From: a virus | DNA length: 45,769 nt | Strand: one strand, 5' to 3' | Virus record (IMG/VR): IMGVR_UViG_3300008108_000246 | Span: 1-45,769 of that record | The notes under the pieces: generated by a model | What the model was told of the DNA's origin: nothing | Database searches by the model: none | The model's input: the letters and a program-made list of their open reading frames with translations, nothing else | Program-made: the position numbers and the translations under genes | Part shown: piece after piece, positions 1 through 45,769 of the stretch | Layout of the letters: each line of letters begins with the position of its first letter | How positions within the stretch are numbered: the stretch's first letter is position 1

Positions 1-6
1 ACAACA

Positions 7-83
<77 letters not shown>

Positions 84-86
84 ATC

Positions 87-164
87 TGGTGGGCCCCCCG
101 TGAGTCGAACACGGCACCAATGGATTATGAGTCCACTGCTCTAACCAACATGAGCTAGAGGCCC
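87..164 (-). tRNA. tRNA with CAU anticodon (Met or Ile2)
   Basis: The reverse strand gives a GGGCCTC/GGGGCCC acceptor stem, an anticodon loop CTCATAA and an encoded ACCA end. A CAU anticodon can be elongator Met or, after lysidine modification of the C, Ile for AUA codons. The sequence alone does not settle which. It is separated from the Arg tRNA by only three bases. Confidence 0.9.
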
Positions 165-168
165 TATA

Positions 169-253
169 TGGTGCGACCTTCCGGAATCGAACCGGAACAC
201 CTTGCGGCGAGAGATTTTAAGTCTCTTGTGTCTACCTATTTCACCAAGGTCGC
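169..253 (-). tRNA. tRNA-Leu (UAA)
   Basis: The reverse strand gives a GCGACCT/AGGTCGC acceptor stem, anticodon loop CTTAAAA (anticodon TAA), a long variable arm typical of Leu tRNAs, and an encoded ACCA end. It abuts the stop codon of the next leftward gene and so belongs to the same transcript. Confidence 0.95.
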
Positions 254-442
254 TTAACTAAATTCTTTAATCAGCTCATAGTTGCCGTCTGCATCTTCTT
301 CATGGACAGTGACTATGGCGTTTGTTTCTTTGTGTGTGCGCTCTGCGATGCGAATTGCATCTTTCTTACTTGCTGTAGTTTCGATGAGCTCTTGATGCCC
401 ACCGTCGTCCTCAGCCCAGACTTCGTATTGAACCCAGTTCAT
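254..442 (-). CDS. Small unknown protein, 62 aa
   Basis: I do not recognise this acidic protein. It has an alternating pattern (WVQYEVWAED near the N-terminus, then a charged helix near residues 26-41) suggesting a small alpha-beta fold. The stop directly abuts the tRNA-Leu gene, and the start lies inside the 3' end of the upstream gene, so translation is probably coupled. The ribosome site (GAAAAGA) is weak. Confidence 0.6.
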   Translation of the reverse strand: MNWVQYEVWAEDDGGHQELIETTASKKDAIRIAERTHKETNAIVTVHEEDADGNYELIKEFS

Positions 443-614
443 TCTTTTCGGATTGGTTTAATAGATCACAGATATGTAGAGCCAGCTCTTCTGCTTCTGT
501 ACGGTTTTCTCTTACGATCACGCACAGCACTCGACCAGCTGGCTCACTTTTGAAATCTCTTACAACGACGTTGCCATCTTTGTAATTAGTAGAATATGAT
601 ACCCCGTAACGCAT
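411..614 (-). CDS. Small unknown protein, 67 aa
   Basis: An unrecognised protein with a plausible strand-rich N-terminal half (GVSYSTNY, NVVVRDF, RVLCVIV) and a helical segment around residues 38-53. It overlaps the next gene by 32 bases. The start codon sits inside the loop of an inverted repeat (601-646), so initiation could be affected by RNA structure. Confidence 0.5.
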   Translation of the reverse strand: MRYGVSYSTNYKDGNVVVRDFKSEPAGRVLCVIVRENRTEAEELALHICDLLNQSEKNELGSIRSLG

Positions 615-646
615 ACAATATTTAACCTGTGTACTCGCTACGGGGT
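601..646 (-). other. Inverted repeat around a start codon
   Basis: ACCCCGTA at 601-608 and TACGGGGT at 639-646 are perfect complements, enclosing the start codon of the 411-614 gene (ATG at 612-614). It lies just downstream of the 653-1009 gene. It could be a weak terminator for that gene or a translational control hairpin. There is no U-tract. Confidence 0.45.
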
Positions 647-652
647 CCTCGT

Positions 653-1009
653 TTAGAACGGAGCGTCTTCCAATTCGGAAGTGTCAGCAACCTTGCTCTT
701 TGCAGGTGCTTTAGCTTTAGCAGGTGCTTTAGCTTTGACTGCAGGAGTCTTGGCAGGCTTCTCGTCCTTGCGGTCGAGGTAGTCAGCGATAGCAGCCTGT
801 GCTGAAACGCTGGAGAACTCATCAACGCCCTGAATGAACTTGGCAGCATCTACCTTGCTCATTGCAGAGGGGAGTTCAACGAGGGTGATGTCCTCGTGAC
901 CGTGTTTAGCCAATACCTTGATACGCAGTACATCATTCGCAAAGCGAACCTTGTACTCGCCGTCCAATTTAGAAGTACCAGCAACGGTAAAAAGTTTGTC
1001 AGTAGCCAT
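653..1009 (-). CDS. Unknown protein with Ala-Lys-Pro linker and acidic APF tail, 118 aa
   Basis: Residues 1 to about 80 form a compact alpha-beta-looking domain. Residues about 84-106 are a Pro/Ala/Lys linker built of repeated KAPAKA units, and the protein ends in SELEDAPF. An acidic tail ending in a Pro-Phe dipeptide after a flexible linker resembles the C-terminal tip of bacterial single-strand DNA-binding proteins, which recruits replication and repair partners. I see no clear OB fold in the N-terminal domain, so SSB function is inference only. It has its own promoter at 1076-1104. Confidence 0.75.
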   Translation of the reverse strand: MATDKLFTVAGTSKLDGEYKVRFANDVLRIKVLAKHGHEDITLVELPSAMSKVDAAKFIQGVDEFSSVSAQAAIADYLDRKDEKPAKTPAVKAKAPAKAKAPAKSKVADTSELEDAPF

Positions 1010-1075
1010 AATATGCCTCTTTCTGTGTGTGTTTAAAAATTAATGCCTTGAAGCCTATCTTCTCAGCATGTCTCT

Positions 1076-1104
1076 ATTATACAGTCTGATTAGCCATTAG
1101 TCAA
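1076..1104 (-). promoter_or_regulatory. Sigma70-type promoter
   Basis: Reading leftward, TTGACT is followed by exactly 17 bases and then TATAAT. It drives the 653-1009 gene. Confidence 0.85.
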
Positions 1105-1134
1105 TCACTTTTGGCTAACCAAACCATATTCTTT

Positions 1135-1479
1135 TTAGTCCAATCTGGACCCTGCGTAGGCTTCAAAACCGTACTTCTTGAACACTTCTGCGGCCGCTTC
1201 TGCACCCGCTTCTAGTGTGTCTACGTTCTGAACGCCCAAACCGCTGGGGTTCCAAATGCTGAATGCCTTGGTGTAGTCCTGTTTGACACCTGCTGTTTTG
1301 AGCATCTTGCCCAGCTTGGTGTTGCCTTTGACCTTGTAGATGTTAACCCAAGCAAAACCGCAGGCGAACTGATCACGGCCATTAAGCTTGTCATAGAAGA
1401 ACTTCATTGCCGCTTCGTATGCGGCCTGCTGTGCTTCTTTGACGATTGCATTGACCTGCTCTTGTGTAGTGACTTGCAT
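1135..1479 (-). CDS. Conserved-looking phage protein of unknown function, 114 aa
   Basis: The N-terminus is a long helix (residues 5-32). It is followed by FACGFAWVNIYKVKGNTKLG and a glycine-rich C-terminal half. No known catalytic motif is visible. It is a monocistronic unit with promoter 1511-1539 and a good ribosome site (TAGGAGCGATA before ATG). Confidence 0.75.
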   Translation of the reverse strand: MQVTTQEQVNAIVKEAQQAAYEAAMKFFYDKLNGRDQFACGFAWVNIYKVKGNTKLGKMLKTAGVKQDYTKAFSIWNPSGLGVQNVDTLEAGAEAAAEVFKKYGFEAYAGSRLD

Positions 1480-1510
1480 TATCGCTCCTATCTAGTGTGT
1501 GTAAGCGTTA

Positions 1511-1539
1511 ATTATAGCACCAAAAGGTAACCCAGTCAA
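1511..1539 (-). promoter_or_regulatory. Sigma70-type promoter with -35 in a hairpin loop
   Basis: TTGACT, 17 bases, TATAAT, reading leftward. The -35 lies in the 11-base loop of an inverted repeat (TAACCC 1528-1533, GGGTTA 1545-1550). The same loop sequence recurs at 7598-7608. Confidence 0.85.
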
Positions 1540-1551
1540 CCTGCGGGTTAT

Positions 1552-1818
1552 TTACTTTCGTGGCTTTTTTACAACACGTGGCTTTTTAGCCACATGTGGG
1601 TTTTCAATGGCTTTGCTGAATTCTCTGTCCACATAATACTGAATTAGTTGGCGTTGAATCATTGTAACCAAATCACCGTGATCATTGTCGATGACAAATC
1701 TCACTGGGCAGTCTTTCCAAGATAGGTTTTTGTTGAAGTTGGCAAACCAGCGTCTATGATCCTTGTTCGCAGGATCAAAAACCACATACTGTCTACCGTA
1801 GAGTGCTAGTTTACTCAT
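1552..1818 (-). CDS. Basic-tailed unknown protein, 88 aa
   Basis: An unrecognised protein whose last 12 residues are almost all Lys, Arg, Pro and Val, a likely nucleic-acid-binding tail. The N-terminal part has aromatic and charged residues (DHRRWFANFNKN). It is the last gene of a five-gene leftward operon beginning at 2997, and its start overlaps the stop region of the 48-aa gene upstream. Confidence 0.7.
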   Translation of the reverse strand: MSKLALYGRQYVVFDPANKDHRRWFANFNKNLSWKDCPVRFVIDNDHGDLVTMIQRQLIQYYVDREFSKAIENPHVAKKPRVVKKPRK

Positions 1819-1957
1819 GTTGAGTATTTATACTCCGTGTTACCCACTGCCTTACAACTTCTTCCAAAGGAGCAAAGTTATACTCGGGCTCTTTGGGCCG
1901 CACCCGCTCCTTTTGCTTCAGATCGTATTCAGTGTTCAGTTCTTTATTAGTTTTCAT
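1811..1957 (-). CDS. Small unknown protein, 48 aa
   Basis: This short frame starts MKTNKELNTEYDLKQKERV and ends SINTQHE. It is supported by its position: the start shares ATGA with the stop of the Api92-like gene, and its stop overlaps the start of the 88-aa gene. It is charged and probably helical. No function is recognisable. Confidence 0.65.
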   Translation of the reverse strand: MKTNKELNTEYDLKQKERVRPKEPEYNFAPLEEVVRQWVTRSINTQHE

Positions 1958-2526
1958 TCTTCTTCCTCTTCTTTGTTTTCTTCTTCCCACATAGCGGCAT
2001 CTTCAGAGATGCCAAACGCTTCGTCCAACTCTACAGGCAAGGTCTCAGCGATCTCTTTACTGTCCATACCACCATACTCGTAGTAGTCATCAAACCCGTC
2101 TTCCCAAATGCCTGCGAAAGCCATGCCGCATTCGTAATACATAGCACGGATTCTAAAACCCAGTTCCTCCAGTTTAGCGTATGCTGTAATAGGAGGGCTC
2201 CATGCTGAGTCAAAGCCCAACATCAATCCGCCAGGAATGTCCTGTGCAGGGTTGCCATCGGCACCAACATCCCACTTGGTACCCCACTCGTTGACACAGA
2301 AGTCATACCAGTTGGTGTAGCCGTGTGTGATGCGATTAAACTCTTCTTTGAGTTCATGCTCTGCTCGTTCTGCTTCAGGAACTGAACCTGCCACAATCTG
2401 TAGATCCTTGGGCACTGGAATGAACTCATCAAGCAAACGACCGTCATTAAACGCAGATCGCACCCGCTCAATCATAGCAGGGTCATCATGGTAGATCTCT
2501 ACCGAATTATTACACCAATTAGGCAT
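1954..2526 (-). CDS. Api92-like / DUF1281 family protein
   Basis: The N-terminus MPNWCNNSVEI matches the hallmark opening of the Api92-like ferredoxin-fold family found in many phages and plasmids. It is followed by a helix (MIERVRSAF), a long central region, WGTKWD, FDSAWSPP and an acidic tail of Glu residues. I chose the ATG at 2526, not one at 2565, because GGTGAGGAG lies just upstream and the family starts MPNW. The biochemical role of the family is unknown. It is coupled to both neighbours by overlaps. Confidence 0.85.
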   Translation of the reverse strand: MPNWCNNSVEIYHDDPAMIERVRSAFNDGRLLDEFIPVPKDLQIVAGSVPEAERAEHELKEEFNRITHGYTNWYDFCVNEWGTKWDVGADGNPAQDIPGGLMLGFDSAWSPPITAYAKLEELGFRIRAMYYECGMAFAGIWEDGFDDYYEYGGMDSKEIAETLPVELDEAFGISEDAAMWEEENKEEEEE

Positions 2527-2731
2527 CGAAAGTCTCCTCACCAAGTTGTTCAACAGTTTCTTCAATTACACCCAAGTCCAGGATGCGGGCAGTTTGATCT
2601 TCGTTGCTGACACCCTGGAAGGCTGTACGGAACGATTGGTTCTCTGCAAGGAAGTCGTATACATCCAAACGATCCCAAGTGTCAGGCACTTCCAGCTCTT
2701 GTGTGAGCAGGGTTCGAACAATGACTTTCAT
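2519..2731 (-). CDS. Small acidic protein, 70 aa
   Basis: An unrecognised protein starting MKVIVRTLLTQELEVPDTWDRLDVYDFL and ending in an acidic helix with EETVEQLGEE. The pattern (strand, then a helix opening with W-D-x-x-D) suggests a small compact fold. It overlaps the Api92-like gene by 8 bases and shares ATGA with the upstream gene. Confidence 0.7.
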   Translation of the reverse strand: MKVIVRTLLTQELEVPDTWDRLDVYDFLAENQSFRTAFQGVSNEDQTARILDLGVIEETVEQLGEETFDA

Positions 2732-2997
2732 ACAACCTCCGAATCGTATTCGTAAAATGTAACAGCAGGGTCCAACTTCTTCAACTGCTTTGCGGCAGTC
2801 ATCAGCTCTTTGTATCTCCGATTGACCTCTGCGCGAGGAAGTTCCCCATCGCAGGTCAAGTTCTCAGGGCTCAAAGCCGCATCAATCATATCTGCGACAC
2901 GCTGACGACCTTTGGCAGTCTTGATCTCGTATTGCTCGCCGTTGAAGAAACTGTTCCAGTGATTCTTCTGTGCAATGAACTCTTGTAGTGCTTTCAT
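2728..2997 (-). CDS. Unknown helical protein, 89 aa
   Basis: First gene of the 2997-1552 operon, preceded by a good ribosome site (AAAGGAGCGATAG). It has several amphipathic helices (residues 1-20, 27-43, 54-77) and no recognisable motif. Promoter 3030-3058 lies directly upstream. Confidence 0.7.
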   Translation of the reverse strand: MKALQEFIAQKNHWNSFFNGEQYEIKTAKGRQRVADMIDAALSPENLTCDGELPRAEVNRRYKELMTAAKQLKKLDPAVTFYEYDSEVV

Positions 2998-3029
2998 CTA
3001 TCGCTCCTTTTGTGTGTCTGTATGTATGT

Positions 3030-3058
3030 ATTATAACGCCAAACGGTCACCGCGTCAA
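3030..3058 (-). promoter_or_regulatory. Sigma70-type promoter
   Basis: TTGACG, 17 bases, TATAAT, reading leftward. The -35 is inside the last codons of the 3047-3256 gene (Leu-Thr). It drives the five-gene operon 2997-1552. Confidence 0.85.
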
Positions 3059-3256
3059 GCGGAACCGATCAATAACCCTATCTGCATCAGGGGTATCTTC
3101 TATCTGATCAAAGGTCGCGGCAGTCATCAGCTCATAGACTACACGGGCATCGTGCCCAAAGACCTTAAGGATCACATTGACTTCTTCTTGTGTTTCAGCT
3201 ACCCACAGCAGGTCTGCGATCTTAACTTGGGCAGGGTTTTGCAGTTTCAGTTCCAT
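3047..3256 (-). CDS. Small unknown protein, 69 aa
   Basis: An unrecognised, mostly helical protein (DLLWVAETQEEVNVILKVF, then YELMTAATFDQIED). It follows a 27-aa membrane peptide gene in the same transcript from promoter 3380-3408. Confidence 0.65.
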   Translation of the reverse strand: MELKLQNPAQVKIADLLWVAETQEEVNVILKVFGHDARVVYELMTAATFDQIEDTPDADRVIDRFRLTR

Positions 3257-3265
3257 GTTGGTTCC

Positions 3266-3349
3266 TCAGAGTTTAGTGATGATCCAGCACTTGACAGCAA
3301 AGATTGCCGCTACGATCAGTGTGGTTACGATAATTTCAGTGCCTGTCAT
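3266..3349 (-). CDS. 27-aa single-pass membrane peptide
   Basis: The frame begins MTGTEIIVTT, continues as a hydrophobic helix (LIVAAIFAV) and ends CWIITKL. A strong ribosome site (AGGAG, 7 bases before ATG) and promoter 3380-3408 support it. It probably sits in the inner membrane. The role is unknown. Confidence 0.65.
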   Translation of the reverse strand: MTGTEIIVTTLIVAAIFAVKCWIITKL

Positions 3350-3379
3350 TGTGTGCTCCTTATTATTCACTATACCTAT

Positions 3380-3408
3380 AGTATAGCACCTTTTGGCTAG
3401 GGCGTCAA
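3380..3408 (-). promoter_or_regulatory. Sigma70-type promoter
   Basis: TTGACG, 17 bases, TATACT, reading leftward, ahead of the 27-aa membrane peptide gene. Confidence 0.8.
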
Positions 3409-3446
3409 CCTCGGTGTTGCATTAAAACAACAGGTCGAGTGCGGGG

Positions 3447-3504
3447 GCGGACCCAGGTTGCAGGCTACAGGTCCTATGGAGAGTAGCCAGGCGATAGGGT
3501 CCGC
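3447..3504. other. Nested inverted repeat, possible structured RNA or terminator
   Basis: GCGGACCC (3447-3454) pairs perfectly with GGGTCCGC (3497-3504). Inside it GGCTAC (3463-3468) pairs with GTAGCC (3483-3488). It starts six bases past the stop of the HTH gene, in a 100-base stretch without a credible gene. No U-tract follows on either strand. Confidence 0.5.
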
Positions 3505-3509
3505 GAAAC

Positions 3510-3725
3510 TTATGAATTGACTGTGTCGAAGGGACTGTAGATGTCCTTGATCAGACGCTCTTGTGCAGACTCGTCCCACTCATCAAAGGGCTTGCACCCT
3601 TGCTCTGCGATCCAACCCAACACCAGCTCTTTAGGGCAGTCTAGCTCACGGGCGATCTGTCCTGCATTCTTGCCCTCAATATAGAGCTGTTCAATGTCGT
3701 ATGCTAGTTCACTCATTACACTCAT
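3510..3725 (-). CDS. Small helix-turn-helix protein, 71 aa
   Basis: Residues about 8-42 (YDIEQLYIEGKNAGQIAREL and the following ELVLGWIAEQG) match the homeodomain-like HTH pattern of transposase- and sigma-like DNA-binding helices. It is probably a small transcription regulator or DNA-binding protein. The start at 3725 has GAGGAG six bases upstream and shares ATGA with the preceding gene. Confidence 0.75.
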   Translation of the reverse strand: MSVMSELAYDIEQLYIEGKNAGQIARELDCPKELVLGWIAEQGCKPFDEWDESAQERLIKDIYSPFDTVNS

Positions 3726-3898
3726 AGTGTCTCCTCAGGTAGGTAAGCGATTAGGGATTCTTCGTCGAGCTTGAACAGCAACTCTTCAATGGCTGTGGTG
3801 TCCATGTTCTCAATGTCTAATTGAAACTGAGTGATCGCAAGATCAACCAGCTCTTGCTTATCACGGGCCATGGCCCGTTTGCTTTGGAATCCAGTCAT
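3722..3898 (-). CDS. Small unknown helical protein, 58 aa
   Basis: The frame starts MTGFQSKRAMARDKQELVDL and ends AYLPEETL. It is supported by perfect coupling: TAATG with the gene upstream and ATGA with the HTH gene downstream. The pattern is two amphipathic helices with an acidic second half. No family is recognised. Confidence 0.7.
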   Translation of the reverse strand: MTGFQSKRAMARDKQELVDLAITQFQLDIENMDTTAIEELLFKLDEESLIAYLPEETL

Positions 3899-4383
3899 TA
3901 TGCTGTCTCCTCTTGTGCGAGACGATCTCGCTCGTCTTCTAGGGCCGCATCCAACTCAATGTAGCCGTCGCCGTGCTCTGCTACAAACCAAACAGCCTTG
4001 CCGTTGACGTTGCGCAGGATGTACTCGTATTCCTCGTACTGGTGGTTCTCAACATAGTCCGCATAGTCTTTGAAACGCTTGGCCGCTACACCAGTCTCGC
4101 CACGATCGCGAGCGTAGAATGTGCAGGCGCCTTCAGCTATGGCTGCTTCATACAATGCTTCGTCTTCCTTGCTACCGTGTGGACTGAAAGGATGTGCTTG
4201 GCCAATAACTTTGCCCAAGCTAGACAAGTCACCCATGTCGATCAAGTCGCGCAGTTTGAACGGATCGTTGTAGTATTGGAACAAGATCTGTCCGTTGTGT
4301 GACAAGTAGCCGTCCCAGTGGCAGTAGACCTGCTCAACTGTGCCGTCTGCGTACTCAAGTGCAATAGTGCTTCGTGTTCCCAT
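3898..4383 (-). CDS. Conserved phage/plasmid protein of unknown function, 161 aa
   Basis: It opens MGTRSTIALEYADGTVEQVY, followed by CHWDGYLSHNG and FQYYNDP. This pattern is shared by a family seen in many phages and mobile elements (MGTRS.I...dG....Y.HWDGY...G). The family function is unknown to me. It heads a three-gene operon with the 58-aa protein and the HTH protein, driven by promoter 4413-4441. Confidence 0.85.
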   Translation of the reverse strand: MGTRSTIALEYADGTVEQVYCHWDGYLSHNGQILFQYYNDPFKLRDLIDMGDLSSLGKVIGQAHPFSPHGSKEDEALYEAAIAEGACTFYARDRGETGVAAKRFKDYADYVENHQYEEYEYILRNVNGKAVWFVAEHGDGYIELDAALEDERDRLAQEETA

Positions 4384-4409
4384 AGTTCGCTCCTGTGTGT
4401 GTTTAAGTC

Positions 4410-4595
4410 TTAATTATACTGCCTTTTGGCAACCTTGTCAACCGCTTCAAGTGCGCTTTGGAAGGAGTAGGCCTCGCCGATCAAGCGCCTGTGCTCACGT
4501 ATCTGCAGTCTGCGCCAACGTGGGCTGTAGGTGATCTTAAACTGTCTGCCTTCAACAGCTACCGTAGTAGTAGCACCGCGACTCGTAACTTCCAT
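4410..4595 (-). CDS. Small basic protein, 61 aa
   Basis: An Arg-rich unrecognised protein (FKITYSPRWRRLQIREHRR), preceded by AAAGGAGCAGACG and its own promoter at 4623-4651. A short strand-rich N-terminal half and a C-terminal helix are likely. Nucleic-acid binding is possible from charge only. Confidence 0.65.
   Translation of the reverse strand: MEVTSRGATTTVAVEGRQFKITYSPRWRRLQIREHRRLIGEAYSFQSALEAVDKVAKRQYN
4413..4441 (-). promoter_or_regulatory. Sigma70-type promoter, fully consensus
   Basis: TTGACA, 17 bases, TATAAT, reading leftward. It overlaps the last codons of the 4410-4595 gene and drives the 4383-3510 operon. Confidence 0.9.
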
Positions 4596-4622
4596 CGTCT
4601 GCTCCTTTGTTGCTATGTGTTA

Positions 4623-4651
4623 ATTATAGCGTCTTATGCTAGCTCAGTCAA
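4623..4651 (-). promoter_or_regulatory. Sigma70-type promoter
   Basis: TTGACT, 17 bases, TATAAT, reading leftward. The -35 lies inside the last codons of the 4634-4882 gene. Confidence 0.85.
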
Positions 4652-4882
4652 CTGGTAGTCTACAATAACCCTACTGCCTGTACGGGTTAAGAACAGCTTG
4701 GTGCTGTCAGTGCCGCCCTCTACGAGAAAGACTGCCATGTAGCAGATCTGCCCGCCGTTGGTAATGCCTAGGAACTTACACGATGAGAACGCTGGGCCTT
4801 TGTAGCCGTTGTCTCTGGCCAGCTTGGTCAAAGTAGGGGCATGGTAAGAGATCATCTCTTGTAGTGTGTCTGGTGTGATCAT
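4634..4882 (-). CDS. Small unknown protein, 82 aa
   Basis: A helical N-terminus (TLQEMISYHAPTLTKLAR) is followed by a strand-rich region (QICYMAVFLVEGG, TKLFLTRTGSRVIVDY). The ribosome site AAAGGACACACA is good. It lies just after the 109-aa gene with no promoter between, so the two are probably co-transcribed. No family is recognised. Confidence 0.7.
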   Translation of the reverse strand: MITPDTLQEMISYHAPTLTKLARDNGYKGPAFSSCKFLGITNGGQICYMAVFLVEGGTDSTKLFLTRTGSRVIVDYQLTELA

Positions 4883-4897
4883 TGTGTGTCCTTTAGA

Positions 4898-5227
4898 TTA
4901 AAATGGTGCTTCTGATTCGCACAGGCCGTCCTTTTCCATCAGCGTCTCTAGTGCCTCACGCACACGGTCGCTAGTGTCGAGGAAGAATGTATAGTCGCCT
5001 AGTGTACGCTTGTCTTCGTCGTCAATGTATTCAAAGCCGCCGTAGTAGTTGAAGCTTCGTGCGTCACCGTCTACAATAATGCAGTCCAAGTTCTCGCCAA
5101 CATAAGCTCGGCCACAGCGCATATCCAAGCCCAAGTCGTTTGCGCTTACACGGCGCAGGCCCTGTACATGACGCTCCACAGCATATTGGATCTCGTCAAT
5201 CATTTCTAGTGTGTCTGTGAATTGCAT
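4898..5227 (-). CDS. Unknown acidic protein ending in EAPF, 109 aa
   Basis: An unrecognised protein with CGRAYVGENLDCIIVDGDAR and YYGGFEYIDDED motifs and a C-terminus ESEAPF. This is the second protein in the leftward region whose last residues are acidic followed by Ala-Pro-Phe (compare 653-1009). It has promoter 5260-5288. Confidence 0.7.
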   Translation of the reverse strand: MQFTDTLEMIDEIQYAVERHVQGLRRVSANDLGLDMRCGRAYVGENLDCIIVDGDARSFNYYGGFEYIDDEDKRTLGDYTFFLDTSDRVREALETLMEKDGLCESEAPF

Positions 5228-5259
5228 AGTTTCGCTCCTATTGCGTTGTTGATGTGTTA

Positions 5260-5288
5260 ATTATAGCATAAAAAGGAACCATTGTCAA
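5260..5288 (-). promoter_or_regulatory. Sigma70-type promoter, fully consensus
   Basis: TTGACA, 17 bases, TATAAT, reading leftward, driving 4898-5227. Confidence 0.9.
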
Positions 5289-5464
5289 CTCTCTGTCTCT
5301 ACCCGTAAGCGCATCTCTCACAGGCTGTGACGGTCATTACTTCCTACCGTATCCGTCAACCTCAGCTTTCGCCTTGCCTTCTTGGACTGTAAGATTGCGT
5401 GGGTGCCCCTTCGCTTCTCTCTTTACAGTCCCTAACGGTGTAGGTAACCTTTTTAACTATCTAT
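5289..5464 (-). ncRNA. Candidate structured non-coding RNA
   Basis: This stretch of about 175 bases has no credible reading frame but its own consensus promoter (5471-5499). Reading leftward, GGACTGTAA pairs perfectly with TTACAGTCC about 30 bases later. Inside that stem, GCG-AA-GGG-GCA-CCC-A-CGC forms a second hairpin. Further on, TGACGG pairs with CCGTCA around a 19-base loop. It ends at the next promoter. I do not recognise the RNA family. It could instead be a long leader for the 4898-5227 gene. Confidence 0.45.
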
Positions 5465-5470
5465 GTGTCT

Positions 5471-5499
5471 ATTATACTGCCAAACTGTCTTGCTGTCAA
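5471..5499 (-). promoter_or_regulatory. Sigma70-type promoter for the candidate RNA
   Basis: TTGACA, 17 bases, TATAAT, reading leftward. The next open frame starts about 240 bases downstream, after another promoter. Confidence 0.9.
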
Positions 5500-5501
5500 C
5501 A

Positions 5502-5520
5502 ACCCTACGGGTCGTAGGGT
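5502..5520 (-). terminator. Hairpin abutting a promoter
   Basis: ACCCTACG and CGTAGGGT form an 8-bp stem with a GGT loop, right after the stop of the 5523-5678 gene and two bases from the next -35. It has no clear U-tract, so termination is inferred from position. Confidence 0.5.
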
Positions 5521-5522
5521 CT

Positions 5523-5678
5523 TTAACTTGCTACATAATCTTCCGGAACTTCGTCATCTATTACTGTGCATAATACATTAAAAGCGTCTTGTATTTTGTC
5601 GTTATCTTCAAAGTCAGTGTCTACTAACATTTGAAGTTGACTTAATAATGTAAAAATGTGCTGTTTATCTTTTGACAT
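5523..5678 (-). CDS. Small acidic helical protein, 51 aa
   Basis: The frame starts MSKDKQHIFTLLSQLQMLVD and ends DDEVPEDYVAS. It has its own promoter (5704-5732) and a ribosome site (AAAGGAAC). It is a helix followed by an acidic tail. It is not recognised. Confidence 0.65.
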   Translation of the reverse strand: MSKDKQHIFTLLSQLQMLVDTDFEDNDKIQDAFNVLCTVIDDEVPEDYVAS

Positions 5679-5703
5679 AGTGTTCCTTTGTTGCTATGTG
5701 TTA

Positions 5704-5732
5704 ATTATAGCGCAAAGGGCCCAAACAGTCAA
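5704..5732 (-). promoter_or_regulatory. Sigma70-type promoter overlapping a stop codon
   Basis: TTGACT, 17 bases, TATAAT, reading leftward. The TGA within the -35 is the stop codon of the 5729-5965 gene. Confidence 0.85.
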
Positions 5733-5965
5733 CCAACAGCGTTGTATAACCCTACAAGCCCTATGGCTAATGCTACAAGGTTGACCACGGCCTGCGGCAC
5801 ATTACGTACCCGCAAGGCCCATGCCAAAAATGCTACAGTACCTACAGCGAACACGGCAATATTGTAGGGGTACATTGTAGGGCCTATGCTGTTAAGCACG
5901 TGCCCCGCAATAATTGCCACAGCGCCTAGCCACTGTAGCGCATTGTCTACGTGCTTATAACTCAC
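5729..5965 (-). CDS. Small integral membrane protein, 78 aa
   Basis: Three hydrophobic segments (about residues 11-28, 33-50 and 58-76) with short polar joins indicate a small inner-membrane protein. The frame overlaps the upstream gene by ATGA. The function cannot be told from sequence. Holin-like activity is possible but unsupported. Confidence 0.75.
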   Translation of the reverse strand: MSYKHVDNALQWLGAVAIIAGHVLNSIGPTMYPYNIAVFAVGTVAFLAWALRVRNVPQAVVNLVALAIGLVGLYNAVG

Positions 5966-6369
5966 GCAGTAACCCCCATACGTGCTCGCACGTAGTCTGC
6001 TAGTGCATAAGCGTCACAGCTAACACGCCCCTCGTCTTGCATACCTTGTTCGCTGTAAGTAACAGCTTCTGCAGCCTCAATGCTAATGCCTGCCTTAATA
6101 AGCTCTGTACGCACACACTCCAAAAATGCTGTGTCTGTGTAAATTAAGCCCAGCTCGTTGTCGTCCCAAGTAGCTGTGTCGTATATTACAGCCAAGTCTC
6201 CGTCAAAATAATCGCCTTCCTCTGCTTCGCTAGCAATATACATTGTAATGCTCTCTACAAATACTTCTTTTGCAGTTTCGCTCCAATAGCCGTCGCCGCT
6301 AGTGTTAAACATTTTGTTAACAGTAATGTCTAGCGTAAAGCCCTCGTCTGTGCGTGTAACGTTTTGCAT
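5962..6369 (-). CDS. Unknown acidic protein, 135 aa
   Basis: An acidic protein with FTLDITVNKMFNTSGDGYW near the N-terminus, a long Asp/Glu-rich middle and a C-terminal helix (CDAYALADYVRARMG). No motif is recognised. It heads a two-gene operon with the membrane protein, from promoter 6393-6421. Confidence 0.7.
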   Translation of the reverse strand: MQNVTRTDEGFTLDITVNKMFNTSGDGYWSETAKEVFVESITMYIASEAEEGDYFDGDLAVIYDTATWDDNELGLIYTDTAFLECVRTELIKAGISIEAAEAVTYSEQGMQDEGRVSCDAYALADYVRARMGVTA

Positions 6370-6392
6370 AGTTCGCTCCTATTTAAAACACA

Positions 6393-6421
6393 ATTATAAC
6401 ATTAATCTACGTAGTAGTCAA
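6393..6421 (-). promoter_or_regulatory. Sigma70-type promoter
   Basis: TTGACT, 17 bases, TATAAT, reading leftward. The -35 lies within the last codons of the 6402-6563 gene. Confidence 0.85.
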
Positions 6422-6563
6422 CTTCGTCTGCTAGTTGCGTAAGTGTCCTAGTCACTTCTCCAAAGCAGTCTAGCTCTGCAAATTGCATGCCGTCGCACTC
6501 TGCTTCCATAAGCAAAGTCTCTACTTCTGCTAGTTTAGCAAAAATCTGTTCTTTAACTGTCAT
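6402..6563 (-). CDS. Small acidic protein, 53 aa
   Basis: The frame opens MTVKEQIFAKLAEVETLLME and ends ADEVDYYVD. It looks like two amphipathic helices. Promoter 6591-6619 and ribosome site AAAGGAGCGAG support it. No family is recognised. Confidence 0.65.
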   Translation of the reverse strand: MTVKEQIFAKLAEVETLLMEAECDGMQFAELDCFGEVTRTLTQLADEVDYYVD

Positions 6564-6590
6564 CTCTCGCTCCTTTGTTGCTATGTGTGT

Positions 6591-6619
6591 ATTATAGCAG
6601 ATTTTGGCAGGGCTGTCAA
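6591..6619 (-). promoter_or_regulatory. Sigma70-type promoter, fully consensus
   Basis: TTGACA, 17 bases, TATAAT, reading leftward, driving 6402-6563. Confidence 0.9.
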
Positions 6620-6621
6620 CA

Positions 6622-6640
6622 ACCCTACACAGCGTAGGGT
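6622..6640 (-). terminator. Hairpin abutting a promoter
   Basis: ACCCTAC and GTAGGGT form a 7-bp stem with a 5-base loop between the stop of 6650-6934 and the next -35. It has the same arrangement and stem sequence as 5502-5520. Confidence 0.5.
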
Positions 6641-6649
6641 CTTTCTAGA

Positions 6650-6934
6650 TCACATTGACCAGTAGAGCTCCGAGCTTGGGTCACAGCTTCGCGGAGTGTC
6701 ATGCGGGATCTGTATAGCCGCACCCGACATCAAGTTGACCACAGTCTTCATTGTGGGCACCGTCTCTATGCGGAATCCCTTGCTGGTAGGCCACAGCTCG
6801 TATTGTAGTTCGCGGACTTCTCGCTTCATCTCTGCGGCATCCCTGTTCTGCCAAACTGTAGTGCTGACCAGTCGCTCTCCCGTCTTTGTACGACGGTCCG
6901 TCTTGTAGATGTACATTGTATGACTCTGTTTCAT
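6650..6934 (-). CDS. Unknown protein, 94 aa
   Basis: It starts MKQSHTMYIYKTDRRTKTGE and continues with strand and helix segments (LVSTTVWQNRDAAEMKREV, ELQYELWP). It reads like a small alpha-beta domain of the kind that reports typed key-value data in phage accessory genes, but I recognise no family. Promoter 6962-6990 is upstream. Confidence 0.65.
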   Translation of the reverse strand: MKQSHTMYIYKTDRRTKTGERLVSTTVWQNRDAAEMKREVRELQYELWPTSKGFRIETVPTMKTVVNLMSGAAIQIPHDTPRSCDPSSELYWSM

Positions 6935-6961
6935 TGTCGCTCCTTTGTTGTCTATGTTGTT

Positions 6962-6990
6962 ATTATAAGCTCAAACGGGCTGGATGTCAA
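6962..6990 (-). promoter_or_regulatory. Sigma70-type promoter, fully consensus
   Basis: TTGACA, 17 bases, TATAAT, reading leftward. It overlaps the 3' end of the Gp88-like gene. Confidence 0.9.
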
Positions 6991-7543
6991 CCACCCGGCG
7001 CACGAAGCCCGAAGTGTCTTTCTTTGCACGGCCCTTGGCCTTAAGACCAATAATGCCCACTTTAGGGTCTAGGATGGGAATGTCTGCAACCTTGCGTCCC
7101 AAGACCTTTGTATAGTCGTAGAACTGTAGTGTACTGAACGTGTCAAAGATGTTCTTGCCCATGTTAGGCACTGGATACTTCTCCCAGCTCAAATCGCTAG
7201 TACCGTTCAAGCGGAACACAGGCACTAGGCCCTTACGGCGAGCATAGTTCACAGCTCGCATGATGTCCCCGACAAGATCTGACATAAAAGCATCGCGATT
7301 GTCAAAGAAGTACTGAGTCTTGCGGATACGTGCCCGTTGTATGACATTGGTGTTCTCGCCACGTTTGAACATACCGCCACGACCTGCGGTGTTAAGGCAA
7401 GCGGCAGTACAACCTGCAGTTCGCTTGGGGCAAGTCTCACGCCCGCTCAAGTCTGCTGGCGCAAGGTGCAAGATGAAGCTCAAATAGCCTTTTGCCGTGC
7501 CCTTTTGGATTTTGGGGTTTGCTGTGGAAAGTAATTTAAACAC
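6971..7543 (-). CDS. Gp88-like phage protein, 190 aa
   Basis: The segment CPKRTAGCTAACLNTAGRGG (residues about 38-57) with three cysteines, then TQYFFDNRDAF, RLNGTSDLSWEK and a C-terminal IIGLKAKGRAKKDTSGFV, matches the phage family named after mycobacteriophage gene product 88. The family's activity is not established. The clustered cysteines suggest metal or cluster binding, which is inference. The length seems near the short end for the family. It has its own promoter at 7575-7603. Confidence 0.8.
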   Translation of the reverse strand: MFKLLSTANPKIQKGTAKGYLSFILHLAPADLSGRETCPKRTAGCTAACLNTAGRGGMFKRGENTNVIQRARIRKTQYFFDNRDAFMSDLVGDIMRAVNYARRKGLVPVFRLNGTSDLSWEKYPVPNMGKNIFDTFSTLQFYDYTKVLGRKVADIPILDPKVGIIGLKAKGRAKKDTSGFVRRVVDIQPV

Positions 7544-7574
7544 GGTTCGCTCCTTGTTGTTTACTGTAGCCTTA

Positions 7575-7603
7575 ATTATAGCAGATATCTATAACCCAGT
7601 CAA
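7575..7603 (-). promoter_or_regulatory. Sigma70-type promoter inside an inverted repeat
   Basis: TTGACT, 17 bases, TATAAT, reading leftward. The -35 is in the loop of the inverted repeat 7586-7620. Confidence 0.85.
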
Positions 7604-7620
7604 CCTGCGGGTTATAGATA
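7586..7620. repeat. Perfect 12-bp inverted repeat flanking a -35 box
   Basis: TATCTATAACCC (7586-7597) and GGGTTATAGATA (7609-7620) are exact complements around the 11-base loop AGTCAACCTGC. The loop and the inner 6 bp of the stem also occur at 1528-1550. It could be the terminator of the GIY-YIG gene, an operator, or both. Confidence 0.7.
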
Positions 7621-7935
7621 CTGATCGTTCAACGAAGGTGCTAGCTCTTTGACCAGCTCGCGCTCGTAGGCATAAGCTTCCTTGCGGCCACGTATGACAG
7701 CAAGAACACGATGCGACCAAGCAAGATCTAGTCCGCCAGTCTTCAAGTATACGTACAAGGCCCAAAGACGGTTCTCGTTCTTTGCACGGCTCTTGTGCTT
7801 GCGCCAACGCTCGTTTACGACCTTGGTGACATTGGGCTGGCTCTTACGGGTCAGGCCAATATAGTTATTTCCCAGCTCGTCCACCATCTCGTAGATGATG
7901 TAGTTGCAGTCTGATCTGGTCTTACGTCTAGTCAT
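7612..7935 (-). CDS. GIY-YIG nuclease domain protein, 107 aa
   Basis: IIYEMVDELGNNYIGLTRK (residues about 13-31) matches the GIY-YIG core. An Arg and Lys-rich helix follows (ERWRKHKSRAKNENR), and a Glu-bearing segment (YAYERELVKEL) could supply the metal ligand. Such single-domain proteins act as homing or accessory nucleases in phages. I chose the ATG at 7935 because AAGGAGCGAACA precedes it and the longer frame has no ribosome site. Confidence 0.8.
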   Translation of the reverse strand: MTRRKTRSDCNYIIYEMVDELGNNYIGLTRKSQPNVTKVVNERWRKHKSRAKNENRLWALYVYLKTGGLDLAWSHRVLAVIRGRKEAYAYERELVKELAPSLNDQYL

Positions 7936-7959
7936 TGTTCGCTCCTTCACTATGCCTAT

Positions 7960-7988
7960 AGTATAGCATGTCCCGCCCAAACTGTCAA
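7960..7988 (-). promoter_or_regulatory. Sigma70-type promoter
   Basis: TTGACA, 17 bases, TATACT, reading leftward, driving the GIY-YIG gene. Confidence 0.85.
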
Positions 7989-8015
7989 CCCCAGGCCGCA
8001 CTCGATCTGTGGCTG

Positions 8016-8261
8016 TTATGCCACACTGTGCGGGGCAGTTAAACGAGCAATCTCTGCAGACATTTTAGCAATTTTTTCTTGCTCCAATTTTACAATAAAT
8101 TTTGCTTTTTTAGCTTCAATGTCCCTGCGAAACTTTGCAGTACTTACATTAAGCATCAAACTCGTTTGACCGTAGCTTTGCAGTGTATTTTGTACATTGT
8201 AGACTCGGGCGCGGGCCGCTGACATAGCGTATGCGTTAACTGTAGTTGCGTATTGTCCCAT
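8016..8261 (-). CDS. Small helical protein, 81 aa
   Basis: Mostly helical and Lys/Ala-rich, with a coiled-coil-like C-terminal half (AKKAKFIVKLEQEKIAKMSA). It is the first leftward gene next to the putative origin and is driven by promoter 8290-8318. No family is recognised. Confidence 0.7.
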   Translation of the reverse strand: MGQYATTVNAYAMSAARARVYNVQNTLQSYGQTSLMLNVSTAKFRRDIEAKKAKFIVKLEQEKIAKMSAEIARLTAPHSVA

Positions 8262-8289
8262 TTAGTGCTCCTTCTTACTGTATGCGCTT

Positions 8290-8318
8290 ATTATAGCATT
8301 TTGGCCCGCACCCGTCAA
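8290..8318 (-). promoter_or_regulatory. Sigma70-type promoter, leftward arm of a divergent pair
   Basis: TTGACG, 17 bases, TATAAT, reading leftward. The rightward promoter 8353-8381 starts 35 bases away. Confidence 0.85.
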
Positions 8319-8352
8319 CGGGCTAAAAGAACACACACAGACAGTAGGGTCA

Positions 8353-8381
8353 TTGACAGCCAGCCCAAAAGACAGTATAAT
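8353..8381 (+). promoter_or_regulatory. Sigma70-type promoter reading into the putative origin
   Basis: TTGACA, 17 bases, TATAAT, reading rightward. A 12-bp palindrome ATGTTCGAACAT (8388-8399) overlaps the expected start site and may be an operator. Downstream lie the palindrome and DnaA-box region with no good gene, so the transcript may act as an origin RNA or primer. Confidence 0.8.
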
Positions 8382-8435
8382 AATGACATGTTCGAACATA
8401 GTGGGGGTGGACGGCGACTGTGGGCGAGTGGTTCT

Positions 8436-8459
8436 AGGTTAGTTAGCACTAACTAACCT
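8436..8459. repeat. Perfect palindrome with 11-bp arms
   Basis: AGGTTAGTTAG and CTAACTAACCT are exact complements separated by CA. It directly adjoins the DnaA-box inverted repeat and could be a protein-binding site or cruciform. Confidence 0.85.
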
Positions 8460-8581
8460 GTGGACAAGCTGTGGATAGATTCTGGTGTGGCTTTTGGGCA
8501 ACGGTGGGGGAAAAGTTATCCACAGCTTGTCCACAGTGGCAGAAACGCAACATGAAAAAGTTATGCACAGAGTTATCCACA
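8458..8581. other. Putative replication origin with DnaA-box cluster
   Basis: Perfect or near-perfect DnaA boxes (TTATNCACA) lie rightward at 8516-8524 (TTATCCACA), 8527-8535 (TTGTCCACA), 8561-8569 (TTATGCACA) and 8573-8581 (TTATCCACA), and leftward at 8459-8467 and 8470-8478. Bases 8458-8477 and 8517-8536 are a perfect 20-bp inverted repeat, 39 bases apart. The region sits where leftward and rightward transcription diverge. DnaA-box arrays mark bacterial and plasmid origins, and T4-type phages are not known to depend on them. Confidence 0.75.
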
Positions 8582-8660
8582 TAGATTTGCCCCTGAACTA
8601 TTGCAAACCAAAGTATTACCCCTGCCCCTAGTTGCGAGATTCTTTTGGTTGACCCCGCCC

Positions 8661-8864
8661 TTAACCTTCACGAAATTCCCATACGCCCTCGGGCATGGGT
8701 TCTATAATATAGTCAGCGGCCGCACCTTCACTGTTGAACGAATCCCAATCACAGCGACTGTTGTCTATAGTGCTCTTAAAGCATAGTATATGATCTGAAT
8801 CACTGTCACGACTGATCACAACGCGATGTGTACGAAACTGTATATAGCCTAGCTGAGTAATCAT
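8661..8864 (-). CDS. Small unknown protein, 67 aa
   Basis: A plausible leftward gene lying between the origin and the iteron region. It starts MITQLGYIQFRTHRVVISRD and carries an acidic middle (DSDSDH) and YIIEPMPEGVWEF near the end. The ribosome site AAGGATCAACT precedes the ATG. No consensus promoter is visible and no family is recognised. Confidence 0.6.
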   Translation of the reverse strand: MITQLGYIQFRTHRVVISRDSDSDHILCFKSTIDNSRCDWDSFNSEGAAADYIIEPMPEGVWEFREG

Positions 8865-8986
8865 AGTTGATCCTTACTGTATCCTGTATAGAGTATTTAC
8901 TAGTATGTGATCTAGAATGTGAAAAAGTGCAATCTAGATTCCACCACCGTGCGTACAGAGTCAATACGGTCAGGCAATCCCACTGA

Positions 8987-9022
8987 AAAGTGTGGAAAAG
9001 TGTGACAAAGTGCAAAAAAGTG
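8987..9022. repeat. Iteron-like array, AAAGTG every 10 bp
   Basis: AAAGTG begins at 8987, 8997, 9007 and 9017, each followed by TG or CA. A fifth copy (AAAGTGCAA) lies at 8924-8932. Exact 10-bp phasing puts all four copies on one face of the helix, typical of cooperative protein binding. Confidence 0.75.
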
Positions 9023-9325
9023 CAACAGATCCTAGATTTAGAGTCAGAATCAAGGATCATCATGGCAAGGCATAGAATTTTTATTTTTCTCAACGGTGGG
9101 GCAGAACGGCTATGCAAAAATACTCTCCCAACCTTGATCACACGCTTGATCACACACCCTCCTTCCACCATAGATTCACAGTGATTTCACCAAACAGCCC
9201 TCACGATCGATTCTATAGCACGGTTCTTGCTAGTCCAGGGCCAAAAATTCGCGTGCCGATCTCTTGCTGGCGCTGCCGCTTCGCGGTCTAGGGCATCTGG
9301 ACCTAGCTCAAAAGGTTCTCTCACC

Positions 9326-9484
9326 CTAGCAGCGGGGCCTGCGTATAGTATAGCTAGTTCACTGCTCGATATGTCGATGCGTGAGTATAGGCCGTCACTA
9401 GCAGCGGGGCCTTGACTATATGTGTATGTGTATGCGTGTGTGCGTATGCGTATACAGTCGATACAGAGTGCTACAGCGGGGCCT
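9326..9484. repeat. Three 11-bp repeats with exact 72-bp period
   Basis: CAGCGGGGCCT occurs at 9330-9340, 9402-9412 and 9474-9484. The first two extend leftward to CTAGCAGCGGGGCCT. The intervening 61-base segments are not alike. The region has no credible gene. Confidence 0.8.
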
Positions 9485-9522
9485 GTGCTTCTTTTGGCTA
9501 GATTTAAGATATATACTATACT

Positions 9523-9714
9523 ATGCGAGCTAGATGCTATGACTGTTGGAGTGATGATCTTTATGTACGTGAACAGGTTTGGCTCTGTAGTCTTTGGCTC
9601 ACTACTTTACCCGCAGGAGGACTACGCTTTTGGATCAGAGAAGATCGCATCAGTCTAGCTTTGTTAGCAGACAGTCTACTGGTGTATCAGCCCAAGTTTG
9701 ACTACTATATATAA
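9523..9714 (+). CDS. Small protein with CxxC, 63 aa
   Basis: The opening CYDCWSDDLYVREQVWL resembles small phage zinc-ribbon-like proteins of the type C-x-x-C ... Y-x-V-x-x-x-V-W. The second Cys pair expected in those proteins is absent here (GGLRFWIRED instead), so the match may be degenerate or chance. No good ribosome site is visible. Confidence 0.45.
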   Translation: MRARCYDCWSDDLYVREQVWLCSLWLTTLPAGGLRFWIREDRISLALLADSLLVYQPKFDYYI

Positions 9715-9719
9715 GCACT

Positions 9720-9833
9720 ATGTCGTTTACTCAGTGTATAGAAGATGATCTAGTATATTTGGCTGCGCTGGCTTTGGTGCTGCTATGGGCTTTTTGTCTA
9801 GGCGGTTTCATAGGATTTCTATGCGTATTGTGA
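9720..9833 (+). CDS. 37-aa single-pass membrane peptide
   Basis: After MSFTQCIEDDLVYL the rest is a hydrophobic helix with a glycine pair (LALVLLWAFCLGGFIGFL), typical of a tiny inner-membrane protein. It overlaps the next gene by 13 bases. No ribosome site is evident, so expression may be coupled to the gene upstream. Confidence 0.5.
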   Translation: MSFTQCIEDDLVYLAALALVLLWAFCLGGFIGFLCVL

Positions 9834-10024
9834 TCAGTTCAGATCGCTACATATCAGAGCTATGGGATCACTGTCAGCGTGATCACAGTCTATGGCAGGG
9901 TCGCTATTACTGCATAGACTCAGATCCCTGTGCTTGGCAATTGGTTGTAGACTCCACACCCGGGTTGACTCTGTTGTTGATCAAGTACAGTGAAATTATC
10001 ACAGTGGTCAGGCAAAATCATTAA
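9821..10024 (+). CDS. Small unknown protein, 67 aa
   Basis: It starts MRIVISSDRYISELWDHCQR and ends IKYSEIITVVRQNH. I chose this ATG, not one at 9785, because AGGA lies seven bases upstream and the shorter form overlaps the membrane peptide gene in phage fashion. Alternating strands and a helix are likely. No family is recognised. Confidence 0.55.
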   Translation: MRIVISSDRYISELWDHCQRDHSLWQGRYYCIDSDPCAWQLVVDSTPGLTLLLIKYSEIITVVRQNH

Positions 10025-10027
10025 ATA
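10020..10027 (+). promoter_or_regulatory. Late-type -10 box
   Basis: ATTAAATA, one mismatch from the T4 late consensus TATAAATA, 21 bases before the SGNH gene, which also has a good AAGGAG site. Confidence 0.45.
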
Positions 10028-10048
10028 TCCCTGTATCAAGGAGAATTT

Positions 10049-10741
10049 ATGCGACTCACAGTGTTTGGCTGCTCATTTGGCGACTATCTTCAGGGCGGCG
10101 TAGCTCGTGTATATGGAGAACGTTTGGCCCTTTTGTTGGGGCGAGACTATCAACACGAAAGCCGAGGTGGCAGCAGTTGCCGTAGACTATGGCGCAGATA
10201 CTGGGAGTTGACGCAGGCAGGCCAGTTAGCGGACAGCATCAACATAGTACAGTACACAGAGCCCACACGCACAGAGTTTTGGGCTGCACGACCACCCTAC
10301 TCATCATGGCAGACGCCCAGTGCGCCAGGACAGCCTCCGGCATTCAATGAAGAACCACACTCAGGGGGCACAATCCTACGCTATAAACTGGGCAGTGATC
10401 AGTGGCAGAACACGGGCCAGGATCAGCGTTTTTTCAGCATGTACGAGCAGGGCTATGTGTCAGCTGAATGGGCTCGTCATGAATGGTCTTGGCAGCATGA
10501 CTACTTTCAACAGTGGATCACAGCTCTAGGGCATCGAACTATATTTCTACGCAGCCGCATACACCCTGAATACCCCCTGCTGGATCATTTGGAGCGGGCC
10601 AGTTTCCGGGATCCTTGGCAAGAACTCACGGCTGAGCAATATCGCTATGAGCCTGAAGATACTTGCCATATGAACGATCTGGGTCACAGTGAGCTGGCCG
10701 GCCGTTTGGCTGATCATATACGGAGTTTGGGCTGGGGTTGA
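10049..10741 (+). CDS. SGNH/GDSL-like hydrolase, 230 aa
   Basis: The N-terminus TVFGCSFGD places the nucleophile at Ser9. A GGSSCRRLWRR segment fits the second block, and the C-terminal DTCHMNDLGH supplies Asp204 and His207 as the D-x-x-H pair. SGNH enzymes hydrolyse esters on lipids, sugars or peptidoglycan. The substrate here is unknown. It is the first of four SGNH genes in the window. The AAGGAG ribosome site is strong. Confidence 0.75.
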   Translation: MRLTVFGCSFGDYLQGGVARVYGERLALLLGRDYQHESRGGSSCRRLWRRYWELTQAGQLADSINIVQYTEPTRTEFWAARPPYSSWQTPSAPGQPPAFNEEPHSGGTILRYKLGSDQWQNTGQDQRFFSMYEQGYVSAEWARHEWSWQHDYFQQWITALGHRTIFLRSRIHPEYPLLDHLERASFRDPWQELTAEQYRYEPEDTCHMNDLGHSELAGRLADHIRSLGWG

Positions 10742-10766
10742 CACTCTGGCTGTTTGACCCTATAAT
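10738..10766 (+). promoter_or_regulatory. Sigma70-type promoter overlapping a stop codon
   Basis: TTGACA, 17 bases, TATAAT. The TGA in the -35 is the stop codon of the SGNH gene. It drives 10793-11629. Confidence 0.9.
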
Positions 10767-10792
10767 AAGGGCAACAACAACGAAAGACCCTG

Positions 10793-11629
10793 ATGAACTA
10801 TCACTATCACCGTAGAACACTCACAGCCTCAGAGCAGGATCATCCCTATGTACAGGAACTGCTGGGTTTGTTGCCCGCTGTGGAAACAGCCATGCAGGAG
10901 TTTGCCCAGGGCATGATCACCCTGGCCCAGTATCTCAAGGCCATTGAAGCTTATGATCGTGTCATCTACGCTCGCTTCTACGAAAAGCCCCAGAAAACCA
11001 ACCCAATCAACACATTCCAAAACAAGAAGTACTCAACTTGGCGTGAGCAGAAATGGGCTCCCGTGTTTGAACGGGTGCGCCAGCATCTTTTGGCTCAGCC
11101 CCAGTGGCAGGGTCATGATCTCACAGTGATCCAGAATCACGCTGTGTTGGAAACTGTCTATGCTGGGGGCTATGTGGCCCGCAAGGACGCAGATGGTGGC
11201 CTGGCTCTGCGAGTCACTGTCAACGGGCGCAGTGAATTGGCTCCTGTGATCACTGTAGAAGACAAGGGTGGGCATTGCTGTAGCTATCAGACCAACTCTG
11301 TGAACGCCATGGCCCTGCGCCTGCATCAGAGTTTTCCCAACGAAAAGAGCATGTTGATCACAGACAACAATGTCAGCGTGGGCCGTAAAATTGGCGTGGA
11401 AATTGCGGACAACATCAACATCTTTGTGCTGGAACGTGGCTCAAACCGCAGGCATGAAGCTTACCCTCCTTTGGCCCTGGATCGTTGGCAGCGTGTGCTG
11501 GATCTACTGACTGCCAATTTAAGCCGTAGCCAACCACAGGACTTCAGTGCCTATACTGTGATCAACAGTGGCGCCACGGGCTGTCTGCGTGACATATTGG
11601 ACAGGGATGGTCTGCTGGTAAATTGGTAA
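10793..11629 (+). CDS. Unknown protein, 278 aa
   Basis: I recognise no family. A helical N-terminal half (residues 15-60) is followed by VITVEDKGGHCCSYQTNSVNA and a run of strands (KSMLITDNNVSVGRKIGVEI). The frame is clean, has its own consensus promoter, and is followed by the SWIM and rII genes, so an early role in takeover of host functions is likely but unproven. Confidence 0.75.
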   Translation: MNYHYHRRTLTASEQDHPYVQELLGLLPAVETAMQEFAQGMITLAQYLKAIEAYDRVIYARFYEKPQKTNPINTFQNKKYSTWREQKWAPVFERVRQHLLAQPQWQGHDLTVIQNHAVLETVYAGGYVARKDADGGLALRVTVNGRSELAPVITVEDKGGHCCSYQTNSVNAMALRLHQSFPNEKSMLITDNNVSVGRKIGVEIADNINIFVLERGSNRRHEAYPPLALDRWQRVLDLLTANLSRSQPQDFSAYTVINSGATGCLRDILDRDGLLVNW

Positions 11630-11637
11630 ATCTGTGG

Positions 11638-11666
11638 TTGACTCTCTGAGAGTTTGGCAGTATAAT
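11638..11666 (+). promoter_or_regulatory. Sigma70-type promoter
   Basis: TTGACT, 17 bases, TATAAT, driving the SWIM gene. The bases after it resemble those after promoter 8353-8381 (CATGTTC). Confidence 0.85.
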
Positions 11667-11697
11667 AATCACATGTTCAACTAGTTCGGAGCGAGCC

Positions 11698-12024
11698 ATG
11701 CAGGCAGTCAAAGAGATCACAGTTTGGGAAGGCAGTACTCAGCCCAATCACACTTATCTATTGGACGGCGATCGAATGGTTGCCTACATCAAGTTTGGGC
11801 AGGGCGAGCCCTTCTACTTCAAACAGCCAATTCGAATTGATCGTCGTGGTCGCAAGTTTGAACAGCTTCAGCAGAACCCATTTGCTGAACAAGGGCCCAA
11901 AACCAATCTCATTGTGCATATTGGCAGCAAAGGCGATCAGTACTTTGTGGACCCAGAACTCAATACCTGCACCTGCCCGGGATACACTTTTAGAGGCACC
12001 TGCAAGCACACCAAAACTGCTTGA
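11698..12024 (+). CDS. SWIM zinc-finger protein, 108 aa
   Basis: The C-terminus carries C91-T-C93, eight residues, C102-K-H104, the CxCx(n)CxH signature of the SWIM zinc finger, which binds DNA or protein partners. The N-terminal 80 residues form a strand-rich domain I do not recognise. GGAGCGAGCC precedes the start. Confidence 0.8.
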   Translation: MQAVKEITVWEGSTQPNHTYLLDGDRMVAYIKFGQGEPFYFKQPIRIDRRGRKFEQLQQNPFAEQGPKTNLIVHIGSKGDQYFVDPELNTCTCPGYTFRGTCKHTKTA

Positions 12025-12049
12025 CAGCCCAGCAGAAATACCGTATAAT
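12021..12049 (+). promoter_or_regulatory. Sigma70-type promoter overlapping a stop codon
   Basis: TTGACA, 17 bases, TATAAT. The TGA inside the -35 is the stop of the SWIM gene. It drives the rIIA-rIIB operon. Confidence 0.9.
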
Positions 12050-12085
12050 TAACACATACAAACACAGAGAAAGCGAGCGACAGCA

Positions 12086-14227
12086 ATGATTTTGAATACT
12101 GCACCACAGGATCAGGCAGTTCTTTCCAACGTAGGCCAAATCGGCGAGTTCCGTATCCGCAACTCTGCCAAAGCATTTAACATTTTGAGCTCGGGCCTGT
12201 ATGCCAACAAGATCCGTGCTATCATCCGTGAATTGAGCTGTAATGCTGTGGACAGCCACGTGGCCGCAGGTCGTTCAGCTACACCCTTTGATGTACATCT
12301 TCCTAACCAACTAGAGCCTTGGTTTGCAGTACGAGACTACGGCACAGGACTGTCACATGATCAGGTTAATAATATCTACACTACGTACTTTGAGTCCAGC
12401 AAGACTGATAGCAATGACTATATTGGCGCTCTTGGGCTTGGCAGTAAGTCTCCTTTTAGTTACACTGATAACTTTACTGTGACCGCAGTTCGCGATGGGC
12501 GTCGCGGCATCTATACCGCGTTCATCAACGATCAGGGCATACCCAGCATTGCGCTCATGGCTGAAGAACAGTCAGATGAGCCCAGTGGTGTCGAAGTCAA
12601 GTTTGCTGTCAGTGACTACTATGACTATCGCAAGTTTGCCGACGAAGCTCGCTATGTCTACACCTATTTTGGCCTGCGCCCTGTGATCAGCGGTGTTGAC
12701 GGCTTTGAGTTCCACACTTTGGACTACGAAGCTCGCGACATCGTGCAGGGTGTACATCAAATCAAGAACAGTCTGCACAGAAATCGCAGTATTGCTATCA
12801 TGGGCAATATTGCCTATCCTATCGAAGTGCCGCAGGCAGAACAGAACTTGGGCTCTTTGGCTCGACTGTTGAACTGTGCTTTGGAACTGCACTTTGGCAT
12901 TGGCGAACTAGACTTTCAAGCCAGCCGCGAAGGTTTGAGCTACATTCCACAGACCATTGACAGCATCAAACGCAAGCTCACTGAACTGAACTCAGTGCTG
13001 GCTGACAGACTCAAAACAGAAGCAGACAGCATGGACAATCTCTGGGATCGTGCTATGTTTTTGGCACAGCGTAAGAACAACGATCTTTGGAGTGCCGCTG
13101 TCAAAGACTATGGTGTGATCGCCACATTTGATCCTACTACCTATACTGGTACTGTGAATCAACGTGTGCGGTTGGACACACTGGAATCTGCATACAATAT
13201 TCGTGTGTCTGGCCTACAGAAAGAGCCCGGCCGTACCACTTTCCACACTTTGAAACTGGAAACAGTCTACGGTGAAACTGATGCCAACGGCAATCGTGAC
13301 ACTTATCAAGAGTGGCGCTTTCCTGTTAACCACAGTGATCACTATGTTATTTCAGATGTCAAACGTGGCGTCAAAGAACGTGTCAAACATCACTATCGTG
13401 CAGCCAAAGCACAGTCTACTAGAAACATCTTTGTACTAGAGCCTGTGAACAAAGACCTGCCCATGAAGTTAGCTGAGTTCTTTACTGCGATCAATGAAAC
13501 ACCTTTGGCACAGAGATTGACTGCTAGCTCACTGACAGAAAAGCCTCGTGCCACTGCTGGTAACACGGGCAATGCCAGTGTGCTTCGTTTGGTTGAAAGC
13601 CGCCGTAGCCGCTACAGCAGGGCAATGGTTTGGAACAATGCAGGATCTGTTGCAGACTACGATCAAACCAAAAACTTCTACTATGTAGAAATGGCTGGCT
13701 GGACTCCTGTGGGCATTCCAACCAAAGACATTAAAAACTTTCACGAATGGATCACCCGTGCTGATCTTGGTGTAGACACTATCTATGGTGTCCGTAGCAA
13801 AGATATCCCCAATGTTCGCAAGCAGAAGAATTGGATTGAGTTGGGCGGATTTATCCGTGCTAAACTGGCTGCATTGGACATGAACAATGTCATGGGATTG
13901 GTTAAAGAGAGCATTGACTTTAAGAACAAGTTCAAGTATACTAGTGCTAAACTTAATCACAACAGTCCCTACTACAAGCTCTACGCTGAATTCAAAGATA
14001 TCAAATCAATTGATTCAGACAAGCAGTATTGGCTCAAGCAGTTGTGCAAGGTCTATGGTATTGTCATTGCCAATGTCAACACTGAAGATCTAATTGTGCA
14101 ATACGAAAATAAGGTTAAGGTTATTTGGGATCGTTACCCAATGTTGTCGCAGTTATCCAGTTACGGTGTCAACGTTGATGTGGTAGTTGATTATATTAAT
14201 ATGGTAGATCAAACGAAAGGAATTTGA
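12086..14227 (+). CDS. rIIA: rIIA-like protein with GHKL ATPase domain, 713 aa
   Basis: T4 rIIA is a membrane-associated protein that with rIIB counters exclusion by other genetic elements and affects lysis timing. The GHKL ATP site is clear: ELSCNAVDSH (N box, Asn53), VRDYGTGLS (residues 82-90) and IGALGLGSKSPF (113-124). Length is close to T4 rIIA (about 725 aa). The 3' end lies one base from rIIB. The early promoter 12021-12049 fits the early role of rII genes in T4. Confidence 0.92.
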   Translation: MILNTAPQDQAVLSNVGQIGEFRIRNSAKAFNILSSGLYANKIRAIIRELSCNAVDSHVAAGRSATPFDVHLPNQLEPWFAVRDYGTGLSHDQVNNIYTTYFESSKTDSNDYIGALGLGSKSPFSYTDNFTVTAVRDGRRGIYTAFINDQGIPSIALMAEEQSDEPSGVEVKFAVSDYYDYRKFADEARYVYTYFGLRPVISGVDGFEFHTLDYEARDIVQGVHQIKNSLHRNRSIAIMGNIAYPIEVPQAEQNLGSLARLLNCALELHFGIGELDFQASREGLSYIPQTIDSIKRKLTELNSVLADRLKTEADSMDNLWDRAMFLAQRKNNDLWSAAVKDYGVIATFDPTTYTGTVNQRVRLDTLESAYNIRVSGLQKEPGRTTFHTLKLETVYGETDANGNRDTYQEWRFPVNHSDHYVISDVKRGVKERVKHHYRAAKAQSTRNIFVLEPVNKDLPMKLAEFFTAINETPLAQRLTASSLTEKPRATAGNTGNASVLRLVESRRSRYSRAMVWNNAGSVADYDQTKNFYYVEMAGWTPVGIPTKDIKNFHEWITRADLGVDTIYGVRSKDIPNVRKQKNWIELGGFIRAKLAALDMNNVMGLVKESIDFKNKFKYTSAKLNHNSPYYKLYAEFKDIKSIDSDKQYWLKQLCKVYGIVIANVNTEDLIVQYENKVKVIWDRYPMLSQLSSYGVNVDVVVDYINMVDQTKGI

Positions 14228-14228
14228 A

Positions 14229-15239
14229 ATGAGCTATCCCTACTTGATTCAAGGCAGTAATGTTGTGGTTGTCATTGACAACAAGCCTCATACTGTGAGC
14301 AAAACCCATATCAGCTACCAACGTGTGGTTGATGCTATCAAAGCCAGTGACTGGGAAACAGTCAAACAGATCATTGATCCTGTTAAGGTAGTGCTGAACT
14401 ACGGACAGGGACATGTCAGTGTAAAGGGCAGTACCCTGTATTGGAAAGACGAACCTTTTGCGGGTGCTCTAGCCACTCGAATGATTGCCATGTTAGAGGA
14501 AGGCTTTACTATTGAGCCTATGGTTGAGTTCATGCACAAGATGATGAAGAATCCTTCAAAGCGAGCAGTCACTGAACTCTACGGCTTCTTGGAAGCCAAC
14601 AATCTACCTATCACTCCAGACGGTTGTTTCCTTGCCTATAAGAAAGTTCGTGCAGACTATCTAGACTGCCACAGTGGCACTATGGATAACTCTGTTGGAC
14701 AGATTGTTGAAATGGAACGCAACCAAGTTGATGACAACAAAGACAACACCTGCTCTACAGGACTACACTTCTGCTCGCAGGAGTATTTGAAGAGCTTCAG
14801 TGGCGATCGTATTGTGATTGTTAAGATTGATCCTGCTGATGTAGTGAGCATTCCTACAGACTACAACAACTCAAAAGGTCGTGCTTGCCGCTATGAAGTT
14901 ATTGGTGAGTTAGAAGTTGAGCCAGGCAAGGCTTTTGATCGTAGTGTCCAAAGCAATGCTCACGGTACATACACTGTTCCGACACAACCGAGTTGGGGGA
15001 CTACTCCGATCACTGCGGCAGAACCAAAGCTGGGCAACAGTGCATTCTACAAAGGCTATTCAGCAGGCTTCCAAAGCAGTTACAATGCAACCGATGATCA
15101 TTACGGCAAGGATCGTTTGAACTATCGTGAAGGCTACGAAAAAGGATCAGATGATCGCATGTATAGTGGTAATGAACGCTATCGTTATACCAGCACACCA
15201 ATCCCAACAGGTGCTTGGCCTTTCCCTAACAGATCTTAA
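14229..15239 (+). CDS. rIIB: rIIB-like protein, 336 aa
   Basis: The pairing with rIIA, the length near T4 rIIB (312 aa) and segments such as FLEANNLPITPDGCFLAYKK, NTCSTGLHFCS and IVIVKIDPADVVSIP identify it. The C-terminal third (residues about 260-336) is low-complexity and polar (Tyr, Ser, Asn, Gly), seemingly an extension. AAAGGAATTTGAA precedes the ATG. Confidence 0.92.
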   Translation: MSYPYLIQGSNVVVVIDNKPHTVSKTHISYQRVVDAIKASDWETVKQIIDPVKVVLNYGQGHVSVKGSTLYWKDEPFAGALATRMIAMLEEGFTIEPMVEFMHKMMKNPSKRAVTELYGFLEANNLPITPDGCFLAYKKVRADYLDCHSGTMDNSVGQIVEMERNQVDDNKDNTCSTGLHFCSQEYLKSFSGDRIVIVKIDPADVVSIPTDYNNSKGRACRYEVIGELEVEPGKAFDRSVQSNAHGTYTVPTQPSWGTTPITAAEPKLGNSAFYKGYSAGFQSSYNATDDHYGKDRLNYREGYEKGSDDRMYSGNERYRYTSTPIPTGAWPFPNRS

Positions 15240-15242
15240 ATA
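15235..15242 (+). promoter_or_regulatory. Late-type -10 box
   Basis: CTTAAATA overlapping the rIIB stop codon, ten bases before the next gene. Confidence 0.35.
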
Positions 15243-15252
15243 GAGTATTAAA

Positions 15253-15498
15253 ATGTTTAATTGGTTTAAGAAAATAGATATGCCTACACCAACACCGGTG
15301 CCCGATATCGAGCCTCCTGAAAAGCCCGCAAATGTTTTTTATCGTATTGGCACTACGGATCAAAATCGTGTGGCTTTTCAAATGGGCTACAGTGAAATCA
15401 CAATGGACAAAAAAGGCGTAGACAATATGATACGCCAACTGGCAGTATTTCGAGATCAATTAGACGACGATGTTGATGAACAAACTACTACAGAATGA
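15253..15498 (+). CDS. Small unknown protein, 81 aa
   Basis: Starts MFNWFKKIDMPTPTPVPDIE, then a fragment (VFYRIGTTDQNRVAFQMGYS) that looks like a strand pair, and ends in an acidic DDDVDEQTTTE tail. It is co-directional with rIIB and overlaps the next gene by ATGA. No family is recognised. Confidence 0.7.
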   Translation: MFNWFKKIDMPTPTPVPDIEPPEKPANVFYRIGTTDQNRVAFQMGYSEITMDKKGVDNMIRQLAVFRDQLDDDVDEQTTTE

Positions 15499-15743
15499 GC
15501 TCTCTAGCAGAATACTTTGCGGCTAACCGTCCACAGGCAAAATGGACCTTTGGAGAACGAGTCTACGGTAAGTTCAATGGTATTCCGTTTATAGGAACCA
15601 CAGGTGGTGAAGGGATGGTCAATGAAACAGAAGGCAGTCTAGTCACTGTGTTCATTGACCTTCCTATTAAATTTAAAAGTGTGTGGCACACAACCTTTAT
15701 AAAGGTCAAACCAAAAGATATAAAGCGTTTGACTGTATTTTAA
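15495..15743 (+). CDS. Small unknown protein, 82 aa
   Basis: Strand-rich with FGERVYGKFNGIPFIGTTGGEG and VTVFIDLPIKFKSVWHTTFIKV, consistent with a small SH3-like or barrel fold. The function is unknown. It is coupled to the gene upstream by ATGA. Confidence 0.7.
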   Translation: MSSLAEYFAANRPQAKWTFGERVYGKFNGIPFIGTTGGEGMVNETEGSLVTVFIDLPIKFKSVWHTTFIKVKPKDIKRLTVF

Positions 15744-15745
15744 GA

Positions 15746-16501
15746 ATGGCTAAAATTGTAATTGCAGGAGACAGTTGGGGTGCAGGCATTTGGAAACCCG
15801 GACAAAATGCCACAGTAGAAGGATCCTTTGCTGACATCCTTGCTCAAAGAAAACATACAGTAACTAATCTAGCAGAAGGTGGCTTTTCGAATTATGATAC
15901 ATTCTCTGCACTATTCCAACACCTGCTAACCAAAGATCCAATCTGTCATATAATTTGGATACAGACAGATCCGATGAGAGATTTTAGAATCAAAGGCGAC
16001 AACATTACAATAAACAACGAAATTGTTCCAGCCTATGATTTTTCAAAACTAAAACATTTCTTTACTAACAACGATCGTTCGCTAGAAAAGTTTTTGATTA
16101 GTCATTTGGCTACAACTTATTTTTATCTAGATAAGTTAGCTGAACAGTTTTCTTTTAAAATACATTGCCTAGGCGGGTGCGTTCGACTGTTAGATTCAAT
16201 CTCTAGTTATAAAAATCTTTCGCCGTTGATTCCTAGCATACCCGAGCTATTGATAAAAAGACATAGGGATAGTATATTTTACAATACTGAGTCCTGGCTA
16301 AATTATCAACTGCCAAATTTCTTACATACGCAGACCCTAGACATGCAGGGTCTTAAAGATTGGGACTACTGTTACGGGCAGTATTGTACAAAAGTGGCAG
16401 CATGGAGAGATTCTAATTTTTTTAAACTAGATAATGATCATCCAGATTACGAAGGTCATGCGGTGATAGCTCAACAGTTGATAACAAAGTTAGATTTGTA
16501 G
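15746..16501 (+). CDS. SGNH/GDSL-like hydrolase, 251 aa
   Basis: The N-terminus KIVIAGDSWGAG gives a canonical GDS block with nucleophile Ser10. EGGFSNYDTF matches the second block, and LDNDHPDYEGH gives Asp229 and His232. The ATG at 15746 starts right at the conserved strand, so the longer frame from 15683 is rejected. It is the second of four SGNH genes. The substrate is unknown. Confidence 0.8.
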   Translation: MAKIVIAGDSWGAGIWKPGQNATVEGSFADILAQRKHTVTNLAEGGFSNYDTFSALFQHLLTKDPICHIIWIQTDPMRDFRIKGDNITINNEIVPAYDFSKLKHFFTNNDRSLEKFLISHLATTYFYLDKLAEQFSFKIHCLGGCVRLLDSISSYKNLSPLIPSIPELLIKRHRDSIFYNTESWLNYQLPNFLHTQTLDMQGLKDWDYCYGQYCTKVAAWRDSNFFKLDNDHPDYEGHAVIAQQLITKLDL

Positions 16502-16510
16502 TAATGTGCG

Positions 16511-16518
16511 TATAAATA
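16511..16518 (+). promoter_or_regulatory. T4-type late promoter
   Basis: TATAAATA, an exact match to the T4 late -10 consensus, 17 bases before the lipoprotein start. Confidence 0.75.
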
Positions 16519-16535
16519 TCTTAAAGGGGACACCT

Positions 16536-16763
16536 ATGAAATTAATTATTATCGCACTGTCTGCTGTCCTGCTGTCAGGATGTGCTATAACCGCTAATCC
16601 CGAAGTAGAGAAATCTTTATCAAAAGATCGAACAATGTCTGACATGGCTAAAACAGCACTGATAAACGAAATGCTAAACAGCCCAGATCCAGCTGTGAGA
16701 TTAGAAGGTTCAAGAATTGCTAAAGAATTTATTGTACCAAAGAAAAACTGGTTAGGTCAGTGA
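16536..16763 (+). CDS. Small lipoprotein, 75 aa
   Basis: MKLIIIALSAVLLSGC is a classical lipoprotein signal with lipobox LSGC, so the mature protein would start at lipid-modified Cys16. The rest is charged and helical, with a second hydrophobic-poor half. AAAGGGG precedes the start and a perfect late -10 box lies upstream. Phage lipoproteins may act in superinfection exclusion or as spanins. Neither is shown here. Confidence 0.85.
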   Translation: MKLIIIALSAVLLSGCAITANPEVEKSLSKDRTMSDMAKTALINEMLNSPDPAVRLEGSRIAKEFIVPKKNWLGQ

Positions 16764-17791
16764 TTGTTCCATTAAGTGCTTCCCCTGACAATAGAGAATA
16801 CGCACAATTCACACAGAGTCTTTATAATCCTGAAGTAAAGACTATCTTATTGTTATCGCCATACGAATGGTATCCTCCTGTAATGGACGGACTTGGATCT
16901 CAAAAGTTCCTAGAGAAAATTAAAAACTCTACCAAGCGAAAAGATCTTACTGTAGAGTCTGTGATCGGATTGCACTCTAGTGCTGTAACCCCATTGGACA
17001 GTCACTTTATGACTATGCATCATTGGCCCACGTTCTGGCTTTCTTATTTTTATTATTCGTACCCAATTAAGAATACTGTACCTACATCTACCAATGACAA
17101 ACTGTTTATTGCCCTTAACGGTAAGCCCTACGATCACCGTTGTGTGACTATGGAAATGATGTCAAGATATGGACTGCTTGAAAAGCCTATTCAATTAATT
17201 GCAGCCACTGGTACCCTCAAGTATGGATTTGCATCGTGGAACAACCTCGACACTAAATTTAAATTTAAGTATTGGACACAGGACTTATATAAACTAGACA
17301 CTAACTTTGGCAAAGATGAATATCTTACAAAGATACCAGAACAGTTCAATCAAGCCTTTATGAACCTTGTATCAGAAAGCTCAATGACCACAAGTCAGAT
17401 TACAGAAAAGACAGCTAAACCTTTGATGCTAGCAAAACCATTTATTGCTATCGCTCCAGTAGGCTATCATACTGTGTTGCTCAAAGATCTAGGCTTTGAA
17501 TTGTATGACGAAGTATTTGACTACAGCTTTGACACTGTCCAAGACAGCTCAACAAGGATAGAAGAAGTAGTTAAGATGCTTAAACCAATGTTGCATTTTA
17601 AGAAAGCAGAACTAGATAATCTATATGCTAAATTAAAAGACAAGCTAGCCCATAACAGACAGAGATTCCTAGAGTTGGCCACTGATCTACAGTACTGGCC
17701 AAAGATACTTGTAGACCAACTAGAATCAAATCCCGACTCTGTATTAGATAACAACATTGTTAAAATGTACAGACATTTTAAATTGACTTAA
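16760..17791 (+). CDS. Glycosyltransferase-like protein, 343 aa
   Basis: The C-terminal part (ITEKTAKPLMLAKPFIAIAP, then LKDLGFELYDEVFDYSFD) resembles the nucleotide-sugar-binding half of GT10-like fucosyltransferases, where T-E-K-x-x-x-P and KPF recur. The N-terminal part is unrecognised. The start is GTG, overlapping the lipoprotein stop (GTGA). It may modify phage or host glycans. Confidence in the family is moderate. Confidence 0.6.
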   Translation: MIVPLSASPDNREYAQFTQSLYNPEVKTILLLSPYEWYPPVMDGLGSQKFLEKIKNSTKRKDLTVESVIGLHSSAVTPLDSHFMTMHHWPTFWLSYFYYSYPIKNTVPTSTNDKLFIALNGKPYDHRCVTMEMMSRYGLLEKPIQLIAATGTLKYGFASWNNLDTKFKFKYWTQDLYKLDTNFGKDEYLTKIPEQFNQAFMNLVSESSMTTSQITEKTAKPLMLAKPFIAIAPVGYHTVLLKDLGFELYDEVFDYSFDTVQDSSTRIEEVVKMLKPMLHFKKAELDNLYAKLKDKLAHNRQRFLELATDLQYWPKILVDQLESNPDSVLDNNIVKMYRHFKLT

Positions 17792-17797
17792 TAAGTT

Positions 17798-17826
17798 TTG
17801 ACTTTGCAATACATTTAATGTATAAT
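17798..17826 (+). promoter_or_regulatory. Sigma70-type promoter
   Basis: TTGACT, 17 bases, TATAAT. A hairpin begins about 13 bases after the expected start, so the transcript may be very short or attenuated. Confidence 0.75.
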
Positions 17827-17838
17827 GTATCTAACAGT

Positions 17839-17866
17839 AAGGCTCTTCGCTGAGCTTTTCTTATTT
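17839..17866 (+). terminator. Hairpin with T-rich tail
   Basis: AAGGCTC and GAGCTTT form a stem with one G-U pair and a 6-base loop, followed by TCTTATTT. It lies between the 17798 promoter and the peroxiredoxin promoter. Confidence 0.5.
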
Positions 17867-17919
17867 GTATTATTAATTTTTCCTATAAGTGCCATTAAAA
17901 TATTTTTAGGAAAAACCTA

Positions 17920-17949
17920 TTGATTTTGTATTTTAATAGGCTATATAAT
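17920..17949 (+). promoter_or_regulatory. Promoter of the peroxiredoxin gene
   Basis: TTGATT, 18 bases, TATAAT. An inverted repeat CCTATT/AATAGG (17916-17921 and 17935-17940) brackets the spacer and could bind a regulator. Confidence 0.6.
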
Positions 17950-18006
17950 ATGCATATAGAACACTTGTTCTAGATAGTTTTCAAATCACACACAAAGGAG
18001 AAACAC

Positions 18007-18546
18007 ATGAAAACAGTTGGAGATAAATTAACAGCATTTGCAGTCACAGGAGTGAAGCCCGGACAGCCAGAAGACGCTTTCTACACTATTACAGAAAATA
18101 GTTTTGAAGGCAAGTGGAAGGTAATCGTTTACTATCCAAAAGACTTTACATTTGTTTGCCCTACAGAGATTGTAGCATATGATAAGTTAGCACAAGACTT
18201 CACTGATCGAGACGCAGTATTACTCACAGGAAGCACAGACAATGAGTTCTGCAAAGTGTCATGGCAGAAAGCACACAGTGATCTACAAAAGATCACGCAT
18301 CATCAGTTCGCTGATACTGCTCGCAATGAGTTAAGTTTAATTGATCAGTTAGGTGTATTTTATCAACCAGCAGGCGCCGCACTTCGCGCAACATTCATTG
18401 TTGACCCAGACAACGTTATCCAACACGTCACAGTCAACAACTTGAACGTTGGCCGTAGCCCAGAAGAAACGCTTCGTGTATTGGATGCGCTACAAACTGG
18501 CGAGCTATGTGCTTGTAATCGTACAGTAGGCGGCGAAACACTTTAA
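18007..18546 (+). CDS. ahpC: AhpC-type peroxiredoxin, 179 aa
   Basis: A cytoplasmic thiol peroxidase that reduces hydrogen peroxide and organic peroxides. The active site Y-P-x-D-F-T-F-V-C-P-T-E is intact with peroxidatic Cys51, and Arg127 fits the conserved active-site Arg. The C-terminus carries ELCACN (Cys168, Cys170). That double-Cys end is typical of mycobacterial AhpC, which is reduced by AhpD, and an ahpD gene lies 413 bases downstream. The AAAGGAG ribosome site is strong. Confidence 0.95.
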   Translation: MKTVGDKLTAFAVTGVKPGQPEDAFYTITENSFEGKWKVIVYYPKDFTFVCPTEIVAYDKLAQDFTDRDAVLLTGSTDNEFCKVSWQKAHSDLQKITHHQFADTARNELSLIDQLGVFYQPAGAALRATFIVDPDNVIQHVTVNNLNVGRSPEETLRVLDALQTGELCACNRTVGGETL

Positions 18547-18557
18547 TCGGAGGATGT

Positions 18558-18962
18558 ATGCTTGAATGTCTAATTGTTGGAGATAGTATTGCAGTAGGAG
18601 TAAGCCAAGTTCGTACAGAATGTCAGGCCATTGTCAAAAGCGGTATTAATTCTGACAGTTGGAACAAACAGCATCTGCACAAACTCAAGCCAACTAAAAC
18701 ACTGATTATCAGTCTTGGAGCCAACGACCTTGGTGTCAACACAGAAGTTAACATACGTAAACTTCGAGAGGCTGCACAGGCTGACAGAGTGTTTTGGTTG
18801 TTGCCTAGTCAGAGATTAAAACCTGATCAGGTTCGTGCAGTTAAATTTGTAGCACAAGACTACAACGACACCGTTATACCAAGACCTGAACGGGATATAA
18901 GCAATGACGGTGTTCATCCGACCTATAAAGGGTATAAAGTACTAGGAGAGTTAACAAGATGA
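18558..18962 (+). CDS. SGNH/GDSL-like hydrolase, 134 aa
   Basis: All blocks are visible: LIVGDSIAVG (Ser10), SLGANDLG (Asn56, Asp57) and DGVHPTYKGY (Asp117, His120). At 134 residues it is shorter than typical SGNH enzymes (about 180-220), so it is a minimal version. It sits between ahpC and ahpD, with GGAGG upstream and an ATGA overlap downstream, so all three are probably one operon. The substrate is unknown. Confidence 0.85.
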   Translation: MLECLIVGDSIAVGVSQVRTECQAIVKSGINSDSWNKQHLHKLKPTKTLIISLGANDLGVNTEVNIRKLREAAQADRVFWLLPSQRLKPDQVRAVKFVAQDYNDTVIPRPERDISNDGVHPTYKGYKVLGELTR

Positions 18963-19471
18963 GTTGGGTAGACACACTTAAAGAAGCATTACCAGATTAT
19001 GCTAAAGATACAAAATTAAATTTAGATGCAGTTATCAAACGTAGCTCAATACCAGAAGTTGAAGCCAACGGTTGCGCTCTAGCAGCCGCAATGGCCACAG
19101 GTAACGGTAAGCTACTTACTTGGATTGCTAGTACCTTTGAAGATGTACAGGAAAGAGATGCCGCACTGACTGCTGCCGCAATTATGGCACAGAACAACAT
19201 ATGGTACCCCTATGTTGAAATGGCTGAAGACGAACAGTTGAAAGGCCTGCCAGCACAGTTGCGTATGAATGCCATTGCCACGCATGGTGGAACTACCAAG
19301 GCACGTTTTGAAAGTTACAGTTTGGCAGCAAGTATTGTTGGCAAGTGTCACTTCTGTGTTAAGGCACACTACGACACACTCAAGAAGGAAGGCTATTCAG
19401 TAGAACAACTTCGTGACATTGGTCGTATTGCCGCAGTGGTTAATAGTGTTGCTAAAGTATTGAATAGTTAA
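18959..19471 (+). CDS. ahpD: AhpD-like alkylhydroperoxidase, 170 aa
   Basis: AhpD recycles oxidised AhpC and has weak peroxidase activity. The CxxC-x3-H signature is intact (Cys130, Cys133, His137 in GKCHFCVKAH), with Glu118 as in the mycobacterial enzyme, whose catalytic residues carry the same numbers. Full length for the family. It is coupled to the SGNH gene by ATGA. The electron donor, usually a lipoamide-linked system, would have to come from the host. Confidence 0.9.
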   Translation: MSWVDTLKEALPDYAKDTKLNLDAVIKRSSIPEVEANGCALAAAMATGNGKLLTWIASTFEDVQERDAALTAAAIMAQNNIWYPYVEMAEDEQLKGLPAQLRMNAIATHGGTTKARFESYSLAASIVGKCHFCVKAHYDTLKKEGYSVEQLRDIGRIAAVVNSVAKVLNS

Positions 19472-19476
19472 AAATT

Positions 19477-19510
19477 TTGTAATCATTTTGTAATCTCTTT
19501 ATGTTTAAAT
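19477..19510 (+). promoter_or_regulatory. Pho box and promoter of pstS
   Basis: TTGTAAT (19477-19483), four bases CATT, TTGTAAT (19488-19494): two 7-bp direct repeats with the 4-bp spacing of PhoB boxes. Ten bases later comes a -10-like TTAAAT (19505-19510), the spacing seen in PhoB-activated promoters. This implies control by the host phosphate-starvation regulator. A late-like TTTAAATA overlaps the -10. Confidence 0.75.
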
Positions 19511-19536
19511 AATGTTGTTACACAAGGAGATTTACA

Positions 19537-20541
19537 GTGAACAAACTACTAGCAATTCTATTAGCCGCAGTGTCTATATCAGCACACTCGGCAGACATCA
19601 CAGGAGCAGGAGCTACCTTTCCGTTCCCAATCTATGCCAAATGGGCAGAAGGATATAAGAAAGCTACTGGCAACAGTTTGAACTATCAGAGCATTGGTAG
19701 TTCAGGTGGTATTAGACAAATCAACGCAAAGACAGTAGACTTTGGTGCAACTGATGCTCCGGTAAAAGGTGAAGACCTAGACAAGAACGGACAAGTTCAA
19801 TTCCCTGCTATCATTGGCGGAACAGTTCCTGTTGTTAATTTAGATGGTATCAAGCCTGGCGAATTAAAGATTACTGGACCAGTTATGGCTGAAGTGTTCT
19901 TGGGCAACATTACCAAGTGGAATGATCCTAAATTAACAGCACTAAACCCAGGCAAGGCATTACCAGATGCACCAATCACTATTGTACATCGTGCTGATGG
20001 CTCGGGTACAACATTCAACTGGACAGACTACCTTGCTACTGTTAGTCCTGAGTGGTTGGCCCGTGTGGGTCGTGGTGCCGCAGTCAAATGGCCAGCAGCT
20101 ACATCTGTGGGTGGCAAGGGCAACGAAGGTGTTGCAGCCAACGTTAACCGCATCAAAGGTTCAATCGGTTATGTAGAGTATGCTTATGTTAAGAAAAACA
20201 ATATGGTATTCTTACAGCTACAAAATAAGAGTGGTAAGTTTGTTAGTCCAGATGACTTAACATTTGCCGCAGCCGCGGATGGCGCTGATTGGTTCTCAGT
20301 TCCTGGTATGGGGCTCAGCATTGTAGATCAAAAGAATCCCAACGCATGGCCAGTAAGTTCTGCCAGCTTTATCATTATGTACAAGGAGCCAAAGAACAAG
20401 GCCAACAGCGATGAAGTGCTAAAGTTCTTTGACTGGGCATTTAAGAATGGTAAGAAAGATGCCATTGACCTAGACTATGTACCGTTGCCCGATGCCTTGA
20501 CCAAACAGATTCGTGAACGAGTATGGACACAGATCAAATAA
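19537..20541 (+). CDS. pstS: Phosphate-binding protein PstS, 334 aa
   Basis: The periplasmic phosphate-binding component of the PstSCAB transporter. The signal peptide MNKLLAILLAAVSISAHSAD is clear. Phosphate-site motifs are intact: GAGATFPFPIY, SSGGIRQI, FGATDAP and HRADGSGTT. Full length. PstS occurs in marine phages as a phosphate-scavenging gene. The host provides the membrane parts. The start is GTG with AAGGAG upstream, behind a Pho box. Confidence 0.95.
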   Translation: MNKLLAILLAAVSISAHSADITGAGATFPFPIYAKWAEGYKKATGNSLNYQSIGSSGGIRQINAKTVDFGATDAPVKGEDLDKNGQVQFPAIIGGTVPVVNLDGIKPGELKITGPVMAEVFLGNITKWNDPKLTALNPGKALPDAPITIVHRADGSGTTFNWTDYLATVSPEWLARVGRGAAVKWPAATSVGGKGNEGVAANVNRIKGSIGYVEYAYVKKNNMVFLQLQNKSGKFVSPDDLTFAAAADGADWFSVPGMGLSIVDQKNPNAWPVSSASFIIMYKEPKNKANSDEVLKFFDWAFKNGKKDAIDLDYVPLPDALTKQIRERVWTQIK

Positions 20542-20655
20542 GATAAGCTATATCATTACTATCTTTTAATGATTATCAGTATGTGAAACAGGGTAGTTTT
20601 ACCTTATACTAACGATACATACTAATGCAGTATGTTTGTTAAAAGGAGATCTACT

Positions 20656-20727
20656 ATGTGGACTAAACCAGAAGCAACTGAAATGCGCTACGGTTTCGAG
20701 ATTACAATGTACATTGCAACTCGTTAA
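20656..20727 (+). CDS. pqqA: PqqA, precursor peptide of pyrroloquinoline quinone, 23 aa
   Basis: PqqA supplies the Glu and Tyr that PqqE and partners fuse into the redox cofactor PQQ. The peptide starts MWTKP and ends GFEITMYIATR. It has the diagnostic E-x-x-x-Y pair (Glu15, Tyr19) and closely parallels the Klebsiella peptide (MWKKP...LEVTLYISNR). AAAAGGAG lies seven bases before the ATG. The gene stands alone between pstS and a terminator. No pqqB, C, D or E is in the window. Confidence 0.9.
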   Translation: MWTKPEATEMRYGFEITMYIATR

Positions 20728-20749
20728 ACTGTTAGATAATGATCGTTTT

Positions 20750-20775
20750 AAAAGGGCCTTCGGGCCCTTTTATTC
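20750..20775 (+). terminator. Rho-independent terminator after pqqA
   Basis: AAAGGGCC, TTCG loop, GGCCCTTT, followed by TATTC. A strong stem with a UUCG tetraloop. Confidence 0.9.
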
Positions 20776-20776
20776 T

Positions 20777-20784
20777 AATAAATA
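20777..20784 (+). promoter_or_regulatory. Late-type -10 box four bases before ATG
   Basis: AATAAATA, then ATCA, then the start codon of 20789. The start site would fall on or next to the ATG, implying a leaderless message. Confidence 0.5.
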
Positions 20785-20788
20785 ATCA

Positions 20789-21769
20789 ATGCGAGCACAA
20801 GAAGTTACCAACGAACAACGAAAACGTAAAAAGCCTAGATCTGCGGCATATGGCCCCGGAGCATTTGGCATGTATGGAACCGATGCAGGTTACAGCGGAG
20901 ATGGGGGTGTAGCAGAAGATGCTGAACCTATAGATCGTGAATTTGCATTAGTTAAAAAATTAGGTAGACTTGGTCAGCGTATTGTAGAAAATCCAAAACT
21001 TTGGGAAAAGTATTCTGACGCCATTGACAACGACGATATTGATTGGATTATTAGTTTAATACAAGAAGGCACTGGTGCCGATAAAGATGAAATAATGAAT
21101 CTCAGCGACTTGTTCGGTGAAATCGGTGGCGGCCTGGGACGAATTATAGATTTTGCCTGGGCTGTGAAAGAAGGTACCTGGGAAGAAGATTTTATGAATC
21201 CATATAGACAACATAGAAGTCAAGATGTGTCGGAAGGCAAGTTTAGAGCTAACGACATAGAAGAATACAAACCCGGCAAAGAAGCATTAAATGATCTTAA
21301 GAGTAGATTCTTACCAGACTGGGAAATGCTAGATCATAAGACACTACAGGCCAAATATGTAGCTAAAGATCATAGACATGCAGAACAGTTTACAAAGTTT
21401 ATTAATAAATTATCTGAACGCATGGATCACTTTGCTGAAGTAACACAAGACGTTGCAGAAATCACAGTAAAGACCACTACATTTGATGTTAAGGGTCTTA
21501 CTCTATTAGACTTTCAATTGGCAATGATTGTAGATAACTTTGCCGAGAAAGCTGATATTGAACAGGTAAGAATGAGCGGAAACTTTGGCATGTATGAAAA
21601 CTTTGCCGACGGCAAGAACCCGCAGGACAAAGGCGACAGTAAGCGACACGGTATCAATACCAAAGCCAGTGTAAGTTCATTACGTAAGACTGCTAAACAA
21701 GGCGGACGTAAAGGACAACTAGCACATTGGTTAGCTAATATGAAAGCAGGCAAGGCAAAGAAAAAATGA
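20789..21769 (+). CDS. Protein with degenerate pterin-4a-carbinolamine dehydratase domain, 326 aa
   Basis: Residues about 175-252 match the pterin carbinolamine dehydratase (PCD/DCoH) fold: W178, FTKFINKLSERMDH, then EITVKTTTFDVKGLTLLDFQLA. The family's active-site His-His pair and Thr-Thr-His are HF (His214, Phe215) and TTF (Phe232) here, so catalysis is probably lost or altered. The N-terminus MRAQEV resembles the capsid-targeting-like tag in this window. Residues 1-170 are otherwise unrecognised. Confidence 0.7.
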   Translation: MRAQEVTNEQRKRKKPRSAAYGPGAFGMYGTDAGYSGDGGVAEDAEPIDREFALVKKLGRLGQRIVENPKLWEKYSDAIDNDDIDWIISLIQEGTGADKDEIMNLSDLFGEIGGGLGRIIDFAWAVKEGTWEEDFMNPYRQHRSQDVSEGKFRANDIEEYKPGKEALNDLKSRFLPDWEMLDHKTLQAKYVAKDHRHAEQFTKFINKLSERMDHFAEVTQDVAEITVKTTTFDVKGLTLLDFQLAMIVDNFAEKADIEQVRMSGNFGMYENFADGKNPQDKGDSKRHGINTKASVSSLRKTAKQGGRKGQLAHWLANMKAGKAKKK

Positions 21770-22170
21770 GAGCATACGAGTTCATCCGCAACAGTAGATC
21801 AAATCCTGCCAAAGAAGATTACCATCCAAACGATCCTCCACCGGGCCCAGAGTTTAAACCCAAGATGCCTGCAGGTACTGTAAGAGTAGATGTCAGTGAT
21901 GTCTATGATTGGTACAAGTTAGGACAACATATTAGCAATCTTGATAGAGTAGATCCTAAAATATTTGGCAAAGGCCCACCTAGTACAATTATATCGTTTG
22001 GCGACGAAGAAACAGAGCACAAGTATATCAATGCTTTAAAGAAGCTAGGTCTTACCACTACTGATATTGATCCAGTAGATCCTAATCAACCTAAAGGTAT
22101 GCCACGTCAAAAAGTTGATCCTACATTTGATGTTGAAGATTCCAATAAGCCAGAAAAGAAAAACTTTTAA
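21766..22170 (+). CDS. Unknown protein with capsid-targeting-like N-terminus, 134 aa
   Basis: Starts MRAYEFIRNS, fitting the M-R-x-x-E-F-I tag. The body is Pro- and Asp-rich with one compact segment (VRVDVSDVYDWYKLGQHISN and KYINALKKLGL). No family is recognised. It overlaps the preceding gene by ATGA, so the two are one operon. Confidence 0.7.
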   Translation: MRAYEFIRNSRSNPAKEDYHPNDPPPGPEFKPKMPAGTVRVDVSDVYDWYKLGQHISNLDRVDPKIFGKGPPSTIISFGDEETEHKYINALKKLGLTTTDIDPVDPNQPKGMPRQKVDPTFDVEDSNKPEKKNF

Positions 22171-22257
22171 CTATATCTGTCAACGCAGACTGTAGGTAAG
22201 GCGTTATATATGTATACAGATAAATTTCTGTATATTAACCAAAAAAGGAAACTTTAT

Positions 22258-22476
22258 ATGAAATTAGTTGCAACTTTAATCGCTTCGTTATTTGCCGTAT
22301 CTGCCTTTGCCGCTGAGCCAGCAAAGAAAGCAGAAGCCAAACCTGCTGCCGCAGCCCCTGCTCCAGCCGCTAGTGCTCCAGCCGCACCCAAAGCTGATGC
22401 CACTAAAAGTGAAGCCAAACCTGCCGCTAAAAAGGACGACAAAAAGGCTGCTGAGCCAGCTCCAGCAAAGAAGTGA
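22258..22476 (+). CDS. Exported Ala-Lys-Pro low-complexity protein, 72 aa
   Basis: MKLVATLIASLFAVSAFA is a Sec signal peptide (AFA before the cut). The mature 54 residues are almost only Ala, Lys, Pro, Glu and Asp, so it is an unstructured, basic periplasmic peptide. AAAAAAGGAAAC precedes this ATG, so the upstream extension is rejected. Host porin- or histone-like repeats look similar. Its function is unknown. Confidence 0.75.
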   Translation: MKLVATLIASLFAVSAFAAEPAKKAEAKPAAAAPAPAASAPAAPKADATKSEAKPAAKKDDKKAAEPAPAKK

Positions 22477-22477
22477 T

Positions 22478-22663
22478 ATAGAAGACAGTGATACCTGCAA
22501 TGGATCTGAAGATATTGAACTACATGTTGGATATCGAAGACCAGAACTAATTCGAGTAGATGTTATCGACGATGATAATGATTTGAGTGAGTATGTAAGG
22601 TTAAGACTGTTTATTGCTAGGATCAAAGCTTTAGAAGCTTACAATAGAAAATGGGCTGCTTGA
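22478..22663 (+). CDS. Reading frame without clear start, about 60 aa
   Basis: In the +1 frame after the exported peptide, the translated sequence DLSEYVRLRLFIARIKALEA with an acidic lead and an RKWAA end looks like a genuine phage protein (conserved-looking helix). There is no ATG or GTG in frame; only rare starts (ATA 22478, ATT 22514, TTG 22583) exist. It may be made by frameshift from the upstream gene, from a rare start, or be a remnant. Confidence 0.4.
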   Translation: MEDSDTCNGSEDIELHVGYRRPELIRVDVIDDDNDLSEYVRLRLFIARIKALEAYNRKWAA

Positions 22664-22676
22664 CAGCCCATTTTTC
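22647..22676 (+). terminator. Rho-independent terminator
   Basis: ATGGGCTG (22651-22658) and CAGCCCAT (22664-22671) with a 5-base loop, then TTTTTC. It ends the upstream transcript just before the 22677 promoter. Confidence 0.85.
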
Positions 22677-22705
22677 TTGACTGTTATATCTATATCAAGT
22701 ATAAT
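22677..22705 (+). promoter_or_regulatory. Sigma70-type promoter
   Basis: TTGACT, 17 bases, TATAAT, right after a terminator. It drives the small-gene operon from 22737 onward. Confidence 0.85.
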
Positions 22706-22736
22706 ATGTTTACTTTATCCATTCTCTGGAGCATAT

Positions 22737-23300
22737 ATGATTACCCTAAAAGAGTTTCTCGAAACAATTGACTACAAAATTACCGAAGGCAGCGAGTACT
22801 ACTGGAATTGCTTTGGCCCAGATGCATACAGTTTAGATCATTGGGACGGTGATCACGAAGGCTGTGCCCTGCATGTGGTCTTTGACAAGACTAGTCAAAC
22901 TGTCTATACAGTAGAAGCACACGATTATACTAACCGCCGCAGTTATCGATTAATTAACAGTGAGTTCAAAGAAGCACATGACAACGAAGTTACTGCCAGA
23001 GGCATTGACGATGTGGCCTATGACGATGTTAACTATATTGATTTAGAAAGTGCAGAAGATTGGTTAGAAAAAGCCCGTGCTATCTTTCTTGGAGAAGACT
23101 ACGATACTCGTGTGAGTATCCCGCTAGACATTCCCAAAGACGATCTCTACACTTATATGTTGGCTGCACATGAACGCGACATGTCACTTAATGAGTTCGT
23201 TGAAGAAGCAATTCGTAATGCTGTAAAAGAACTTGAGCAGGATCCAGAAGGTTTTAAACAACGAGCAGAGCGGTGGAAGCATGAAAAAAATATTCTATGA
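22737..23300 (+). CDS. Protein with C-terminal ribbon-helix-helix-like segment, 187 aa
   Basis: Residues about 123-162 (VSIPLDIPKDDLYTYMLAAH and DMSLNEFVEEAIRNAV) match the beta-helix-helix pattern of Arc/MetJ-type DNA-binding domains. The N-terminal 120 residues are acidic and unrecognised. The start at 22737 has GGAG upstream and follows promoter 22677-22705, so an early regulatory role is likely. The opening MITLKEFLE loosely resembles the late tag but the promoter is early. Confidence 0.7.
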   Translation: MITLKEFLETIDYKITEGSEYYWNCFGPDAYSLDHWDGDHEGCALHVVFDKTSQTVYTVEAHDYTNRRSYRLINSEFKEAHDNEVTARGIDDVAYDDVNYIDLESAEDWLEKARAIFLGEDYDTRVSIPLDIPKDDLYTYMLAAHERDMSLNEFVEEAIRNAVKELEQDPEGFKQRAERWKHEKNIL

Positions 23301-23745
23301 GAAACAGGGACGACGATACATTCCTGTGGCGGAGTATGATAACGAGCTTTTGGACTCACTGCCCAAAGGTGCTCATTTGGTTATGGTTTACCCTGGAGGT
23401 AGCTCTCGCCGTTTTAACATTGATCCTAACTATGCGGGAATGATTGCCGCAGGTCGTGTTGCTGAAGATGCTATTTGTAAAGCCATTAACAAAGCCAGTG
23501 AACTACGCCCTAAACAGACTCCTCTCACAGAAGGACAACGTCGAGCATGGCGCAAGTTAGCCAAAGAGTTTGGCGATGAACTGTGTACCCTGCACGGTGC
23601 TAGCACTCACGACATTGCCGAAGCAGGAGTTAAAGCTATGATGACCGAAGCAGATAAGCTCATGGCCAATCCTACTGTGCGTAAGTCTTTTGAAAAGTTT
23701 ATCATGCTCTGCGAATTGACAAAACAGAATGAACCTCACAATTAA
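23281..23745 (+). CDS. Unknown protein, 154 aa
   Basis: Begins MKKIFYEKQGRRYIPVAEYD, which reads like a conserved phage start, then a helical middle and C-terminal helix. GGTGGAAGC precedes the ATG at 23281. It overlaps the RHH gene by 20 bases. No family is recognised. Confidence 0.7.
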   Translation: MKKIFYEKQGRRYIPVAEYDNELLDSLPKGAHLVMVYPGGSSRRFNIDPNYAGMIAAGRVAEDAICKAINKASELRPKQTPLTEGQRRAWRKLAKEFGDELCTLHGASTHDIAEAGVKAMMTEADKLMANPTVRKSFEKFIMLCELTKQNEPHN

Positions 23746-24046
23746 AAAGACTGATAAACGGCATACCGGAGGAGGGCAATGGAAGTGGCTGGTCATTGTA
23801 GAACGTAGACCTGCTGTGCCCTATGGTAGTCCTGCAATGATTCAAAAGACTCAGGATCTTAATGAGATTAGAGATTGGTGCTGGCAAACCTACGGTGCTA
23901 GCTGTGAGTTAGAATTTTGGCTGCGTGTACCTGAAGACGGACAAAAAAGAAATGAAAAGTGGTGTTGGCACACTAACTATGACAACTTTAAAATTTATCT
24001 ACGCACAGATAAAGAAGTAAACTGGTTTAAGTTGAAATGGCTATAA
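23729..24046 (+). CDS. Member 1 of the L-[KR]-W-tail family, 105 aa
   Basis: Ends KEVNWFKLKWL. The C-terminal aromatic-x-L-[KR]-W signature is shared with five other small proteins (24053, 24268, 24558, 25098 and 26632). The body has W-rich strands (QWKWLVIVERR) and a helix (LNEIRDWCWQTYG). Function unknown. It is adjacent to the second and third members, so duplication is likely. Confidence 0.75.
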   Translation: MNLTIKKTDKRHTGGGQWKWLVIVERRPAVPYGSPAMIQKTQDLNEIRDWCWQTYGASCELEFWLRVPEDGQKRNEKWCWHTNYDNFKIYLRTDKEVNWFKLKWL

Positions 24047-24052
24047 CTCAGT

Positions 24053-24271
24053 ATGCGTGAAGTTATTATACCAGATAAGAATGCTAATGAAATTATGGAA
24101 CTCGTAAAGGAGTTACGCCAGCACGGACTAATACAGGGACAGGACTTCGATTTTAAGTATCAACCCCCTGTCTGGGATGACTTCAGTGGACATGCCGTAC
24201 ATGAAAAACATACTGTGTTTTATTTTCATACAGAAAAGTATGCAACCTTTTTTCAATTAAAATGGTCATGA
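24053..24271 (+). CDS. Member 2 of the L-[KR]-W-tail family, 72 aa
   Basis: Ends EKYATFFQLKWS. The core is a helix (IMELVKELRQHGL) followed by two strands (TVFYFHTEKYA). It shares the tail signature and overall strand-helix-strand layout. Coupled to member 3 by ATGA. Confidence 0.75.
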   Translation: MREVIIPDKNANEIMELVKELRQHGLIQGQDFDFKYQPPVWDDFSGHAVHEKHTVFYFHTEKYATFFQLKWS

Positions 24272-24561
24272 GAAAGAAGCGCCTGCTCACTGATCGTTCT
24301 GGTGATCTACAAGAACAAATAATAGCAAAACAATCAAAACGAATAGCAGACGAGGTAGATGCTGAAGTCTTACGAAACATGCTCTGTGAAATAGGGTGGC
24401 ATCAAGTTATTGTTCCTCGACCTATGACCTACGAACAAAGCAATGAACTTGATCAATGGCTTCGTGATAGTATTAAAGGCCGCCATTGGGATCGAGGATT
24501 AGTATTCTTATTTGAAGAAGAACGTGATGCTATGTGGTTTAAGTTGAGGTGGCTATCATGA
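24268..24561 (+). CDS. Member 3 of the L-[KR]-W-tail family, 97 aa
   Basis: Ends EERDAMWFKLRWLS. I chose the ATG at 24268, which shares ATGA with the stop of member 2; the one at 24262 is possible. A basic helical N-terminus (about 1-40) precedes the family core. Coupled to member 4 by ATGA. Confidence 0.75.
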   Translation: MRKKRLLTDRSGDLQEQIIAKQSKRIADEVDAEVLRNMLCEIGWHQVIVPRPMTYEQSNELDQWLRDSIKGRHWDRGLVFLFEEERDAMWFKLRWLS

Positions 24562-24743
24562 TTAGCTTCGATGTTAAACCAAATGTTACCTATGATGTAA
24601 TCTATGTTGAAGGCAATATTGCCCCTGCCCTAGAATGGTGTAATAAAACTTTTGGTCCGCCGGGTGACCGCTGGTTTATATCTAACCATAGGTTCTATTT
24701 CTTGCAGGAAAAAGATGCTATGCTATTTGAATTAAGGTGGTAA
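24558..24743 (+). CDS. Member 4 of the L-[KR]-W-tail family, 61 aa
   Basis: Ends EKDAMLFELRW and is the shortest member: strands, a helix (APALEWCNKTFG) and the tail, with little else. It may define the minimal fold. The ATG at 24558 overlaps the previous stop. Confidence 0.75.
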   Translation: MISFDVKPNVTYDVIYVEGNIAPALEWCNKTFGPPGDRWFISNHRFYFLQEKDAMLFELRW

Positions 24744-24744
24744 T

Positions 24745-25101
24745 ATGAAGTTCTATCAAAAGTATGACATGCAGGTATATCCAAGCCAACGCAAGATGCG
24801 TAGGATTCCTCATATGCGTAACTATACTAATCTATGGAACATAGATGTATCCGATTCGGCTGTTTATCAACATACTTTTGATGTTGAAGAAGTAGAATGT
24901 GTTGATGTAGTCATGCCTAAAGATAGACTAGAAGAATTAGAACGTATGATAGAATGGTATGAAAACAGAGAACACAAGATAAAACAACAAGCAGAAATAG
25001 TTGAGATGCTACGCAGAGATGAACGTGTACGCATAGAGTATCCTGCTGTACAAAAAGCCTATATGAAGTATCTAACCTTGTTGGAGTTATGTAGAAAATG
25101 A
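24745..25101 (+). CDS. Unknown coiled-coil protein, 118 aa
   Basis: Lies inside the L-[KR]-W gene run but lacks the tail. Residues about 56-95 form a charged coiled-coil (DRLEELERMIEWYENREHK). The C-terminus is LTLLELCRK. It is coupled to the next gene by ATGA. No family is recognised. Confidence 0.7.
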   Translation: MKFYQKYDMQVYPSQRKMRRIPHMRNYTNLWNIDVSDSAVYQHTFDVEEVECVDVVMPKDRLEELERMIEWYENREHKIKQQAEIVEMLRRDERVRIEYPAVQKAYMKYLTLLELCRK

Positions 25102-25316
25102 TTTTTAAAACCTGTGAAGTAGGTATATTTAGACTGCCTGGCATAGTTATAGAGTCTGAAGAAGATGAAACTATTTCTGAAGAAGCACTTAAAGAAATGG
25201 AAGACTGGTGTAACAGCGAGTTTGGTAAAGGAATACGTATGACTGAAAGACTGTTTAGTTTTCGTAAAGAAAGTCAACGTGACTGGTTTATATTAAGATG
25301 GAGTGGAAAAGAATGA
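25098..25316 (+). CDS. Member 5 of the L-[KR]-W-tail family, 72 aa
   Basis: Ends SQRDWFILRWSGKE. The core again has strand, helix (EEALKEMEDWCNSEFG) and strand before the tail. The helix contains the WCN element also seen in member 4 (EWCNKTFG). Confidence 0.75.
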   Translation: MIFKTCEVGIFRLPGIVIESEEDETISEEALKEMEDWCNSEFGKGIRMTERLFSFRKESQRDWFILRWSGKE

Positions 25317-25432
25317 CTGAAGGCGAACGAGCAGGCCGCTGGGCTATGGTATATCTCTATACGGCGTTGTTTGCTTTATGGTTTAATATTATCTGCATTG
25401 TTGGTTGGCATATCAAGGAGTGGTTTTTATGA
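25313..25432 (+). CDS. 39-aa single-pass membrane peptide
   Basis: MTEGERAGRWAM is followed by a hydrophobic helix (VYLYTALFALWFNIICIV) and a short end. Its start and stop share ATGA with both neighbours, which strongly supports it. Function unknown. Confidence 0.65.
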   Translation: MTEGERAGRWAMVYLYTALFALWFNIICIVGWHIKEWFL

Positions 25433-25815
25433 TTAAAGGAATAAATTCGAGCGGCCGTTATCTAACTGTGTCTGGCGGCACAGCATCTAACCCATACATT
25501 AGTCCGGGTAGTGTGGGTGCAGGCATGATGAGATACAATCCTAATATGAATTGTATCGAAGTTAACGACGGTAACAGTTGGCAACAGTTGGGTGTGAGTT
25601 ATGCCACTGTTGAACTCAATCCAGATACTGAGGCACTATTAGAGTGGGCAAGACTAGAACGTACTAAACAACGAATCCTTGCAGAGCGCATTGAACAAAA
25701 CCCTGCACTGAAGAAGGCGTATGCAGCCGTAGTTCGAGCACAGGAAAACTTTGATATCCTAGATAGGATTGTCGGAGATGATTTAGATAGAGAACTCCGC
25801 GAGATTGCGCCATAA
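25429..25815 (+). CDS. Unknown phage protein, possibly virion-related, 128 aa
   Basis: The segment MMRYNPNMNCIEVNDGNSW (residues 33-51) resembles the receptor- or fibre-type repeats seen in marine T4-like phage proteins, followed by a long helical tail (residues about 66-115). The start at 25429 overlaps the membrane peptide stop. Assignment to the virion is inference. Confidence 0.6.
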   Translation: MIKGINSSGRYLTVSGGTASNPYISPGSVGAGMMRYNPNMNCIEVNDGNSWQQLGVSYATVELNPDTEALLEWARLERTKQRILAERIEQNPALKKAYAAVVRAQENFDILDRIVGDDLDRELREIAP

Positions 25816-25818
25816 ATA
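25811..25818 (+). promoter_or_regulatory. Late-type -10 box four bases before ATG
   Basis: CATAAATA, then GTTA, then ATG of the carboxypeptidase-like gene. Confidence 0.5.
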
Positions 25819-25822
25819 GTTA

Positions 25823-26632
25823 ATGAAGAAATTTTTACTTACATTAGTATTGTCTGCGTCTACACTATATGCAGGGGCAGCACAGAGCTCCTGGGGTCTC
25901 TATGACTATCAGCTAGGCAAGTATCAGCAGGCTGCAAACACTGATGATGTCCGCAGTATTGCCAGCATTACTAAACTGTTTACTGCTACTACTATTCTAC
26001 GATCTGGGTTAGATCTCAACGAACGAGTAAAAGTCACAGGGCGCAGTGGTGGAAGATTCCCCAAAGGTACTATGGTACGCAGGATTGATCTTATGAAAGC
26101 CATGTTGATCAGTTCGGATAACCTAGCTGCCGAAACACTGGCTAACACCTACCCAGGTGGCTTTAGTGTTTTTATAACAGAAACAAATCAGTGGGTTAGA
26201 GGTTGGGGATTGATAGATACCACTATTGTCGATGCCAGCGGGCTATCCCCAGGCAATCAAAGTTCAGTTAATAATCTTGTAACTCTTATCTATAAGATTA
26301 GACAGTACCCTGAAATATTAAACATCAGTGCAGAATCTAATACAATCTTAAAAGTTAACAAAGGCAAGAAAGAAATAAAGATTCATTTAAAGAATACTAA
26401 TCCAGAAGTATTTGTCTTTGATAACATTGTATTAAGTAAGACTGGCACAACCAATGCCGCAGGTAGATGTGTAGTCATGCTAGTTGAAAAAGCCAACGGC
26501 CTACACGGCATTGTTGTACTAGGCAAGCATAACTCTAAAGAAAGAAGTACATTGGCACAGGCATTGTTAAAAATAGTACCTGTATCAAATGCCAATGCCA
26601 GCCAAGATGAATACGAAATAACATTCCCTTAA
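25823..26632 (+). CDS. D-alanyl-D-alanine carboxypeptidase-like protein (PBP5/6, S11), 269 aa
   Basis: The penicillin-binding-protein motifs are intact: SITK (Ser48, Lys51), SDN (98-100) and KTG (206-208). A signal peptide (MKKFLLTLVLSASTLYAGAA) sends it to the periplasm. Host enzymes of this family trim the last D-Ala from peptidoglycan side chains. It lacks the C-terminal membrane-anchoring domain of DacA. A phage copy might change the wall during infection or lysis. The preceding late -10 box sits four bases before the ATG. Confidence 0.9.
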   Translation: MKKFLLTLVLSASTLYAGAAQSSWGLYDYQLGKYQQAANTDDVRSIASITKLFTATTILRSGLDLNERVKVTGRSGGRFPKGTMVRRIDLMKAMLISSDNLAAETLANTYPGGFSVFITETNQWVRGWGLIDTTIVDASGLSPGNQSSVNNLVTLIYKIRQYPEILNISAESNTILKVNKGKKEIKIHLKNTNPEVFVFDNIVLSKTGTTNAAGRCVVMLVEKANGLHGIVVLGKHNSKERSTLAQALLKIVPVSNANASQDEYEITFP

Positions 26633-26979
26633 TGTCAGTAACTTCAATTAAATCAGATACAGGGCATCTAGGACCTACTCCTAGACAGCAGACTTATGAG
26701 AATATGGTCATTGATGGATACGCTCATAGGATCTATAATATTACTGTGCATCAGTTCACAATGGGAGATGTAGATGATTTTGAAATCTACGTAGCACAAC
26801 CATTGTGGGAGTGGCAGGAAACCGAAATGGGCTCCTGGATTATGAAACACGCTGTTGAATCGCCTACATGGCATAGAATGACAGACTACACTTCTTTTGG
26901 ACATCGTGTTGCAATCACAGCCAAACTCAAAGGCAAGGATCATACCTATTGGCAACTCAAATGGGGAACTGCCGCTTGA
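26632..26979 (+). CDS. Member 6 of the L-[KR]-W-tail family, 115 aa
   Basis: Ends DHTYWQLKWGTAA. It is separated from the other members by the carboxypeptidase gene. The core has NITVHQFTMGDVDDFEIYV, VAITAKLKGKD and the tail. The first ATG overlaps the previous stop (TAATG). The TGA stop is part of a downstream -35 box. Confidence 0.65.
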   Translation: MSVTSIKSDTGHLGPTPRQQTYENMVIDGYAHRIYNITVHQFTMGDVDDFEIYVAQPLWEWQETEMGSWIMKHAVESPTWHRMTDYTSFGHRVAITAKLKGKDHTYWQLKWGTAA

Positions 26980-27004
26980 CCGTTGGCTTAAAATCAGCTA
27001 TAAT
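26976..27004 (+). promoter_or_regulatory. Sigma70-type promoter overlapping a stop codon
   Basis: TTGACC, 17 bases, TATAAT. The TGA in the -35 ends the preceding gene. Confidence 0.8.
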
Positions 27005-27035
27005 AAAGCTATTGTAAACTTCACTACTTAAACAC

Positions 27036-27392
27036 ATGGACGCAATCATTTTTTTCTTCGTTGGGTTTCTTTGTGGTTGGTTCTGGCATGCTAGAACTAT
27101 GCTTAAAAGGATCTTACAAAACCCTCAAGAGATGATTACTCTTTTGGAAAAGTACAAAGTTGAAAACGACAAAGTACAGACAACAGTCGGCGACAGCATC
27201 CGCCCTGTTAAAGTAGAGAAACATGGTGAACAGTTTTATCTCTATGCTGACGACAATGGCGAGTTTCTAGCACAGGGCAGTTCTATGGAAGAAGCCCTAG
27301 ACATCATTGCCAAACGATTCCCAGATCAAAACTTCCGTGGCCTGATTCCAAAAGACCAAGCTGAGAAGATGGGTTTGAGCAAACAAAGTTAA
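27036..27392 (+). CDS. Membrane-anchored unknown protein, 118 aa
   Basis: Residues 3-18 are one membrane helix (AIIFFFVGFLCGWFWH), the rest is cytoplasmic or periplasmic. A C-terminal domain (residues about 58-115) has strands (KVEKHGEQFYLYADDNGEFL) then a helix, resembling a small alpha-beta domain. No family is recognised. Confidence 0.7.
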   Translation: MDAIIFFFVGFLCGWFWHARTMLKRILQNPQEMITLLEKYKVENDKVQTTVGDSIRPVKVEKHGEQFYLYADDNGEFLAQGSSMEEALDIIAKRFPDQNFRGLIPKDQAEKMGLSKQS

Positions 27393-27410
27393 ATTAGTCA
27401 ACCGTTTTGC

Positions 27411-27439
27411 TTGACCTAGTTCTTGTATTGTTTTATAAT
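27411..27439 (+). promoter_or_regulatory. Sigma70-type promoter
   Basis: TTGACC, 17 bases, TATAAT, driving 27488-27763, which ends in its own terminator. Confidence 0.8.
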
Positions 27440-27487
27440 AATAGAACGTTAGCAATTAAAGCTAACACTAACAAGGAAACTAAAATT

Positions 27488-27763
27488 ATGATTAAGCATT
27501 TCAATCCAGAAACAAAGACATTCAAGTTGTTCAACGCCCTGTACAAGGGTGACGCTGTTACAGCTAGCCAAGCAGAAAAGCGTTTTGGCATCAAGAACAT
27601 CTCAGCAGAAGTAAGCCGCATCCGTCAAAACGGTTATGCAGTTTACACTAACAGCCGTACCGCTGGTAACGGTGTTAAAGTTACTGAGTATGTTATTGGC
27701 AAGCCAAGCCGCAAGTTAGTTGCCGCTGGTTACAAAGCAATGGCACTCGGCCTTGTTGACTAA
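27488..27763 (+). CDS. Winged-helix-like small protein, 91 aa
   Basis: KLFNALYKGDAVTASQAEKR, FGIKNISAEVSRIRQNGYAV and a following strand pair look like a winged helix-turn-helix (helices about residues 12-46, wing 47-68). A monocistronic unit with its own promoter and terminator, so probably an abundant DNA-binding regulator. The start at 27488 was chosen because the longer frame runs through the promoter. Confidence 0.75.
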   Translation: MIKHFNPETKTFKLFNALYKGDAVTASQAEKRFGIKNISAEVSRIRQNGYAVYTNSRTAGNGVKVTEYVIGKPSRKLVAAGYKAMALGLVD

Positions 27764-27781
27764 TCTCAACTAGCTCTAGCC

Positions 27782-27804
27782 AAGCCCCGCAAGGGGCTTT
27801 TTTT
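27782..27804 (+). terminator. Rho-independent terminator
   Basis: AAGCCCC, GCAA loop, GGGGCTT, then TTTTT. Confidence 0.95.
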
Positions 27805-27809
27805 ATGAC

Positions 27810-27817
27810 TATAAATA
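27810..27817 (+). promoter_or_regulatory. T4-type late promoter
   Basis: TATAAATA, an exact late consensus, 16 bases before the epimerase start, with GAGG between. Confidence 0.75.
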
Positions 27818-27833
27818 CCCAGTGAGGTAAGTT

Positions 27834-28655
27834 ATGAAAGTTCTTGTCACTGGCCCTAATGGCTTTATTGGTCGTAACATGATTAGTTGGTTACACCACA
27901 ACGAATATCAAGTAGATGGTTGGGATTGGGATCCTAAAGATTTTCCCGATGTACGAGACTATGACTGGGTAATACATCTAGGCGCAATTGCCGATATGCG
28001 AGAAAACAGCATAGATAAAGTTCTTACACAAAATTTAGACTTTAGTCAACGACTATTTGAAGAATGTCAATATCACGGCGTGCATCTACAGTATGCTAGT
28101 TCTAGCTCTGTATACGGTAATACCAAAGACTTTTCAGAGTATGCAGAGTGCTACCCACAGACTGTATATGCGTGGAGCAAGTATCTGTTTGATCGCTGGG
28201 TGTTTAATCAAAAGCCTACTATAATGGTACAGGGCTTTCGTTACTTCAATGTCTACGGCAAATGGATGCACCTGCGTGGTAGTCGTGCTAATGCTATCTA
28301 TAAATGGCGTCAGCAGGCTCGCAAGCAGGGCTACATAGAAGTATGGGAAGGTGCTGAAAACATCTTTAGAGACTGGACTTGGGTAGGTGATGTATGTCGC
28401 TTACACACAGACTTTATAGAGCAGGTAAAAGGCAGCGGAATATGGAATGTAGGCTCAGGTCTACCGCACTCATTTCTAGACATTGCTGAAACTATTGCTG
28501 AACAGGAAGGCGTAGAAATACAAAGAATTCCTATTCCAGAAGAAGAAAAAACACGTATGCGAGTTAAAACCTGTGCAAATTTAGAAAAATTAAAGTCTAC
28601 AATAGGAAAAAGACCCTGGCTAAATGTTTATGAATGGCTTGATCTAGAAAGCTAA
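27834..28655 (+). CDS. NAD-dependent epimerase, HldD-like, 273 aa
   Basis: An extended SDR enzyme: G-x-x-G-x-x-G at residues 7-13 (GPNGFIG), YAWSK with Tyr112 and Lys116, and SSS at 89-91. The segment FRYFNVYGKWMHLRGSRANA, then FRDWTWVGDVC, is like ADP-heptose 6-epimerase (HldD/RfaD), which makes the heptose of lipopolysaccharide core. At 273 aa it is shorter than HldD (about 310). Substrate assignment is inference. It suggests sugar-nucleotide or LPS modification by the phage. Confidence 0.8.
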   Translation: MKVLVTGPNGFIGRNMISWLHHNEYQVDGWDWDPKDFPDVRDYDWVIHLGAIADMRENSIDKVLTQNLDFSQRLFEECQYHGVHLQYASSSSVYGNTKDFSEYAECYPQTVYAWSKYLFDRWVFNQKPTIMVQGFRYFNVYGKWMHLRGSRANAIYKWRQQARKQGYIEVWEGAENIFRDWTWVGDVCRLHTDFIEQVKGSGIWNVGSGLPHSFLDIAETIAEQEGVEIQRIPIPEEEKTRMRVKTCANLEKLKSTIGKRPWLNVYEWLDLES

Positions 28656-28661
28656 TAAATA
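28654..28661 (+). promoter_or_regulatory. Late-type -10 box five bases before ATG
   Basis: AATAAATA, then TATAC, then ATG of 28667. Confidence 0.45.
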
Positions 28662-28666
28662 TATAC

Positions 28667-28912
28667 ATGAAAGTCCACGAAATTATTTCAGAAGTAAAAG
28701 CCGGCAGAGATCTTTGTTTAAGCACTAAACCTAACAGTGAATTAGGTGCTAGCCAGTTGGCCAGCTGTAAATCACAGGGCCTACGTGCTAGAGAAGGCAA
28801 CAAAAGCCATAAAATGGGTAAAAGTCCAAAGAGCCGTATGGTCATGGGCGGCCACAAAGTCAAAGGTAAAAAGTACGGCGGCAAGATCCCAGACTGGGGT
28901 ACCCGTAAATGA
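28667..28912 (+). CDS. Basic protein with capsid-targeting-like N-terminus, 81 aa
   Basis: MKVHEIISEVKAG fits M-[RK]-x-x-E-[FIL]-x-x-E. The rest is Lys/Gly-rich (HKVKGKKYGGKIPD). It is a plausible DNA-binding internal head protein. It overlaps the next gene by ATGA. Confidence 0.7.
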   Translation: MKVHEIISEVKAGRDLCLSTKPNSELGASQLASCKSQGLRAREGNKSHKMGKSPKSRMVMGGHKVKGKKYGGKIPDWGTRK

Positions 28913-30462
28913 GATTTAACGAATTTAAATTAACAGAAGCAAAGTCTAACGACTTTTACACAGTGGGCGACAGTCATGCTAAAGGTGTAGGCACAGCTTC
29001 ACGTTTAAGTGCTGCAACTAATCTAGCTGTTGACGGAGCGGCTGCTCACGGCAGAGGTAGAGGCCGTGAAATGTTGGCAAACATTGTTAAAATCCCCAAA
29101 GGTGCTAACGTATTGATTTCTGTTGGGGCGAATGACACGGCTGATGTAGTAAAACAGAATGTAGACAGTCAAGGTAAAACAAGACTACCACCTGTAAGCA
29201 AGATTGTAGGTGATGTGATGAAAGTAGTTAACGCTGTTAAAGAGCAAAGCCCAAATAAAATTGTGTTTATGTTATTTCCCAACGGCGACAACAAGAAAAC
29301 AAAATACTATGCTGGGGACTATCAAAAAGAAGTACGAGATGCACTTAAAAGTGCAGTAGGTGTTAAAGTCATTGACTACGACGGAAGTCCAATGCAGAAC
29401 GATGGTATACATTATCAATTTGATGTTTATAAGAAAGCAGGCACAGATGCTAGAAAAGAATTTGGTGTTCCGGCTCCTGTAGGCAATCCAGATGCAAACC
29501 CAGCTGTAGTTCCAACCAAAGAAAAACCTGGCGACACAGTATCGAATACAGGATCGAATACACAATCGAATACACAATCGAATACAGGATCGAATACAGC
29601 ATCACAGGAAAATAAACCTAATCTTAATGATCCTAGGGTCGCTGGAATGTTCAAAGGTAACGCTCCTAAAGACAATGATAAAGACATAACTGTTGATCTT
29701 TCTGTGGGCCCTGGAAAGAACTATTACAATCCAAAAGGAATTAAACAAACATCGCCAAATACAGTCACACCTGGCAGTGATAGCGGATCTAATACAACGT
29801 CTCCGGTTGTAGTCGCTCCTGGTACTAACACTAACAAAGACCCAGGGGCATCTAATACAAAACCACCTGTGGTGACAGCACCGCCGGCTAATCAAGATAA
29901 AAAAGACAATAACAGCGAAAGGATTGGAAATTTACCAACGATTTACCAACGCTCTGTGACATCAGGACAAATTGGTCAAGTGCTTGATCTACTTGCTTCA
30001 TGTGAAAGTAATGGTTATTATAATATTGTATTCCGTAAAGGTAAAGTAAACAAACGTATCAACGGATTAGAAAACGCTACCATAGCAGCCGTTATGACAT
30101 TCCAAGTAGAACTTAAGAAACAAAACGGTGCAAGGGGCAGCGATGCTGTAGGACGATATCAGTATGTCGGCGGCACCCTTAAAGAAATGGTTGAGATTAT
30201 GGGGTTGAATAAAACAGTTACAAGATTTAGTCCAGAGACACAGGACTCTATTGCAACCGCTGACATGCGTCGACGCTGTGATCTAGACAAATGGCTTGCT
30301 GGCAGTATATCTCATATAGATTTCCTAGAAAAATTATCTAGAGTTTGGGCAGGTTTGCCATGTCCTAGTAACGGTGGAAAAAGTTATCACCGATACGATA
30401 CAGCACAGACTACTTTAGCCATAGCATTAGATGCACTTAAAAAAATACGTGAAAGAAAATGA
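28909..30462 (+). CDS. SGNH hydrolase - linker - lysozyme-like fusion, 517 aa
   Basis: MRFNEFKLTEAKS is a capsid-targeting-like start. Residues about 17-185 are an SGNH domain (GDSHAKG Ser22, SVGANDTAD, DGIH Asp165/His168). A 160-residue linker follows with SNTGSNTQ-type repeats. Residues about 345-517 are lysozyme-like: CESNGYYN (Glu366 candidate), AVGRYQYVGGTLKEM, and WAGLPCPSNG. The protein probably deacylates and cuts peptidoglycan or its decoration. It may be a head- or virion-borne enzyme used in entry. Confidence 0.85.
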   Translation: MRFNEFKLTEAKSNDFYTVGDSHAKGVGTASRLSAATNLAVDGAAAHGRGRGREMLANIVKIPKGANVLISVGANDTADVVKQNVDSQGKTRLPPVSKIVGDVMKVVNAVKEQSPNKIVFMLFPNGDNKKTKYYAGDYQKEVRDALKSAVGVKVIDYDGSPMQNDGIHYQFDVYKKAGTDARKEFGVPAPVGNPDANPAVVPTKEKPGDTVSNTGSNTQSNTQSNTGSNTASQENKPNLNDPRVAGMFKGNAPKDNDKDITVDLSVGPGKNYYNPKGIKQTSPNTVTPGSDSGSNTTSPVVVAPGTNTNKDPGASNTKPPVVTAPPANQDKKDNNSERIGNLPTIYQRSVTSGQIGQVLDLLASCESNGYYNIVFRKGKVNKRINGLENATIAAVMTFQVELKKQNGARGSDAVGRYQYVGGTLKEMVEIMGLNKTVTRFSPETQDSIATADMRRRCDLDKWLAGSISHIDFLEKLSRVWAGLPCPSNGGKSYHRYDTAQTTLAIALDALKKIRERK

Positions 30463-31007
30463 ATCTCATAGGAAAATTATTAATAGCCCCTCCTACTGTC
30501 AAAGGAAACTTTTGGCAAAAATCTGTAGTATACGTTACTGAACACCATGCAAGAGCCAGTGTTGGACTGGTAATCAATAGACGCAGTCAAGTTTCAATTA
30601 AAGAGTTTTCAAAACAGGCTAATGTACATTTAGACATGACTGGCTATATGTACATCGGCGGACCTGTTAACACCAAAGCAATGACCATGCTACACACTTC
30701 AGAATGGAGTTGCGATAACACTATGCAGATCAATGATGAATTCAGTCTGAGTTCTTCTGTGGATATCTTTAATCAATTGGCCATGGGCAACATTCCTAAA
30801 AAATGGAGATTGTTTGTTGGCCTCTGTGGTTGGAATCCAAATCAATTAGAAAATGAAGTACGTGGAACACACGGCTATGAGCACAACAACAGTTGGCTGC
30901 TCTGTGCCGCAGACCCTAGTCTAGTATTTGGCTATGAACAGCAACAACAATGGTCAGAGTCAGTTGAGCGCAGTGGTCAGGAATTTGTTCAAAATATACT
31001 TGCATAA
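30459..31007 (+). CDS. YqgE/AlgH family protein (DUF179), 182 aa
   Basis: Starts NLIGKLLIAPPTVKGNFWQK, then VGLVINRRS, YIGGPV, RLFVGLCGWNPNQLENEVR and SWLLCAADPSLVF, matching the YqgE/AlgH family of proteobacterial proteins of uncertain function (AlgH was tied to alginate regulation). Normal length. The ATGA overlap with the lysozyme fusion suggests co-translation. Confidence 0.9.
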   Translation: MNLIGKLLIAPPTVKGNFWQKSVVYVTEHHARASVGLVINRRSQVSIKEFSKQANVHLDMTGYMYIGGPVNTKAMTMLHTSEWSCDNTMQINDEFSLSSSVDIFNQLAMGNIPKKWRLFVGLCGWNPNQLENEVRGTHGYEHNNSWLLCAADPSLVFGYEQQQQWSESVERSGQEFVQNILA

Positions 31008-31040
31008 TAAGTGTTTTGAATATATAATAGCATATCTCAA

Positions 31041-31048
31041 CTTAAATA
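31041..31048 (+). promoter_or_regulatory. Late-type -10 box
   Basis: CTTAAATA, 15 bases before the HNH gene. Confidence 0.4.
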
Positions 31049-31063
31049 ATATGGATATCCAAA

Positions 31064-31579
31064 ATGAGCGACACATTGCTACTCAACGCCGACGGCGCAC
31101 CAGTAAGCTTCTTGCCGCTATCAGTCATTGATTGGCAGGAAGCAATTAAGTATATGGTTTTAGAAAAAGCCAGTGTAATCGCTTTCCATCAAGATTGGGT
31201 AGTCCATTCAGCTCGCTGGGAAACACAGGTCCCAAGTATTCTTATTCTCAAAGAATACATGAAGCCAAAGTCCACAGTTCGTTTCTCAAAAAGCAATGTT
31301 TTCCTACGTGACAGCTATGTCTGCCAATACTGTGAAAAGAGTCTAACTAAAAAAGACTGTACTCTAGATCATGTGTTGCCGGTAAGCCACGGTGGCAAAA
31401 CTACGTTTGAAAATACTGTTACAGCCTGCGGTACATGCAATGCTACCAAAGGCAACAACAAGAAGATCCGTCCTAAAATCAAGCCCTATAAGCCTGATTA
31501 CTACGAACTGGTTAACAAGCGTAAGCGTATACCGTTTAATGTAAGAGATCCTGAATGGTTGGAGTATATTCAAATATGA
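31064..31579 (+). CDS. HNH endonuclease, 171 aa
   Basis: CQYC (Cys87, Cys90), LDHVLPVSHGG (Asp102, His103, His109), EN (Asn117) and CGTC (Cys122, Cys125) form the zinc-finger HNH nuclease core. The N-terminal part (LLLNADGAPV) matches free-standing HNH proteins of bacteria and marine T4-like phages, not an intron-borne enzyme. Its target is unknown. Confidence 0.9.
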   Translation: MSDTLLLNADGAPVSFLPLSVIDWQEAIKYMVLEKASVIAFHQDWVVHSARWETQVPSILILKEYMKPKSTVRFSKSNVFLRDSYVCQYCEKSLTKKDCTLDHVLPVSHGGKTTFENTVTACGTCNATKGNNKKIRPKIKPYKPDYYELVNKRKRIPFNVRDPEWLEYIQI

Positions 31580-31995
31580 AAAAGTTCTTATGGAAAATCC
31601 TAGGCTTCTTAAGCCTAGGTATGGCCTATATAGGGGTTGTCACACCCGGCATCCCCTACAGTCCATTTGTTGTGTTTGCAGCCTATTGCTTTGCCAAAGG
31701 TTCACCAAAGATGCATGCCTGGTTGTACAATCACAAACTGTTTGGCCCTTTCCTAACCAACTGGGGTGAGAAGCGAGTTTTCCCACAGAAGATGAAATAC
31801 TTCATGCTAGCCATGATGTCATTGAGTCTAGTGCTGATGTACACTGGCGGAGTTAAACCTATAGGCATTATCAGTACTGCTGTGTTTATGGCATTAGTTG
31901 CTGTGTGGGCTTGGCGCTATCCTAGTTCAGTAGAAGAGCATGATCGTCGCATTGCCGAAGGTCGCAAAGTAGGTTGGTTTAACAATAGCTTCTAA
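31576..31995 (+). CDS. DUF454 (YbaN-like) membrane protein, 139 aa
   Basis: KFLWKILGFLSLGMAYIGVV, TPGIPYSPFVVFAAYCFAKGS and the C-terminal VWAWRYPSS match the DUF454/YbaN family of small inner-membrane proteins. Three to four hydrophobic segments. In bacteria it is often near haem genes, and here ALAS lies nearby on the other strand. The start at 31576 overlaps the HNH stop (ATGA). Confidence 0.85.
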   Translation: MKKFLWKILGFLSLGMAYIGVVTPGIPYSPFVVFAAYCFAKGSPKMHAWLYNHKLFGPFLTNWGEKRVFPQKMKYFMLAMMSLSLVLMYTGGVKPIGIISTAVFMALVAVWAWRYPSSVEEHDRRIAEGRKVGWFNNSF

Positions 31996-32003
31996 ACTAA
32001 ATA
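31996..32003 (+). promoter_or_regulatory. Late-type -10 box, weak
   Basis: ACTAAATA, 23 bases before the nuclease start, with TTGGAG between. Confidence 0.35.
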
Positions 32004-32026
32004 GTAGTACTTAATTGGAGTACTAG

Positions 32027-32461
32027 ATGAAGAAATTTTTATTATTATTGCTGGCTGTGCCGTTGCTGGCCTTTGCACAAAAAACACCACAGGGGGTAAC
32101 CTATGACGCACAGATCGTTCGCATCAATGATGGCGATACTGTAGTTATAGCCGCACCGTTTTTACCTGCTCCGCTCAAGCCAGAGTTGGCTGTTAGAGTC
32201 TTCGGAGTGGACACTCCAGAAAAAGGTTTTAGAGCTCAATGTCCAAGCGAAGATCAGCGAGGACAAATGGCCACAGCCTTTACCAAACAAGCTATCGCTT
32301 CGAGTCAAAAGCGTCAAGTCATCCTATACGGCTGGGACAAGTTCGGTGGTCGTGTTCTTGGTGATATTATTTTAGACGGAAAGAGTCTACGATCTGCACT
32401 GATTGCCAACGGGTTCGCTCGTGAGTACTTTGGTGAAGCTAAACAAAGCTGGTGTAATTAA
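32027..32461 (+). CDS. Secreted thermonuclease (SNase family), 144 aa
   Basis: A signal peptide ([17 protein letters not shown]) sends it out of the cytoplasm. The staphylococcal-nuclease residues are intact: [16 protein letters not shown] (Arg57, Asp62, Glu65) and FGGRVLGDI (Arg109), with the same spacing as Arg35, Asp40 and Glu43 in the type enzyme. It could degrade DNA in the periplasm, for example that of competing phages. It converges with the ALAS gene and overlaps it by four bases. Confidence 0.9.
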
Positions 32462-33651
32462 ACCCCAATTGCTTTTAAAGCATTAACTAAATCTTCAATC
32501 ATACCATCATCATGTAACGGAGTAGGTGCAAAGCGTAACCGCTCCGTTCCCACATCTACTGTAGGATAGTTGATTGGCTGAACATAGATATTATGTTCGT
32601 TGAGTAATGCATCGCTCATTGCCTTACACTTCTTTGCATCGCCTATCAGCACAGGAACTATGTGTGTAGTAGAGCAATCCATAAATGGTAAATTGTTTTT
32701 AATTAAACTGTCTTTTAGTTTCTGAGCCTGTTGCTGATGCCGTTCACGCAGTTCTGGATGTGCTTTAAGGTACTTAACCGCAGCCATAGCACCTGCACAG
32801 GTAACAGGACTCATACTTGTCGTAAAGATAAAGCCAGCAGCAATACTACGAACAGCATCAATGATTACACTATCGGCAGCAATATAACCACCTTGGACTC
32901 CAAACGCTTTGCCTAGAGTGCCGTTGACTATGTCCACTCTATCTTGTAAGCCTAGTTCTTCTACCTTACCACCGCCATGAGCTCCGTAGAGTCCTACTGC
33001 GTGTACTTCATCAATGTATGTTATAGCACCGTACTTGTCTGCTAGATCGCATATTTCTTTAATTAATCCTACATCACCGTCCATACTGTATACACTTTCA
33101 AATACAATACAAGGTGTCTCTCCTGCACTTCTCACAGAAGACAGTATAGTTTCTAGATTAGCTAAATCGTTGTGTTTAAAGACAGTTTTTGCTGCTCGGC
33201 TATGACCAATGCCTATGATCAAACTGTTGTGATTGTTGCTGTCGCTGACAAAATGTATATTAGGAATGATCTTTGATAGAGCAATCAGTGTCCATTCGTT
33301 GGCCACATACGCTGAACTAAACAGCAGAGCTTTTTCTTTCTTGTGCAGAGTTGCTAGTTCATACTCTAGGGCTACGTGGTAGTGGCTAGTACCACCAATG
33401 TTGCGTGTACCACCAGACCCTGTGCCTGTATGGTCAAGTGCGGTGTGCATGGCATCAATTACCACTTTGTGCTGTCCCATACCTAGATAGTCGTTACTGC
33501 ACCAGTTAACAATGTTTTTAATAGCATAAGGACCGTACCAAATTGCATTAGGAAACTTGCCGTTTTCTCGCACAATATCATTAAAAACGCGGTACTTGCC
33601 GTTAGATTTGAATTCTTTTATTAGATCTTCGAATGGCTGTTTGTTTATCAT
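32458..33651 (-). CDS. hemA: 5-aminolevulinate synthase, 397 aa
   Basis: ALAS condenses glycine with succinyl-CoA into 5-aminolevulinate, the first step of haem synthesis in alphaproteobacteria. The whole family pattern is present: [51 protein letters not shown] (Asp214, His217) and [13 protein letters not shown] with Lys248, the PLP lysine, plus [11 protein letters not shown]. Full length, intact. It is the only leftward gene between 9.5 and 37 kb. No good ribosome site is visible before the ATG. Confidence 0.95.
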
Positions 33652-33666
33652 AGTAGCTTACTTATC

Positions 33667-33674
33667 ACTAAATA
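33667..33674 (+). promoter_or_regulatory. Late-type -10 box, weak
   Basis: ACTAAATA, 20 bases before the metallopeptidase-like gene, in the divergent gap after ALAS. Confidence 0.35.
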
Positions 33675-33694
33675 TAGAATACGGGAACCAAAAC

Positions 33695-34249
33695 ATGAGA
33701 GCAGCAGAGTTTATTATCAAAGAAGCAGAAGCCAGCGATGCTGAATTAAAGCAACGCTACGGCGATTTTGACCCTGAAGACAAGCCCATGCTGCCAACTA
33801 CAAAATTAGGCGGTGCACCAGCTCCTACCCTATGGACAGCCTATGCAGCCATCGAAAATATACTGGGTCGTCGAAGAGTCACAGACGATGAAGATAGTAT
33901 AGAACCAGGGATGTATTACGTGTATCAAAGTGATGGACCTCCAATGTTTAGAGATACTAACGATTCAGGCCCTGGCGGCAGTATTAATATTCCTAATCTT
34001 GAGAGCAAAGCAGCAAGAGATGTGGCCATGGCGGTACACGAAGCATGCCATGCCTATGTACACGACAAGATCAAAGGCAAGGGTGCTATGTACTCTAACG
34101 AAAAGATCATTAATAACCTAGCAGAAAAATGGCTACGTAATCATTTAACTGGTACAGCATTGCATGTAGCACTGGAAACAATCACAGGCAGTAGAATAAG
34201 CTACGGCGCAGACTATCTACCTAAAACTAGAAAAACGGATGACATATGA
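33695..34249 (+). CDS. HExxH metallopeptidase-like protein with capsid-targeting-like N-terminus, 184 aa
   Basis: MRAAEFIIKEAEAS fits the M-R-x-x-E-F-I-x-E-A tag very well. HEACH (His115, Glu116, His119) within AMAVHEACHAYVH is a zinc metallopeptidase motif; the third ligand is probably Glu138 or Glu144. Catalysis is unproven. The ATG at 33695 was chosen because the upstream frame is antisense to ALAS. If packaged, it would be a head-borne protease. Confidence 0.75.
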   Translation: MRAAEFIIKEAEASDAELKQRYGDFDPEDKPMLPTTKLGGAPAPTLWTAYAAIENILGRRRVTDDEDSIEPGMYYVYQSDGPPMFRDTNDSGPGGSINIPNLESKAARDVAMAVHEACHAYVHDKIKGKGAMYSNEKIINNLAEKWLRNHLTGTALHVALETITGSRISYGADYLPKTRKTDDI

Positions 34250-34545
34250 GAGCAGCAGAAATATTAAGAAAATTAGCAGACATTATAGATCAAGTAGATC
34301 AGCCTGACAGCACAGACGGACAAATGAGCCCGTTGACCAAAGGCGACGACATCAACAGATTTAGACAAATTGCAGGACTTGAACCCAGAGACGAGTCTGC
34401 TGAGTTTGCCAACGAGCCCAACGAAGAATATGCAGGCATTGAAGCTGTTACCACAGATGCTGGCGGTGGCGTCAACGGGCCCAAACATCCACATGATCTG
34501 CGTGTAAAAGATCCTAGTGCTTATCCTAATCAACAGGAGTATTGA
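34246..34545 (+). CDS. Unknown protein with capsid-targeting-like N-terminus, 99 aa
   Basis: MRAAEILRKLADIID resembles the tag but lacks the E-A end. The C-terminal half (GGGVNGPKHPHDLRVKDPSA) is a pattern I associate with marine T4-like phage virion genes. It shares ATGA with the metallopeptidase-like gene. Confidence 0.65.
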   Translation: MRAAEILRKLADIIDQVDQPDSTDGQMSPLTKGDDINRFRQIAGLEPRDESAEFANEPNEEYAGIEAVTTDAGGGVNGPKHPHDLRVKDPSAYPNQQEY

Positions 34546-34546
34546 T

Positions 34547-34807
34547 ATGTCAGCAAATGGAATTGCACACCTAACCACAAGACAAGACAGACAAGATGCT
34601 AAACTGGCCATTGCTGAAGCAAAGCGACAGGGCAAGGTAGTAGCAGAGGACGGAACTATAACTGGATCAGTAGACCCTACTGTACCTTGGTACAGAGCTA
34701 ACAATGTGTTAGATAAAAACTTGCTGCCAAATCCTTACAATGCCAATGATGTTGCACCTGATGATGGTGCTTCAACACTAACTACTGGACGTCCTTGGAC
34801 AACTTAA
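34547..34807 (+). CDS. Conserved phage protein, 86 aa
   Basis: Starts MSANGIAHLTTRQDRQDAKL and ends TTGRPWTT. This start, with ACAGGAG upstream, resembles small proteins next to structural genes in marine T4-like phages. Function unknown. The longer frame from 34517 overlaps the previous gene and is rejected. Confidence 0.7.
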   Translation: MSANGIAHLTTRQDRQDAKLAIAEAKRQGKVVAEDGTITGSVDPTVPWYRANNVLDKNLLPNPYNANDVAPDDGASTLTTGRPWTT

Positions 34808-34810
34808 TTT

Positions 34811-36079
34811 ATGGCTTCAATACCTCAGAGTAACTACGAACACGATAGTAAGAACTACCACCTAAACGATATACACCAAGCAATGGAGTACAATGCTCTA
34901 GGGCAACCTGTGCTTCGTGCCAATGTTAACCTAGTAGGCTCAGGCGAAGGTTCCGGAGTTAGTTCCAGCATAGACAGCAAAGGTCGTCTCAAAGTACAGA
35001 CACAGCAAACTATATTCTTCAACACATTCCAGTATGGTAAAGAAACTGATGTCTGGGATGAGAGCGCAGTCAACGGCGCTTCCGCAGTGTTTGACACTTC
35101 ATTTAGTCAAATACGTATGCAAGTGACAAATCAAACAGGATCTACGGTTATACGACAAACTCGTAACGTTCAGCGTTATACTCCGGGCCGCACACAGACT
35201 ATAGCATTCGCTGTTAGATTACAAACACCAGCAACTGGCATTCGTCGTAGGTTTGGTATGTTTGACGGCAATGACGGATTTTTCTTTGAGGATTGTGGAA
35301 CTGTTGATCCTGACACAGGTGAGCCACAGTATGCCTGTGTGATTATCAACAGTGACGGCGCCACTCCCACAGTGGAAAGAATATATCGCAAAGACTGGAA
35401 CGGCGATAAACTTGATGGTAACGGTCCAAGTGGTTTTACAGCAAACCCTCAAGCACAGCAGTTAGTCATGATGGATTACGAATGGTATGGTGCTGGACAA
35501 GTATCGTTTATGTTTGTGATCAACGGCTTGCCCAGAGTTATACACACCTTTAACCACGGTAATAGACTACAGAGTCCTTGGGCGAAAACTCCATTCTTGC
35601 CCATCAGGCTGGAGATAGAAAATCTCACTGGAGCCGCGGGCACACACTATCTATGGCAAGGATCCAACAGTATTCTAGCAGAAGGTAGTGTTGAAAAACT
35701 AGGCATCGCTGAAAGCATACTAACACCGTTGACTGGCGTCAACATGCCGAGGTCCAACACATTCTATCCCATAGTCAGTATTAGAATAAAAAACACAGCA
35801 TTGACGGGCATTGTCTTACCTACTTACTTCCAAGCAAGCACCCTGGACAACACTGACATTTACTACAAACTTATACGCAACGCTACAGTGAATGGCACGT
35901 GGGTGGATCATCCAGCTTCGGGCGCAGGTGCCGGACAGATTAGAGTGGACACTGACACAGTTTATCAACTTGGGCGAAGTAGTTTAGGCACAGTCAGCGA
36001 CACCTTGACCCTAGCCATCGCTGCCAAGAATGCCAACAAGAATGCTGTGGCCACACTGACTTGGATCGAACAGAGATGA
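34811..36079 (+). CDS. Putative virion structural protein, 422 aa
   Basis: A long, strand-rich protein (FFNTFQYGKETDVWDESAVN, VSFMFVINGLPRVIHTFNHG, NAVATLTWIEQR) typical of phage adhesin or baseplate-like proteins. It resembles a large structural family of marine T4-like phages. No catalytic motif. Located among other virion-type genes. Position in the particle is unknown. Confidence 0.65.
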   Translation: MASIPQSNYEHDSKNYHLNDIHQAMEYNALGQPVLRANVNLVGSGEGSGVSSSIDSKGRLKVQTQQTIFFNTFQYGKETDVWDESAVNGASAVFDTSFSQIRMQVTNQTGSTVIRQTRNVQRYTPGRTQTIAFAVRLQTPATGIRRRFGMFDGNDGFFFEDCGTVDPDTGEPQYACVIINSDGATPTVERIYRKDWNGDKLDGNGPSGFTANPQAQQLVMMDYEWYGAGQVSFMFVINGLPRVIHTFNHGNRLQSPWAKTPFLPIRLEIENLTGAAGTHYLWQGSNSILAEGSVEKLGIAESILTPLTGVNMPRSNTFYPIVSIRIKNTALTGIVLPTYFQASTLDNTDIYYKLIRNATVNGTWVDHPASGAGAGQIRVDTDTVYQLGRSSLGTVSDTLTLAIAAKNANKNAVATLTWIEQR

Positions 36080-36504
36080 CCTACAGAAAGTATATCCGCA
36101 TAGTAGAAGCAGCCAACAAGGGCTGTCCCATTGCTACCTACGACATAGACGTCAACCTAAAGAATCGTCAGAAGGCCATTGATGCATATCACTACGGTCC
36201 TGCTAATCCTGAGGAGCCAGAATCATATTGGAAGGATGCTGCTGATCGTTGGGATATTACAGAGAAAACTGCTCGTACTATGAAGTGCGGTAACTGTGCG
36301 GCATTTGATGTCAGTGACAAAATGTGGGCATGTATAGAAGCGGGTATCAAAGGCGATGAAAAAGACGCAGATGCTATGGCTTCAATACACAAGGCTGATT
36401 TAGGTTATTGTAACTTCCTGCATTTTAAATGTGCAGGCACACGTAGTTGTACAGCCTGGGTCACAGGCGGCAGCATAGACAACAAAGACAGAACACACAA
36501 GTAA
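36076..36504 (+). CDS. Cysteine-rich virion-type protein, 142 aa
   Basis: MTYRKYIRIVEAANK is a variant of the tag. Seven cysteines (C-x-x-C in MKCGNCAAFD, then C, C, C and C in YCNFLHFKCAGTRSCTAWV) suggest metal or Fe-S binding, as in high-potential iron proteins. I have seen this pattern in T4-like cyanophage structural proteins. ATGA overlap with the preceding gene. Confidence 0.65.
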   Translation: MTYRKYIRIVEAANKGCPIATYDIDVNLKNRQKAIDAYHYGPANPEEPESYWKDAADRWDITEKTARTMKCGNCAAFDVSDKMWACIEAGIKGDEKDADAMASIHKADLGYCNFLHFKCAGTRSCTAWVTGGSIDNKDRTHK

Positions 36505-36521
36505 ATTCAAATTAATATCAA

Positions 36522-37142
36522 ATGTTTAAAAGACATGATTTGCATTTAGTATCAAACCCAACATGCTCTAGGGCAATTAAAGATCTTGTTGCTAGAGATT
36601 TTCAATTCTATGACAAAGACGGATTTGAACTTAACATAGCAGAACGCAAATTCTATTCTGCAATGGGACATCCTATCGAGCATGAAATTTTAAATCACTG
36701 CTGTTGGCAAGAGCCCTGGTTTGAATTAACAGATTCCGAATCTTCTTTGATTTTAGATCATTCAATGTTTCTCTGTAGATGTAACTACTCAGGTGAAGCG
36801 TTGGATCAATTGCTGGAATTAAAAACTACCGTTCCATTGGCCGCATATCTAGTTCAAACAAAGATTAAGTGGGGATTTGATTTTGCGTTAGATGCAAACA
36901 TCGATGGTAACCTCTTTGAAGTGCTACACATAGAATACGATGATCAAGACTACGAAACATTCAAAAATAGAATGCTTACCTTTGACTTTACTGTTCGCCA
37001 CACTGACTGGATTGATGCTGCTAGAAAAATATGGCAGCATAGACATGAGTGGGAACATCTAAAAGGATTTGATCAAAACAACTGGAAATCTAAATTTCTC
37101 ATAGGTTGGAACAAATCTGAGTACACAGAAAAAAGTGTATGA
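36522..37142 (+). CDS. Unknown protein, 206 aa
   Basis: A well-formed protein with no recognised family. Notable segments are HEILNHCCWQEPWFELTDSE, HSMFLCRCNYSGEALDQLLE and a Trp-rich C-terminus. A bidirectional terminator follows two bases after the stop. There is no clear late box before it. Confidence 0.65.
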   Translation: MFKRHDLHLVSNPTCSRAIKDLVARDFQFYDKDGFELNIAERKFYSAMGHPIEHEILNHCCWQEPWFELTDSESSLILDHSMFLCRCNYSGEALDQLLELKTTVPLAAYLVQTKIKWGFDFALDANIDGNLFEVLHIEYDDQDYETFKNRMLTFDFTVRHTDWIDAARKIWQHRHEWEHLKGFDQNNWKSKFLIGWNKSEYTEKSV

Positions 37143-37143
37143 T

Positions 37144-37171
37144 AAAAAAAGGCCCGGAAAGGGCCTTTTTT
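37144..37171. terminator. Bidirectional terminator
   Basis: GGCCC, GGAAA loop, GGGCC flanked by A-tract and T-tract. It ends rightward (36522-37142) and leftward (37226-38112) transcripts. Confidence 0.95.
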
Positions 37172-37225
37172 GTTAATATAACAAATTGCTCTATGAGCGT
37201 AATATAATTTACTGTAATGTAATAT

Positions 37226-37492
37226 TTATTTCTTTACGCTGCTATTGACAAATGAGTACATTTTCTCAGCAGTCTCAAGAACCTTTTCAAGTCCTGGATG
37301 CTCTGGCATGCCAACTGTGGTAACAATCTGTCCAGTCTTTTCATCGCGTTGTGCAGTCATTTCCCAACCTTGGAACTTAACGTGAAAATCATCACTGATA
37401 AGATCTTTGGCCATCTTTAAGATGTCTGTACGGATTTCATAGCCGTTCTTGTTAAATTTAACTTCTGGTAATTTTGGTGTAAAATCTGACAT
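37226..37492 (-). CDS. Conserved phage protein, 88 aa
   Basis: LPEVKFNKNGYEIRTDILKM, FQGWEMTAQRDEKTGQIVTT and EKVLETAEKMYSFVNSS match a small family common in marine T4-like phages next to structural genes. Function unknown to me. AAGGAG precedes the start. Confidence 0.75.
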   Translation of the reverse strand: MSDFTPKLPEVKFNKNGYEIRTDILKMAKDLISDDFHVKFQGWEMTAQRDEKTGQIVTTVGMPEHPGLEKVLETAEKMYSFVNSSVKK

Positions 37493-37526
37493 ATTATTCT
37501 CCTTATGTGTGTATGTCTATGAGCCT

Positions 37527-37748
37527 TTAGGCGGCTCCGTCCTTCTTTGGAAACAGTACTTTAGATACTGATTCTACAGAATACTTGGTCATGTCAATGG
37601 TGTTGTTAACAGCCATTTTAGCGAATTGAGTTTGTGCATCAATATAGGCGTGTGCAGCCTTATTCAATGCTGGGTCTTTGAATACTTGATCAGTTACTAG
37701 CTTTTTAGTGCTTTGAAAAGATTCAATAAAAAAGTGTGGTGTAAACAT
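37527..37748 (-). CDS. Phasin-like protein, 73 aa
   Basis: MFTPHFFIESFQSTKKLVTD, KAAHAYIDAQTQFAKMAVNN and TKYSVESVSKVLFPKKD are helical and resemble phasins, the proteins coating polyhydroxyalkanoate granules. It is shorter than most phasins (about 100-190 aa). A host carbon-store interaction is possible but only inference. The leftward gene is read from a promoter near 37790 and has CAGGAG upstream. Confidence 0.45.
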   Translation of the reverse strand: MFTPHFFIESFQSTKKLVTDQVFKDPALNKAAHAYIDAQTQFAKMAVNNTIDMTKYSVESVSKVLFPKKDGAA

Positions 37749-37819
37749 ATTTGTCTCCTGTGTGTAAAGTATGTGTTATTATATATATCTTTTTTAGAAA
37801 TAGCAATAGAAAATAATGA

Positions 37820-37939
37820 TCATTTCACCATTAACGCTTTTGCTTCTTCATATCGTCCTATGCGAGCTAATGCGCATGCCGCTCTGGTTTGTCCAATTGA
37901 TAGGCAAATGTTGTACAATGTATTTAAAAAGTTTTTCAT
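37820..37939 (-). CDS. 39-aa protein with RYEEAKALM motif
   Basis: The frame opens MKNFLNTLYNICLSIG, then RAACALARIGRYEEAKALM near the end. The ending is like short phage proteins (ARxGRYEEAKxLM). It shares ATGA with the gene upstream, which supports it. Helical. Function unknown. Confidence 0.55.
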   Translation of the reverse strand: MKNFLNTLYNICLSIGQTRAACALARIGRYEEAKALMVK

Positions 37940-38112
37940 AGATAAGTTTCCTTGTGAGAATTAAATTGTCGGATATAGTTTTCCAACTGTGCGGCATCGG
38001 TAATGCCTTTGGTGTTTAGATAAGCGTCTAAACGGCTTTGGTAACTAGAACCTGGAAACATTTCGCTCAAACGTTCCATGATCCTAATCATTTGCTCTGA
38101 TATGAATTTCAT
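37936..38112 (-). CDS. Small unknown protein, 58 aa
   Basis: Opens MKFISEQMIRIMERLSEMFP and ends NYIRQFNSHKETYL. Helical, with a YQSRLDAYLNTKGITD middle. AGGATTATAAC precedes the start. It heads a two-gene leftward unit; a -10-like TATAAT variant overlaps the ribosome-site region. No family is recognised. Confidence 0.55.
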   Translation of the reverse strand: MKFISEQMIRIMERLSEMFPGSSYQSRLDAYLNTKGITDAAQLENYIRQFNSHKETYL

Positions 38113-38215
38113 GTTATAATCCTAGTGTAAGTGTGTGCAGATACTCATGGTTTCTACTAATATATTTAGCAAAATGTTATTGCCCTGCACAAAAAACATT
38201 TGATTCTTTAAAAAG

Positions 38216-38223
38216 GTTAAATA
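38216..38223 (+). promoter_or_regulatory. Late-type -10 box
   Basis: GTTAAATA, 22 bases before 38246, with AAAGGATTATAGG between. Confidence 0.45.
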
Positions 38224-38245
38224 TAACAAAGGATTATAGGTAAAA

Positions 38246-38503
38246 ATGCGTAAAAGTACCAGATCGATTCTGCAGGAATTAAGTGATTTAGGCATAAATC
38301 GTAACAAGGACTTGGTTATAGAAAGCCGAGGTACCAACCTTATCGAAAGTGCTGTCAATCTATTGACTATGATTCGCGAGAATTACGATTTAGAAACAGC
38401 AGCTGAATTAGAAAGGCGTTTCCTTAACGCTATACGAACAGGCGAGCCAGCTAAATTTAAGCGCGGCATCAAAAAAATACAGGAAAATAAAGACAATGGC
38501 TGA
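38246..38503 (+). CDS. Conserved phage protein, 85 aa
   Basis: MRKSTRSILQELSDLG, then NLIESAVNLLTMIRENYDLE and FLNAIRTGEPAKFKRGIKK, follows a pattern shared by marine T4-like phage proteins near structural genes. Helical, unknown function. Overlaps the nucleotidyltransferase-like gene by eight bases. Confidence 0.75.
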   Translation: MRKSTRSILQELSDLGINRNKDLVIESRGTNLIESAVNLLTMIRENYDLETAAELERRFLNAIRTGEPAKFKRGIKKIQENKDNG

Positions 38504-39275
38504 AAAAGGCAGTAGAGTCTTTGGTGATACTGTGCCCTTCCAAAAGAAGTACGCAGACGAGATAAAGGCTAAAATGGACAAGTACCTAGGTAAAATAGGT
38601 TTACAATCTGTTGGCGTTGGATCAACTGCTGATCCCGACAAAGATCCAGAAGAAACAGCCAGTGACCTAGATACCATGGTAGATCTTGATGACATCATCC
38701 AAGCACTTAATCCGCAGGTAGATCAGTCAGACAAGAAAGACAGCATTGAAAAAGCAGCTCGCCGAGCATTATCTAGTGCAATACAACAAATGGGTCTACA
38801 GACCAGCCAAGCAGGTGTAAACGTATTTGTACGTATGCCCTTTGGTCCTAATGCACATCAAGTTGATTTAGAGTGCATACGCAAAGTACCTAAAGTAAGT
38901 CGTTACCATCAGCACAAAATTCCCAAAGGCAGTCCCTACAAGGGAGTAAACAAACAGCTGATGATTGCTAGCCTAGCCAAACAAAAAGGCTATGTGTACA
39001 GTGCATGGGAAGGACTGTATGTTCGTACTCCTGAAAATAAAAAGGGAGACCTAGTAGCAGATGACTGGGATGAAATGGCCAAAGTGCTATTAGGTCCAAC
39101 TGCTGACGGCAATAATCTTTCCAGCGTAGAAGCAATAATGAAGAGCCTTCCAGCTGATCAAGCTGAAGCTCTGTTGGCCCATGTAAGACAAGATAAGAAC
39201 TGGGCGGAGAAACAAGCACAGCCCAAAGTTAATACTACTGAGTGGTTTAAAAACATGTTAGGCAGAATAGAATGA
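38496..39275 (+). CDS. Nucleotidyltransferase-fold protein, 259 aa
   Basis: VGVGSTADPDK (Gly42-Ser43), ASDLDTMVDL (Asp57, Asp59) and HQVDLECI (Asp123) form the G-S...D-x-D...D pattern of the pol-beta-like nucleotidyltransferase fold. Such enzymes transfer nucleotides to RNA, protein or drugs. The substrate is unknown. It is followed by the ligase-like protein, so the two may act on nucleic acids together. Confidence 0.75.
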   Translation: MAEKGSRVFGDTVPFQKKYADEIKAKMDKYLGKIGLQSVGVGSTADPDKDPEETASDLDTMVDLDDIIQALNPQVDQSDKKDSIEKAARRALSSAIQQMGLQTSQAGVNVFVRMPFGPNAHQVDLECIRKVPKVSRYHQHKIPKGSPYKGVNKQLMIASLAKQKGYVYSAWEGLYVRTPENKKGDLVADDWDEMAKVLLGPTADGNNLSSVEAIMKSLPADQAEALLAHVRQDKNWAEKQAQPKVNTTEWFKNMLGRIE

Positions 39276-40423
39276 GAGCCAGAGAATTTTTACGCGAAGC
39301 AGAAGCTGCCACAGTTAAGAAGCTAGGTCGTGCATTCAACCATTTAGAAGATCTAGTATTCTTCTATGGCAGTAAAGGTACACTAGAGTCATTACAACAT
39401 CTACGAGAAATTGCATCAGAAGAAGGCAGTAAGACTGTGCGTATGAAGTGGGACGGTAATCCGCAGATCTATTGGGGCCGTGCTGCAAAAAATGGACCAC
39501 TAGTACTGGCAGGACACAACGGTTGGAGTAGAGGTGCAGTCACAGATAACCCACGAGAGCTCTATGACTTCATAGCTAACAAGAGCGGCACTCCTAAAAC
39601 TCCAGAAGAGAAAAAACAACGAGATGCTTTCGCCAAACAGTTTGCCAGTCTATATCCATTGTTTGATCGTGCCACACCTAAAGACTTTGTTGGCTATGTT
39701 TATGCTGACGGGCTGTTCCTACAGCGTCCGCAGGTAGACCAACAAGGTGTTTATAATTTTTGTCCTAACCCAAAAAGCAAAACCTGTTATCATGTACGAG
39801 CAGACAGCCAACTAGGGCAACAAATTGGTCAGGCACAGGTTATGGTTGTGGGACATGCTTACTTCTCAGAGTTTGGCATGGACGACAGCGACCAGGAGCC
39901 CATGGACGACTTCAGCATGTTTAACACTACTCCTGCTCTAATAGTACAAGGACCTGTGTATAACAGTACGCCAGTTAATCTTGCCAGCGATAGCATAGCT
40001 GAAGTAGAAACGTTCCTTACCAAGAACGCTGGTCAAATAGACAGCTTCTTGCAAAACACTCCAGGGCTTGGCGATCTTAAAAATATATTGTATACCTATG
40101 TAAATCAAACTGCCAAAGTTAGGGCACTTGATCAATTAGGTCCGCAGCACTTTTTCAATTGGATGACCACAAGCAAGGTCAGTACCAACAAGCAGACTAA
40201 AATAAAAGAGCTGGCACAGCAACATCAGAATGCTCTTGACTCTATCTTTACATTGGTTAGAATGATCATGGATCTCAAAGACGATGTGATCAACCAAATA
40301 GAATCAGGTGAAAAGGGAGAGATCTGGGACACTGAAGGCGAAGGCCGTGTTCGTTATGCTGGGCAGGGCAAGCAGTTCGGTAATGTTAAGCTAGTGCCTA
40401 GAAAGCGTTGGACTCCTACATAA
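39272..40423 (+). CDS. Ligase-like protein (KxDG) with capsid-targeting-like N-terminus, 383 aa
   Basis: MRAREFLREAEAATVKK is the best match to the tag in the window. VRMKWDGNPQIYWGR has K59-W-D61-G62, the motif I K-x-D-G of covalent nucleotidyltransferases (DNA/RNA ligases, capping enzymes). A C-terminal KLVPRKRW fits motif V loosely. I recall similar phage proteins (DUF6267) without known activity. It could be a head-packaged ligase. Overlaps neighbours by ATGA and TAATG. Confidence 0.7.
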   Translation: MRAREFLREAEAATVKKLGRAFNHLEDLVFFYGSKGTLESLQHLREIASEEGSKTVRMKWDGNPQIYWGRAAKNGPLVLAGHNGWSRGAVTDNPRELYDFIANKSGTPKTPEEKKQRDAFAKQFASLYPLFDRATPKDFVGYVYADGLFLQRPQVDQQGVYNFCPNPKSKTCYHVRADSQLGQQIGQAQVMVVGHAYFSEFGMDDSDQEPMDDFSMFNTTPALIVQGPVYNSTPVNLASDSIAEVETFLTKNAGQIDSFLQNTPGLGDLKNILYTYVNQTAKVRALDQLGPQHFFNWMTTSKVSTNKQTKIKELAQQHQNALDSIFTLVRMIMDLKDDVINQIESGEKGEIWDTEGEGRVRYAGQGKQFGNVKLVPRKRWTPT

Positions 40424-41082
40424 TGTTTACAGATATAGAATTAGCCACAATGAACGGTGGCCATGCTCTTTATACTCCTGCTAAAGGTAAGATGAGCTTT
40501 ATCAAAGAACTCAAAGAAGCTAGACTGCTGTACAGTTTAGATGATCTCAAGAGCAGTTACTCCGACACATGTGAAAACTTATACCTAGCCCTGTTAGCTT
40601 TAGAGCTCACGGCACATTGTAAAGAAACACAGAGCTTTGCTAAAAAGTATGCCAGCGAAACTGTCAAGTGGGGCGTAGAGTACAGAGAGTTTAGATCCAG
40701 TGCCAACGACCTCTACAACTTCATTTATCTTGTACAGGCAGAACCTAGCAAAGTAGAAAAAATATTTAAAAGTGAAGATGCTAGAAAGCTGCGAGAAAAA
40801 ACGCAGTTACCTTTGATGCAGCTCAACGGATATCTTACCAGTCTTACTACGCCCAACAACAGAGATATCTATTTCCTCATGCGTGTTGAACAGGCATTAT
40901 CTATTAAGAATTCAAACTCTAAAGAAATACGCAGACTATTAAGCTATAAAAACCCCACAGACAGCGATGTAAAACAGCTGGCCTATAGGATCCTTAATGA
41001 GTTTAGAAACAGACTATCGCAGTTTGATCTACTACCCGACCTAGAGCGTCAATTAAGCAAGAATCTTACTTTTGATCGCTGA
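40423..41082 (+). CDS. Unknown helical protein, 219 aa
   Basis: Mostly helical (LYLALLALELTAHCKETQSF, RNRLSQFDLLPDLERQL). It overlaps the ligase-like gene by one base, so the two likely share a transcript. The ATG at 40423 is the natural start. No family is recognised. Confidence 0.65.
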   Translation: MFTDIELATMNGGHALYTPAKGKMSFIKELKEARLLYSLDDLKSSYSDTCENLYLALLALELTAHCKETQSFAKKYASETVKWGVEYREFRSSANDLYNFIYLVQAEPSKVEKIFKSEDARKLREKTQLPLMQLNGYLTSLTTPNNRDIYFLMRVEQALSIKNSNSKEIRRLLSYKNPTDSDVKQLAYRILNEFRNRLSQFDLLPDLERQLSKNLTFDR

Positions 41083-41116
41083 TTTTGTCTATTTGAGCCC
41101 AATTTTTTTCAGTTGG

Positions 41117-41124
41117 TATAAATA
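41117..41124 (+). promoter_or_regulatory. T4-type late promoter
   Basis: TATAAATA, exact late consensus, for the 41181 gene. The 5' leader of about 50 bases has a CCAC/GTGG hairpin and AGAGGAG. Confidence 0.8.
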
Positions 41125-41180
41125 ATATTACAAAGGCCACAGAGTCGTGGTCTAAAGCATAAATCAGAGGAGATTTTATT

Positions 41181-41537
41181 ATGCCAGATATTTCAAGCGT
41201 AGTAGTTGGTTCAACAACAGTTGGTGCTAACTATCTTAAAGCCGTACAAAGCCCAGGCGCTGCATTAGGTGGTTTAACAGCCAGCGACACAGTACCATTG
41301 TTAACATTCAGCACACCAAATTTACGTCTATTCAGAGTTTCTCTTGCAGGCGTAGATCTAACAGCTACTCCAGGCTGCTATATGGCTCCAGACTTCAACA
41401 CAAACGTTGGTCCAGCTACAAACAGCAACCCATTGAGCACTCCGCTATTCACAACAGTTGAGACAGCTATTAATGATGCAACTGGTGGTACAGCTACCGT
41501 TAGCTATGTAGCCTTAACAGGTGTAGCAGTAGCTTAA
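41181..41537 (+). CDS. Putative abundant virion protein, 118 aa
   Basis: A Ser/Thr/Ala/Val-rich, strand-forming protein with little charge, MPDISSVVVGSTTVG and TATVSYVALTGVAVA. A perfect late promoter, a strong ribosome site, a structured leader and a strong terminator make a monocistronic, highly expressed late gene. A head decoration or tail-sheath-like protein is likely. Family not recognised. Confidence 0.65.
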   Translation: MPDISSVVVGSTTVGANYLKAVQSPGAALGGLTASDTVPLLTFSTPNLRLFRVSLAGVDLTATPGCYMAPDFNTNVGPATNSNPLSTPLFTTVETAINDATGGTATVSYVALTGVAVA

Positions 41538-41563
41538 TTCTTTATCAAACGGGATGGGAAGGG

Positions 41564-41589
41564 GCCCTAGTTTTTACTAGGGCTTTTTT
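41564..41589 (+). terminator. Rho-independent terminator
   Basis: GCCCTAG, 6-base loop, CTAGGGC, then TTTTTT. Confidence 0.95.
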
Positions 41590-41595
41590 ACGACT

Positions 41596-41603
41596 ATTAA
41601 ATA
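41596..41603 (+). promoter_or_regulatory. Late-type -10 box four bases before ATG
   Basis: ATTAAATA, then CAGC, then ATG of the oxygenase gene. Confidence 0.5.
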
Positions 41604-41607
41604 CAGC

Positions 41608-42105
41608 ATGAAAGACGAAACTTTAAAATTACTTAATATTCATAAGAAACATGTTACTATTACATCTGAGTTAATAGAACGTGTTTTAAAACTTAAAGAC
41701 TATCATCCTAGTAGACAAATGACCAACAGAGGAGGATGGCGATCTGATAAGTTTATCGATGAAGAACTATGGATTAAAGAATTGCGAGAATACATAGAAG
41801 AACTGTGCGAATCTGCTACTCGTAGATTTTGGATTAATATTAACGGCAAAGGACACTGGAACGAATGGCATACGCACGAATACGCAAGATACGGTATTGT
41901 ATTTTACCTACAAGTTCCCCAAGACTCTGGAGACATAGTTTTTAGAAAAGATGACATAGAATACCCGCTAACTCCTTATCCAGGTTTGTTGTTAATGATT
42001 CCTGGAAGATTAGAGCATAAAGTATTACCTAATAATAGCGAAGAAAATCGTATAAGCATTGCTGCAAACCTAGAAAAATTAGTAGACCCTTTGAGCCCAT
42101 ATTAA
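41608..42105 (+). CDS. 2OG-Fe(II) oxygenase, 165 aa
   Basis: WNEWHTH supplies His88 and His90, RLEHKV gives His137 and NRISIAAN gives Arg148. This is the iron-and-2-oxoglutarate binding pattern of the small phage dioxygenases, with H-x-H in place of H-x-D as in one subfamily. These enzymes hydroxylate or demethylate proteins or nucleic acids. The substrate is unknown. No ribosome site precedes the ATG. Confidence 0.85.
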   Translation: MKDETLKLLNIHKKHVTITSELIERVLKLKDYHPSRQMTNRGGWRSDKFIDEELWIKELREYIEELCESATRRFWININGKGHWNEWHTHEYARYGIVFYLQVPQDSGDIVFRKDDIEYPLTPYPGLLLMIPGRLEHKVLPNNSEENRISIAANLEKLVDPLSPY

Positions 42106-42108
42106 ATA
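42101..42108 (+). promoter_or_regulatory. Late-type -10 box four bases before ATG
   Basis: ATTAAATA, then ATCC, then ATG of 42113. The box contains the stop codon of the oxygenase gene. Confidence 0.5.
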
Positions 42109-42112
42109 ATCC

Positions 42113-42514
42113 ATGCAATATAAACTATATACACTAGTTGACATAACTAACACCGGACAATATAGATTTGAAGACGGCAAAGAAGATCTTTGGAAAAAAG
42201 AACAGAACTTCAATACTCTACTGTTTACACTAGGGCTACGGTCAAACATAACATATACAACAAAACCGCAGAGACTAGAAGTAGGCGGCCGCCTCATAGG
42301 CTTTGACACTGATGAGATCATACGAGTTTGGCGGTTTGACTGGTCTACAGAGGGTGATTATTATACCGTAGATGATGATAATATTGGTTACCTAAAACAG
42401 GACTTCCATCTGGTGCCCTATATTGAAGGGTTAGATGAAGCAATGGAGCAGAGGCACCGTGTGTTCTGTACCCAGGATCCAGGCAAGAATATTGTTTTCT
42501 TTTTGAAACAATAA
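42113..42514 (+). CDS. Conserved phage protein, 133 aa
   Basis: YKLYTLVDITNTGQYRFEDG, then FNTLLFTLGLRSNITYTTKP, WRFDWSTEGDYYTVDDDN and PGKNIVFFLKQ follow a small family of T4-like phage proteins of unknown function. Strand-rich. No catalytic motif. Confidence 0.75.
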   Translation: MQYKLYTLVDITNTGQYRFEDGKEDLWKKEQNFNTLLFTLGLRSNITYTTKPQRLEVGGRLIGFDTDEIIRVWRFDWSTEGDYYTVDDDNIGYLKQDFHLVPYIEGLDEAMEQRHRVFCTQDPGKNIVFFLKQ

Positions 42515-42517
42515 ATA
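42510..42517 (+). promoter_or_regulatory. Late-type -10 box
   Basis: AATAAATA, overlapping the 42113 stop codon, about 77 bases before 42594. Confidence 0.4.
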
Positions 42518-42593
42518 AAGAGTAGGCTCATATATAGGCGATAGTTAAAGGCACATGTCCGGAAGGAACTTGACCAACAGGAGACCCGCCTAT

Positions 42594-42899
42594 ATGGCAA
42601 CCACAGCAGAACGTTTGGGCATTGTAGAAACCAAAGTCCATAATTTAGATGAAAAAATTGATCATCTAAAATCAGATGTTAGAGATGTACACGACTGTTT
42701 AGATCGTACTGGTGACGAGCTTAAACAACAGTTGCAGACCATGCACGACGATTCCTGCAGACAGCACAATGAGCTGGCTGGGAAGATCAGTGAGTTAGAA
42801 AAATTTAGATTAAAATGGACATATATGATTGCAGGTGCTATTGCTGTGCTGGGAATTATGTCAGGCCACTTTGAGAAAATAGAAACTTTTTTTAAGTAA
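42594..42899 (+). CDS. Coiled-coil protein with C-terminal membrane helix, 101 aa
   Basis: The first 70 residues are a charged coiled coil (VETKVHNLDEKIDHLKSDVR). Residues about 78-92 form one hydrophobic segment (YMIAGAIAVLGIMSG). The topology resembles small phage lysis-associated or XhlA-like proteins. The ATG at 42594 was chosen for CAGGAG upstream; 42555 is possible. Confidence 0.65.
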   Translation: MATTAERLGIVETKVHNLDEKIDHLKSDVRDVHDCLDRTGDELKQQLQTMHDDSCRQHNELAGKISELEKFRLKWTYMIAGAIAVLGIMSGHFEKIETFFK

Positions 42900-42905
42900 T
42901 GTACA

Positions 42906-43625
42906 ATGTATCTACGAGAATTTACCCAAGAAGGAATTGTTGATGCCGCAGTCCAATTTCATAGAGAGCTAAACCCTAAACTATGGAATGGTAAAGTACT
43001 CAAACCAATAGTAAGATACAAACTTTTAGAAATTGCTAGACATTTTATTGAATTCATAGACATACCTAATCTACGTTTGAAAGACGTTACTATATCAGGT
43101 AGTAACGCAGCCTACAGTTATACATCACAGAGCGATATAGATCTACACCTAGTAGTTGATGTTCCTGAACAACAGGAAAAACTACTAAAACCTCTATACG
43201 ATGCTAAAAAGAATCAATACAACTACAATCACGATATTAAAATCAAAGATATAGATGTAGAGTTATATGTACAGCCCAGTGTAGACAAACATCACAGTCT
43301 GGGCATTTTCAGTGTACTAGATAACAAATGGATATCAGAGCCTACCATGGGCTCAGTAAAGATCAACGACAGCGATGTGCAGTTAAAAGTTGACAATTAT
43401 TTAAATAAAATAATGCAGGCACTGACCAGTGATGAACTGGCCACTGCAAAAGATATACAGCAAGAAATAAGCAAGATAAGACAAGCTGGTCTAGAGCAAG
43501 GTGGAGAATTTAGCATTGAGAACGTAGCCTATAAGGTTTTACGTGCTAAAGGATTCATCGAGCAACTGCGCCAGCATATATACAAGTTACAAGACAAAGA
43601 GCTGAGTCTCGGAGAACAAAAATGA
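42906..43625 (+). CDS. Nucleotidyltransferase-fold protein with capsid-targeting-like N-terminus, 239 aa
   Basis: MYLREFTQEG matches the tag. TISGSNAAYSYTSQSDIDLHL (Gly65, Ser66, Asp77, Asp79) and KDIDVELYV (Asp115 or Asp117) give the nucleotidyltransferase fold. It is the second such gene after 38496. Substrate unknown. A short overlap with the next gene. Confidence 0.8.
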   Translation: MYLREFTQEGIVDAAVQFHRELNPKLWNGKVLKPIVRYKLLEIARHFIEFIDIPNLRLKDVTISGSNAAYSYTSQSDIDLHLVVDVPEQQEKLLKPLYDAKKNQYNYNHDIKIKDIDVELYVQPSVDKHHSLGIFSVLDNKWISEPTMGSVKINDSDVQLKVDNYLNKIMQALTSDELATAKDIQQEISKIRQAGLEQGGEFSIENVAYKVLRAKGFIEQLRQHIYKLQDKELSLGEQK

Positions 43626-45040
43626 AACGCAATGAAATCATAGAAGGCCTACGCGATCCCAAAGATAATCCCTGTTGGAAGGGCTACAAGCCTGTAGGTA
43701 CTAAAAAGAAAGGCGGCAAGACTGTGCCTAACTGTGTGCCAAACGAGGGAGTAGAAGAAGGGCGATATGATCGTCGAGATGCTTACCAACGTGATTATGA
43801 TTCGAGCATTTCAGGAATGGATGGCAGCGATCGTCGCGAATTCAAACGCCGTGAAATGGAACACGAACTAGGACACGAGACTAACAACTATGCTGTGGCC
43901 ATTGACGGACGTACATGGAAAGTGTTTGCCAGCAAGAATCATGCGCAGGCAGTGGCCCGTTCTTTGCAAAACAAAGGCAAGAATGCCACAGTACATGAAA
44001 CAGGCGCTGAGCCAACAAATGAAGCTGTTAAAAAAGAAGCACCTAAACCTCGTAACTTCGTAGCCAAGAACGCTAAAATGGGCGGCGCTGGACAGCACAA
44101 AGATAAAAAGAAAGCTGAAAAACAAGGCGATGCTAAACATAAAAAGCCTTACTATGAGCAGAACTATACAGCCGACGAAATGGTAGATATTCTTTCTGGA
44201 AAGAAAACACAAGCACAGGTAGATGCAGAAAGAAAAACAAAGCCGCAGACAGCTCCGCAGGGTCAAGCACCGCAACAACCTAAAGCACCTAAAGCACCCG
44301 CAGTACCAGTAGCGCCTGCTAGAGAAGCATCGGGCGAACTTAAGGTACAGAAAGACGATGACAAAGCCACTGTGTTGCTTAATCCAGCAACTGGAGTTCA
44401 AACACAGATTGACAAAACAAATCCTAACTCTCCAAGACTAACACAAGACCCTACAGGTAAACTTAAACTTACTGCTCCACAAGGAGCACAGTCTGGCGGA
44501 CTAGCACAGAAACCAAATCTTGCTGGTAAGAGCGTTGAAATAGAAGCTCCTCCGATGGAGGCGCATCAAGAAAAACGGCAATCAACTCCGCAGGCTCCAG
44601 TAAGAAATCCGAATATGACTCAGCAGACACAGGATAGATTGGGAATATCGTTGGACAGTCAAGGACGAACGGCTCCCGGAGCCAATTTGGCAAGACCCGC
44701 TGGACCACAACAGGGCGAAGTTGGCTCGGAACTAGCCCGTCTCAGCGGCGGTGAATTTGCTACCCGGGCTGACAGATTGAATAAGGCCAAAGTTGATGCT
44801 ATATTGCAAGGACAATTAAGATTGGGCCCCGGATACGAGGCTGGCAGTGCTGCTGCCAACAGGGAGCTACTCAATTTTTTCCGCCGCAAAGAGGTAGTAG
44901 ACAAAAATTTAGCTTGGTCCCTGGCATTGTCTAGGAAAGAGCGCGAACGTATTGAAGCTGAGAAAGACAAATCCACCAAGACTTTACCCGAAGATAAAAA
45001 TCAATTGACGAGATTGATGAAACTGTCAGGGCAACGTTGA
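43622..45040 (+). CDS. Conserved phage head-associated protein with capsid-targeting-like N-terminus, 472 aa
   Basis: MKRNEIIEGLRDPKDNPCWK, then GYKPVGTKKKGGKTVPNCVP, is a pattern seen in T4-like phage proteins of unknown role. The middle and C-terminal parts are Ala/Pro/Lys/Gln-rich and disordered. Like internal head proteins, it is basic and flexible. The antisense frame in this stretch is a shadow. Confidence 0.7.
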   Translation: MKRNEIIEGLRDPKDNPCWKGYKPVGTKKKGGKTVPNCVPNEGVEEGRYDRRDAYQRDYDSSISGMDGSDRREFKRREMEHELGHETNNYAVAIDGRTWKVFASKNHAQAVARSLQNKGKNATVHETGAEPTNEAVKKEAPKPRNFVAKNAKMGGAGQHKDKKKAEKQGDAKHKKPYYEQNYTADEMVDILSGKKTQAQVDAERKTKPQTAPQGQAPQQPKAPKAPAVPVAPAREASGELKVQKDDDKATVLLNPATGVQTQIDKTNPNSPRLTQDPTGKLKLTAPQGAQSGGLAQKPNLAGKSVEIEAPPMEAHQEKRQSTPQAPVRNPNMTQQTQDRLGISLDSQGRTAPGANLARPAGPQQGEVGSELARLSGGEFATRADRLNKAKVDAILQGQLRLGPGYEAGSAAANRELLNFFRRKEVVDKNLAWSLALSRKERERIEAEKDKSTKTLPEDKNQLTRLMKLSGQR

Positions 45041-45041
45041 T

Positions 45042-45740
45042 ATGAAAATACTAGAAGTTACCCAATCTGTACAACCTGTACAACCTACACCTAATCCTAG
45101 AATAGATATTACCTTCCCAGATGGAAGAACATCTAAAGACACAGATAAACTAAAACCCGCTGTTAAGCCAGTTGGGGTTAAACCTACCGGTAAAGTTGTA
45201 CCAATTTCTCAACCTTCACAAATGGGGCAGATGTTGCAAGGTGCTGGCATTCCAAACATAGATTTGCCCGCAACACCTCCCTTGCCACAACAGGCCGGTT
45301 CAGGTGAAAAAATAGAAACTTTACCAAACGGTACAACAAGTTACACTGGAGGCTTTGGACGTTACATCTACGATAAGACAGGCAAACCCCTTACATATCA
45401 AACCCCTTCTTTTAGCGGATTATCGCAAACAAACGATCTAGTCACCGGAGTTATAACAGTTAGATATGCAGCTGGGCCGCTGGTTTTATCAACAAAATTT
45501 GATAAGACTGGTAAGCCGTTAGACTCTACTAAAATTCAATATGATCTAGGATTAGGGGTAATGGGCTATGAAAAAGACAAGGGGATAACAGCTACTACTT
45601 GGCAAGACCGCGGTGATAATGTTGTTCAAAGTCGAGATATGGTAAAAGACCCTGCTGCCTATGACCGTGCAATGGCACAGGTACAGCAGACAACCAACGA
45701 AGAATTAAACACAGTATTAAAGATAGCGGGATTAAGATGA
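45042..45740 (+). CDS. Unknown protein with capsid-targeting-like N-terminus, 232 aa
   Basis: MKILEVTQSVQP resembles the tag. Residues 10-80 are Pro- and Val-rich and disordered; the C-terminal part has strands (TSYTGGFGRYIYDKTGKPLT, VITVRYAAGPLVLSTKFD). Unrecognised. ATGA overlap with the next gene. Confidence 0.6.
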   Translation: MKILEVTQSVQPVQPTPNPRIDITFPDGRTSKDTDKLKPAVKPVGVKPTGKVVPISQPSQMGQMLQGAGIPNIDLPATPPLPQQAGSGEKIETLPNGTTSYTGGFGRYIYDKTGKPLTYQTPSFSGLSQTNDLVTGVITVRYAAGPLVLSTKFDKTGKPLDSTKIQYDLGLGVMGYEKDKGITATTWQDRGDNVVQSRDMVKDPAAYDRAMAQVQQTTNEELNTVLKIAGLR

Positions 45741-45769
45741 AAATTAATGAGTTACTTGGCGAAGCCGTT
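45737..45769 (+). CDS. Start of another tagged protein, cut by the window end
   Basis: Eleven codons, MKINELLGEAV, give the tag M-K-x-x-E-[FIL]-x-x-E-A in full. The body lies beyond the window. Confidence 0.6.
   Translation, partial: MKINELLGEAV

Follow-up and report, generated by a model that had tools for sequence, protein, structure and literature searches.

Gene layout and promoters

The window, the whole stretch of DNA analysed here, is the 45,769-base virus record IMGVR_UViG_3300008108_000246 (positions 1 to 45,769). It encodes homologues of RIIA and RIIB, and a T4-type Gp23 capsid is found in the large records that share the RNA motif described below. The phage group, made up of very large freshwater phages, is therefore of the T4 type, and the label given in the first-pass annotation holds for the group. 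Leftward genes occupy the window up to 8261 and rightward genes predominate from 10049, so the switch in gene direction noted earlier is present. At the locus the early block of leftward genes meets the rightward genes, in a junction that is largely non-coding. It had been placed at 8353-8581. These coordinates are correct but too narrow, since the conserved locus extends from 8353 to about 9030. Cultured phages have no nucleotide similarity to positions 7600-9400 of the window, and a RIIA query for finding relatives had no match among viral contigs. A family-B DNA polymerase is encoded in six of the 11 relatives searched, including the one of 383 kb.

Two consensus promoters diverge at the junction, as the first-pass annotation described. 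The leftward sigma70 promoter (8290..8318, minus strand; TTGACG-17-TATAAT, 11 of 12 consensus positions) belongs to the early small-gene block. The rightward one (8353..8381, plus strand; TTGACA-17-TATAAT, 12 of 12) is perfect and reads into the element. Most of the leftward early genes (1104-8318, minus strand) are preceded, just 5' of the start codon, by a near-perfect sigma70 promoter of their own; the RNA motif is absent from all of these promoters.

Other genes of the window are worth recording. At 18007-18546, 19537-20541 and 32458-33651 are metabolic genes that, judged by eye, resemble those of the host; the candidates are an AhpC-type peroxiredoxin, a PstS-type phosphate-binding protein and a KBL/ALA-synthase-like aminotransferase. 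Near the putative origin, a gene at 7612-7935 (minus strand) has a weak match to the GIY-YIG nuclease (E=0.0004, under the Pfam cut-off) and might be homing-related.

A conserved RNA motif behind the rightward promoter

Directly downstream of the rightward promoter lies a conserved phage RNA motif of a short-loop class, ATG-TTCGAA-CATAGT-GGGGGTGGACG-GCGA... (8388..8424, plus strand). The motif as a whole is found in at least 84 unique copies and at more than 100 loci. A first scan of viral contigs with the 20-mer TATCCACAGCTTGTCCACAG matched nine contigs, every one of which has DnaA-box clusters. One of the nine (L007) additionally has the promoter and ATGTTCGAACATAGTGGGGGTGGACGGC, and two (L002 and L006) carry diverged forms. 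A second scan with the pattern TTCGAAN{3,14}GGGGRTGGACG matched at least 119 viral stretches. Judged by promoter and motif context, 102 of the 124 matches listed are real. The comparison set used below consists of the window copy and 83 other unique motif copies among the matches listed.

In bacterial and archaeal genomes (257 billion bases) the same pattern has at least 120 matches. Promoter and motif occur together in a single one of those listed, which lies on a possibly phage-derived 4.9-kb contig assigned to a Methylophilaceae bin. With a single genuine copy among the bacterial and archaeal matches listed, the motif is phage-specific in these collections. It is absent from XacN1, CM1, Tunturi_5, DC31, LR756511 and Ci1, and a consensus RNA query against cultured phages gave chance matches only. 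Rfam 15 has no relevant match (the best, E=0.28, is to a mammalian lncRNA and far under its gathering score). Identity with a tRNA or another known RNA was rejected.

The long-loop class of the motif folds, as judged by covariation, into an H-type pseudoknot with two stems, S1 and S2. In S1 the three bases preceding (G/A)TTCGAA pair with the three bases beyond the next triplet. In S2 the triplet after (G/A)TTCGAA pairs with the bases preceding GGGRTGGACG. In a gap-free alignment of this class (n=23), changes on both sides occur in all six of the six pairs and 94.9% of cells pair. Covariation scores 0.524 for this pairing, whereas shuffles give 0.133 and sliding the pairing gives no more than 0.149 (n=23). 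A larger set (n=44) agrees. The window copy is of the short-loop class (CATAGTG, with the compensatory variant CTTAGAG), for which the support concerns the short S2 only. This covarying, phage-specific motif, absent from Rfam, is new and the most unusual part of the locus.

The sigma70 promoter scores 11-12 of 12 in 64 of the 84 unique copies among the matches listed, and the -10 box ends at most 13 nt from TTCGAA in 65 of the same 84. The RNA is therefore predicted to begin at the first stem or close by. Its first 54 nt are G-rich (mean GC skew 0.34 in 81 relatives). An intrinsic terminator stands directly 3' of the RNA in only two of 81 relatives and was rejected as a general feature.

Most genomes of 100-383 kb show a single copy when the strict pattern is applied. 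Relaxing the pattern reveals one more, diverged copy no more than a few kb away in some of them (G005, G006 and G033); the claim of a strictly single copy was rejected, and the RNA is thus not confined to the DnaA site. The early-gene region carries one or two copies per genome. A put-like element at every early promoter was also considered and rejected, given these copy numbers and about a dozen other strong early promoters of the window that have no motif. In some contigs (L033:3505-4300, L114:13643-14200 and L075) the motif occurs in tandem pairs around small genes or directly before a gene, which in L033 is an HNH-type gene. It looks as if the RNA motif could spread as a cassette. Since the motif is also present at loci that lack iterons and in other settings, its function may go beyond priming.

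DnaA boxes

DnaA-box-like sites were defined as 9-mers with at most one mismatch to TTATCCACA. Six of them lie at 8459-8581, two being exact, which agrees with the count made earlier. On the minus strand are TTGTCCACA (8459..8467) and, 11 bp from it, CTATCCACA (8470..8478). The plus strand has the exact consensus TTATCCACA (8516..8524) followed at 11 bp by TTGTCCACA (8527..8535), and then TTATGCACA (8561..8569) followed at 12 bp by a second exact TTATCCACA (8573..8581). Dinucleotide shuffles average 0.07 boxes per 300 bp against the six seen here, and a count of six was not reached in any of 2,000. The remaining 13 such 9-mers of the 45.8-kb window are scattered.

Two symmetrical structures overlap the boxes or adjoin them. 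The 20-bp inverted repeat (8458..8536; arms 8458-8477 and 8517-8536, 39-bp spacer) is perfect, as had been claimed, but it holds four boxes, two per arm, instead of the two first assigned to it, so that it consists of two facing box pairs. Its perfection is not kept in relatives, where the longest arms are 7-18 bp. Because relatives retain the box arrays and not the perfect repeat, the repeat was rejected as a separate unit. The palindrome AGGTTAGTTAG-CA-CTAACTAACCT with 11-bp arms is also where it was first seen (8436..8459; arms 8436-8446 and 8449-8459). A GTTAG..CTAAC palindrome at a fixed offset of 46-52 nt after the start of TTCGAA is found in 19 of 81 relatives, against one of 1481 control windows.

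Among the 84 unique copies in the matches listed, 22 have four to nine DnaA boxes within 260 nt downstream of the element and the other 62 have at most two. Boxes on the same strand in the 22 loci are spaced by 11 bp (33 times), 12 bp (11 times) or 22 bp (24 times), other spacings being rare. These distances amount to a single or double turn of the helix with 2-3 bp between boxes, the phasing expected of cooperative DnaA arrays. What is conserved in the relatives is phased box arrays, usually in both orientations, which begin some 45-118 nt downstream of TTCGAA and extend across 70-200 bp. In the 383-kb relative the seven-box cluster at this locus is the sole one with more than three boxes per 300 nt. 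A box cluster beyond chance and helically phased same-strand arrays, both features of DnaA-dependent origins of the oriC type, are thus found here. A strongly AT-rich unwinding element adjoining the boxes was not found in 60-bp windows across the locus: AT content is 48-62% at the boxes, and the most AT-rich stretch (8851..8940; 67-70%) is about 300 bp off.

None of 23 phage records searched encodes a DnaA C-terminal domain. Host DnaA is therefore the only candidate ligand in the records searched. Relatives of up to 364 kb have the same locus (promoter, RNA motif and often the iteron array) without DnaA boxes. It follows that DnaA would be a helper or timer, not a universal requirement, and it is at most a group-specific layer on the locus.

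DnaA-box clusters, several of them with 11-bp phasing, are also found without the RNA motif in other viral contigs (L003, L004, L005, L008, L009 and L010; L008 and L010 are relatives of one another). Host-DnaA arrays may be common among environmental phages. Many DnaA-array contigs (G020, G023, G025, G027, G028, G030 and G036) terminate within about 1 kb of the locus, perhaps because near-identical 20-mers common to phages break assemblies.

A small conserved gene and iteron-like repeats

Between the DnaA boxes and the iterons lies a gene for a 67-aa protein (8661..8864, minus strand), with homologues in the same place at 18 other loci. Four strands and one helix are predicted for the protein (pLDDT 89.8), which has no sequence match in Pfam, PHROG or PDB. 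Family and fold searches of this protein beside the iterons found no recognisable Rep or initiator protein. Fold matches are weak, with Pur-alpha repeats among the best (E=0.2); these matches are not used as evidence. Pur-alpha binds GGN-rich single strands. The RNA neighbouring the gene is GG-rich.

An iteron-like array with a 10-bp period, GAAAAGTGTG GAAAAGTGTG ACAAAGTGCA AAAAAGTGCAA, is at 8985..9025 (plus strand), and a further iteron-like unit, TGTGAAAAAGTGCAA, is at 8918-8932. The unit pattern in relatives is (A/T)A(A/T)GTG(T/C)NNN, again phased. The array lies downstream of the motif, at a distance of about 230-760 nt and usually of 510-690 nt. Phased arrays of at least three units are found in 33 of the 66 motif copies with sufficient downstream sequence, against none of 545 control windows, and are missing at the other 33. 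They occur in copies with and without DnaA boxes.

A candidate replication origin

The first-pass annotation proposed a host-DnaA-dependent origin with a promoter that may supply the primer, and named GC skew as a check. A skew switch is present at the locus. However, skew follows gene direction throughout the genomes, and third-position skew has no consistent sign between codirectional and head-on genes, so that no replication strand bias is seen. Skew that tracks gene direction cannot decide on an origin. The proposed host-DnaA dependence gains from the phased arrays in 22 of 84 relatives and from the lack of a phage DnaA in the records searched, but it does not extend to the relatives that keep the locus without boxes. 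The promoter does read into the element, but its product begins with the conserved RNA motif and is not a generic primer.

In view of the oriE features of the locus and the pairing of iterons with DnaA boxes in P1 and F, an oriE-like origin tied to host DnaA is the best-supported reading. There is an even chance, in our judgement, that a very large T4-type phage starts replication in the region from 8353 to about 9030, an origin of the oriE kind to which one phage group has added phased DnaA arrays. From the anatomy and conservation of the locus, the phasing of its boxes and the covariation of its RNA, all of them observed, we infer origin activity, DnaA binding and R-loop priming along the following lines. 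Early after infection, host RNA polymerase would fire the consensus promoter at 8353. The transcript would begin with the conserved G-rich motif, a sequence that may promote R-loop formation. Just downstream, host DnaA would load on the facing, phased arrays (8459-8581) and could aid duplex opening, keep the RNA-DNA hybrid open, or both. The phage replisome would then extend the RNA primer (the largest relatives encode a family-B polymerase). The iterons at 8985-9025 may bind a phage factor, perhaps the adjoining conserved 67-aa protein.

A bolder and less likely form is that large T4-type phages have a new type of origin, in which a dedicated structured RNA, transcribed from a consensus promoter and carrying a pseudoknot at its 5' end, is passed to the replisome as the primer at an iteron origin, a step that some groups gate with host DnaA arrays. 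If true, such a gated, RNA-primed iteron origin would couple phage initiation to the host's initiation switch.

Other explanations of the locus need to be weighed. It may be mainly an early regulatory RNA gene, where DnaA bound downstream of the promoter at 8353 represses or times the structured RNA. The RNA motif is indeed the most widely kept part (at least 84 unique copies, covarying stems, consensus promoters), and it occurs without boxes or iterons, at one or two copies per genome in the early-gene region. Boxes that begin some 45-118 nt past TTCGAA and are spread over 70-200 bp are nevertheless unlike a compact operator, and neither the iterons nor the 67-aa gene would be accounted for, which makes transcription control as the main function somewhat unlikely. 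The array may instead titrate host DnaA, so that many phage copies halt initiation at the host chromosome while phage replication starts elsewhere. datA acts as such a sink in E. coli, and dense phased arrays fit this need exactly. Moreover, relatives replicate without arrays, and unrelated phage contigs without the RNA motif have box clusters (L003 to L005 and L008 to L010). A sink explains neither the constant site just downstream of the promoter and RNA motif nor the placement upstream of iterons at a divergent junction in many loci, and six boxes are few compared with the host's own; we consider it unlikely.

It is highly improbable that the boxes are an oriC-like fragment acquired by chance or by recombination with the host and without a role in the phage. 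Clusters of TTATCCACA are typical of bacterial oriC (PMC4980987). Yet the arrays in 22 loci are independent and diverged, have quantised spacing and stand at the same position, and among the bacterial matches listed the locus is only on one small, possibly phage-derived contig.

The oriE-like reading would provide a concrete candidate origin in phages of up to 383 kb and would make the use of host DnaA by large T4-type phages directly testable. The locus also adds a covarying, phage-specific RNA family absent from Rfam.

Comparison with known origins

T4-type phages are the standard example of DNA replication initiated from R-loops and by recombination. In T4 the oriE origin combines a promoter of the early mode with iterons of 12 nt at regular intervals, and like oriF and oriG it is located at a point where transcription changes strand (PMC3016281). 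The locus resembles oriE in all of these respects and likewise belongs to a T4-type phage: the promoter at 8353 is of the early, host sigma70 type, the direct repeats are even and syntenic in relatives, and transcription diverges. The iteron period differs, about 10 bp here and 12 nt in oriE. The T4 replication review PMC3016281, in which the word DnaA does not occur, mentions neither phased DnaA boxes nor a conserved RNA motif in its account of oriE. With oriF and oriG the locus shares a promoter that reads into the origin and a possible RNA primer. At oriF and oriG the promoter is of the middle mode (MotA) and is immediately followed by an AT-rich unwinding element, whereas here a full sigma70 promoter is followed by the G-rich conserved RNA motif and DnaA boxes.

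The HK022 put RNA is structured, stands right after an early promoter and has two hairpins. The motif is similar in position and in being structured, but it is a small H-type pseudoknot with one or two copies per genome. DnaA sites arrayed in E. coli oriC are separated by a 2-bp gap. Such arrays occur there in both orientations (PMC4980987), and the oppositely oriented arrays of the locus, with mostly 2-bp gaps, are alike in this; in contrast to bacterial oriC no clear DUE or DnaA-trio is seen beside the boxes, and the phage records searched encode no DnaA.

DnaA boxes beside iterons are usual in the origins of P1, F and other plasmids (PMC4980987). Iteron origins of plasmids and prophages (P1, F, pSC101, RK2; PMC4980987) share with the locus the iterons, DnaA boxes, an AT-rich stretch and a small iteron-adjacent gene. 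The locus differs from them in having no recognisable Rep initiator, in belonging to a large T4-type phage, and in the strong promoter and RNA motif in front. Its architecture is a variant of known origin types.
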